A stretch of 31,776 nucleotides of DNA from a virus. Below the pieces are notes generated by a model, which worked only from the letters and a program-made list of their open reading frames with translations, made no database searches and had not been told where the DNA came from. Within the stretch, counting starts at the first letter, position 1. Each line of letters starts with the position of its first letter. The stretch is taken from IMG/VR virus record IMGVR_UViG_3300012944_000045, positions 1 through 31,776 of that record, one strand, 5' to 3'. Of this stretch, positions 1-31,776 are shown in pieces. The translations under genes were made by a program, and so were the position numbers.

Positions 1-517
1 CGCGCAGGTAAATCGCGCCAGGGAGCAGTCCCGCATTGCTCGCCACAAACGACGTGTTGGCCACGATGGGAGCGACCGATTGAGCGAGCTGCCCGCCTGG
101 TTCCGCCCCGATCACCACTACGTTGACGTGCGACACCGCGTCCTTCATGTCGAACTTGGCTTCCAGAGCCTTGGCCTGCATGAAAGCGCGTGATTCGCCC
201 TTGGTCAGGTTTTCCGCCTGCCCGGTGATGACGATGGGCACGTAGAAATAGCGCAGGGTGACGGTTGCGTTGGTCAATCCCTGATTCCCCGCAGCTCCTA
301 CTCCGGTCGTTCCTTCCGGGCGGTAGCCGAGGTTCCAGTTGGGCGCTACGCGGGCTAGAAACACATAGCCGCGGATGCCCACATTATTGATGGGTTTGCC
401 GAACTTCGATCCATCTCCGAACAGGTTCATCACCGCCGGGAGGGTGGAGACTTGTTCCTGAATCGCGCCATAGACAATCTTCGCGTCAGGCAGATAGGTA
501 GTGGTGTCGACTGCCAT
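1..517 (-). CDS. Major capsid protein, N-terminal part (runs off the window)
   Basis: An open frame of 172 codons starts at an ATG (515-517) and leaves the window at position 1, so the C-terminus is missing. The start is preceded by CGGAGAA at a normal Shine-Dalgarno distance. The translation begins MAVDTTTYLPDAKIVYGAIQ and contains NLTKGESRAFMQAKALEAKF followed by a D-rich helix and VNVVVIGAE. This resembles the early part of HK97-fold major capsid proteins of podovirus-like phages, where an N-arm is followed by the long spine helix. Its place directly after portal and scaffold genes in the same direction is the usual head-gene order. The product would form the icosahedral shell. The family call rests on pattern and gene order, not on a search. 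Confidence 0.72.
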   Translation of the reverse strand, partial: MAVDTTTYLPDAKIVYGAIQEQVSTLPAVMNLFGDGSKFGKPINNVGIRGYVFLARVAPNWNLGYRPEGTTGVGAAGNQGLTNATVTLRYFYVPIVITGQAENLTKGESRAFMQAKALEAKFDMKDAVSHVNVVVIGAEPGGQLAQSVAPIVANTSFVASNAGLLPGAIYLR

Positions 518-526
518 GAGAATTCT

Positions 527-578
527 CCGTTGAGTTGTGTGGATTTGTTCTTGCGGGTGTGTTTCCCGCGCTCAACGG
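527..578 (-). promoter_or_regulatory. Nested hairpin in the leader of the capsid gene
   Basis: In the 157-base gap between scaffold and capsid genes, CCGTTGAG (527-534) pairs with CTCAACGG (571-578), and inside it GCGGG (553-557) pairs with CCCGC (565-569). Read on the minus strand, the outer stem ends in CTCAACGG, which runs into the capsid gene's Shine-Dalgarno region (CAACGGAGAA). The fold could modulate ribosome access or define an mRNA 5' end. No T-run follows, so it does not look like a simple terminator. Confidence 0.4.
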
Positions 579-674
579 GGGCGAAGCGTGTACGGCCCTT
601 GCCGGGTGACGAGGCCGGTTACGTCGGCAGTGGACGAGGCTGCTGGGGTACGTCCGAAGATGAATCCAGAAGCC

Positions 675-1607
675 TTATGCGTATTGCTTGCCCAGCACTC
701 CGGGGTTGTCGATGATCTCATCGAGCGAGGGACGTTTACCCGGTTGCCCCTGCTGTTGCTGCTGGCCGGGGCGGGCTGGCGGCTGCACTCGCGCTTTGTC
801 GCGGCCGGCGCGGGCCACGTAATATTTGTCGAGGAAGGTCACCGCTTCGCGCACCGCTTTCTGAATCGGCGCGGTTTTGCCTTCGTACTTCAGTCCATGT
901 AGCGCCTGGTCGTCGTACTTCAGGATTTCTGACGCTGCGGAGGTAATCATGAACATCTCGTCCTGCGGAATCTGGGCGACGTCAATGCCTTCCGCTTTAA
1001 AGATGCCCGCCACTTCTCCGTGAACCGTGCGCTCGAATAGCGAGTTGGCTTCGTTGGTGATGCGGGTGTTCTCCCGCTCCTGAATCGGGGAGAGCGCCTG
1101 CTGGATGTGCTGCTGGACTAAATCGTTGAGGTCGCGTCCCTGATCCGGCTGCTGGCGGTTCTGTGCGCCCTGCTGCGCCTGGTTGCGCAGGAAGTCCATG
1201 GTGCGGACGGGGTCTTCGGCTAGCGCTTCCGCGATTTCTTCGTCGGGATAGCCGAGATCGCGCCCAATGGCGGCGGCTTCGGTGTAGGTCTTCTGGTAGA
1301 CGGTTTCAAAGCGCGTGACTTGGGCGGGGTCGAGTTTAGAGAAGGGCTCGTACTTGGCTTTGAGTTCTTCGTAGGCGGTGCGGAGTTGAGGTAAGCCTTC
1401 GCCGCCCGCTGCTGGAGTTCCTTGAGGAGTCCCGCCCGCTGGAGTTCCTCCCGGAGTAGTGGGTTGCGCTCCACCGCCCGCTGGACTCCCTCCCGGTGCA
1501 GCCGCACCAGCTCCGTCAGTTGAACCACCGCCACCTCCTAGGGCCGGCGTACCAGCCGCGAACATGGTTGCCGCAAACATGATGTGTTGCAAGAAATATT
1601 TCAGCAT
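675..1607 (-). CDS. Head scaffolding protein
   Basis: This 310-residue protein has a Gly/Pro/Ala-rich N-terminus (about residues 15-70), then a long charged, Gln-rich, mostly helical region. It ends in a Gln/Arg/Pro-rich tail and RPSLDEIIDNPGVLGKQYA. Low complexity followed by helical coiled-coil-like sequence, placed between portal and capsid genes, is typical of phage scaffolds, which guide capsid assembly and are then expelled or cleaved. The ATG start lies one base after the stop of the upstream gene (TGA-C-ATG), with GGAAGG upstream. No protease motif is visible, so it is probably a plain scaffold and not a scaffold-protease fusion. Function is inferred from composition and position. Confidence 0.7.
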   Translation of the reverse strand: MLKYFLQHIMFAATMFAAGTPALGGGGGSTDGAGAAAPGGSPAGGGAQPTTPGGTPAGGTPQGTPAAGGEGLPQLRTAYEELKAKYEPFSKLDPAQVTRFETVYQKTYTEAAAIGRDLGYPDEEIAEALAEDPVRTMDFLRNQAQQGAQNRQQPDQGRDLNDLVQQHIQQALSPIQERENTRITNEANSLFERTVHGEVAGIFKAEGIDVAQIPQDEMFMITSAASEILKYDDQALHGLKYEGKTAPIQKAVREAVTFLDKYYVARAGRDKARVQPPARPGQQQQQGQPGKRPSLDEIIDNPGVLGKQYA

Positions 1608-1608
1608 G

Positions 1609-2268
1609 TCAGTTGTCGTCCCTTCCGATAATCTCTTTCGCGAGTTGCTTCTTAGATCGGTTGTGCTGTGGCTGGTTCAAGAGTTGCTGCGCGTCCTGCC
1701 AGCTCAGGATGTCGTCGTCGCGCCAAGCCGAGCACACTTGTGATGCTCCTACTTCGTGTTGCAGCACCCGGCAGAAGCCTGATTCCGAGTCCCACTTTTC
1801 GCCGCTCTCTACCTGGTAGTGATCGCAGTCGTCACCGCCGTTAACCCCGCCGCAGTTGGCCCCGCCGAATTCCTGTCCGACTTCAGGAGCGTTGATCCAG
1901 ATCAGACCCAGTTGTTCCGGGGTTTTGAAAGGCTCGATATAGTCATCGACCATTTCTCCTACCGTCTGCATCGAGCAGCACGGCCAGTATTCAATCGTTT
2001 CGCCTTCTTTACCGTCGCTCACCACTTTGGCGACGATGATCTCCGGCCCCAGTAGGGCGCAGGTTTCGTCCAACATGAACGCGCAGGTGTAGCAGGAAGC
2101 TGGCTTCTCCGGGCTGCACAGCATCACATCCCCGTCATGCAGGATCGGAATTCCCATGAAGTCGGGCTGGGTCTTGTCGGCACGCATGGCGTTCACTTTG
2201 GATAGTTGTTCTTTGCCGTACTGCGGAAAGCCGGGCCGGTCAACGGATTGGATCTGATCGCGCGACAT
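1609..2268 (-). CDS. Cys-rich head-region protein of unknown function
   Basis: The gene encodes about 219 residues starting MSRDQIQSVDRPGFPQYGKE, between portal and scaffold. An upstream in-frame ATG at 2358 would add 30 residues, but these overlap the portal C-terminus and look unlike the rest, so the ATG at 2268 is preferred although its Shine-Dalgarno is weak. It contains about eleven cysteines, including CYTCAF, CCSMQ and CGGVNGGDDCDHY, so metal binding or disulfides are possible. Some phages have a small head-completion or minor head protein at this position. No family was recognised. Confidence 0.65.
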   Translation of the reverse strand: MSRDQIQSVDRPGFPQYGKEQLSKVNAMRADKTQPDFMGIPILHDGDVMLCSPEKPASCYTCAFMLDETCALLGPEIIVAKVVSDGKEGETIEYWPCCSMQTVGEMVDDYIEPFKTPEQLGLIWINAPEVGQEFGGANCGGVNGGDDCDHYQVESGEKWDSESGFCRVLQHEVGASQVCSAWRDDDILSWQDAQQLLNQPQHNRSKKQLAKEIIGRDDN

Positions 2269-2284
2269 TTTTAGAAACTCGACA

Positions 2285-4492
2285 TCACTGCGCTGCTGGC
2301 ACCGGTGTAGGTGGAGCGACCGCCGGATTCTGCCCTTGCGTCGTTTTAGGTCCGCCAAGTTGCGTAGGCGGCTGGGGTGCGGCAGGCATGAGCGGTGGCT
2401 CCATCAACATCTGCGTCTGCATGACGTGCTCGAACAAGGCTTGCTTGGCTTCGGGCTGCCACTTTTTAAAGTCCTGCGATTTGACCTGATCGGCATGGAA
2501 GTAGAGATGCACCGCGTTATCTTCCAGCGGCTCGTGCATGGGGGTGATTTGCGGAGCAATGTAGGGTTGTCCCGGTTGGCCCGTTCCCATCTTGAACATC
2601 TGATTTTCCAGACGCGCGTTGGTGGCGTCTTTGTTGAAGCTCTGCATCATTCCGGTTTCGCCGAACAGCTCGTAAGCTCGTTGCCGGACAGCGGGGTCGT
2701 TGATGTCGAGCGCCCCCTTGTCGAACATGGTCATCATTTCCTGACGTAGTTCGTCTTTAGTGCGCGGCAAGCCGTGATCGGAGGCTACCCAGTCCACGGT
2801 GTCGTCCAACTTGGCCGCCATAAAGGCGCGAATTTCTTCTTCGCGATCGTTGCCGAGAATCTGGGCCAATTGTTCAAAGGTGTAGTACTTCTGCAAGAAT
2901 AAGACCGCTTTACGCAGCGAGTCCCGCCAGAAATAGCGCCAGTTGGCGGCGGGTTTCGAGAACATTAACTCTGCCTGCGAGCGCAACTGCTGAATCGCGG
3001 AGGCGGCGGTGATCGCGCCTTCCTGTTGCCCTCTTACCGCATTGACTGCCATCGAAATGTTCTGGAATTCGGCGTGCAGGCTCTCGCGCTGTTTGTAAAC
3101 CCCTTCATCCAGTTTCCCGGCGCCCATGCGGTGTGGAGCTTCGGTCTCAGGGTTGAGCTTGCGGTATTTGATGATCTTGTCGGCCCGGCCTGTGATCTCG
3201 GATACGATGGAATCCGCGTCCACCACCACGGGATCGACCGCACTCACCATGGCGTGCAGCTTAATCAGGGCTTCGTAGGCATTGTTCTCGCGTTGGATTT
3301 CTACGCAATCGAAGGCCGTCGTCCGGGGAAAGAAGATCGTCGGCAGGTCGAGGTACTTCGCCATAGTGAACGGATGCGCCGGGTAGTCCCACGGGTTGGT
3401 TTTCGCGGCCTCGTCGTTGATGACCGCGCAATAGAACCCGTCCGGGTGGTCTTTCACCTTCTTCGGCGGGACATACATCTCCAGCACCATGCAGGAATCT
3501 TTTACCTGCAAACTCGACGACGAATAGCCTGTGTACCAGAAGTTGAGCGCGTGCTCGTAGGTCACCGAGTAGCCGTCCGGCCAAACCGCGTCGGGCGAAG
3601 CCTCGAAACCATTGAAGCCAAAGAAAATGTCATCCAGCGTGTGTCGCTGCGCCCACAGGAAAAAGGGCGAGTCGTCCATTGACGTGGAACCGGCGCGGGG
3701 AAAGGCGTGCAGCATGTTGCCGATGTCCATGGTGACTTCGTTCTCGCTTACGTCATCCATTTGCGGCTGCCCTAGCTCGTCCATTTGCGGCTGCATCATC
3801 TCGGTAGGTTGTGGGGTGACCGGGTTGCAGCAGTCGGGGCAGAATTTAGGCGCTTCGGCATCTGTAGCAGGGCTTTGCGTGTATTTGTCGCAGACATCGC
3901 ACTGGTAGCCCATGGCGGGCTGGATGGCTTGCTTCGCCTGTTGGCCCAGTTTATTTTTGCGGACGCGCAGAATCGTGAACACGCCGCCTTCCAGGACAAA
4001 CAACTGAGCAGCCAAGCCAACTTTATCCGCTTGCTCGCCCTGTTGATGCTTGAGCCCTTCTTTGACAATAAAGTAATCCACTAGATCGCAGCACACCTCG
4101 GCTACGATGTGCGCGGTCGGGTTGTCTTGCTTCTTGGGTACGGCCTCGACTTCCGGCAGAGCCGAGAAATTCGAGATGACCGCATCCATGGTGGGAGAGA
4201 AGCGGTTGATCCGCGGGCGAGGCACCCAATCGTCGGATGGTTGTTGCGGCTGCCAGACTTTTCTTGCGTCGTCCCAGTCAATCCAGCTCTGGTTCGCGTA
4301 GAACAAAAGCGACTGCCAGATGCTTTGGTGGATGACCACATAGGCGTTTTTGAGATCGTTCCATTTGTCCTGAACGAACTGGAGTGCGCCCGCCGCGTCA
4401 ACGCCCTGCGCTTCGCCCGCGGCCGGAGATGCGCCAGGCTTAGGCGGACCTCCGGCGAACAGGCCGCGCACCGCTTGGAGAAGACCGCCCAA
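2285..4492 (-). CDS. Portal protein with embedded zinc-ribbon motif
   Basis: This 735-residue protein fits the size of P22-like podovirus portals, the dodecameric ring at the packaging vertex. Residues 45-110 (KNAYVVIHQSIWQSLLFYANQSW, then RPRINRFSPTMDAVISN) match the typical portal N-terminus, in which a nucleotide-binding-like tryptophan/asparagine segment is followed by R-x-N-R. C198-x2-C201 and C218-x2-C221 form a zinc-ribbon-like insert, followed by an 8-residue duplication (QPQMDELG/QPQMDDVS). The C-terminus is Pro/Gln-rich. Translation starts at TTG one base after the upstream TAA, with no clear Shine-Dalgarno, so coupling to the upstream gene is likely. Neighbours on both sides are head genes. 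Confidence 0.85.
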   Translation of the reverse strand: MGGLLQAVRGLFAGGPPKPGASPAAGEAQGVDAAGALQFVQDKWNDLKNAYVVIHQSIWQSLLFYANQSWIDWDDARKVWQPQQPSDDWVPRPRINRFSPTMDAVISNFSALPEVEAVPKKQDNPTAHIVAEVCCDLVDYFIVKEGLKHQQGEQADKVGLAAQLFVLEGGVFTILRVRKNKLGQQAKQAIQPAMGYQCDVCDKYTQSPATDAEAPKFCPDCCNPVTPQPTEMMQPQMDELGQPQMDDVSENEVTMDIGNMLHAFPRAGSTSMDDSPFFLWAQRHTLDDIFFGFNGFEASPDAVWPDGYSVTYEHALNFWYTGYSSSSLQVKDSCMVLEMYVPPKKVKDHPDGFYCAVINDEAAKTNPWDYPAHPFTMAKYLDLPTIFFPRTTAFDCVEIQRENNAYEALIKLHAMVSAVDPVVVDADSIVSEITGRADKIIKYRKLNPETEAPHRMGAGKLDEGVYKQRESLHAEFQNISMAVNAVRGQQEGAITAASAIQQLRSQAELMFSKPAANWRYFWRDSLRKAVLFLQKYYTFEQLAQILGNDREEEIRAFMAAKLDDTVDWVASDHGLPRTKDELRQEMMTMFDKGALDINDPAVRQRAYELFGETGMMQSFNKDATNARLENQMFKMGTGQPGQPYIAPQITPMHEPLEDNAVHLYFHADQVKSQDFKKWQPEAKQALFEHVMQTQMLMEPPLMPAAPQPPTQLGGPKTTQGQNPAVAPPTPVPAAQ
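3756..3794 (-). repeat. 24-base tandem duplication inside portal gene
   Basis: TCCATTTGCGGCTGC occurs at 3756-3770 and 3780-3794, 24 bases apart. It encodes a repeated QPQMD(E/D) block right after the zinc-ribbon motif of the portal. It keeps the frame and probably arose by slippage. Confidence 0.8.
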
Positions 4493-4493
4493 T

Positions 4494-5291
4494 TTAGTTC
4501 GGGTTGCCTACGCAACTCCATGAGAAGGTGTCGGAGCTGGACGCGGAGGTGATGGTCAGAGTCGTGGTGGTGGGCAGTGCCTTTAGCACGATGGCGTTGG
4601 TCTGATCGGTCACGTTACAGGTCGGAGCAACCTGGAAGGCGTTGGAAAACGTCACCACGCAGGTAGTGGCGGCCGCAGCGGTGCAGATTCCGCCGACGCC
4701 TGGTCCAACGCCCGCGCCCGCGGAAGTCGTGCCCGCCGCCGACTGATTGAGGTGGCCTCCTACATAGCCGCCGGCCGGGAAGTTGGCCAGTGAGCGGGCG
4801 TCGGTGATGGTTCCGTTTCCGCCGTTGCCGCAGGCCGTGGCATTGCAGACCACGGTCGCCAGCGCGACTTCAATGCCCGGAATGGCGTAGAGCACCGAGG
4901 CCGGCACCCCAACCGAGGAGGAACCCGGCCCAGTCACGGCTTGCTTGGCGTAGAGCTGTTTGCGTACTCCGTCCCACACCACAAGATTGGTGGAGCTTGC
5001 GGGCAGGGTGAGCTGCGACTGGCCGATCTGCGAGATTCCGCCCGCAAAATAGATATTGCCGCCTGCGACCTGAATCACGAAGCTGGATGCGGGGTTGGTG
5101 ACCGCGCCGGCCACACCGGTGGCGGATGAAGGCTGGTATTGGTTGACGGGGTTGGTGGCCCCGACGACGGTGCTGTTGCCGATGAGCTGGGCACCGGCGG
5201 TGCGGATCGGGAGCAAGCGAAGGCCGGCTCCGATCACGCCGAGAAAGAGTACGAAGGCTGCGAGCTTCTGTGGAATGCGTCTGGGTTTCAC
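4494..5291 (-). CDS. Secreted or virion-surface protein with signal-like N-terminus
   Basis: The 265-residue product starts MKPRRIPQKLAAFVLFLGVI, a basic n-region followed by a hydrophobic stretch to about residue 25 and an AGA-type cleavage-like site near residue 34. The remainder is Gly/Ser/Thr/Ala/Asn-rich with beta-strand character and pairs of cysteines (VCNATACG, ICTAAAATTC, TCNVTD, WSCVG). It resembles phage fibre or adhesin sequence. The GTG start overlaps the stop of the upstream gene (GTGA), with TTGGAGGA upstream. A signal peptide on a gene inside the head operon is odd. A host-surface or decoration role is possible but unproven. Confidence 0.62.
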   Translation of the reverse strand: MKPRRIPQKLAAFVLFLGVIGAGLRLLPIRTAGAQLIGNSTVVGATNPVNQYQPSSATGVAGAVTNPASSFVIQVAGGNIYFAGGISQIGQSQLTLPASSTNLVVWDGVRKQLYAKQAVTGPGSSSVGVPASVLYAIPGIEVALATVVCNATACGNGGNGTITDARSLANFPAGGYVGGHLNQSAAGTTSAGAGVGPGVGGICTAAAATTCVVTFSNAFQVAPTCNVTDQTNAIVLKALPTTTTLTITSASSSDTFSWSCVGNPN

Positions 5292-5560
5292 TGTTTGGTT
5301 CCTCCAAGTTTAGGTTCGGTCGGTGCTTTGGGCGGCACGGTGTCGTACCAGCCGGAAGATCGTTCGGTAATTTGGGGGGTCCCTCCAAAGGGATAGACCG
5401 CAACGCAGGTGGCCTGCGGCATGACCAGCGGGACTTGCTCTTTACGGGCCAGCGCTTCGGTCAGCCGGTCAATTCGCTCCCGGTCTTTGGCCAGTTGTGC
5501 CCGCTGATCGGCGATGACTTCTTCGATCACTTGCCAGGCGGAATTAGAAAGCAGCTTCAC
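5288..5560 (-). CDS. Small coiled-coil-like protein
   Basis: A 90-residue protein. Residues 8-42 (WQVIEEVIADQRAQLAKDRERIDRLTEALARKEQ) have heptad-like spacing and should form a helix or coiled coil, and the rest is Pro/Gly-rich. The GTG start follows directly on the TAA of the preceding gene, and GGCGAG inside that gene serves as Shine-Dalgarno. It ends with a GTGA overlap into the secreted-protein gene. No family was recognised. It may be a minor structural or assembly factor given its place between terminase and portal. Confidence 0.6.
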   Translation of the reverse strand: MKLLSNSAWQVIEEVIADQRAQLAKDRERIDRLTEALARKEQVPLVMPQATCVAVYPFGGTPQITERSSGWYDTVPPKAPTEPKLGGTKQ

Positions 5561-5887
5561 TTACTCGCCGCCGCCGAAGTCCGCGCCGCTGTCGGTGGCT
5601 GGAGTGACAACCGGCGCCCCTGCTCCAATATGCATCCCATGGCGCTTCCCGCCCTGCGCGAAGTAGTTGGGCTTCTTGAATCCTTGACCTCCGAAGCTGG
5701 TCTTGTTAGGGAGTTGGTCTTTCAGGCGGTTCGATCCCCGCTGCGTCTTCATCAACGCGCGGCGGAATCCTGCCGCCGAGTGCGGTTCGGCTCCGGTACC
5801 TCCACGCTGTTGTGTGCTCATGTCGGGGACGACGCCCGGCCCGCCGCCGCGTGCGCCATCGCCTTGTTCGGAATTGAATCTACTCAT
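5561..5887 (-). CDS. Small Gly-rich disordered protein
   Basis: A 108-residue protein of low complexity: Gly-rich ends, basic centre (FRRALMKTQRGSNRLKDQLP) and an acidic C-terminus DSGADFGGGE. The ATG lies one base after the TGA that ends the frameshifted zinc-protein gene upstream, with GAGGTGAAC as Shine-Dalgarno. Together with the 162-residue protein at 6471-6959 it makes a pair of disordered basic proteins in the packaging/head region. They could be internal virion or DNA-binding proteins, but nothing specific can be shown. Confidence 0.58.
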   Translation of the reverse strand: MSRFNSEQGDGARGGGPGVVPDMSTQQRGGTGAEPHSAAGFRRALMKTQRGSNRLKDQLPNKTSFGGQGFKKPNYFAQGGKRHGMHIGAGAPVVTPATDSGADFGGGE

Positions 5888-5888
5888 A

Positions 5889-6090
5889 TCAGTTCACCTC
5901 GGCTGCTTTCTGGAATGGGACGTGGGCTTCAATGTGCTGAAGCCAGCACTCCCCGGTGATAGGACTTGGCGATCTTCTTTGGAACACAGGCTTGCGCGAC
6001 GACGACCGCGTTGACCGGCTCACCGCAGTGATCGCAGCGGAAATCGAGAACCAGCAGCGGACGGAAGGGCTTGGCTTTGGTTTGGCTCAC
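5889..6090 (-). CDS. Small CxxC zinc-binding protein, apparently frameshifted
   Basis: Starting at GTG (6088-6090), overlapping the GNAT stop as GTGA, the frame reads MSQTKAKPFRPLLVLDFRCD, HCGEPVNAVVVAQACVPKK and IAKSYHR. It then reaches a G4 run (CCCC at 5951-5954 on the plus strand). Read straight through, it soon stops at 5929. Skipping one G gives ECWLQHIEAHVPFQKAAEVN and a TGA at 5889, one base before the next ATG. The 66-residue spliced reading has CDHC plus later Cys and His residues suited to zinc, and it explains otherwise empty sequence. The total length is 3n+1. Sequencing error, mutation or +1 frameshifting are all possible. Confidence 0.55.
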
Positions 6091-6470
6091 AGTTTTGGTG
6101 TCAAGGTGTACAGAAGATCGCCCGAATCAGACTGCCGCACGGCCCCCAGAGCTTCAACAAAACGCAGCATGGGGCGATTTTCAGGGCGCACCAGAAAGAT
6201 GGCTGTTCGCAGGACATGGGCTTGGGTCGTGGCATGATTCACAGCGAACTGGGTCAGGGCTCGCGCTTGCGTCAGTTTTCTCAGCCCCGTGCATTCCAAC
6301 TCATGCACAAAAGCTCCTGCTCGGTAAGCCAGTAGTCCGCCTGGATGTCCCAGCGGGCCGATGGCGAAGATTTGATCGAGCGCGGCGTCGGCGATTCCCG
6401 GTTGGCTGCGTGCCGCCAGCAAGCGCTGAAAGGCGAGCGTGTCTTCAGGCTCATAGTGACGCGCCTGCAT
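6087..6470 (-). CDS. GNAT-like acetyltransferase domain protein
   Basis: A 127-residue protein beginning MQARHYEPEDTLAFQRLLAA, which has the usual opening of the GNAT acyl-CoA N-acyltransferase fold. A central hydrophobic strand (GGLLAYRAGAFVHELE) and RTAIFLVRPENRPMLRFVEALGA resemble the strand-helix segment near the fold's C-terminal half. The acetyl-CoA P-loop (Q/RxxGxG/A) is not clearly present, so enzymatic activity is uncertain. GNAT-like proteins occur among phage internal virion or packaging-region genes. The ATG follows directly after the upstream TAA. The assignment is a fold-level guess. Confidence 0.5.
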   Translation of the reverse strand: MQARHYEPEDTLAFQRLLAARSQPGIADAALDQIFAIGPLGHPGGLLAYRAGAFVHELECTGLRKLTQARALTQFAVNHATTQAHVLRTAIFLVRPENRPMLRFVEALGAVRQSDSGDLLYTLTPKL

Positions 6471-6959
6471 TTAGGTGTTGGTGCTCACCGGAGGCGCTCC
6501 ATACTTTCCGCCTCCGCCGGTTGGTTTGGCTCCCATCGCCGCCCGCTTGAACCGGCCTGCGATCATACGATAGCTAGCCCCTGAGGTGTTGCCCGCTCCG
6601 GGCTTGGGATCGGCGTGAGGGTAGCTGGGAACGCCCTGTTGTCCGCTCTTGCCGAACTGCCGCTGTACTTGCAGGTTGCCGCGCTGTGGACTTCCGCCAT
6701 GTCCAGGGATACGGGTTTGAGGAGTCATGGACCCGATGTTTCGCCCGTCGCGCGACGCTGGGTTGCCGGAACTGGAGCGCCCTCTGCCCATGGTTCCCCG
6801 CGCTGGCCCGTTCCCTTTCTGCCCGAAGCCGCCGCGCTGGGCCTGTGGAATCTGCTTGGGAACATGGCGCAGGCCTCCACCGCGGTTGGGATCGGGAAGG
6901 TTGTGGCGGCTGTCATTGCCGGGTACGTCCATCATGGCGGGGAATCTGGGTGTGACCAT
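6471..6959 (-). CDS. Gly/Arg-rich disordered basic protein
   Basis: A 162-residue protein rich in Gly, Arg, Pro, Gln and Asn with almost no hydrophobic core (for example RGTMGRGRSSSGNPASRDGR). Only RMIAGRFKRAAMG near the C-terminus looks helical. GAGGT lies upstream of the ATG at a normal distance. The composition suits a nucleic-acid-associated or internal virion protein. It sits just downstream of the terminase and a 63-residue basic protein. No family was recognised. Confidence 0.58.
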   Translation of the reverse strand: MVTPRFPAMMDVPGNDSRHNLPDPNRGGGLRHVPKQIPQAQRGGFGQKGNGPARGTMGRGRSSSGNPASRDGRNIGSMTPQTRIPGHGGSPQRGNLQVQRQFGKSGQQGVPSYPHADPKPGAGNTSGASYRMIAGRFKRAAMGAKPTGGGGKYGAPPVSTNT

Positions 6960-6979
6960 AGTCTGTAACCTCGCAAACT

Positions 6980-7171
6980 TTACGTGGCCGTTGTTACTGG
7001 CCCAGAACCATAGCGTTGTGGTGCGCGTTCCGGAGCGCCGCGTACTTTGTAGGTGAAATCGTGGAGCTTCGCCAAGCTCATCTTCGGATCGCTGGCCCGT
7101 GGATTCCCGGCTTGCTTGCGCCGGTAAGCTGAGGCCATGAAACGCTGCATGTTCCCTGAGGTGCTCGGCAT
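6980..7171 (-). CDS. Small basic protein downstream of terminase
   Basis: A 63-residue, strongly basic protein containing MQRFMASAYRRKQAGNPRA and SDPKMSLAKLHDFTYK. The ATG comes one base after the terminase stop (TGA-C-ATG), a spacing seen elsewhere in this operon, which supports it as a real gene. Similar short basic proteins often follow phage terminases, but the function is unknown. Confidence 0.55.
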   Translation of the reverse strand: MPSTSGNMQRFMASAYRRKQAGNPRASDPKMSLAKLHDFTYKVRGAPERAPQRYGSGPVTTAT

Positions 7172-7172
7172 G

Positions 7173-8333
7173 TCAGGACTTTCCGAACCACTCGTTGGCG
7201 CTGGGGTCTTTGCCGAACGACTTGTCGAAGCGAGAGATCGACCGCGCCGCTTTCTGCTCGAATGTGGTCACTGGCAATTTTTCCGGCGCTCGTTTCGTTA
7301 TTTCTGCGGGCTTGGGCCGACTCATCGCGAGATATCGCGCAGGGTCGAGGTTGTCATCTTCGCCGACGTATTTCACTTTACCGGTTTCGGCGTCAATCGA
7401 GCGTTGCAGGTTCTTCATCTGCGCCCATAGCGCCGGGCATTTGCGCCGGGAGATGAACAGCCGCGGCGATCCGAGCTGCTGAGTGAAAGGATGGACACGG
7501 TTGGGATCGACCCGCAGGAAATCTTTTAGCAGATCGAGGCCGATCTGAATGTTCGCCCGGTACGCCTGCACCGTGTGTAGGCCGCCGCGGCGGAAGGCGT
7601 CCTGGATGGAGAACAGGTTGTCTTGGTTGATGTTGTTAACCGGAAGATCCATCAACGTGTAGTCCTGTCGGCCATGACTGTTAAGCATGGCGATCAGGTC
7701 AATCGAGTGTTCCCGCACGGTGCGGTTGCGCTCGTGGTATTCGTCGAAGAAGAACAGATTTTCTTCCGTGTCTACCGCCGCCTGCTCTCCGCCCGCGATG
7801 CCGGAATCTGCCCAGTCGATGGCCGACACTAGCCGCATTCCTTTGGGCTGGAAGTCGTTGGTGAACTGATCAAGGTTGTGGATTGTGTCGCTCAACTCCG
7901 GGAAGATCAAACCCTCGAATGCGTCCCAGTTGCCATCGAGCCAGGCATCGCGCAGGACCTTATCTGTGATGGAAAGCAGCTTGCGTCCGTATTCACTGGT
8001 GAGAAAGTAGGCTTTACGCTGATCTGAGGTCCAGCTATAAAAATCCTTGTCGCTATAACCGTCGCGCACCAGCAGCTTACGGCACCACTCCACATTGTCC
8101 CAACCCACGGCTTCTACGAAAGCGAAGTCTCCGGGGTCTTCGTTCGCCTCGTACACGCTCCGGTCTTTTGCCCCATCAATGAATATCCGCTTCAAATACG
8201 AATGCGAGCGACCGCCCGGCATGAACGAAAGCAGCATAATGGGCTTGATTGGGGAGATCCCCGTGCAGCGGTTGGAGCCTTTCATCTTTTCGATCTCGCG
8301 TTGCGAGAACAGACCCGCTTCTTCCGGCCCCAC
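7173..8333 (-). CDS. terL: Large terminase subunit, C-terminal part (nuclease)
   Basis: About 386 residues, in the same frame as the ATPase fragment upstream and separated from it by one TAG (8343-8345) plus three codons. A GTG at 8333 is the first possible internal start, but it has no good Shine-Dalgarno. The segment holds the rest of the ATPase domain and the RNase H-like nuclease: RLVSAIDWADSG (first acidic residue), TLMDLPVNN (second) and the typical end DDNLDPARYLAMSRP (last Asp pair). The enzyme cuts concatemeric DNA and drives packaging at the portal. Residues after the stop (YADVGPEEAG) fall where Walker B is expected. Without suppression or readthrough this half would lack the Walker A motif. 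Confidence 0.82.
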   Translation of the reverse strand: MGPEEAGLFSQREIEKMKGSNRCTGISPIKPIMLLSFMPGGRSHSYLKRIFIDGAKDRSVYEANEDPGDFAFVEAVGWDNVEWCRKLLVRDGYSDKDFYSWTSDQRKAYFLTSEYGRKLLSITDKVLRDAWLDGNWDAFEGLIFPELSDTIHNLDQFTNDFQPKGMRLVSAIDWADSGIAGGEQAAVDTEENLFFFDEYHERNRTVREHSIDLIAMLNSHGRQDYTLMDLPVNNINQDNLFSIQDAFRRGGLHTVQAYRANIQIGLDLLKDFLRVDPNRVHPFTQQLGSPRLFISRRKCPALWAQMKNLQRSIDAETGKVKYVGEDDNLDPARYLAMSRPKPAEITKRAPEKLPVTTFEQKAARSISRFDKSFGKDPSANEWFGKS

Positions 8334-8342
8334 ATCCGCGTA

Positions 8343-8720
8343 CTACATGCCGAACAGTTTGTCGATATCGGTCTCGTGTTCGGCGTAGCGAAACAACAGC
8401 CGTGAACCGTTGGGACACATGATCGCTTTGTCGTCCGCCCGCCACCAATCTCGGATGAAGGGCCACTCCCGGAACATGGGAGTGAGATGGTTGTCTTTCA
8501 ATTCTTGATACGTCCGTCGCAGTAAAATGCCATCGGTGCCGGGGTAGTCGAAGCGCCGGCGCAGAAAGATGCGCCGCATCCCCCCGCTCTTGCCTCCGCC
8601 ACGCCGCCCACCGTAACCGAACGTCGTAGCCTCGGATTTCTCGATGAGTTCATCAAGCTCCCACTGTTTTGGCTGTAGCGCGATCTCAAATTCAAGCGCC
8701 GATGCGGCGCACGTTGACAT
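8343..8720 (-). CDS. terL: Large terminase subunit, N-terminal ATPase part, ending at an in-frame TAG
   Basis: Begins at ATG 8720 inside the end of the small-terminase gene. Residues 37-45 (GGRRGGGKS) are the Walker A loop, followed by a helix and the conserved LLRRTYQELKDNHLTPMF segment. The frame stops at TAG after LFGM. The next codons (YADVGPEEAGLF) continue the same domain without any break in frame, so the intact gene would run 8720-7173 (515 codons). Terminases of this type usually have Glu or Gln at the stop's position, so GAG-to-TAG or CAG-to-TAG is a one-base change. It may be a mutation, a base-calling error, or a suppressed amber codon. Confidence 0.8.
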   Translation of the reverse strand: MSTCAASALEFEIALQPKQWELDELIEKSEATTFGYGGRRGGGKSGGMRRIFLRRRFDYPGTDGILLRRTYQELKDNHLTPMFREWPFIRDWWRADDKAIMCPNGSRLLFRYAEHETDIDKLFGM

Positions 8721-8994
8721 TGATCTGTACCGGAACGGGTGGCTTGGCCTGTTCTTCCGAGGTGCCGGGCCGGCCGTAGGCGCAATCGCGCAACTTGAAG
8801 ATGGCGGAGAGCTTCTGGGCCGGGTTGAGTTGTGCGTACAGAATCGGAATCTCTTTCTCGTCGTTAATTTGTTTAAGAATCTTCTGCGCGGTCAGCGCTC
8901 CCGTGCGTAAGTCTTTAAGGGGATCGCGCTTGGCTCCAGCGCCCTCTCTTTTCCCGCCGTGACTTGATTTCGGCTTTTCAGTCAAAGCAATCAA
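8692..8994 (-). CDS. Small terminase subunit-like protein
   Basis: A 100-residue basic protein starting at TTG 8994, which overlaps the recombinase stop as TTGA. The N-terminal SSHGGKREGAGAKRDPLKD pattern and the later LRDCAYGRPGTSEEQ are common in short terminase small subunits, which recognise DNA and hand it to the large subunit. Its position immediately upstream of the large subunit, with a 29-base overlap, agrees. The typical helix-turn-helix is not obvious in so short a protein, so the role rests mainly on context. Confidence 0.6.
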   Translation of the reverse strand: MIALTEKPKSSHGGKREGAGAKRDPLKDLRTGALTAQKILKQINDEKEIPILYAQLNPAQKLSAIFKLRDCAYGRPGTSEEQAKPPVPVQINVNVRRIGA

Positions 8995-9593
8995 GCGCTG
9001 GCGGAACCTAGGGCTGCGTTCACCTTGGCGTCCACCACCGCCTTTTTCGGGTGTAAGTACACGCCGAGCGAGTTGAGAGTTTTGTGCCCGCTGCGTTCCT
9101 GAAGTTCTTTAACGTCAAGATACGGACGGAGATAGTCGAGAATGGAATGCTTCAGCATGTGCGGATGACAGTAGTCTTCGGGAAGGCCGGCGCGTTTCCC
9201 GTACTCACGAATGCGCCGGCGGATCGTCCGCACTGACACCGGAAACAATCTTTGATTCCTGTCGGTTTTCGCGCATAAATCAAGCATCGCCTGGCGCACA
9301 TTGAGCACAGGATATTCGTGTACCAGCAGCTCGTCCTCGCAGCGGTAGGAACCTTTCAGCCGCGGCAACTTTAGGCGGATGCCAACGATGTCTGCCGGTC
9401 TCAGTCCTTTGTGCTCGCCCACGGTGATCTCTTTTGTTTTCCGGTTGGTACGCTGGGTCTTGCGTCCCGTGATCTCCCCGACGCGCAAGCCGTAAATGAA
9501 GATCATGGCCAGTAGCAGCCACCAAAACTCGCTGTCTTTTTTTGCCTCACAGAGCAGCTTCAAAACGTCCGAAAAGGGCAGGCAATGCGGCAT
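8991..9593 (-). CDS. Tyrosine recombinase, catalytic domain only, with Lys in the HxxR position
   Basis: A 200-residue protein with the catalytic fold of tyrosine recombinases: R37 in YGLRVGEI, a possible beta-hairpin Lys at 80 (RLKGS), HPHMLKHS (H145-x-x-K148-H149), SGH (H170) and the likely nucleophile Y179 in GVYLH. Phage integrases normally carry an Arg-binding N-terminal domain and about 300-400 residues. That domain is absent here. The second catalytic Arg is Lys. The ATG at 9593 lacks a Shine-Dalgarno and a stop lies eight codons upstream. The gene is the first of the terminase run and overlaps small terminase, which is unusual for an integrase. It may act in integration, resolution or nothing at all. 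Confidence 0.78.
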   Translation of the reverse strand: MPHCLPFSDVLKLLCEAKKDSEFWWLLLAMIFIYGLRVGEITGRKTQRTNRKTKEITVGEHKGLRPADIVGIRLKLPRLKGSYRCEDELLVHEYPVLNVRQAMLDLCAKTDRNQRLFPVSVRTIRRRIREYGKRAGLPEDYCHPHMLKHSILDYLRPYLDVKELQERSGHKTLNSLGVYLHPKKAVVDAKVNAALGSASA

Positions 9594-9620
9594 TTGGTAA
9601 TCAAAAAAGAATCAAGTTTT

Positions 9621-9643
9621 GGCCGCTTTCGCTAAAAGCGGCC
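9621..9643. terminator. Strong 9-bp hairpin between small gene and recombinase
   Basis: GGCCGCTTT (9621-9629) and AAAGCGGCC (9635-9643) form a perfect stem with a 5-base loop. It lies just after the stop of the minus-strand gene at 9651. On the minus strand a T6 run comes 12 bases later, so it could be a terminator or attenuator before the recombinase. A recombinase-related site is the other option because it abuts that gene. Confidence 0.5.
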
Positions 9644-9650
9644 ACGGCAT

Positions 9651-9971
9651 TTACAACGCTTCGCTCGCCCAATCCCAGCCTTCGCGCACGGCCGTCATCG
9701 TTGGACCTGGCGCGGAGGCCGGCGGAATAAATTTGCAGTTTCCTACTTCAACCGGTGGAAGCTTGGCGGGAAGGTAGCGGGCAGAAGAGCAGGGCGGTTT
9801 GGCTGCGGCGTAAACGGATTCAGGCGGAACGGCGCGGATCAGTTTGGCGGAGATCCGCTCGGCAGCCAGGCGGTTGACTAAAACATCGGCCAGTTCACGG
9901 GTGACGTGAGTGGTAGGCCGGGTCGAACTCGGCTGGTAGAACGCTAGAAATCCAACGCCTTTTTGAGACAC
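9651..9971 (-). CDS. Hypothetical protein upstream of recombinase
   Basis: A 106-residue frame from GTG 9971, with a plausible helical stretch RELADVLVNRLAAERISAKL followed by Pro/Ala-rich sequence and the end REGWDWASEAL. No clear Shine-Dalgarno precedes the GTG, and no alternative start is better. It fills the space between the zinc-protein genes and the recombinase in the same direction, and a strong hairpin follows its stop. No family was recognised. It could be spurious. Confidence 0.4.
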   Translation of the reverse strand: MSQKGVGFLAFYQPSSTRPTTHVTRELADVLVNRLAAERISAKLIRAVPPESVYAAAKPPCSSARYLPAKLPPVEVGNCKFIPPASAPGPTMTAVREGWDWASEAL

Positions 9972-10122
9972 GAGGGTTAAAGGGCCTTGAGCACCGCATG
10001 GCGCGATGCGTGCCGGAAAGGAGTTCTTAGAAGGGCTTACTGTAGCGGGAAGAGGGTAAGGAGGGGAAGGTTACTAACGGGTTAGAACGGATTGGGGGAT
10101 GCGGGTTACGAAGTCTTTGGGT

Positions 10123-10296
10123 CTACGCACCCTCTCCTGAAATAGAGCATTCCGGGTCCACTGCCCCACATCGGTCAGGCGTGGTGAGTTTTTCAACTTC
10201 TTTTGCGGAGTAGAAGACATGGCTATCGGTGGGATTGTCGCACCAGAAGATGAAATCGTTGTCGGATAAGGGGCAGCCGCAACGTGGGCATTTCAT
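10123..10296 (-). CDS. Small zinc-ribbon protein
   Basis: A 57-residue frame beginning MKCPRCGCPLSDNDFIFWCD and ending in ISGEGA before TAG. The ATG overlaps the upstream stop as ATGA, the coupling used throughout this operon. C3-x2-C6-x-C8 and later cysteines (WCDN, RCGAVDPEC) suit a zinc ribbon. The 150 bases after it up to 9972 hold no convincing gene, only purine-rich sequence on the plus strand. Confidence 0.6.
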   Translation of the reverse strand: MKCPRCGCPLSDNDFIFWCDNPTDSHVFYSAKEVEKLTTPDRCGAVDPECSISGEGA

Positions 10297-10493
10297 CGCG
10301 TAAACCTCAACTGTCTCACTCTGCGAAGGTAGTAGTTGTGATCGGCTACGGCGTGAGATTCATGGCAGGAAGCGCAGATTAAATGGGGCTTTGAGGCTTT
10401 ACGGGCTCCGCAGGAGATGCAGAGTTTCAGGCGTCGGCGCTCGATCCGTTTGCAGCGGATGTAGGAGCGCATGTAGGGGCGGGAGTTGGTCAT
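10293..10493 (-). CDS. Small basic zinc-finger protein
   Basis: A 66-residue protein with a very basic N-terminus (RSYIRCKRIERRRLKL) and CISCG...LICASCHESHA, that is C-x2-C and C-x2-C separated by 13 residues, with a following His. This pattern is common among short phage and plasmid proteins of unknown role. It is coupled by ATGA to the next gene. DNA or RNA binding is likely from charge and fold, but no target can be named. Confidence 0.6.
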   Translation of the reverse strand: MTNSRPYMRSYIRCKRIERRRLKLCISCGARKASKPHLICASCHESHAVADHNYYLRRVRQLRFTR

Positions 10494-10500
10494 GCGGGGT

Positions 10501-10713
10501 TCAGCCTTGACCAGGCGGAGTCTCCATCGTTTTGGTTACGATGGCTACACATCTTCCGCAGAGGTGTTTGTCGAGCACGATTCTCCAATCATCCGGCATC
10601 TCGGTCCTGTAGGGGTTTGGCGCTTTTGCATCCATTGTTGGCGGTTTTTCCAGCGGGAAAATCTGTGGGTTGTCAAAGGAGTCTCCACAGCGGTCACAGA
10701 CTAATCTCATCAT
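10501..10713 (-). CDS. Small zinc-ribbon protein
   Basis: A 70-residue protein starting MMRLVCDRCGDSF, with C6-x2-C9 and a second pair in HLCGRCVAIV, giving a four-Cys zinc ribbon with about 40 residues between knuckles. The ATG overlaps the stop of the upstream 62-residue gene (ATGA). The conserved DDWRIVLDKHLCGRC layout resembles many uncharacterised phage proteins. It is second in the leftward operon that starts at 10898. Confidence 0.62.
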   Translation of the reverse strand: MMRLVCDRCGDSFDNPQIFPLEKPPTMDAKAPNPYRTEMPDDWRIVLDKHLCGRCVAIVTKTMETPPGQG

Positions 10714-10898
10714 GCGGTGGCCTTCTTCTTAGCTTTGTCCCAGCGAGCGCGGGCTGCATTACTGGAGATGGCGTTCTGTTGCAGTTTCGTCCGTTTGGCG
10801 TGCGCGGCTTTGGCCCCTTTCTTGCCGAGGCTTGAGAAATAGCGGCTTATGGCGCTTCGGCTCATGAAAGTCACAGTACCATGGTGCTTGGCGGTCAT
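10710..10898 (-). CDS. Basic leader protein of the leftward operon, predicted leaderless
   Basis: A 62-residue Lys/Arg/Ala-rich protein beginning MTAKHHGTVTFMSRSAISRY and ending ARARWDKAKKKATA. The pattern SLGKKGAKAAHAKRT followed by SSNAARARWDKAKKK resembles small bacterial proteins with G-K-K-G and ARWAK repeats, probably DNA-associated. The ATG at 10898 lies six bases after CATAAT on the minus strand, which has ATGACC 17 bases further upstream, so the transcript would start at or near the ATG. An internal ATG at 10865 is the alternative. It is a candidate regulator of the divergent promoters. Confidence 0.6.
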   Translation of the reverse strand: MTAKHHGTVTFMSRSAISRYFSSLGKKGAKAAHAKRTKLQQNAISSNAARARWDKAKKKATA

Positions 10899-10946
10899 GC
10901 AACAATTATGTTGACTTCATGCATGGCGGTCATGCATAATGTCCCC
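10889..10946. promoter_or_regulatory. Divergent overlapping promoters with paired 13-bp operator-like repeats
   Basis: Plus promoter: TTGACT (10911-10916), 18-base spacer, CATAAT (10935-10940), six bases, then ATG 10947. Minus promoter: ATGACC (10933-10928), 17-base spacer, CATAAT (10910-10905), six bases, then ATG 10898. Both predict leaderless mRNAs. The direct repeat TGGCGGTCATGCA lies at 10889-10901, over the minus start codon, and at 10924-10936, over the minus -35 and the edge of the plus -10. The layout looks like a phage genetic switch. Confidence 0.6.
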
Positions 10947-11288
10947 ATGACTACCACCGTTGACAACCCGAGCCGAGAGCACTACCGCAAATTGCAACAC
11001 GAAGCCGACATCGCAGCCTACCAAGTTCTGGGTGCAGCCCGCGTGCTGTTCTTGATGGTCAGCGACGAACACATGAAGAAATCCGGGCTGGAAGCTATCG
11101 CCAGTTACGACGCGGCGCGTGCGACGGCCAACGCTTACGAAAAGTCGGACGAATACCAGCGACTCATCCACCCCGAGCTTCGGCGACCGGGCCTTCGTCC
11201 GGACGGCGGTTCTTACGAAGACTACAAGCACATCAAGGCTGGCTCTGGATTGCGCGACAACGACGGTCGCTCCGCCGAAGAAGAATAA
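10947..11288 (+). CDS. First early protein, predicted leaderless, function unknown
   Basis: A 113-residue protein starting MTTTVDNPSREHYRKLQHEAD, mostly helical in the first 70 residues with a charged, acidic C-terminus ending RSAEEE. The frame is open further upstream (from 10881), but the ATG at 10947 is the better start: it lies six bases after a good -10, and the upstream part is promoter. No Shine-Dalgarno is present, as expected for a leaderless gene. First genes of phage early operons are often regulators or host-takeover factors. No family was recognised. Confidence 0.6.
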   Translation: MTTTVDNPSREHYRKLQHEADIAAYQVLGAARVLFLMVSDEHMKKSGLEAIASYDAARATANAYEKSDEYQRLIHPELRRPGLRPDGGSYEDYKHIKAGSGLRDNDGRSAEEE

Positions 11289-11290
11289 CT

Positions 11291-11332
11291 TTAGCGCCTG
11301 CCGGTGAGTGCGGACACACCCACCGGAGGCTA
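11291..11332 (+). promoter_or_regulatory. Intercistronic hairpin after first early gene
   Basis: CCGGTG (11300-11305) pairs with CACCGG (11320-11325), extended by GCCT (11295-11298) with AGGC (11326-11329) and TTA with TAA. No T-run follows, so processing, mRNA protection or attenuation between the leaderless first gene and the rest of the early operon is more likely than termination. Confidence 0.45.
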
Positions 11333-11365
11333 ACCGAGTAGTCGTCTCACGGAAGGAGACAAGCT

Positions 11366-11584
11366 ATGGCTCAGGGCACGATAACAGCTTTTTCCAACCC
11401 ACATTTTCCACAGGTTTTCACCGCCGCCATTGATCGTCTGATTTCCCGCGTCCCCGTCCTCCCCCTCTGCACCTACGAATCCGACGAACACGAGTACCGT
11501 TGCGGCGAAAGGGCAGTAGTGACCGAAATTGATTCGGAGCGGGAGTATTGTGGCAGGCATTTCCGGGAGGTGAGTTGTGGCTAA
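11366..11584 (+). CDS. Small Cys-containing early protein
   Basis: A 72-residue protein beginning MAQGTITAFSNPHFPQVFTA with a strong Shine-Dalgarno (GGAAGGAG, seven bases from ATG). Cysteines occur at LCTYES, YRCGER, YCGRHF and SCG, so a small metal site is possible (C...C...C-x2-H). It overlaps the next gene by eight bases. No family was recognised. Confidence 0.58.
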   Translation: MAQGTITAFSNPHFPQVFTAAIDRLISRVPVLPLCTYESDEHEYRCGERAVVTEIDSEREYCGRHFREVSCG

Positions 11585-11891
11585 CGAAAATCTCAAGCAC
11601 ACACCGGGGCCGTGGAAGGTTGATGAAATATCCTCACCGCCCCACGATCGCGGAGTTTTTGGTATGGACGGAATGATAGTTGCAAAAATCTACCTTCCGC
11701 TCAATTTTAACAAGCAGCAAGCCGATGCCAACGCCTGCCTGATCGCAGCCGCCCCGGAGATACTGGAAGCGCTGGAACGTCTCGTAACTGAGCATAAATC
11801 AGCGCTGTACAGTTCACTCGAAAAACGCATAGCCAATTGGCAAATAGCCGAAGCCGCAATTCGGAAGGCTAGAGGTCAATTCCGTGACTGA
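11577..11891 (+). CDS. HTPGPW-family phage protein
   Basis: A 104-residue protein from GTG with GGGAGG upstream. It starts MANENLKHTPGPWKVDE and has QADANACLIAAAPEILEALE, the hallmark of a very common uncharacterised phage family (HTPGPW followed by ADAxLIAAAPELLxAL). It ends IAEAAIRKARGQFRD, a tail that recurs in the protein at 13595 (AEAAIRKAHGE). The stop overlaps the next GTG. Its role is unknown. It is found in early regions near recombination genes. Confidence 0.75.
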   Translation: MANENLKHTPGPWKVDEISSPPHDRGVFGMDGMIVAKIYLPLNFNKQQADANACLIAAAPEILEALERLVTEHKSALYSSLEKRIANWQIAEAAIRKARGQFRD

Positions 11892-12141
11892 CCTTCTCTC
11901 TACTCTCGCCGAATTTCAATCCCTCACCGAGAAGCGGGAACTAGCTGCCTTCCGCTGCGTCTCCACCGTCAAAGTTGCGTTGCTGTTCTTTGAGTCGGAA
12001 TTGTTCGAGCAGACCCAAGAGCAGCTCCGCCGCGCCGTCGCCGAATTCGATGCCGCCGATCAAGCCATCACCGCCTTCCACAAACGTCACGCCACTTCCG
12101 AAAAGGAGTCAACCAGTCATGGCAACCGCACCGCCGCTTAA
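11884..12141 (+). CDS. Helical early protein of unknown function
   Basis: An 85-residue protein from GTG 11884, overlapping the preceding stop by 8 bases, with AGAGGT upstream. It is almost entirely helical and acidic (TDLLSTLAEFQSLTEKRELA, EQTQEQLRRAVAEFDAADQA) and lacks cysteines beyond one. It overlaps the annealase-like gene by 23 bases, which implies co-expression. It could be a partner of the recombination proteins, but this is inferred from position only. Confidence 0.55.
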   Translation: MTDLLSTLAEFQSLTEKRELAAFRCVSTVKVALLFFESELFEQTQEQLRRAVAEFDAADQAITAFHKRHATSEKESTSHGNRTAA

Positions 12142-12820
12142 CGATCCCCCCAACCTCAACGAAGTTCTTTCCGTGATCCCATCCGAAGCCAGCGTCCTGG
12201 CCATTCAACGGGCACCCGAGCTGGTCCTGGCCGAAGCTGTCCGGGCCGCGCAAGCCTTGAAGGACGTGATCGACAAAAAGCCTCAGCAACTCAAGTTCAA
12301 CGGTAAGACCTATCTCCAGTTTGAGGACTGGCAAACTCTCGGCCGATTTTATGGAGTAACTGCGGTGGCCCGTTCCACGCGCTACGTTGAGTACGGAGAT
12401 GGCGAATATGCGGTGCGCGGATTTGAAGCCTCCGCAGAAGCGTTGCTGGTTGGGAACAACCAGGTCATCAGCCGCGCCGAGGCGATGTGCCTTGACGACG
12501 AACCGAAGTGGGGATCGCGCCCGAAGTATGAATGGCGCAACAATAAGCGCACGCAAGTGGGGATGGAGCCAGTGCCGCTCTTCCAGCTCCGCAGCATGGC
12601 CCAGACTCGCGCCTGCGCCAAAGTTTTGCGCAACGTTCTCGCTTGGGTTGTCGTGTTGGCTGGCTACGCACCGACGCCGGCGGAAGAGATGGACGGAGAA
12701 TCCACTGAGCAGCAGTTAGTCCAGCCACCGCGCCGCAAACAGCCGGAAAATGCCGATCCAGAGGCCGAGTGGAGTTCGTTCTCTTCGCAGCCGCCTACCC
12801 CGAGAAAGAAACGCGCATGA
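12119..12820 (+). CDS. Annealase-like (RecT/Erf-type context) phage recombination protein
   Basis: A 233-residue protein starting at ATG 12119 behind AAAGGAG. It contains FNGKTYLQFEDWQTLGRFYG, an alternating strand region (TRYVEYGDGEYAVRGFEASA), EAMCLDDE, and the distinctive LRSMAQTRACAKVLRNVLAW followed by VVLAGYAPTPAEEMDG. That block marks a widespread phage family found beside exonucleases and suspected to act in single-strand annealing or ssDNA binding. The C-terminus is Pro/charged and disordered. The immediate downstream neighbour is a PD-(D/E)XK nuclease, which supports a two-component recombinase analogous to lambda Exo/Beta. The family is recognised by motif only. Confidence 0.65.
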   Translation: MATAPPLNDPPNLNEVLSVIPSEASVLAIQRAPELVLAEAVRAAQALKDVIDKKPQQLKFNGKTYLQFEDWQTLGRFYGVTAVARSTRYVEYGDGEYAVRGFEASAEALLVGNNQVISRAEAMCLDDEPKWGSRPKYEWRNNKRTQVGMEPVPLFQLRSMAQTRACAKVLRNVLAWVVVLAGYAPTPAEEMDGESTEQQLVQPPRRKQPENADPEAEWSSFSSQPPTPRKKRA

Positions 12821-13431
12821 TCGCCGCCGCCCCCTTCACGTTTGAGGAGCAAGGTCACATCTACCGCGTCAACGGTGTGACCTTACCTTCAGTGACTCAG
12901 GTCTTGAGCATGATCGGATTGGACGATTACGCGGGAGTTCCATTCCGCAATCTGGAACGGGCGCGGCAGATCGGCAACGCCGTCCACCAGGCCTGCGAGT
13001 TTATTGACGATGAATCCCTAGACAGTGATTCTGTTGATCCTCTGATCTCAGGCTATGTCGAGGCTTACATCCGCTTCCGCATGGAGAACTGCTTTAACCC
13101 AGAGAAGATCGAGCATCGTGCCATCGGCGAATCCCGGAGCCTGCGTTATGGCATGTGTGTTGACCGCATCGGCTATTTCGGCGAAGAGCTGGACGCCTGC
13201 ATCGTGGACTTGAAAACCGCGGCAAAGCCTTCCCCGGCCTGGCCCATTCAAACCGCGGCCTACGCGCACGGACTCGGCAACTTTGACGACTACCGGCGCA
13301 TGGTGGTGCATCTGGCCAAAGACGGAAGCTATAAAATCCACCGGTACGAGCAGCGGCGCGATTTGAACTTGTGGAACTCCGCTCTAGAAATCGCGCACTA
13401 TCGGATCGAGAACGGGGCGAAAATCCGATGA
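12817..13431 (+). CDS. PD-(D/E)XK exonuclease (RecB/Cas4-like)
   Basis: A 204-residue nuclease starting at ATG 12817, overlapping the annealase gene by four bases (ATGA). Motifs in order: GNAVHQACE (H57, E61), YGMCVDRIG (D116), IVDLKTA (D131 and K133, the D-x-K core) and IQTAAYAHGL (Q145 and Y149, motif IV). This is the arrangement of RecB-family exonucleases that resect double-stranded ends. The N-terminal VTLPSVTQVL segment is typical of phage members. It most likely supplies single strands for the protein encoded just upstream. Confidence 0.78.
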   Translation: MIAAAPFTFEEQGHIYRVNGVTLPSVTQVLSMIGLDDYAGVPFRNLERARQIGNAVHQACEFIDDESLDSDSVDPLISGYVEAYIRFRMENCFNPEKIEHRAIGESRSLRYGMCVDRIGYFGEELDACIVDLKTAAKPSPAWPIQTAAYAHGLGNFDDYRRMVVHLAKDGSYKIHRYEQRRDLNLWNSALEIAHYRIENGAKIR

Positions 13432-13584
13432 CCACCCACTTCCACCCCTGCACAAGCTGCGGACTCCCAGCGCCCCTGCAACGACGATTGCGACGACCAA
13501 TGCCAAACCGAAGTATTTTGTGACGACTGCTACGAACCGCGCGATCCGCCAGGCTGGGAAGGCGGATTCGCGGAGAATCACTGA
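13428..13584 (+). CDS. Small Cys-rich zinc protein, apparently frameshifted
   Basis: From ATG 13428 (ATGA overlap with the nuclease gene) the frame reads MTTHFHPCTSCGLPAP and then meets a C4 run (13473-13476). Read straight it gives an Arg-rich stretch and stops at 13523. Dropping one C gives CNDDCDDQCQTEVFCDDCYE and PRDPPGWEGGFAENH, ending at TGA 13584, just before the strong Shine-Dalgarno of the next gene. The corrected 51-residue product has regularly spaced cysteines like a zinc protein. The length is 3n+1. The C-C-C-C context also suits +1 slippage on a proline codon. Confidence 0.55.
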
Positions 13585-13594
13585 GGAGGAAGGG

Positions 13595-13945
13595 ATGGAA
13601 GAAAGCAAGCACGCACCGGATTATGAGGACTGGCGCACACATCTTGCGCAAGCGGTCAACCGAGGCAAGGGAGCCACCTTTTCCCGCGATGAAGTAAAAG
13701 CCATTTACCGGCACGTTGAAGCGGGGCTGATCCAGTGTGGCCAGCCAGAACGCGATGCGCGACTTCTAGCCGAGAGCAATATCGAGCTGCTGCAAGCGCT
13801 GGAAGCCCTAGTTGACGCGATCTATCGAGACTTCAAGTGCATCTGCGAACCGGACTTAGACGCCGATGGCAGCATTGCCGCGCACGCGCAGAACTGTCCA
13901 AACGCGAAAGCCGAAGCCGCCATCCGCAAAGCCCATGGCGAGTGA
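13595..13945 (+). CDS. Early protein with shared AEAAIRKA tail
   Basis: A 116-residue protein, ATG 13595 behind an excellent Shine-Dalgarno (GAGGAGGAAGGG). The N-terminal half is charged and helical, then come NIELLQALEALVDAIYRDFK, CICEPDLDADG and NCPNAKAEAAIRKAHGE. The last part matches the end of the HTPGPW protein at 11577, so the two share a C-terminal module of unknown role. A pair of cysteines (KCIC) plus a later C and H may bind metal. Confidence 0.62.
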   Translation: MEESKHAPDYEDWRTHLAQAVNRGKGATFSRDEVKAIYRHVEAGLIQCGQPERDARLLAESNIELLQALEALVDAIYRDFKCICEPDLDADGSIAAHAQNCPNAKAEAAIRKAHGE

Positions 13946-13975
13946 TCCCGCGCTTACTGCGAAAGGAGAAGATTT

Positions 13976-14224
13976 ATGGCCGAACAAATCAGATTTGAAG
14001 TGACTGTTACCCTCGATAAAAACGGGTCGCCAGTCGAAACTGCTATTGGTTGTGACCATCCTGCCCATCCTGCCGTGTTCGCCGCTTCGGTTTGTGCTGC
14101 CGAGCATTTCATGACGGCGGTTTGTACGACTTCGGAGGTTGGATTTGATAAAGCTCTTGATTTGCTTTGTGACGGCGCCCGCTCGAACAAAATCAAATGG
14201 CTCAGTGGCCATCCGATCCAATAA
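13976..14224 (+). CDS. Small early protein of unknown function
   Basis: An 82-residue protein starting MAEQIRFEVTVTLDKNGSPV, with a good Shine-Dalgarno (GAAAGGAGAAG). It has an N-terminal strand pair, then a His/Cys stretch (GCDHPAHPAVFAASVCAAEH) and a helical C-terminus. The D-H-P-A-H and C-A-A-E-H residues could hold a metal but no family is recognised. Confidence 0.55.
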   Translation: MAEQIRFEVTVTLDKNGSPVETAIGCDHPAHPAVFAASVCAAEHFMTAVCTTSEVGFDKALDLLCDGARSNKIKWLSGHPIQ

Positions 14225-14280
14225 TTCCATGCGCCCCGTCCCTCCCCACCGCCTTCTCTATTCCCGCCAAGGAGAACACA

Positions 14281-14616
14281 TTGAGTAAACCAGTTTACGA
14301 ACCGGGAAGTCAGGAATGGAAAGCAAGACGGGATCGGATGATCGCCAGGGAATTAGAGCAACCGGAATCCTGGTGGTGGTTGTCGTTTGCGGATGAGAAC
14401 GGTTTTCGCGGTGGGGTATTGACGCGCGCTCACGGCATAGGCACAGCCGTGACGAAGACACACGCGCTAGGGATCAATCCAGGTGGAGAAGTTCGAGCAA
14501 TCGAGATATCTGACGAAAACGTGAATGCGTCGTCATTCGGCGAACACGCCGACAAACTTCTCTCAGCCGAATACATAGATAAACATTTGGGCGGCAAACG
14601 AAAGATGGATTCGTGA
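14281..14616 (+). CDS. Phage protein with WWWLSFAD motif
   Basis: A 111-residue protein starting at TTG 14281 with AAGGAG seven bases upstream. It contains ESWWWLSFADENGFRGGVLT, then ALGINPGGEVRAIEI. This is a recurring uncharacterised phage family in which a tryptophan-rich strand is followed by a beta-hairpin with LGINPGGEV. Its role is unknown. The stop overlaps the next GTG (GTGA), so it is probably translated together with the HNH-like gene. Confidence 0.65.
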   Translation: MSKPVYEPGSQEWKARRDRMIARELEQPESWWWLSFADENGFRGGVLTRAHGIGTAVTKTHALGINPGGEVRAIEISDENVNASSFGEHADKLLSAEYIDKHLGGKRKMDS

Positions 14617-14960
14617 ACCGCCGCCGTCCCTTGCTCCGCACCCGCGTCTTCCCCGAAGTTTCGCAGCACTACGAACTGATTTTAGACGGAGCCGTGCGGC
14701 GCTACTCCGATGGCCGCGAAGTCTGCTGTGACAATGCCTCTGGCTGGCGCGAGTACAAACGCCGGGTCCAGGTCATGGTGCAGCGGCAAGGCTATAGGTG
14801 CTGCCTATGTCCGGATCGCATCGCAGTTTCCCGCGCCACTTTTGAACATCAGCGACGGAGGGGCATGGCTGCGGCATTTCGTGATGACCGGATCGAAGAC
14901 GCGAAGGGAAATCCGATCAATGGGGCGGCGCACTGGATTTGCAATCGGGAGAAGGGTTGA
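14613..14960 (+). CDS. HNH-like endonuclease domain protein
   Basis: A 115-residue protein from GTG 14613. C63-x2-C66 (YRCCLCPDRI), then ATFEHQRRRGM with H79, then AHWICNREKG with H107 and N111 give the Cys-pair, His, His/Asn order of zinc-containing HNH nucleases. Such phage HNH proteins can nick DNA and often assist packaging or act as homing enzymes. This one is in the early region, so a recombination or repair role is as likely. Its 3' end overlaps the convergent gene at 14917 by 44 bases. Confidence 0.62.
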   Translation: MNRRRPLLRTRVFPEVSQHYELILDGAVRRYSDGREVCCDNASGWREYKRRVQVMVQRQGYRCCLCPDRIAVSRATFEHQRRRGMAAAFRDDRIEDAKGNPINGAAHWICNREKG

Positions 14961-15129
14961 CCTGGTACGGCGTGTAGCGCGGGTTCCCTTCGTTCATGCG
15001 GTTCAGCAGTCCAAAGGAGCGGTCAAGCGATCCAGGCTCCGAATTCGCCATCCATGACGCAGCAATCCCCATGCGGATCAGCACTGCATCGTAATCGTCT
15101 CGGCTCAAGGTCAGCACGACCAGCCCCAT
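14917..15129 (-). CDS. Small NEGNPxYTPYxV-type phage protein
   Basis: A 70-residue protein starting MGLVVLTLSRDDYDAVLIRM and containing FGLLNRMNEGNPRYTPYQV. The LSRDDYDAVLIRMG and NEGNPxYTPY elements recur in short proteins of many temperate phages, which is why this frame is preferred over the opposite strand. It is the last gene of a leftward block and overlaps the HNH gene end to end. Function unknown. Confidence 0.55.
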   Translation of the reverse strand: MGLVVLTLSRDDYDAVLIRMGIAASWMANSEPGSLDRSFGLLNRMNEGNPRYTPYQVNPSPDCKSSAPPH

Positions 15130-15144
15130 CTTTTTCTGAGTAGC

Positions 15145-15339
15145 TCACGACGGCTTCTCCTTCGGATACTTCACCACTCGCACTTCCTGCACATCAGAAT
15201 CAAGAGTAGCCCTACGAGATTCCAGCTCTCTAGCGGCCGCAGCGTGGGAAGGAAATCGGACCGGCGAACGAGTGACTCTTTCGGTGAGGAAGGTTTTGTA
15301 GCCGTCTTTGTCGGTGACTTGGATGGCGTAGAGCGGCAT
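15145..15339 (-). CDS. Small protein of leftward block
   Basis: A 64-residue protein starting MPLYAIQVTDKDGYKTFLTE and ending VRVVKYPKEKPS. Strand-turn-strand at the N-terminus, a helix (HAAAARELESRRATL) and a final strand suggest a small alpha/beta fold. The ATG follows immediately after the TAA of the gene upstream. No family was recognised. Confidence 0.58.
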   Translation of the reverse strand: MPLYAIQVTDKDGYKTFLTERVTRSPVRFPSHAAAARELESRRATLDSDVQEVRVVKYPKEKPS

Positions 15340-15537
15340 TTATAAAATTGTCCGATCCGATCTCAGGTAGGTGTCCAAATTGATTTTCGCCAGCAGCGCG
15401 AATTTCACCGTAAAGCGATGTTCTTTCCCTTTCACCTTACCGACGCTCACCACTCTGAGCAGGCGGCGTTTTTCATAGAACAGATCGCCACGCCGTAAAG
15501 TTTCGACTCCGGTCTTCACTGGAATGTGAAAGTACAC
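15340..15537 (-). CDS. Small basic beta-rich protein
   Basis: A 65-residue protein starting at GTG 15537 with AGAAAGGA six bases upstream. The sequence YFHIPVKTGVETLRRGDLFY and later KVKGKEHRFTVKFALLAK looks like a small beta barrel with basic loops. It lies in the same frame as the upstream gene, separated by that gene's TAG and seven codons, but the strong Shine-Dalgarno argues for independent initiation. Confidence 0.57.
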   Translation of the reverse strand: MYFHIPVKTGVETLRRGDLFYEKRRLLRVVSVGKVKGKEHRFTVKFALLAKINLDTYLRSDRTIL

Positions 15538-15558
15538 GAAAATCCTTTCTAGCTTTTT

Positions 15559-15933
15559 CTACGACGCGGTGGAGCTGGTGAGTTCCTCGCGGGTCCCTTC
15601 CCCATCGCAGGGTTGCTGTTGGTTGGACTCGGGAGGTTCGACCGAGCGCACATAGTCAATCACTTGCGTAATCGTCACTCCCCCAAACATAACTCCGTCA
15701 CAGAGTGCGGTAAGAATCGTTCTGTATTGATGTGGGGTATCCGTGAACCGCGCGATAGTTGGGGGCGTTGCCCATTCCTCCATCCAGGGCCACCTTGTGA
15801 GAGCTTCTCTATTATTGAAATTCGTCTTGCCCACCGCATGGCAGGCGATCCCGAGAAGGCATGTGTTCCAACTGTGATTCGTCGGTTGCTCTCCCACGAT
15901 GCTTCCCAACAAAATCGCATCACTGAGTTTCAT
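15559..15933 (-). CDS. Hypothetical protein of leftward block
   Basis: A 124-residue protein starting MKLSDAILLGSIVGEQPTNH. The first half contains hydrophobic segments with CLLGIACHAVG, the middle is Trp/Pro-rich (RWPWMEEWATPP) and the C-terminus is acidic. The layout (LSDAILLGS...A.....F....) is shared with short phage proteins of unknown role that begin similarly. It stops at TAG. The preceding gene's TAG lies 75 bases upstream. Confidence 0.58.
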   Translation of the reverse strand: MKLSDAILLGSIVGEQPTNHSWNTCLLGIACHAVGKTNFNNREALTRWPWMEEWATPPTIARFTDTPHQYRTILTALCDGVMFGGVTITQVIDYVRSVEPPESNQQQPCDGEGTREELTSSTAS

Positions 15934-16007
15934 CTCTCACCACCCTTCTCCCGGATTGCGGGCCGGGGACCCGGAATGAACTTACCAACAGTTGGGGCGC
16001 GTAGAAT

Positions 16008-16346
16008 CTACTGCTTTGTTCCTTCGCTCGGTTTGCCCAGCACGGTCGCGCCGAAATCATGATCGCCTTTGTCGGGTCGATACTCGAATCCCCGCGTGAG
16101 CAGCTTGAACGCTTTTTCTTTCCAGTCGGGATCGCTGGCTGACATCCGCATAATTTCCGCTTGCTCTGCCACCGAACAGAAGGTGATGCCGATAGTCTGC
16201 GGCCTGCGCTGGGAATAGTCGGGAGGCATTTGCGCCCAGATGACTTCGGCTTGGTCGTAAGCTCGGATGCGCTCAATGCTGCCTTCGTCCAGGCAGATCA
16301 GCCAATTCACTCGACCGTTGCGGAGAACTTGCGGGATGATAATCAA
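16008..16346 (-). CDS. Hypothetical protein of leftward block; gap after its TAG is open
   Basis: About 112 residues, starting at TTG 16346, which overlaps the upstream stop (TTGA) behind AAGGAGGAGG. A GTG at 16364 is an alternative. It contains QVLRNGRVNWLICLDEGSIE and TIGITFCSVAEQAEIMRMSA, a mixed alpha/beta protein of no recognised family. It ends at TAG. After that stop the same frame stays open for 25 codons (including VGKFIPGPRPAIREKG) and ends in a TGA overlapping the next ATG as ATGA, the coupling used elsewhere in this operon. Confidence 0.58.
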   Translation of the reverse strand: MIIIPQVLRNGRVNWLICLDEGSIERIRAYDQAEVIWAQMPPDYSQRRPQTIGITFCSVAEQAEIMRMSASDPDWKEKAFKLLTRGFEYRPDKGDHDFGATVLGKPSEGTKQ

Positions 16347-16522
16347 GACGCCTCCTCCTTCCACCGCTTCTGCGCCGGCGGAACCGACTTTTTATTTCGC
16401 GGAGCCGGAAGTTCGCTGTCTAAATCACGGTTGGATTTGTCTTCCGGCCCCGTTTCTTCACCAGATGGGATGTCTCTAGACCAGGGCACCCGACCCGGCG
16501 AATTCTGAATTGGCTGGCTCAT
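16343..16522 (-). CDS. Small hydrophilic protein
   Basis: A 59-residue, highly charged and probably disordered protein starting MSQPIQNSPGRVPWSRDIPS and ending KRWKEEAS. The ATG overlaps the previous stop (ATGA) and its own stop overlaps the next TTG. The tight coupling on both sides is the main support for it. Confidence 0.52.
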   Translation of the reverse strand: MSQPIQNSPGRVPWSRDIPSGEETGPEDKSNRDLDSELPAPRNKKSVPPAQKRWKEEAS

Positions 16523-16728
16523 ATCGACTCCGCAATTTCTCTCAGCCACTGCGCGCAGTCTATCGCATCACAGATGCGGGCTCCGTTGGCTAACCGGCCT
16601 TCTGGGACGTGATCGGCTACGATTCTCAGGCTCAGGCGGGATTGTAATCGGCCAGGTCCTTCGCGGAGCTGTTCGATCATTTCGCCCCAGCGCTCGTGGA
16701 TGCGGGAGGAGTCTGGCTGGGTGCTCAT
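16519..16728 (-). CDS. Small helical protein
   Basis: A 69-residue protein starting MSTQPDSSRIHERWGEMIEQ and ending CDAIDCAQWLREIAESI. It is coupled by ATGA at both ends. A helical N-terminus and a central strand (SRLSLRIVADHVPE) are visible. No family was recognised. The overlapping longer frame extending to 16998 is out of frame with the zinc gene and is not used. Confidence 0.55.
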   Translation of the reverse strand: MSTQPDSSRIHERWGEMIEQLREGPGRLQSRLSLRIVADHVPEGRLANGARICDAIDCAQWLREIAESI

Positions 16729-17033
16729 GCGATTCCTCCTTCCGCCAGTCTCAGCATCTCCCTGGTAATCCGGCAATCCGGGCAGATTCGGTCCAGCGCC
16801 GCAGGAGATTCCAAGGCCGCGATGAATGTATCCTCGCAGAATTTGCACTCGACCAGCACTTCGTTGGGCCCTAACTTCCGCATCCGTCCCTGCTCGATCA
16901 GACCCGACAAAATCTTCAACAGGCAGTCTCCGCAAAGTTTTTCTTTTACCGAGACCGAATCGGCCCTGGCGGAGAACGGTTTGGAGCAAATCACGCACTG
17001 GACCGAGGTTCGGAAGGGTTGAGGCTCAGGCAT
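16725..17033 (-). CDS. Eight-Cys zinc-ribbon protein, first gene of leftward block
   Basis: A 102-residue protein with four CxxC knuckles: VQCVICSKPF, LCGDCLLK, VECKFCEDTF and ICPDCRIT, so probably two zinc ribbons. GAAAGG lies nine bases before the ATG. As first gene of the block and divergent from the ribbon-helix-helix gene, it could be a transcriptional or RNA-binding factor. No specific family is recognised. Confidence 0.65.
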   Translation of the reverse strand: MPEPQPFRTSVQCVICSKPFSARADSVSVKEKLCGDCLLKILSGLIEQGRMRKLGPNEVLVECKFCEDTFIAALESPAALDRICPDCRITREMLRLAEGGIA

Positions 17034-17080
17034 GGGGCTGGCCTTTCTGAGGGTGAACCGAAGTTATCAACAGAATCTAT

Positions 17081-17121
17081 TTGACACGCGGATACTATAG
17101 CCATACATTGACCGGCATGGC
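17081..17121 (+). promoter_or_regulatory. Promoter and possible autoregulatory operator of the RHH gene
   Basis: TTGACA (17081-17086), 17-base spacer and TACATT (17104-17109) form a near-consensus promoter. The ATG follows seven bases later, predicting a leaderless transcript. GCCAT (17100-17104) and ATGGC (17117-17121) form an inverted repeat across the -10 and start codon, the type of site a dimeric ribbon-helix-helix repressor could bind. Confidence 0.6.
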
Positions 17122-17299
17122 AAGCGATATCAAAAAAAAACCTCCACACGGGATCGGCAGCAAGAAAACCACGATTCGCCTGTCCGAAGCAGACGAGAAA
17201 ATTCTGCGGGCGCTGGGTGATCATCTCGGTCTTAATTTTTCTGGAGTGACTCGATTGGGGTGGAGAACGTTAGCCGCCAAAGAGGGTCTTCGCGCCTGA
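17117..17299 (+). CDS. Ribbon-helix-helix (CopG/Arc-like) DNA-binding regulator
   Basis: A 60-residue protein with a basic N-terminal arm (MASDIKKKPPHGIGSKK), then a short strand TTIRLSEADEKI, and two helices (EKILRALGDHLGL and SGVTRLGWRTLAAKEG) joined by a turn. This is the ribbon-helix-helix plan, in which the strand pairs in a dimer and inserts into the major groove. Its own promoter and a leaderless start suggest an autoregulated repressor, divergent from the leftward block that begins at 17033. The Glu/Ala content of helix A is typical. Confidence 0.68.
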   Translation: MASDIKKKPPHGIGSKKTTIRLSEADEKILRALGDHLGLNFSGVTRLGWRTLAAKEGLRA

Positions 17300-17318
17300 G
17301 TTCCTGAAATAAAACAAA

Positions 17319-17347
17319 GCGGCGGGGACCATACAATCCCTCGCCGC
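17319..17347 (-). terminator. Terminator-like hairpin oriented leftward
   Basis: GCGGCGGGGA (17319-17328) pairs with TCCCTCGCCGC (17337-17347) with one bulge. Read on the minus strand the stem is followed by TTTGTTTTATTTC, a good U-tract. Read rightward it is not. It could stop antisense transcription entering the regulator gene from the right. Confidence 0.55.
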
Positions 17348-17378
17348 CCGAAAGCCGAACCCCCTGTGAGAGGCCGCC

Positions 17379-17696
17379 TTGACAAAAATACAATACACGC
17401 ACCCCGCCGAATTCGCCAGTGAAAATCTGGTAACAACTCCACTTTCTCCAAAACCAACTAAGCGTTCTCCGCGGCTGTGTGGGCTGTGCTCTCAGCCCAT
17501 TCCCTCAAAGCGGCGTGTCTGCGATGGCTGTTTGCAGCGTGGTCACGCCGTTGGCTGTCCTTCTCCGAATGGCAAATGTAACTGCGGTTTTCACACATGG
17601 TTCTGGAGGGACGTAGCCTCTCAGAACCGCAAACGGAAGCCTCCGAAGCGTGAGGCACCTGTAGACCTAAAGTCACGCGCGGCAGGTGAACGATGA
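17379..17696 (+). CDS. Cys-rich basic zinc-binding protein
   Basis: About 105 residues from TTG 17379 (weak Shine-Dalgarno AGAGG; no better in-frame start). It contains RLCGLCSQPIPSKRRVCDGC, then HAVGCPSPNGKCNCGFHTW: two CxxC pairs plus a Cys/His cluster, enough for two zinc sites. The C-terminus is Lys/Arg/Pro-rich. The stop overlaps the next ATG (ATGA). It sits at the head of the replication gene run. Confidence 0.58.
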   Translation: MTKIQYTHPAEFASENLVTTPLSPKPTKRSPRLCGLCSQPIPSKRRVCDGCLQRGHAVGCPSPNGKCNCGFHTWFWRDVASQNRKRKPPKREAPVDLKSRAAGER

Positions 17697-17860
17697 AGAG
17701 AATTCCTCCCCGTCGAGTTCGTGTGCGTTGCGAGAACTGCGGCGAATTCAACACCACTCAGAGATATGACCCAATGGGCTGCCCGCAGTGCGGGTTTCCG
17801 GTGAAGGTTGTCATCGTCCTGCCTGATCCGGATGGGCCAGCGAAGAAAAAGGCGGCATGA
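17694..17860 (+). CDS. Small zinc-ribbon protein before the replication ATPase
   Basis: A 54-residue protein starting MKRIPPRRVRVRCENCGEFN, with a second knuckle GCPQCGFPVKVVIV and a basic tail ending PAKKKAA. It is a classic four-Cys ribbon. ATGA overlaps join it to genes on both sides. The end AAGGCGGCATGA recurs at the junction at 21531. A nucleic-acid-binding partner for the ATPase is possible. Confidence 0.66.
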
Positions 17861-19437
17861 GCGATCTCGATCAAGTAGTACCGCGCCAGCGCACTTTGTC
17901 TGGCATTTTTCATGACCAGCCAGCCGCGCCTTCGTCTCTTTATGACTATCGCACGCAAGGGGAAGTCTTGATGCGGCTCATCATGGAGCCGAAGCTGCTC
18001 CATGAATCCTTCGGCGATCTCACCATGTCCGATTTCGGCGGCAGCGTCCATCAATCCTTATTTCGCACCATCGTCAAGTTGTCCGAGGAAAAAGAAGAAT
18101 TTGACATCGTAACCATTGCCGAAGCATGGAGCGGCGGCGGCGAAGCAATGGGTGATGCTACCGCATACCTCGGCAACTTGATGGATACGGTCGGCACCGA
18201 TTTCCCTACCACCAAGCTCCGCCTGCGCATCGAGAAGCTGCATCACCTGGCCCATCTCCGCCGCTTGCGTTTCTTGGGAGAGAGCCTACAGCGTCACGCC
18301 GACAATGCGCAGACTGACCCCAATGCGCTGATGGAGAAACTGGAGATCGGAATCACCGCTCTCCGCTCCGGATACGACTTAAACGGCGAAATGCTGCCTT
18401 ATGCGCCGCGCAATCTCGCCCGGCGTCCCGATCTAATCCGGCTGTCTTCTGTCGAAGCAAAACCGGTTCCGTGGCTCTGGCAGCCGTACCTAGCTTACGG
18501 GATGATCAATCTGCTCTCCGGCGAACCGGGATGCGGCAAGACATACCTGGCGCTGGCATTCGCGGCCGCGCTCACCGTAGGCAAGGTGCCTTTCACCGGC
18601 GAGCCTTGCGCTCCCCATGACGTGGTTTACCTGTCCATAGAAAACTCGCCGGAATATTCCGTTCGCCCGCGCTTCGACAGCTTAGAGGGGAATCCGGATC
18701 GCATCCATGTGCTGCAAGGCGCGGTTACGGGCGAAGGTCCCAAGGCCAGGCGTGAAGGCGTGCGATTGAGCGACATTCCGCTTTTGGAATCGGCCATCAA
18801 GCAAACCAATGCGCGGTTCTTGGTGGTGGATCCGATTCAATCCTTCCTCGGCGGCGAAGTAGATATGCACCGCTCGAACGAAACCCGGCCCGTCATGGAT
18901 GGTCTGGGAATGCTGGTGCAGAAGTACGGCGTCTGTCTGCTGATCCTGCGGCACTTCGCCAAATCCACCGCCGGAAGCGCCATCAATCGCGGATTGGGAA
19001 GCATTGATCTCACCGGAGCTGCTCGCACCGAAATGCACGCGGGCAAGCGCGACGATCAAAGTGTGCTGGCTCACGCCAAATCGAACATTGGCCCGTTCGG
19101 TAAATCTCTTGGCTACCAAATCCGGGATGGGGAATTCCGCTGGACTGGAGAGAGTTCGGTTACTGCCGACGATCTCGCATCCACCGGCGCCATGACAGAA
19201 GAAGACCGGGACGCCGCCAGCGAAGCATCGGAATGTCTGACCGACATTTTGCGAGGCGGACCTAAATTGTCGAGCGAAGTATTGACCGAGGCCAAAGAGC
19301 AAGGCTTTTCCGAACGAGTAATCCGGCGGGCCAAAGTGAAGCTTGGCGTGAAATGGAGAAAGAGGGCCGGCTCACGGCATGGACAGTTTGAGTGGTTCTT
19401 GGAGGATTACGAGGATGGCGAGATCGCCGCCAGTTGA
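17857..19437 (+). CDS. Replicative ATPase: DnaB N-terminal domain fused to RepA-like AAA helicase domain
   Basis: A 526-residue protein. Residues 30-115 (QGEVLMRLIMEPKLLHESFG ... FDIVTIAEAW ... AYLGNLMD) match the DnaB helicase N-terminal domain that binds primase or loader. A P-loop GEPGCGKT at 222-229 and a RecA-like core follow, with LVVDPIQSFLG as Walker B and LILRHFAKS after it, as in RepA/AAA_25 hexameric helicases. The C-terminal 80 residues (SSEVLTEAKEQGFSERVIRR) look like a winged helix. It should unwind or load at the origin. The array of 9-bp repeats immediately downstream fits that role. No primase or polymerase gene is seen in the window. Confidence 0.8.
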   Translation: MSDLDQVVPRQRTLSGIFHDQPAAPSSLYDYRTQGEVLMRLIMEPKLLHESFGDLTMSDFGGSVHQSLFRTIVKLSEEKEEFDIVTIAEAWSGGGEAMGDATAYLGNLMDTVGTDFPTTKLRLRIEKLHHLAHLRRLRFLGESLQRHADNAQTDPNALMEKLEIGITALRSGYDLNGEMLPYAPRNLARRPDLIRLSSVEAKPVPWLWQPYLAYGMINLLSGEPGCGKTYLALAFAAALTVGKVPFTGEPCAPHDVVYLSIENSPEYSVRPRFDSLEGNPDRIHVLQGAVTGEGPKARREGVRLSDIPLLESAIKQTNARFLVVDPIQSFLGGEVDMHRSNETRPVMDGLGMLVQKYGVCLLILRHFAKSTAGSAINRGLGSIDLTGAARTEMHAGKRDDQSVLAHAKSNIGPFGKSLGYQIRDGEFRWTGESSVTADDLASTGAMTEEDRDAASEASECLTDILRGGPKLSSEVLTEAKEQGFSERVIRRAKVKLGVKWRKRAGSRHGQFEWFLEDYEDGEIAAS

Positions 19438-19462
19438 CGCCCTAACTCGCTAAGGATGGCGA

Positions 19463-19507
19463 CGGCTCCTAGGCTGCCGTAGGCCGCGCGATACGTGTCG
19501 TTTTTTT
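19463..19507 (+). terminator. Weak hairpin and T7 run after the ATPase gene
   Basis: CGG-ct-CCTA (19463-19471) can pair with TAGG-CCG (19480-19486), and TTTTTTT lies at 19501-19507. The 14-base gap between stem and T-run is long for an intrinsic terminator, so the call is weak. The T-rich stretch may instead belong to the adjacent origin-like region. Confidence 0.25.
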
Positions 19508-19522
19508 CGGTTTGTTTGTAGT

Positions 19523-19585
19523 CAACTTGTACAACTTGTACAACTTTTCGTGTGTGTGACCAAGTTGACCAAGTTGTACAAGTTG
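19523..19585. repeat. Inverted array of six 9-bp iteron-like repeats (candidate origin or operator)
   Basis: Left half: CAACTTGTA (19523-19531), CAACTTGTA (19532-19540), CAACTTTTC (19541-19549). Spacer: GTGTGTGTG (19550-19558). Right half, on the minus strand: CAACTTGGT (19567-19559), CAACTTGGT (19576-19568), CAACTTGTA (19585-19577). Everything falls on a 9-base grid. The units create TTGTACAA palindromes. The array lies in the 254-base gap behind the helicase gene, where phage and plasmid origins often sit. A transcript would also fold into a long hairpin. Confidence 0.7.
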
Positions 19586-19691
19586 GATGCATAGTTAGTA
19601 AACGCTGTGCAAAACAATGGCAACAAAAAGCTGTTCCCACTGGGCTGGAGGCACCCTGACTCTTGGCGATCTTCGGCCCGGTGGAGAAAAG

Positions 19692-19904
19692 ATGATTGCA
19701 ATGAATGAAATTGAGCGTAAGCGGGCGCGGCGCAACTTAAATCCGCACAAACCGGCGTTGCTAGCGATGTGGCTTTGGGGCAAGAGGTATGCGGCTCAAG
19801 GCGGTGGCTCGATGGATTTCTGGGACAAACTGACTGAACAGGAAAAGAATAGTTGTCGAGAGTGTGTCATTCGTGTAGCCAAAGCTCCTGAAGAGGAAAA
19901 ATAA
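19692..19904 (+). CDS. Small basic phage protein
   Basis: A 70-residue protein starting MIAMNEIERKRARRNLNPHK behind GGTGGAG. An upstream GTG/ATG would extend it to 19617, but that part adjoins the repeat array and lacks a Shine-Dalgarno. It contains ALLAMWLWGKRYAAQGGGSM and ends CRECVIRVAKAPEEEK. Similar WLWGxxYAxQxGGSMDFWDxL proteins are common in phages. The role is unknown. Confidence 0.62.
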   Translation: MIAMNEIERKRARRNLNPHKPALLAMWLWGKRYAAQGGGSMDFWDKLTEQEKNSCRECVIRVAKAPEEEK

Positions 19905-19909
19905 CCTCA

Positions 19910-20206
19910 ATGGCTTCCATCTTCCACATGCCTTCCCGCTCTCCCGCCGAAGTGATTGCCTTCGCTCCGGGAGTCTCCTATGACCTGACCCCGGAATTCT
20001 CCGCCTTAGAAGCTGCGGAACTGGCGGGAATTCGTATCGGGCGTCTCTACCAACCGGTGGAGTTCATGCGTTTCTGTCTGCCCTGCGACTCCGAACAAAG
20101 ATTTGTAGCGGACCGAGTCTGTTCGGGAGGACTGCTCGGTTACTGCGGAAAATGTGGGGATGAGAGGATCGCGCCTTTTACCAGGGCTAGAAGTGAGGGC
20201 GAGTGA
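19910..20206 (+). CDS. Zinc-binding protein of unknown function
   Basis: A 98-residue protein starting MASIFHMPSRSPAEVIAFAP. The N-terminal half has a strand-helix pattern (GVSYDLTPEFSALEAAELAG), and the C-terminal half has FCLPCDSEQRF and CSGGLLGYCGKCGDER, a four- to five-Cys zinc site. AGAGG lies rather far upstream. The stop is followed after one base by the next ATG. Confidence 0.58.
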   Translation: MASIFHMPSRSPAEVIAFAPGVSYDLTPEFSALEAAELAGIRIGRLYQPVEFMRFCLPCDSEQRFVADRVCSGGLLGYCGKCGDERIAPFTRARSEGE

Positions 20207-20207
20207 A

Positions 20208-20417
20208 ATGCAGGACATTCTCAAGCCGGAAGTTTCGCTGTTGGTGAAGCTGGGCTCGATTGCGGTGCACGCCGAGGAATTTCTAACCATGTCTCCTGAA
20301 GCGGTGCGCGGACACGAGCATGATCGAGTTGCCATTCAAGCACTTTTAGCCGATCCAGAAGTTAGAGACTGGATCCAGTTGATGGATGCTCACGCTTTCT
20401 TGCCGAAGAAACGCTGA
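20208..20417 (+). CDS. Small acidic helical protein
   Basis: A 69-residue protein starting MQDILKPEVSLLVKLGSIAV and ending MDAHAFLPKKR. It follows the preceding stop by one base. It contains VHAEEFLTMSPEAVRGHEHD and a helix RVAIQALLADPEVRDWIQLM. This resembles short phage proteins of unknown function. The start is set by coupling, with little Shine-Dalgarno. Confidence 0.6.
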   Translation: MQDILKPEVSLLVKLGSIAVHAEEFLTMSPEAVRGHEHDRVAIQALLADPEVRDWIQLMDAHAFLPKKR

Positions 20418-20485
20418 TTTTCTACGCCGCACAACTGTTGGTGAATGCATCCGGGGTCCCTGCCCGTAAAACTCAGGGGGGAAAG

Positions 20486-21355
20486 GTGGTAGGCGAGTTG
20501 AAGGAATTTCGCATCTTGAATCTTGGGGCCGGAGTGCAGAGCACGGCGTGCTATCTGCTGGCTGAAGAGTGCCGCATGTACGGGGAAGATGTCATTGATT
20601 GCGCGATTTTTGCCGACACTGGCGAGGAGCCAGTTGCGGTCTATCAGCATCTCGCGTGGCTCCGCAACCGTGGAACTATTCCGATTCTTGACCGCACGCG
20701 GGGCAGGTTGGGCGAGGATTTAAAGAAAGGGCAGAACGCGACCAGGCAACGATTCGCATCCATCCCGGCGTTTACATCGGAAGTAGAAGGCCAGAAAGGC
20801 GGGATGACTCGCCGCCAGTGCTCGAAAGAATACAAGGTCGAAGTCATCGAACGAGCCATTCGCCGCGAAGTGCTTGGCTTAAAACCTCGGCAAAGAATCC
20901 CTGCCAGTGTCCACGTCTTTCAGTACTACGGTATCTCGCTTGACGAAGCTGGCCGCGCCGGACGAATCGCCGCACGCGCCAAAGAGCACAAGTGGCTCAC
21001 GGTAAAGTTCCCACTCTTGAAACTCGGCTGGACACGCGCGGACTGCATTGATTTTCTGGCTGACCGCGTTCCTCACGAAGTACCGAAATCGGCTTGTGTC
21101 TTCTGCCCTTACCACTCCGACGCCGAATGGCTCAACATCAAAGCGGTACCGGAAGACTGGAAGCGCGCGGTTGAGATTGATTCGGCCCTGAGAACGACCG
21201 GCTCAGTAGCGAACCGCCAGATGTCGCAGAAGATGTATGTACACCGCTCCTGCCTGCCTTTGACCCAGATTGAATTCAACCCTAAGCCCACGCCGCGAGA
21301 ATTCCAAACAAATCTGGCATTCAACTATGAGTGTCAAGGGGTATGTGGAAACTGA
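20486..21355 (+). CDS. PP-loop ATPase of the PAPS reductase/DndC-like superfamily
   Basis: A 289-residue protein from GTG 20486 (GGGGGG upstream; a TTG at 20438 or 20498 is also possible). LGAGVQST (13-20) is the PP-loop that binds ATP, and FADTGEEPVAVYQHL follows as in PAPS reductases. Cysteines in RRQCSKEYK, SACVFCPYHSD and the terminal YECQGVCGN could carry an iron-sulfur cluster or sulfur. This phage family is widespread with unsettled function; relatives reduce PAPS, thiolate tRNA or act in DNA phosphorothioation (DndC). The next genes are two DNA methyltransferases, so a nucleic-acid modification role is attractive but inferred. Confidence 0.72.
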   Translation: MVGELKEFRILNLGAGVQSTACYLLAEECRMYGEDVIDCAIFADTGEEPVAVYQHLAWLRNRGTIPILDRTRGRLGEDLKKGQNATRQRFASIPAFTSEVEGQKGGMTRRQCSKEYKVEVIERAIRREVLGLKPRQRIPASVHVFQYYGISLDEAGRAGRIAARAKEHKWLTVKFPLLKLGWTRADCIDFLADRVPHEVPKSACVFCPYHSDAEWLNIKAVPEDWKRAVEIDSALRTTGSVANRQMSQKMYVHRSCLPLTQIEFNPKPTPREFQTNLAFNYECQGVCGN

Positions 21356-21531
21356 TGACCGACCCTCTACTCTTCCTCCGCGTCCTCCTCAAGTGCTCCC
21401 TGCTGACTGGGATAGGGCCGGGGATAGTGCTGGGGTTGCTCTACGAGTGGTGGATCTCGCGGCGGATTATCAAGCAAGACGATAAGGTGATTGCGTTCCC
21501 GCAGGTCGAGAAAAAGAAGAAGGCGGCATGA
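21355..21531 (+). CDS. Small membrane protein
   Basis: A 58-residue protein starting MTDPLLFLRVLLKCSLLTGI, one base overlapping the upstream stop (TGATG). A single long hydrophobic stretch (about residues 4-30) is followed by a basic tail ending VIAFPQVEKKKKAA. The tail's coding sequence is partly repeated after the next gene. It ends with an ATGA overlap into the methyltransferase gene. Confidence 0.58.
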   Translation: MTDPLLFLRVLLKCSLLTGIGPGIVLGLLYEWWISRRIIKQDDKVIAFPQVEKKKKAA

Positions 21532-21974
21532 CGCGGATCTATTCAACTCCGCAGGCGATGTACGACAAACTGAATCTCGAATTTTCCTTTGTGACTGATC
21601 TTTGCGCCGATGAAAGCAATGCAAAGTGTGTTAGCTGGCTGCCTCGGGATCTTGGGTTGGACTGGCGTGGACGTGGAGTAGGTTTTCTGAATCCGCCTTT
21701 TGGCCGGGAAATTTCGCACTGGTTAGCTAAAGCTGTGAGCACTAGGCGCAAGATCGTCGCAGTTGTACCGGGACGGACGAATCCTCCTTGGTGGCATGAC
21801 TATGTGATGAAGGCCGCAGAGATCCGGTTCGTTCCGCGTAAGGTTTCATTTCGATCTTCGGATGGACATAAAGGCGTTCCGAGCTGGGGCGTTGTGGTTG
21901 TAGTGTTCAGGCCGGGGCATAGAGGACTGCCGTTTTGCACGAGTTGGGATTGGCGCTGATTGCGTTCCCGCAGG
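21488..21974 (+). repeat. 18-bp direct repeats bracketing the adenine methyltransferase gene
   Basis: TGATTGCGTTCCCGCAGG is present at 21488-21505 and 21957-21974, 469 bases apart. The first copy codes for VIAFPQ near the end of the small membrane protein. After the second copy the same reading (LIAFPQEDSARRKVA, stop at 22001-22003) continues to a GTGA overlap with the next gene. The layout suggests the methyltransferase gene was inserted with duplication of the neighbour's 3' end. Confidence 0.8.
21528..21959 (+). CDS. Phage N6-adenine DNA methyltransferase (Dam family)
   Basis: A 143-residue protein beginning MTRIYSTPQAMYDKLNLEFS, then FVTDLCADESNAKC and GFLNPPFGREISHWLAKAV. STPxxxYxxLxxEFxFxxDxCA...NxKC followed by N-P-P-F (55-58, motif IV) is the signature of the short phage Dam-like family, which methylates adenine from S-adenosylmethionine. 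Motif I is atypical, as usual for this family. Later VVVVVFRPG is a core strand. It likely protects phage DNA from restriction or marks it for packaging. It is bracketed by 18-bp repeats. Confidence 0.78.
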   Translation: MTRIYSTPQAMYDKLNLEFSFVTDLCADESNAKCVSWLPRDLGLDWRGRGVGFLNPPFGREISHWLAKAVSTRRKIVAVVPGRTNPPWWHDYVMKAAEIRFVPRKVSFRSSDGHKGVPSWGVVVVVFRPGHRGLPFCTSWDWR

Positions 21975-21999
21975 AAGATTCTGCCAGGAGGAAAGTGGC

Positions 22000-22872
22000 G
22001 TGAAGCCTTTGGTCGTTGATCTCTATTCCGGTTTGCACGGCTGGTGCGAAGGTTTTGTCGCGGAAGGCTATTGCTGTGTGGCTTTTGACATCGCCGACAT
22101 GTGCAAGCTGGTAGGAGCGCGGCGCCCAAAGAATGTGCGGCTGATTTTGCGGGACGTGACCAAGCTCAATGGTGCGGAGCTCGTTGCAGAGTTCGGAGTC
22201 CCTGTCGTGTTCGTCGCTTCCCCGCCCTGCCAAGAGTACAGCTACATGGCGATGCCGTGGAGTCTGGCGAAAGAGCGGATGCGGAAGTACCAGTCGGGCG
22301 AGTTGAATCTGGAAGATTTGACGCTGCTGTTCGACACCTGCTTTCGCATCCAGCGCGAAGCCTGCGAAGCGGCCGGTAGATACATCCCATTGATTGTGGA
22401 GAACGTCAGAGGAGCGCAGAAGTGGGTAGGGCGAGCTCGTTGGCACTTTGGATCGTACTTCTTGTGGGGTGACGTACCGGCGCTGATGCCGACGACCTTC
22501 AGTGCTTTCAAATCAAGCGGAATGAATTGGAGCGATCAGACGAAGCACGGTCAGGACTTCACCCGCATTGCTGGAAGGCAGGCTGCAATCAAGAACGACG
22601 GCGGCTCATGGTTCGCAGTCGCGCACAACACAGAAAGCGGACACAGCAAGAACCCCGTCAACAGGACAAAGGGAACAGGCGGGAGTTGGTTTACGCCGGA
22701 CCAAACCGACCGAGTACAGGGCCACTGGCGCGAATCGGGATGCGTGGCACGCTGTTACAACTCCAAAGATGCCAGGCGCAAAGCTGCTTCTGCTGCTATC
22801 GCCAAGATTCCTTTCCCCCTTGCGCAGTACATTGCCCGAGTTTTTAAACCGGCAGAGGAGCAAGCCGCATGA
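22000..22872 (+). CDS. C5-cytosine DNA methyltransferase
   Basis: A 290-residue protein from GTG 22000 behind AGGAGGAAA. It has VDLYSGLHGWCEGF (motif I, SAM binding), SPPCQEYSYMA (motif IV with catalytic C77), PLIVENVRGAQKWVG (motif VI, E-N-V) and, at the C-terminus, AKIPFPLAQYIARVFKP resembling motif X. It is shorter than bacterial enzymes (about 330-400 residues), as in many phages, with a small target-recognition region between 175 and 260. It probably guards phage DNA against host restriction. It is coupled by ATGA to the next gene. Confidence 0.8.
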   Translation: MKPLVVDLYSGLHGWCEGFVAEGYCCVAFDIADMCKLVGARRPKNVRLILRDVTKLNGAELVAEFGVPVVFVASPPCQEYSYMAMPWSLAKERMRKYQSGELNLEDLTLLFDTCFRIQREACEAAGRYIPLIVENVRGAQKWVGRARWHFGSYFLWGDVPALMPTTFSAFKSSGMNWSDQTKHGQDFTRIAGRQAAIKNDGGSWFAVAHNTESGHSKNPVNRTKGTGGSWFTPDQTDRVQGHWRESGCVARCYNSKDARRKAASAAIAKIPFPLAQYIARVFKPAEEQAA

Positions 22873-23267
22873 ATCAAGACTTATTTTCTACGCCTTGCTT
22901 GCCTGAGCCAGAGCATTCCGGGTCCCGGCCCGCATTCAGTGCCGAAGTGGTGAGTCCGATGAGCGAAGACGAAAAGAGCCTGCGCCTGGCCAATCTAGTG
23001 ACGCCTTACGGTGTCGGAACGAGATCCTACAATCGCAGTCCGGAAAAACGTGAGATGGATCGGCAAAGAGCGGAAGCCACAGCCGAGCACAAGGCAGAAA
23101 CAATCCTCCTCCCCCTGACCTGCACCTGCCTGCAATCCCCTCACCCTCACGACCTGAGCCTGCACCGCAAGATCCGCGACGAAGCTTACAATCCCCGCCG
23201 TAAAAGGGAATGGCCCTGGAGCTTATGCTTGAGTGAGCGGGTGGAAGAGAGCACGGAGCGCGGATGA
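22869..23267 (+). CDS. Phage protein with CTC-HPHD motif
   Basis: A 132-residue protein starting MNQDLFSTPCLPEPEHSGSR. The N-terminal half looks disordered, then LPLTCTCLQSPHPHDLSLHR and REWPWSLCLSERVEESTER follow. The Cys/His cluster may bind zinc. Similar C-x-C...HPHD...WPWS arrangements occur in short phage proteins of unknown role. Its last codons (RVEESTER) are repeated at the end of the next gene. Confidence 0.58.
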   Translation: MNQDLFSTPCLPEPEHSGSRPAFSAEVVSPMSEDEKSLRLANLVTPYGVGTRSYNRSPEKREMDRQRAEATAEHKAETILLPLTCTCLQSPHPHDLSLHRKIRDEAYNPRRKREWPWSLCLSERVEESTERG

Positions 23268-23436
23268 GAAGCGATTTACAACTCGCGCTGCTGAATCTCC
23301 ACGAGGTTTGTTTGCTAATACGGGAGTCGCAATCTGTTTACTGGCCATGGAAGAAGAATTTCGTGATGCCGTGGGACAAGTTTTACGAAGCCATAGAACG
23401 AGTCGAGCGGCTGAGGCGGGTGGAAGAGAGCACGGA
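23237..23436 (+). repeat. 21-bp direct repeats at the ends of two successive genes
   Basis: A 21-bp sequence starting GCGGGTGGAAGAGAGC and ending ACGGA lies at 23237-23257 and again at 23416-23436, 179 bases apart. Each copy encodes RVEESTE just before a stop that overlaps the next start as ATGA. The segment between them is the 61-codon gene at 23264. Confidence 0.82.
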
Positions 23437-23449
23437 AAGGGAACGATGA
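23264..23449 (+). CDS. Small protein with duplicated RVEESTER tail
   Basis: A 61-residue protein starting MRSDLQLALLNLHEVCLLIR, then WPWKKNFVMPWDKFYEAIER and RVEESTERER. It is helical with a central Trp-rich stretch. Coupled to both neighbours by ATGA. The tail matches that of the preceding gene at DNA level, so this gene may be a cassette acquired between two copies of a repeat. Confidence 0.58.
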   Translation: MRSDLQLALLNLHEVCLLIRESQSVYWPWKKNFVMPWDKFYEAIERVERLRRVEESTERER

Positions 23450-23607
23450 GTGGCGATTTTGACGAAGACGATCTCGACTACGAGGACGATTACTACCGCG
23501 ATCCCTTTGAGGAAGCGCTCATGAATTGCGGACTGGTAGGCAACACCGGCCTGTGTACGAAAGCGGGTTCGGAAGAGTGCGATTGGGATTGTCCGTTTAA
23601 TCGGTAG
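23446..23607 (+). CDS. Small acidic Cys-rich protein
   Basis: A 53-residue protein starting MSGDFDEDDLDYEDDYYRDP, very acidic, ending NTGLCTKAGSEECDWDCPFN and R before TAG. The C-terminal C...GSEECDWDCPF pattern is a recurring phage small-protein signature, probably metal-binding. The natural-looking end shows that TAG functions as a stop here. Confidence 0.66.
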   Translation: MSGDFDEDDLDYEDDYYRDPFEEALMNCGLVGNTGLCTKAGSEECDWDCPFNR

Positions 23608-23644
23608 GTTAAGTTCCGCTCTCTGAGGGACGAAGGAGGGAAAC

Positions 23645-23926
23645 GTGGAAGATGAAAAACAGTGGCTGATCGAGATCGGCTCATCCGTCCATGAGATTAA
23701 GGCCGCAACTCGCGAAGACGCTATCCTCCAAGCTTGGAAACTTCACAAGGGCACCGTGGGAGTGATAATCGTTACCCGTCGCCTTGGAGAGTCAGACGAC
23801 GATTCAGTTCCGTGGCGAGTGGTAGATGTGCTTTATCGAATTCTGGGCGATTATCCCGAGGCGAAAAGAGTGGATGACTTCTGTGTGAGTGCTGGAATCC
23901 CTTCGGTATTGCCGCCGATGGCCTGA
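23645..23926 (+). CDS. Hypothetical protein
   Basis: A 93-residue protein from GTG with AAGGAGG six bases upstream. It starts MEDEKQWLIEIGSSVHEIKA and forms a strand-helix-strand pattern (EIKAATREDAILQAWKLH, VGVIIVTRRLGES) followed by WRVVDVLYRILGDYPEAKRV. No family was recognised. Confidence 0.57.
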   Translation: MEDEKQWLIEIGSSVHEIKAATREDAILQAWKLHKGTVGVIIVTRRLGESDDDSVPWRVVDVLYRILGDYPEAKRVDDFCVSAGIPSVLPPMA

Positions 23927-23941
23927 GCTCGAGGTGCAACC

Positions 23942-24394
23942 ATGACGGATGAGAAGTTGATGTGGGACGCCTTGAATGAAGCGCGTGCCAAGAGCGATCG
24001 TAAGATTGACTCTGAGGATTTTCAGCATGGCTGGAATGCTGCCCACGTCCTCGCTCACCGGGAGGAAGGCGAGCAGTTAGATCGAGATCAGATTACCCGA
24101 GAACTCTTGCAGTATGTTGAGGACTGGAAGCTGGTCAAGCCAAACTGGACGCACGCCGATATCGAGAACCTGCTTAAGTGCTTGGTCATTGATGAACGGA
24201 TGATGTCCCGCATTCCCGACTTCGCTCACCGGGAGGAAGGCGCGGACCCAGAACCAAGTCCCACAGCCTTCAGCACTCACAAGCCGCACCATAGTGCGGC
24301 CTTGAGACACCCTGGCTGCTTGGCCTGCGCAAAACAAGAGGGTTACGAAATCGGCTGGAAGGCCGCGCTGGCTACGCGGAACTCCTCCAAATGA
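23942..24394 (+). CDS. Mosaic phage protein with repeat-flanked insertion
   Basis: A 150-residue protein starting MTDEKLMWDALNEARAKSDR. DFQHGWNAAHVLAHREEG, then a 57-residue segment ending in a second AHREEG, then HPGCLACAKQEGYEIGWKAA. The outer parts resemble small phage proteins with FxxGWxAA and GxEIGWKAA motifs. The segment between the two AHREEG copies (EQLDRDQITRELLQYVEDWK onwards) is flanked by a 21-bp direct repeat and keeps the frame. The C-terminal TRNSSK is shared with the next gene. CGAGGTG precedes the ATG. Confidence 0.62.
   Translation: MTDEKLMWDALNEARAKSDRKIDSEDFQHGWNAAHVLAHREEGEQLDRDQITRELLQYVEDWKLVKPNWTHADIENLLKCLVIDERMMSRIPDFAHREEGADPEPSPTAFSTHKPHHSAALRHPGCLACAKQEGYEIGWKAALATRNSSK
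24051..24242 (+). repeat. 21-bp direct repeats inside one gene flanking a 57-codon segment
   Basis: A 21-bp sequence (TCGCTCACCGGGAGGAAGG plus CG) lies at 24051-24071 and 24222-24242, 171 bases apart, which is exactly 57 codons. Both copies read AHREEG. Deleting one copy with the segment between would leave an intact shorter protein. Confidence 0.82.
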
Positions 24395-24619
24395 AAAATG
24401 AGCCCCGAGTCGCGATTGTGTTTGATGGGACGGGTTGGTTCGTTCGTCGAGTCCGATTAATCGAGCATGATTTAGACCGGGACGAAAAAGTCTATCGGTG
24501 CGACGAGTCAATAGGAGGGAAATGCCGTTCAGTGACGGAAGCAGTGGATTTGTATGCAAACTGGCGGCGCGACCGGATCGAACGAATCAAAAAGGTGCTG
24601 ACTACGCGGAACTCCTCCA
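24367..24619 (+). repeat. 23-bp direct repeats (one mismatch) at the ends of two successive genes
   Basis: GCTG-G/A-CTACGCGGAACTCCTCCA lies at 24367-24389 and 24597-24619, 230 bases apart. Copies sit at the 3' ends of the genes at 23942 (reading ATRNSSK) and 24391 (reading TTRNSSSGKS), so the second gene lies between them. Confidence 0.82.
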
Positions 24620-24633
24620 GCGGAAAGTCCTAA
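24391..24633 (+). CDS. Small phage protein between repeats
   Basis: An 80-residue protein starting MKNEPRVAIVFDGTGWFVRR, with strands in the first half and a helix SVTEAVDLYANWRRDRIERI before the repeat-encoded tail TTRNSSSGKS. ATGA couples it to the upstream gene. Its TAA overlaps the TAG of the convergent gene in the shared bases CTAA. Function unknown. Confidence 0.6.
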   Translation: MKNEPRVAIVFDGTGWFVRRVRLIEHDLDRDEKVYRCDESIGGKCRSVTEAVDLYANWRRDRIERIKKVLTTRNSSSGKS

Positions 24634-25049
24634 TCCACATGCACTCGATAACTGTAAAGGGTAGGAGTTTCTGCGGTGAGACGGTCTGCCGCGGCTTGAC
24701 CCATTTCTGAGATGTAGGCGCTCTGCCATGCCACGTAGCGGCCAGCCGCGGTTTGCTCGAACACGAAACTGGGGCAGCCGCGCACTACTTCAAAGGCTTC
24801 GTGATCCATCCGCCGGTTGATGATCCTGAGAATTTCGTCGGGATTCCACGCTCGGTACTCGGCTTCAGTCTTCACCCCTAGGACTTTTTCCGCCAGGGCC
24901 ATCCGCAGAGGTTTTACTTTGTGTTCGGCCAGGGATTTCGCTCTGGAGGCTTTGGTCAGGGTTTCTTCTGCATCCCGCAATTCGATCAATTCTTTGCGGG
25001 TGACCGTCTGGGTAGCGACGGCTTGTTCGTCTTTGGAGAGGGCAGGCAT
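24630..25049 (-). CDS. Hypothetical helical protein
   Basis: About 139 residues starting MPALSKDEQAVATQTVTRKE, one base after the upstream TGA (an ATG at 25070 would add seven residues inside that gene). A long helical stretch (LIELRDAEETLTKASRAKSL, AEHKVKPLRMALAEKVLG) is followed by TEAEYRAWNPDEILRIINRR and a beta-rich end YSYRVHVD. Its stop is TAG and readthrough would run far into the opposite gene, so TAG is a true stop here. No family was recognised. Confidence 0.58.
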   Translation of the reverse strand: MPALSKDEQAVATQTVTRKELIELRDAEETLTKASRAKSLAEHKVKPLRMALAEKVLGVKTEAEYRAWNPDEILRIINRRMDHEAFEVVRGCPSFVFEQTAAGRYVAWQSAYISEMGQAAADRLTAETPTLYSYRVHVD

Positions 25050-25050
25050 C

Positions 25051-25326
25051 TCAGGATTCAACCGCTTCATAAGTTGCGGCGAAGATGTCTGGTTTGCAGG
25101 GATAGAATTCGCCTTTGACGCCGCGAATGATCCAATCACCCGGATCGGCTCGCATATCGCCTTCGAGGGTGTGAATGGTAAATCCCATCGGTTTGGAATT
25201 GCCGCCCTTCCAACGGGTCTTACTCGATTCGAGAAAATGGATGGCGTCAGTCCAGCCTGCGTCGGCTCGCTCAGTGGGAACTTGGACGGCTTCGATAACT
25301 ACCGGCTTTTTGCGGAATTTGGGCAT
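25051..25326 (-). CDS. Phage protein of the MPKFRKKPVVIEA / PGDWIIRGVKGEFYP family
   Basis: A 91-residue protein starting MPKFRKKPVVIEAVQVPTER, containing HTLEGDMRADPGDWIIRGVK, then GEFYPCKPDIFAATYEAVE. Both ends are hallmarks of a very common phage protein family of unknown function. The start fits the family and GAGGTC lies directly upstream. A longer frame to 25497 is possible but unlike the family. Confidence 0.78.
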   Translation of the reverse strand: MPKFRKKPVVIEAVQVPTERADAGWTDAIHFLESSKTRWKGGNSKPMGFTIHTLEGDMRADPGDWIIRGVKGEFYPCKPDIFAATYEAVES

Positions 25327-25330
25327 GACC

Positions 25331-25567
25331 TCAGTAAAGAAGTTGCTGACCTTTGATAATTTCGGCCAACCGTTCGGCTCCGGGCGCGATTCGGAGCAAT
25401 TCCAGGGCATCGTCAATGGCCAGCAGATCGTTTGCGAGTTTGGAGCGCCGCTGGTAGAGCCGGTCAGTGAGGGTGATTTGGCGGGGAGTCTCCGCACACA
25501 TATTGCTGCCAGCCTGATTCAGTCGATTGTCTTCCGCCTCTTTTTCCACAGCTTTCTTCGTGACCAT
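25331..25567 (-). CDS. Small helical protein, first gene of short leftward block
   Basis: A 78-residue protein starting MVTKKAVEKEAEDNRLNQAG behind GGAAAGGGCC. It contains ITLTDRLYQRRSKLANDLLA and IDDALELLRIAPGAERLAEI, two long helices likely to pair as a coiled coil. Four bases separate its stop from the next ATG. The 270 bases upstream to 25839 hold control sequence only, with one small palindrome GAGGTAACCTC and no clear promoter that I could identify. Confidence 0.58.
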   Translation of the reverse strand: MVTKKAVEKEAEDNRLNQAGSNMCAETPRQITLTDRLYQRRSKLANDLLAIDDALELLRIAPGAERLAEIIKGQQLLY

Positions 25568-25799
25568 AGGCCCTTTCCAGCTGAAGACGTACTCCTGCCC
25601 AAAGACGCACATTCCCAAAGACCTTACCCACCTCTCCGCTTTCGGTCTAGGTGCCGGAGGTAACCTCGCGTAAAAGGGTCATTCCGGAGCTTTGCGTCGG
25701 TTCTGAGCCACGATCTCGCTTTGGGTAGGGGTTTACCGGGCTGGTTCGGGCGGAAGGGCTTAAATTCGACAGGAAGGGGATAGGGGTGCAGACTGGGAG

Positions 25800-25821
25800 C
25801 CGTTGTACAACCGTTGTACAG
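25800..25821. repeat. Tandem 11-bp repeats containing TTGTACAA
   Basis: CCGTTGTACAA (25800-25810) is followed directly by CCGTTGTACAG (25811-25821), just upstream of the gene at 25840. The TTGTACAA core is also the palindrome made by the 9-bp array at 19523-19585, so one protein may bind both places. Confidence 0.6.
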
Positions 25822-25839
25822 CCCCAGGAGCGAAAAGCT

Positions 25840-26214
25840 ATGCCAGCGAGACCAGATGAGTCACCTTGCATCCTTTGCCGTGAAATCATCGAGACCAACC
25901 GGGCCGGATTGAGCTTCCCGCTTTTTGGCCGAACGGTGGGGATTGAGCCGTTCTACAAATCTGAGACCTGCACGGTTTACGTCTGCGTGGAGTGCTGCGT
26001 CGGAATCGCCTCCAACCGGGTCGAGTTCCCGCGCAATCGCCCGCTCTACGAAGTGGTTCACGGTATTGTGAAAGAAGCGGTCGCGCAGTGTCCCGGGTTC
26101 CTCTTGGATTTCTGGAATCAGCTTCGGAAAAACATGGAGTTGCCGCGGATGGGGATTGCCGAACTGACGCAGGGTGAGATTATTCCGCCGGAGAAACGGC
26201 TGAAGGCGGGCTAG
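25840..26214 (+). CDS. Cys-containing phage protein of unknown function
   Basis: A 124-residue protein starting MPARPDESPCILCREIIETN behind CCAGGAG. The GTG at 25786 would extend it across the tandem repeats and is less likely. CILC near the start and TVYVCVECCVGIAS later form a four-Cys zinc site around a strand (AGLSFPLFGRTVGIEPF). The C-terminal half is helical with WNQLRKNMELPRMG. It stops at TAG. Confidence 0.58.
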   Translation: MPARPDESPCILCREIIETNRAGLSFPLFGRTVGIEPFYKSETCTVYVCVECCVGIASNRVEFPRNRPLYEVVHGIVKEAVAQCPGFLLDFWNQLRKNMELPRMGIAELTQGEIIPPEKRLKAG

Positions 26215-26241
26215 AATGGAGGCTTCTTACTTTGTTGAAGT

Positions 26242-26287
26242 CGGCCTAGGGTATGGGTCACCCACAAGTCTCCAGTATCCTAGGCCG
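26242..26287 (+). promoter_or_regulatory. Structured element between genes
   Basis: CGGCCTAGG (26242-26250) pairs perfectly with CCTAGGCCG (26279-26287), and inside lies the small hairpin GGGT-C-ACCC. No T-run follows. It occupies the 117-base gap before a secreted-protein gene and could be an RNA element, a protein site or an imperfect terminator. Confidence 0.45.
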
Positions 26288-26331
26288 TTCTGTGAGCGGA
26301 GACTGAAGGCGGCAGGGTAGGGAGGGATTCA

Positions 26332-26835
26332 GTGTTGAAAACTGTTTTGGTCTTTGCGCTCTTGCTGGCGATGGCGGGTGGGCAGACTGAGTTTGAGTTT
26401 AAAGCCACGCGAGTCTGGCGCGGATCGGCACTTTTCTCCCCGGACTGCACACCTGATGGCGCAACCGTTAAAGTGGATTTCGGTTCCGGCCCGGAGATAG
26501 CAGCCAGGTGTGAAAAAGGTAAGTGGGTGCGGGCTTACACTGACTGCATCGCTTCAAGCATGACCCAGCCTTATCGTTCGCAGCCTTTTCCAGTACAGAT
26601 GCAAATTCAGCTTGCGGATGGCGCTTGGCAAAACGTCAACGAAAGATTTCGCTCTATATCCGATGCCGACGTTCCCGCCCTGAAGAAGTCAGAGACGTTT
26701 TGCAAGCAACAGTCAACAAACATTGGTTGCGATGCATTCATGACCAAAGAAGACTTCTACTGCGCCGACCCCAACCGCTCCCTGCAAATCTCCCAGAATG
26801 AACTGAAGGCTTGGTGTCATCGTGGGCCGGACTAA
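26332..26835 (+). CDS. Secreted protein, possible lysogenic-conversion gene
   Basis: A 167-residue protein starting at GTG (or TTG three bases later) behind GGGAGGG. LKTVLVFALLLAMAGGQT is a signal peptide, probably cleaved near residue 17. The mature part has six cysteines (PDCTPDG, ARCEKG, YTDCIAS, FCKQQ, GCDAF, FYCADP and WCHRG among them), suggesting disulfides in the periplasm or outside. It runs against the leftward lysis genes, as morons do. Its N-terminus resembles that of the protein at 27340. Function unknown. TAA overlaps the convergent TAG. Confidence 0.62.
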   Translation: MLKTVLVFALLLAMAGGQTEFEFKATRVWRGSALFSPDCTPDGATVKVDFGSGPEIAARCEKGKWVRAYTDCIASSMTQPYRSQPFPVQMQIQLADGAWQNVNERFRSISDADVPALKKSETFCKQQSTNIGCDAFMTKEDFYCADPNRSLQISQNELKAWCHRGPD

Positions 26836-27245
26836 GCCTTTACGAGGTCCCCCAACCCTCCATATTTGCCCGTTGATCCATACTTCCTCGACCACCGCGC
26901 CGCTCCATCCCGAACGTCCACATGAATGAAGCTGTCTTCATAAACTCCGATTCCTCCACGCAGAAATTCCGGCACCTGCTTGGCGCGGTCGTACATCTGT
27001 TGCAGGGTGAGCCCGGTGATCCTCAAATCTGCTGCAGTTCCTTCCATGTGCTGGGAATGTCCTACTCCGCCGGCGGCTGAATTATCTTTGGCGCAACGAT
27101 AGCCGGACAGGACGAAGATCGGTTCTGGCCCCAGCATCCGCAGCTTTTCGAGAGCCACGATCAACGAAGCCTTGATCCAGTTCTGACCACATCCGCACTT
27201 GCAGGTGAAATCTTCTTTTGAGAAATGCGGGCTGATATCTCCCAT
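26832..27245 (-). CDS. Peptidase M15 family endolysin
   Basis: A 137-residue protein starting MGDISPHFSKEDFTCKCGCG with AAGGAG nine bases before the ATG; a GTG at 27305 lacks a Shine-Dalgarno. The zinc motif S-x-H-x-x-G-x-A-x-D is at 64-73 (SQHMEGTAAD: H66 and D73), and the third ligand H108 lies in FIHVDVRDGAARW. This is the D-Ala-D-Ala carboxypeptidase-like M15 fold used by phages to cleave peptidoglycan peptides. No signal peptide, so it needs a holin. Small membrane genes lie upstream at 27801-28715. Confidence 0.82.
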   Translation of the reverse strand: MGDISPHFSKEDFTCKCGCGQNWIKASLIVALEKLRMLGPEPIFVLSGYRCAKDNSAAGGVGHSQHMEGTAADLRITGLTLQQMYDRAKQVPEFLRGGIGVYEDSFIHVDVRDGAARWSRKYGSTGKYGGLGDLVKA

Positions 27246-27339
27246 GAAGGCGTACTCCTTGTTGATAAACTCCGAGGTGACGGCGAAGACGCGGTCAAAG
27301 GTCACCGGGTAAAGAATCTGAGTTGTGGGGGAGGACTAC

Positions 27340-27702
27340 TTGAAAACGCTATTCGCTTTGGCGGTCTTGCTGTTTTATCAGGCTCCGAATTCTTTGCACG
27401 AGGAATCGTCGCGCCTATTCATCAATGACACAAGCACTAACTACGGTCACAATGTGGCCCTACTACTCATAACGGAGGACATCAAAGCCCATCGCAAGGT
27501 GTGGTTTTCCTTGGTGACGGACGGCGGTAAGCTCATTGAAATCAGGATCAACGATAAGGTCAAAATGACCTTGTTCGACGATGGGACTCTCACGCATGAT
27601 CCCGATTTCAAAGTTGACGTGCAATCTCGCGAATTCTGGCTGGCGCTGGCCCACTTCTATCCCAAAGTCTGTGCAGCAAGATCGTCAGTAGCGCTCAAAT
27701 AA
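27340..27702 (+). CDS. Secreted protein, possible lysogenic-conversion gene
   Basis: About 120 residues from TTG 27340 with GGGGGAGG five bases upstream. A signal-like start (LKTLFALAVLLFYQAPNS) is followed by a beta-rich domain (LFINDTSTNYGHNVALLLIT, KVWFSLVTDGGKLIEIRIND). Starts are alike in this gene and that at 26332 (TTGAAAAC and TCTTGCTG shared at equal positions), although the mature parts differ. It is divergent from the endolysin. Function unknown. Confidence 0.58.
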   Translation: MKTLFALAVLLFYQAPNSLHEESSRLFINDTSTNYGHNVALLLITEDIKAHRKVWFSLVTDGGKLIEIRINDKVKMTLFDDGTLTHDPDFKVDVQSREFWLALAHFYPKVCAARSSVALK

Positions 27703-27711
27703 TTCACCAGT

Positions 27712-27785
27712 CAGTGCGGGGGTAGCCAAACCTCTTCAGTCTCCGGGCCACAATGTACCGTGCTGTCGAAGTTCTCCCCGCACTG
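27712..27785. promoter_or_regulatory. Long-range inverted repeat between convergent genes
   Basis: CAGTGCGGGG (27712-27721) and CCCCGCACTG (27776-27785) are perfect 10-base complements separated by 54 bases. They fill the gap between the convergent genes at 27702 and 27801. No T-run follows either arm. It may be a structured RNA end or a protein site. Confidence 0.45.
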
Positions 27786-27800
27786 GCCGCTGCGCAGAAG

Positions 27801-28049
27801 CTAGGCTTTGGCCCAGACTGAGGCGTTCAAGCACTTCACCACGCCGTCATTGATCTGTTTCAGCCCATCGTTGAAAGCGTTCTGATCTTTGATCTCGCTG
27901 GTGGGCACGTCGGCTACGACCGTCTGCACTAAGCTGAGAACGGCGGTGGCTTTGTCCTGTCCTTTTTGGGCGCCCAGCAGGTTCTCCACGCCCATGACTA
28001 GTGCCGGGACGTAGGCGATCACTTTAAAAAAACGCATAAGAAAGTTCAC
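27801..28049 (-). CDS. Small membrane-associated protein of the lysis region
   Basis: An 82-residue protein from GTG 28049 behind AAGGAG. MNFLMRFFKVIAYVPALVMG forms one hydrophobic segment, followed by an amphipathic helix region and the end DGLKQINDGVVKCLNASVWA-KA. Such a C-terminus recurs in short phage proteins near lysis genes. It could be a holin-like or antiholin protein with one membrane span, but this is position-based. Stop is TAG. Confidence 0.55.
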   Translation of the reverse strand: MNFLMRFFKVIAYVPALVMGVENLLGAQKGQDKATAVLSLVQTVVADVPTSEIKDQNAFNDGLKQINDGVVKCLNASVWAKA

Positions 28050-28074
28050 TGATTTTTCTCCTTGAAGCTGGTTT

Positions 28075-28278
28075 TCATTCGCACCGCGCGTCCGGCGCGT
28101 CAAAGCCTTGCCTTACGTCATTGGTGTAGCAGCGGGTTGAGCCCACCTGAAACGCTCCTGCCCATGGTCCGCAGTATTGGTATTCATGACAAGCCAGCCA
28201 TTGCGGACTGGGGAGAATGGGGTGGATCTGCTTGGCGCAGCCGCAGCAGAGGAAGAGACTCAGCAGGAAAACTCTCAC
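28075..28278 (-). CDS. Small lipoprotein-like protein (possible outer spanin)
   Basis: A 67-residue protein from GTG 28278, overlapping the upstream stop (GTGA). MRVFLLSLFLCCGCAKQIHP is a short signal with cysteines at the lipobox position, followed by IHPILPSPQWLACHEYQYCG and more cysteines. Size, position near the endolysin and lipoprotein-like start are compatible with an Rz1-type outer spanin. The Pro content is modest and no partner inner spanin is obvious, so this is uncertain. Confidence 0.5.
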   Translation of the reverse strand: MRVFLLSLFLCCGCAKQIHPILPSPQWLACHEYQYCGPWAGAFQVGSTRCYTNDVRQGFDAPDARCE

Positions 28279-28715
28279 GGTTTGGCTGCATCCGGCAATT
28301 GGCCTTGCGCCAGTTTTGCTTTCAGGTCTTCGGTGGGTGCAAGTTCCGGAATTTCCGCGCGTACATTGCCGAACAGAGGAATCTTATCGGTAAAAAATCC
28401 CAGCCCTTGGTAGACGATGTTGTTTGCGCAGTACCCCGCAATTCCTGCCGCGCTCCACACCGCAACCTGCAAACCGGCGCTTTCCAGCGGTCCAGCAATC
28501 TTTTTGATCACGAGTTGGATGATCACCGGTGCTCCGATCACGGAAAAGAATCCGCGCTTTAGAAGCTGATCGGACTGGACCGTGATCCACTGCCAGCGTC
28601 CGGCCCAGCTCACGGCAAGCCCGTTCGACTTTGAGCGCAACGATCCCTCCATCTGGCCGTAGAGGTAGATCAGCCAACCGGCGGCGTAGATGAAATAGAT
28701 CAGGAAGGTGTGCAT
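28275..28715 (-). CDS. Membrane protein of the lysis region
   Basis: About 146 residues starting MHTFLIYFIYAAGWLIYLYG with AAGG upstream; an earlier in-frame start at 28763 is possible. Hydrophobic stretches at about residues 3-20, 50-70 (FSVIGAPVIIQLVI) and 80-100 (VAVWSAAGIAGYCANNIVYQ) suggest two or three membrane spans, with a charged C-terminus DLKAKLAQGQLPDAAKP. A holin is the natural guess given the endolysin downstream, but the sequence is longer than classic holins. Confidence 0.55.
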   Translation of the reverse strand: MHTFLIYFIYAAGWLIYLYGQMEGSLRSKSNGLAVSWAGRWQWITVQSDQLLKRGFFSVIGAPVIIQLVIKKIAGPLESAGLQVAVWSAAGIAGYCANNIVYQGLGFFTDKIPLFGNVRAEIPELAPTEDLKAKLAQGQLPDAAKP

Positions 28716-28832
28716 AGCCTTAAATCTCAAAAACCGATTGCGAAAAACCGGGGGAGGGTGCAAACGGAGGTTCCGAGTCTCGGAGTAAGAAGTCTCTAAT
28801 GTTGGGGAGGGAAAGGGAAGGTTACCGAAGGC

Positions 28833-31001
28833 TCACTGCAAGTTGTTCCAGAACACGGGCACGGTCATGTCCACCGCAGTGATGGCTCCTGTGCTTGACG
28901 GGCAGGCTCCAGCAGAAACCGCATTGGCGGCTTTCCCTAAATTTACCGATGACAAGTTGAAAATGGTGTCGGTGCTGTTGGCGTTATAAACATTCGCTCC
29001 GTTGGTCGTGATCGCCGCGCTGGTGGCGCTCCAGCCGACTAGGTAGTAGGTATCCTTTTGCAGAGTGGTGGAGGCGAACGATCCTACCGGGGTGGTGGCG
29101 CTGGAGGCGGCGGAGATGGTGCCGCTGTCCCGGATCAGCGTAGTTCCCGTCGCATCGTACCAGCACAGGGTGACGGTCTGAGCGGCTATTCCAGTCGTGA
29201 CGACGATGGTCGAACGATTAAAGGTGTAGGTGGAGGGAGACTTGAAGCGCAGCAGGTTGAGGTCATTAGCCACGCTGACAAAGGTCTGTGCCGTAGTGCT
29301 GCCTGCTACAAAGTCCCAACCCCCGCTGAAGAATCCCCCGACGCCCACCGAGTTGATGGCGGGCGAAGTCAGAGTCCCGGTATAGGAAAGATTGGTGAAG
29401 GCTCCGGTGCTGGGCGTTCCCGATCCGATAGGGCCGGGCGCGGCGAAAGTCGCACCATTCAAGGACGACGCATTCAAGTTGGGAACGTTGGTGGTCGAAG
29501 CTATGGAAAATGGCGGGGTGCCGGTCGCCAGTGATGAAATAATCTGATCGGTAAAGCCTGACGTTCCGGTCACATCAAACTGGTGTGTCGCGTGGGTTGC
29601 TGATCCGATCATCGTCGGCCCTAAAAGATTTACGTATCCGGTGCTGGACGACCCTTCACTCAGAACTGAGTACGCATTTGCCACCGAGCTTCCCGCCTCG
29701 ACATGGATGGCGGCGTTATAAACCGCCGAGGTGGAAACCGTTCCGAATTGTGCTTCGATTCCGGCGCAGGAGCCGGTAGTGGTCAAGCAATTGGCCGCGA
29801 AGTTGCCGCCAAAATAATTCGCCGTGCTGGAGGTGCCGCCATCGCCTGCGATTCCGTAATAGGCGTTGTAAGAAGCAAAGTTGTGGGTATTGGTGGACCG
29901 CACAGAGAAGGCAGAATAAGCCGCGAAAATCGAAGCGTTGCCCGCTCCGCCCATGAAATCCCCGACTGAAGAACGCACGCCAGAAATCGGCTGGTTCGTC
30001 GTAATCGTGCCCGGCGCGGTGGCCCGCATGTTGTTCTCTACGTACACGGTGAAAAGATTGCTGTGATTGCCTGTATCGGTCGTTGGCAGCTCGCCTGAGA
30101 CCGTTAGGGAACGGTCATCGTTAGTCGTCAGCAAACCATTTTCGCCGAAATTATGCTCGATCCCGACGAAAGTATTTTTTAGTCGTTGCGGCACCACAGT
30201 GGTGCCATTGAACCAGAAGCGGCCGCACCAGACGAACGTTCCAAACGGAGCAGTCGGCCCGCCTGAGGTGGTGTCCGTGGTGTCAATTCCTGCAATCGGC
30301 AAATAAGCTGGTGTCGCATTCTGTACCCAGACGTTCGGATTTACTCCTGAGGGACAGGCGGAGGTCAGGATGGTGCCGGCTGGGGCGGTGGCACCGGCGG
30401 TGGCAAGGGCCAGGCCGCCAGCACTCAATGCGTTGTTTGCCACGTAGCTGGGCTGGGCGGAAGAACCTGTATTGTTTCCCCAGACCGTAAAGGCTCCGGC
30501 ATTGGCTAAGGTTGCGGTGACGGCTCCGGTGGAGGCGACGTTATTAAGCAGGGCTCCGTCGCCGGAGAAGGAACCTACCCCGGCTCCGCCGCTTGGTGCA
30601 TTGCGGGCGACGGTGCCGGTGCGGTTGATGGTGATGTAGGTAGTGGAGTTTCCGCCGGTCCACGCCACCGGCATTTGGTAGTAATCGTAAATGTCGGTCG
30701 CGCTGGGGGTGAGGAGTTGGTTGGCCGTGCCGGACGAGGTTGCTAGCGTTCCGGAACAGGTTCCGCCGCGCATACAGCCCACAAGGGTGATTGTCAGGGT
30801 TGCGGGTGCGGTGCCGTTGACAATGACTTCAAATTTGTTCGAGATCGTGCCTTTGCCGTCCTGAAATTTAAGTGTGGTGCCGGTGGCGGTGGCGATCTGC
30901 GAATCAGTGTCGCGCGGGGTGAACTGCGACCACGCGATTGCGGTCACGAGCAGCAGAAAGAAAAGTAGCGCGAGCGAATGCCCGCGGATGCGAGTGTTCA
31001 T
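28833..31001 (-). CDS. Tail fibre or surface adhesin-like protein with signal peptide
   Basis: A 722-residue Gly/Ser/Thr/Asn/Ala-rich protein starting MNTRIRGHSLALLFFLLLVT (signal-like, Shine-Dalgarno TAGGAGA). After about residue 25 it is beta-rich: KFQDGKGTISNKFEVIVNGT, several NN-A-S-G-T repeats such as GSFSGDGALLNNVASTGAVT, LGPTMIGSATHATHQFDVTG near the middle, then a C-terminal domain ending VDMTVPVFWNNLQ. These resemble phage tail-fibre shaft and receptor-binding parts. The hydrophobic start is unexpected for a virion protein. The gene follows another fibre-like gene in the same direction. Confidence 0.68.
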   Translation of the reverse strand: MNTRIRGHSLALLFFLLLVTAIAWSQFTPRDTDSQIATATGTTLKFQDGKGTISNKFEVIVNGTAPATLTITLVGCMRGGTCSGTLATSSGTANQLLTPSATDIYDYYQMPVAWTGGNSTTYITINRTGTVARNAPSGGAGVGSFSGDGALLNNVASTGAVTATLANAGAFTVWGNNTGSSAQPSYVANNALSAGGLALATAGATAPAGTILTSACPSGVNPNVWVQNATPAYLPIAGIDTTDTTSGGPTAPFGTFVWCGRFWFNGTTVVPQRLKNTFVGIEHNFGENGLLTTNDDRSLTVSGELPTTDTGNHSNLFTVYVENNMRATAPGTITTNQPISGVRSSVGDFMGGAGNASIFAAYSAFSVRSTNTHNFASYNAYYGIAGDGGTSSTANYFGGNFAANCLTTTGSCAGIEAQFGTVSTSAVYNAAIHVEAGSSVANAYSVLSEGSSSTGYVNLLGPTMIGSATHATHQFDVTGTSGFTDQIISSLATGTPPFSIASTTNVPNLNASSLNGATFAAPGPIGSGTPSTGAFTNLSYTGTLTSPAINSVGVGGFFSGGWDFVAGSTTAQTFVSVANDLNLLRFKSPSTYTFNRSTIVVTTGIAAQTVTLCWYDATGTTLIRDSGTISAASSATTPVGSFASTTLQKDTYYLVGWSATSAAITTNGANVYNANSTDTIFNLSSVNLGKAANAVSAGACPSSTGAITAVDMTVPVFWNNLQ

Positions 31002-31044
31002 GCGGTTGTCTCCTAAGTTGTGAGTTGGGGAAAAAGAAAAGTTT

Positions 31045-31776
31045 CTATTCGATGGCGGTGCAGGTCAGGTTGTAAGTGGCTCCGCTGGAACCGGAGTGGT
31101 CATCGTTGATGGCGTAGGTCATGGTGGTCGTGCTTTTCACGTTCCAGTAAAACTTCGCCTGAAATCCTGCGGGAATTGCGTAAGAGCCGGTTGGCTGTGG
31201 AACTGACATGGCACAATCGGCGTAATAAGTGGTGCTGGAAAGTGTCACGCCCCAAGTGATGGTTCCCGTGCAGTTCCATTCCCCATTGTTCAGAGCAAGA
31301 GCGCAACTCGCCACGTTGACGATGGCCTTTACCGGAGATGCCGCCGGGGTTTGCCAATTTGCAGCCGTGGGGCTGGTTGCGGTGATCGTCTGACCAACTG
31401 ACGGTGTTCCTGAAATCGTCACTCCATTCAAGGCCGGAGTCACTAACTGGCAGTTGGTGGTGAGACAGATGCTTCCCGTTCCGCTCTGGTTAGAGGTTGC
31501 TAGCGGTGTTCCTCCGCCGATCCCGAAGGTTCCCCCTGCCGTCCCGTTTCCGGTGATCGAGAAATTGCCTGGCCAGTTCAGTAGATCGGCTGTGTTTTTG
31601 TTCAGGCACAGGTCGGTGGAGTTGGCATTGTTGCGCCAGCAGATTTGATCGGCGGTTTCGAGGCGCAGGAATCCTGTGAGGGCTGGAAGTGCGCTGTTGG
31701 AGGCGTAGGCCGGGGCAAAAACGGTTTGCGTGAAGACGTTGATTCCTGTCCAGGTGTTATTGCCGTTGGTGAATCC
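31045..31776 (-). CDS. Tail fibre-like protein, C-terminal part (runs off the window)
   Basis: An open frame enters at the right edge and ends at TAG-free TAG/TAA-clean stop near 31045, giving about 243 residues without a start. It contains TADQICWRNNANSTDLCLNK and NTADLLNWPGNFSITGNGTA, then GGTFGIGGGTPLATSNQSGT. Strand-turn repeats of this type are common in phage fibre shafts. The last 130 residues (from VTPALNGVTISGTPSVGQTI) form a beta-rich end with cysteines (ASCALALNNGEWNCTG, YADCAMS, LTCTAIE). A GTG at 31443 is only an internal codon. The N-terminus lies outside the window. Confidence 0.66.
   Translation of the reverse strand, partial: GFTNGNNTWTGINVFTQTVFAPAYASNSALPALTGFLRLETADQICWRNNANSTDLCLNKNTADLLNWPGNFSITGNGTAGGTFGIGGGTPLATSNQSGTGSICLTTNCQLVTPALNGVTISGTPSVGQTITATSPTAANWQTPAASPVKAIVNVASCALALNNGEWNCTGTITWGVTLSSTTYYADCAMSVPQPTGSYAIPAGFQAKFYWNVKSTTTMTYAINDDHSGSSGATYNLTCTAIE

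What the first reader, a model, noticed from the sequence alone, without database searches (positions are those of the whole stretch)
21488..24619. Four direct-repeat pairs of 18-23 bp bracket short gene-sized segments within 3.2 kb
Four independent pairs (21488/21957, 23237/23416, 24051/24222, 24367/24597) enclose segments of 469, 179, 171 and 230 bases. In three of them the repeat is the 3' end of one gene, copied at the end of, or just after, the next gene. In the fourth the inserted segment is in frame inside one gene. Repeats of this length are not expected by chance so often in so little DNA. The pattern suggests a recurring cassette-gain process acting at gene ends, for instance circular-intermediate or microhomology-driven insertion by the phage's own annealase/exonuclease. 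I know of no named mechanism that fits all four.
Basis: partly seen in the sequence, partly recalled or inferred. Interest (0 to 1): 0.75.

Follow-up and report, generated by a model that had tools for sequence, protein, structure and literature searches.

The report
Gene insertions marked by duplicated gene-ends
Four small stretches in this phage are each bracketed by a duplicated 18-21 base piece of a neighbouring gene, mostly of its end, probably the scars of genes spliced in by sloppy recombination; this process was already described in mycobacteriophages and proves common, but four scars in 3.2 kb is unusually dense.

Summary
Each is a private pair; flanks show no further similarity, and the inserts lack terminal inverted repeats, mobile-element genes and promoter/terminator pairs. 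Removing any bracketed segment restores an intact gene. For pair 1 this is telling: after the inserted Dam-like gene lies an orphan tail of the upstream gene, still open and ending in a GTGA overlap with the next gene. Inserts are GC-poor (0.516 versus 0.568).

The same pattern is general: in 158 other phage loci, repeats of 17-24 bp are about 20-fold enriched at gene-size spacing, half the pairs have both copies at gene boundaries (12% expected), and 31 of 32 testable pairs share reading frame. Best explanation: gene gain with one homologous and one illegitimate junction ("tail capture"). Published Island3 gene 68 shows it: its first 67 codons match Arib1's, its end is the tail of gene 67. 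Pope et al. 2011 described this anatomy. No relative of this region was found, so its direction is inferred. A known process, unusually dense here.

The parts
21331..21531 (+). g2, small membrane-type ORF (66 aa); its present tail VIAFPQVEKKKKAA* carries copy 1 of pair 1; ATGA overlap with g3
   Evidence: distant homologue of its N-terminal part in L083 5138-5230
21488..21505 (+). pair 1, copy 1 (18 bp)
21506..21956 (+). insert 1 (451 bp), GC 0.530
21528..21959 (+). g3, Dam-like DNA adenine methyltransferase (143 aa), the inserted gene; its stop codon is the first three bases of copy 2
   Evidence: Pfam PF05869 E=1.3e-15, PHROG 111; C-terminus close to that of homologues, so essentially complete
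21957..21974 (+). pair 1, copy 2 (18 bp)
21956..22003 (+). orphan tail (CTG ATT GCG ... GCG TGA = LIAFPQEDSARRKVA*), the likely original 3' end of g2, ending in a GTGA overlap with g4
   Evidence: sequence; empty-site join restores a 67-aa g2 ORF ending at 22003
22000..22872 (+). g4, cytosine-type DNA methyltransferase; not part of an insert here
   Evidence: PHROG 363 E=4e-8; Pfam PF00145 match below cut-off; relatives L003-L082
22869..23267 (+). g5 (132 aa), tail ...SERVEESTERG* carries copy 1 of pair 2; ATGA overlap with g6
23237..23257 (+). pair 2, copy 1 (21 bp)
23258..23415 (+). insert 2 (158 bp), GC 0.506
23264..23449 (+). g6 (61 aa), inserted ORF whose C-terminus RVEESTERER* is the tail of g5 in the same frame; ATGA overlap with g7
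   Evidence: no convincing family match
23416..23436 (+). pair 2, copy 2 (21 bp)
23942..24394 (+). g9 (150 aa), holds pair 3 in frame (AHREEG twice, 57 codons apart) and copy 1 of pair 4 in its tail (ATRNSSK*)
   Evidence: no relative found
24051..24071 (+). pair 3, copy 1 (21 bp; 26 bp at 92% from 24046)
24072..24221 (+). insert 3 (150 bp, in frame), GC 0.500
24222..24242 (+). pair 3, copy 2 (21 bp)
24372..24389 (+). pair 4, copy 1 (18 bp; 30 bp at 87% from 24367)
24390..24601 (+). insert 4 (212 bp), GC 0.505
24391..24633 (+). g10 (80 aa), inserted ORF whose C-terminus TTRNSSSGKS* is the tail of g9 in the same frame
   Evidence: no family match
24602..24619 (+). pair 4, copy 2 (18 bp)

Best explanation
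Each repeat pair is the scar of an insertion into or next to the 3' part of a resident gene. An incoming fragment joined the phage on one side within a short stretch shared with the resident gene's tail (homologous or micro-homologous exchange), and on the other side by an illegitimate join a little upstream of where the first exchange ended. The tail stretch between the two joins therefore stayed on both sides of the new DNA. Inserts that give a stop codon and an ATGA/GTGA coupling to the next gene survive, which places the scars at gene ends and, when the new gene lacks its own end, fuses it in frame to the resident tail ('tail capture'). SHOWN: the four pairs, their frames, the intact empty-site joins, the low GC of the inserts, the generality in other phages, and the Island3/Arib1 worked example. 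INFERRED: that the window's segments are gains rather than survivors of losses elsewhere, and that recombination took this one-sided route here.
For: The repeats are real and far beyond chance. Joining the flanks at any pair restores an intact ORF: g2 ends in a GTGA overlap with g4, g5 ends in an ATGA overlap with g7, g9 shortens by 57 aa in frame, and g9 gains the tail SSSGKS*. The inserts' GC is 0.516 against 0.568 (P=0.0009; local P=5e-5), and a gene caller trained on the phage's long ORFs does not call g3, g6 or g10 on the + strand. Similarity essentially stops at the repeat edges and there are no terminal inverted repeats. The pattern is general in 159 loci (2.16 Mb): strong local excess, 51% of pairs with both copies within 35 bp of a gene boundary versus 11.6% for jittered positions (P=2.5e-12), and 31 of 32 pairs in different genes in the same frame versus 70% in chance repeats (P=0.0005). 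Worked example: Island3 g68 has the first 67 residues of Arib1 gp65, then abruptly a g67-type tail in frame; Brujita has one tail and no g68 (PMC3029335). Wizardviruses differ by whole genes at stop/start junctions with 3-34 bp of shared sequence and a single copy in the genome lacking the gene.
Against: No relative of this region was found in viral or genome collections, so no empty site is known for the window and the direction is inferred. In the five Wizardviruses, genes missing from a single genome (more simply read as losses) sit at the longer shared stretches (8-34 bp, imperfect), while the two genes found in one genome only show 3-4 bp, so some repeats may serve deletion more than record gain. 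g6, g10 and insert 3 have no homologues, so their foreign origin rests on composition only. Pair 3 is not at a gene end.
Confidence: 0.6

Rival explanations
1. Symmetric cassette exchange: a circle or linear cassette already carrying the boundary sequence recombines at the matching short sequence in the phage, by a phage annealase.
For: Gives the same final structure. Short gene-boundary homologies exist in other phages, and a PHROG exonuclease match lies at 12769-13431.
Against: The four repeats share no sequence, so no common cassette end exists. In the Island3 case the donor-type genomes do not carry the second copy after the gene; the right junction cuts inside the gene. No annealase was identified by Pfam.
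Confidence: 0.15
2. The repeats are old and the bracketed genes are ancestral; short repeats matter only as substrates for deletion, so relatives without the gene would be losses.
For: In Wizardvirus, genes missing from one genome out of five are bracketed by 8-34 bp shared sequence, more simply losses.
Against: Does not explain where the private repeat pairs come from, the orphan tail with its GTGA coupling to g4, or the low GC of the inserts. Identical synonymous positions argue for youth.
Confidence: 0.13
3. Local replication slippage or template switching duplicates 18-21 bp while copying in foreign DNA (target-site-duplication-like), with no homologous side at all.
For: Repeat lengths are similar (18, 21, 21, 18) and edges are sharp. 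No donor for the window is known.
Against: In the wider sample repeat lengths spread from 16 to 37 bp and decline without a clear peak at one length, and the Island3 case has a homologous side. Frame agreement (31 of 32) is not predicted.
Confidence: 0.08
4. Tandem gene duplication followed by divergence, the repeats being the last conserved patch of paralogues, or shared functional C-terminal peptides.
For: The copies are in the same reading frame; some pairs in other loci (L045, L054, L060) sit at similar distances from both gene ends and may be paralogues.
Against: In the window, flanks on both sides show no similarity above shuffled sequence in seven of eight comparisons, the eighth being marginal (20 against 19). 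Repeats are identical at synonymous sites.
Confidence: 0.04

Closest known systems
Island3 gene 68 / Brujita (Pope et al. 2011, PMC3029335)
   Same: An extra small gene right after a resident gene; its last 18 codons copy the resident gene's C-terminus in frame; the relative without the gene has one tail.
   Different: Repeat about 50-60 bp at high but imperfect identity; donor-type relatives are known (Arib1, Malithi, Shipwreck). The window has four events in 3.2 kb with 18-21 bp exact repeats and no known donor or empty site.
LRRHood genes 43-46 flanked by 29-bp direct repeats, single copy in other subcluster C1 phages (PMC3029335)
   Same: Repeat lies in a gene end and again upstream of the next shared gene; one copy in relatives (read, not re-measured here).
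   Different: Multi-gene 1.35-kb segment, one event; the window has single short genes.
Conserved boundary sequences proposed for phage mosaicism (cited in PMC3029335)
   Same: Short homology at gene ends as a place of gene exchange.
   Different: Those are shared between phages at the same junction; here each repeat is a private pair within one genome.
Start-associated sequences of cluster K mycobacteriophages (PMC3203893)
   Same: Short repeats close to gene starts in the non-structural half.
   Different: SAS is one 13-bp motif in 11-19 copies per genome; here four unrelated sequences with two copies each.

Membership tests
Gene indel at short gene-end repeats (Island3/LRRHood type) | Direct repeat of a gene end on both sides of an extra gene | tested here: met
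   Pairs 1, 2 and 4; pair 3 is inside a gene and does not meet this
Gene indel at short gene-end repeats (Island3/LRRHood type) | C-terminus of the extra gene copies the upstream gene's C-terminus in frame (Island3 form) | tested here: met
   g5/g6 RVEESTE and g9/g10 TRNSS; pair 1 has an orphan tail instead
Gene indel at short gene-end repeats (Island3/LRRHood type) | A close relative without the gene has a single copy | not testable with these tools
   No relative of the region found; met in Brujita and in Wizardvirus
Transposon / MPME-like element | Terminal inverted repeats and a conserved element body | tested here: not met
   No inverted-repeat ends and four different inserts
Homing endonuclease or intron insertion | Endonuclease gene in the insert | tested here: not met
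   Inserts encode a Dam-like methyltransferase or ORFs without convincing family matches
Moron with own promoter and terminator | Promoter before and terminator after the gene | tested here: not met
   No promoter or terminator pair around the inserts; counts not above shuffled sequence (sigma-70-type consensus only)
Start-associated sequence / regulatory repeat | One motif repeated at many gene starts | tested here: not met
   Each exact repeat occurs twice and the four are unrelated
Integron-type cassettes | Shared recombination site at every cassette end | tested here: not met
   No sequence shared among the four pairs; attC-like folding was not examined

The most novel reading that the evidence does not exclude
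Tail-capture insertion is a general, measurable engine that builds the small-gene arrays of phages: genes arrive with one homologous and one illegitimate end, take over the resident gene's 3' end in frame, and leave a short repeat whose divergence could date the event; regions such as this window are hotspots where it acts repeatedly.
Probability: 0.3. Interest if true: 0.6.

Novelty: new member of a known kind. Interest (0 to 1): 0.4.

Why it matters
How phages gain the many tiny genes of unknown function in their accessory regions is a long-standing question, and most gene boundaries show no trace of the event. Short private repeat pairs at gene ends are such a trace, they can be counted by computer, and they suggest which gene is the newcomer. 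The window gives four in 3.2 kb, and the survey here suggests that about one pair per 39 kb can be read in phage DNA of this kind.

Tried and rejected
Chance and composition: rejected by Markov simulation. Transposon-like inserts with terminal inverted repeats: none. Tandem paralogues: flanks essentially not similar beyond the repeats. Moron cassettes with promoter and terminator: none. Regulatory repeat family: each repeat is private to its pair. A search for empty sites in relatives of the window failed: methyltransferase relatives share no neighbourhood apart from single hits to g1 and g3, replication-protein relatives L083-L086 share almost nothing downstream except part of g2, g9 gave no relative, PAPS-reductase-like relatives L188-L191 do not hold the other genes, the repeat sequences gave one unconnected hit and none, and genome contigs gave nothing. 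Truncation of g3 by its junction was looked for, but its C-terminus is as long as that of most homologues, so the model is not strengthened there. A survey for indels among the methyltransferase loci gave mostly variation inside the methyltransferase gene.
Full report
OBSERVATION. The window is a virus record of 31,776 bases, GC 0.568. Two hundred third-order Markov sequences gave a mean of 0.02 repeats of 18 bp or more at any distance and none within 500 bp.

ANATOMY. g2 (21331-21531) ends VIAFPQVEKKKKAA* in an ATGA overlap with g3 (21528-21959), a Dam-like methyltransferase (Pfam PF05869, E=1.3e-15). After g3 the 18-bp stretch returns: its first three bases are the stop codon of g3, and read in the phase it has in g2 it stays open as LIAFPQEDSARRKVA*, whose stop forms a GTGA overlap with g4 (22000). 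That is how the old end of g2 would look if g2 once lay directly before g4. g5 ends SERVEESTERG* (ATGA into g6) and g6 ends RRVEESTERER* (ATGA into g7); g9 ends LATRNSSK* (ATGA into g10) and g10 ends LTTRNSSSGKS*. In these two pairs both copies are in the same frame. Pair 3 brackets 57 codons in frame inside g9 (AHREEG twice). Joining the flanks at each pair gives an intact ORF in all four cases, with the normal coupling to the next gene in pairs 1 and 2.

WHAT THE INSERTS LOOK LIKE. Their joint GC is 0.516, against 0.568 for random segments of the window (P=0.0009) and 0.554 locally (P=5e-5). A gene caller trained on the phage's long ORFs does not call g3, g6 or g10 on the + strand, the three inserted ORFs. 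No terminal inverted repeats were found; upstream and downstream flanks of the two copies are no more alike than shuffled sequence in seven of eight comparisons and marginally in the eighth. There is no promoter/terminator pair. g3 is about as long as its homologues, so it was not visibly truncated.

SURVEY. I removed tandem and multicopy repeats from 159 non-redundant phage loci (2.16 Mb; window included). Repeats of 17-24 bp fall from about 49 per 10^9 position pairs at 80-300 bp spacing to about 2.4 at 2-4 kb and 1.1 at 4-6 kb. Of 53 pairs of 16 bp or more outside the window, not within a single gene, 51% have both copies within 35 bp of a gene boundary, against 11.6% when positions are jittered by up to 600 bp and 5% for chance-type repeats (P=2.5e-12). 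Of the 32 local pairs of 15 bp or more that lie in two different genes on one strand, 31 are in the same reading frame, against 189 of 269 chance-type repeats (P=0.0005). Gene calls are from a simple caller of my own, checked by eye against the Fugax annotation, and the loci were sampled mostly around two genes, so the figures are estimates. Other loci carry about one pair of 17 bp or more per 39 kb; four in 31.8 kb has P=0.009 and four in 3.2 kb P=2e-6 under a Poisson model that ignores clumping. Only L106, with multicopy and tRNA-like repeats, has more.

EMPTY SITES IN OTHER PHAGES. Five Wizardvirus genomes (Fugax, Valary, Bakery, Arri, SmokingBunny) differ by whole small genes, and several of the indels lie at stop/start junctions with 3 to 34 bp shared by both junctions and one copy in the genome lacking the gene. 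Genes missing from one genome of the five sit at the longer shared stretches (8-34 bp); the two genes present in one genome only show 3-4 bp. With so few cases, and repeats that are imperfect on inspection, this does not settle direction.

WORKED EXAMPLE. Pope et al. 2011 (PMC3029335) reported that Island3 gene 68 shares its C-terminus with gene 67 and that Brujita, lacking gene 68, has one tail; they could not choose between insertion and deletion. I confirmed the structure and found relatives that carry the gene with a different end. In Arib1, Shipwreck and Malithi, gene 68's homologue ends ...HEHEHEGNVFMCPHWIDEPHEHTPTEEE* (one residue differs in Malithi), while in Island3 it runs identically to ...HEHEHEG and then switches abruptly to RYQLAHVRDVAGRKSRRR*, a copy of a gene 67 tail, in frame and followed by the downstream DNA of Brujita. 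So in Island3 the left junction lies in sequence homologous between donor and recipient (gene 67), the right junction is illegitimate and inside gene 68, and the repeat is the resident tail left on the far side. This makes insertion with tail capture the simplest reading of that case. The general idea of one homologous and one illegitimate end is known as homology-facilitated illegitimate recombination in bacteria (de Vries and Wackernagel 2002, seen here only as a reference in PMC2884548).

INTERPRETATION. The window's four pairs have the same anatomy, and the simplest reading is four such insertions in one small-gene array. This is inferred, because no relative of this region could be found.

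NOVELTY. The phenomenon is described (Island3, LRRHood). What this adds is a dense natural cluster, the orphan tail with its coupling to the next gene, the Arib1 comparison that bears on the direction of the published case, and a first count, within these loci, of how often such scars occur. I rate it a new member of a known kind, with moderate interest.

Noticed in passing
window 20418-20503 (+), 15929-16006 (-), 22879-22954 (+), 10136-10159 (+): A dispersed, diverged element of up to about 85 bp (TTCTACGC..CAACTGTTGGT..CATTCCGGGTCCCCGGCCCGCA..GTGGTGAG) recurs, in whole or part, mostly near gene boundaries. It may be an older boundary or regulatory sequence; no copies were found in the other loci held.
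   Followed up: partly
L013 5973/6877, L035 5787/5969 and 5973/6882, L067 5997/6803: In three other phages the homologue of the window's g4 methyltransferase is itself bracketed by 17-18 bp repeats at its start and end, so this gene family may move by the same route.
   Followed up: partly
L182, L183, L186 versus L180: Island3 gene 68 is a chimera: 67 codons identical in protein to Arib1/Shipwreck plus a gene 67 tail. This bears on the direction question left open in PMC3029335 for that gene.
   Followed up: yes
L014, L030, L047 and others, about 6480-6680 (L030 about 3790-4015): The cytosine methyltransferase family varies by internal segments of roughly 80-230 bp at one variable region, perhaps its target-recognition part.
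   Followed up: no
L106 5083-7656: Seven short repeat pairs including a tRNA-like T-arm sequence; possibly tRNA-related repeats rather than gene insertion scars.
   Followed up: no
L189 4821-5245: Four overlapping repeat pairs with a period of about 144 bp, probably a degenerate tandem array.
   Followed up: no
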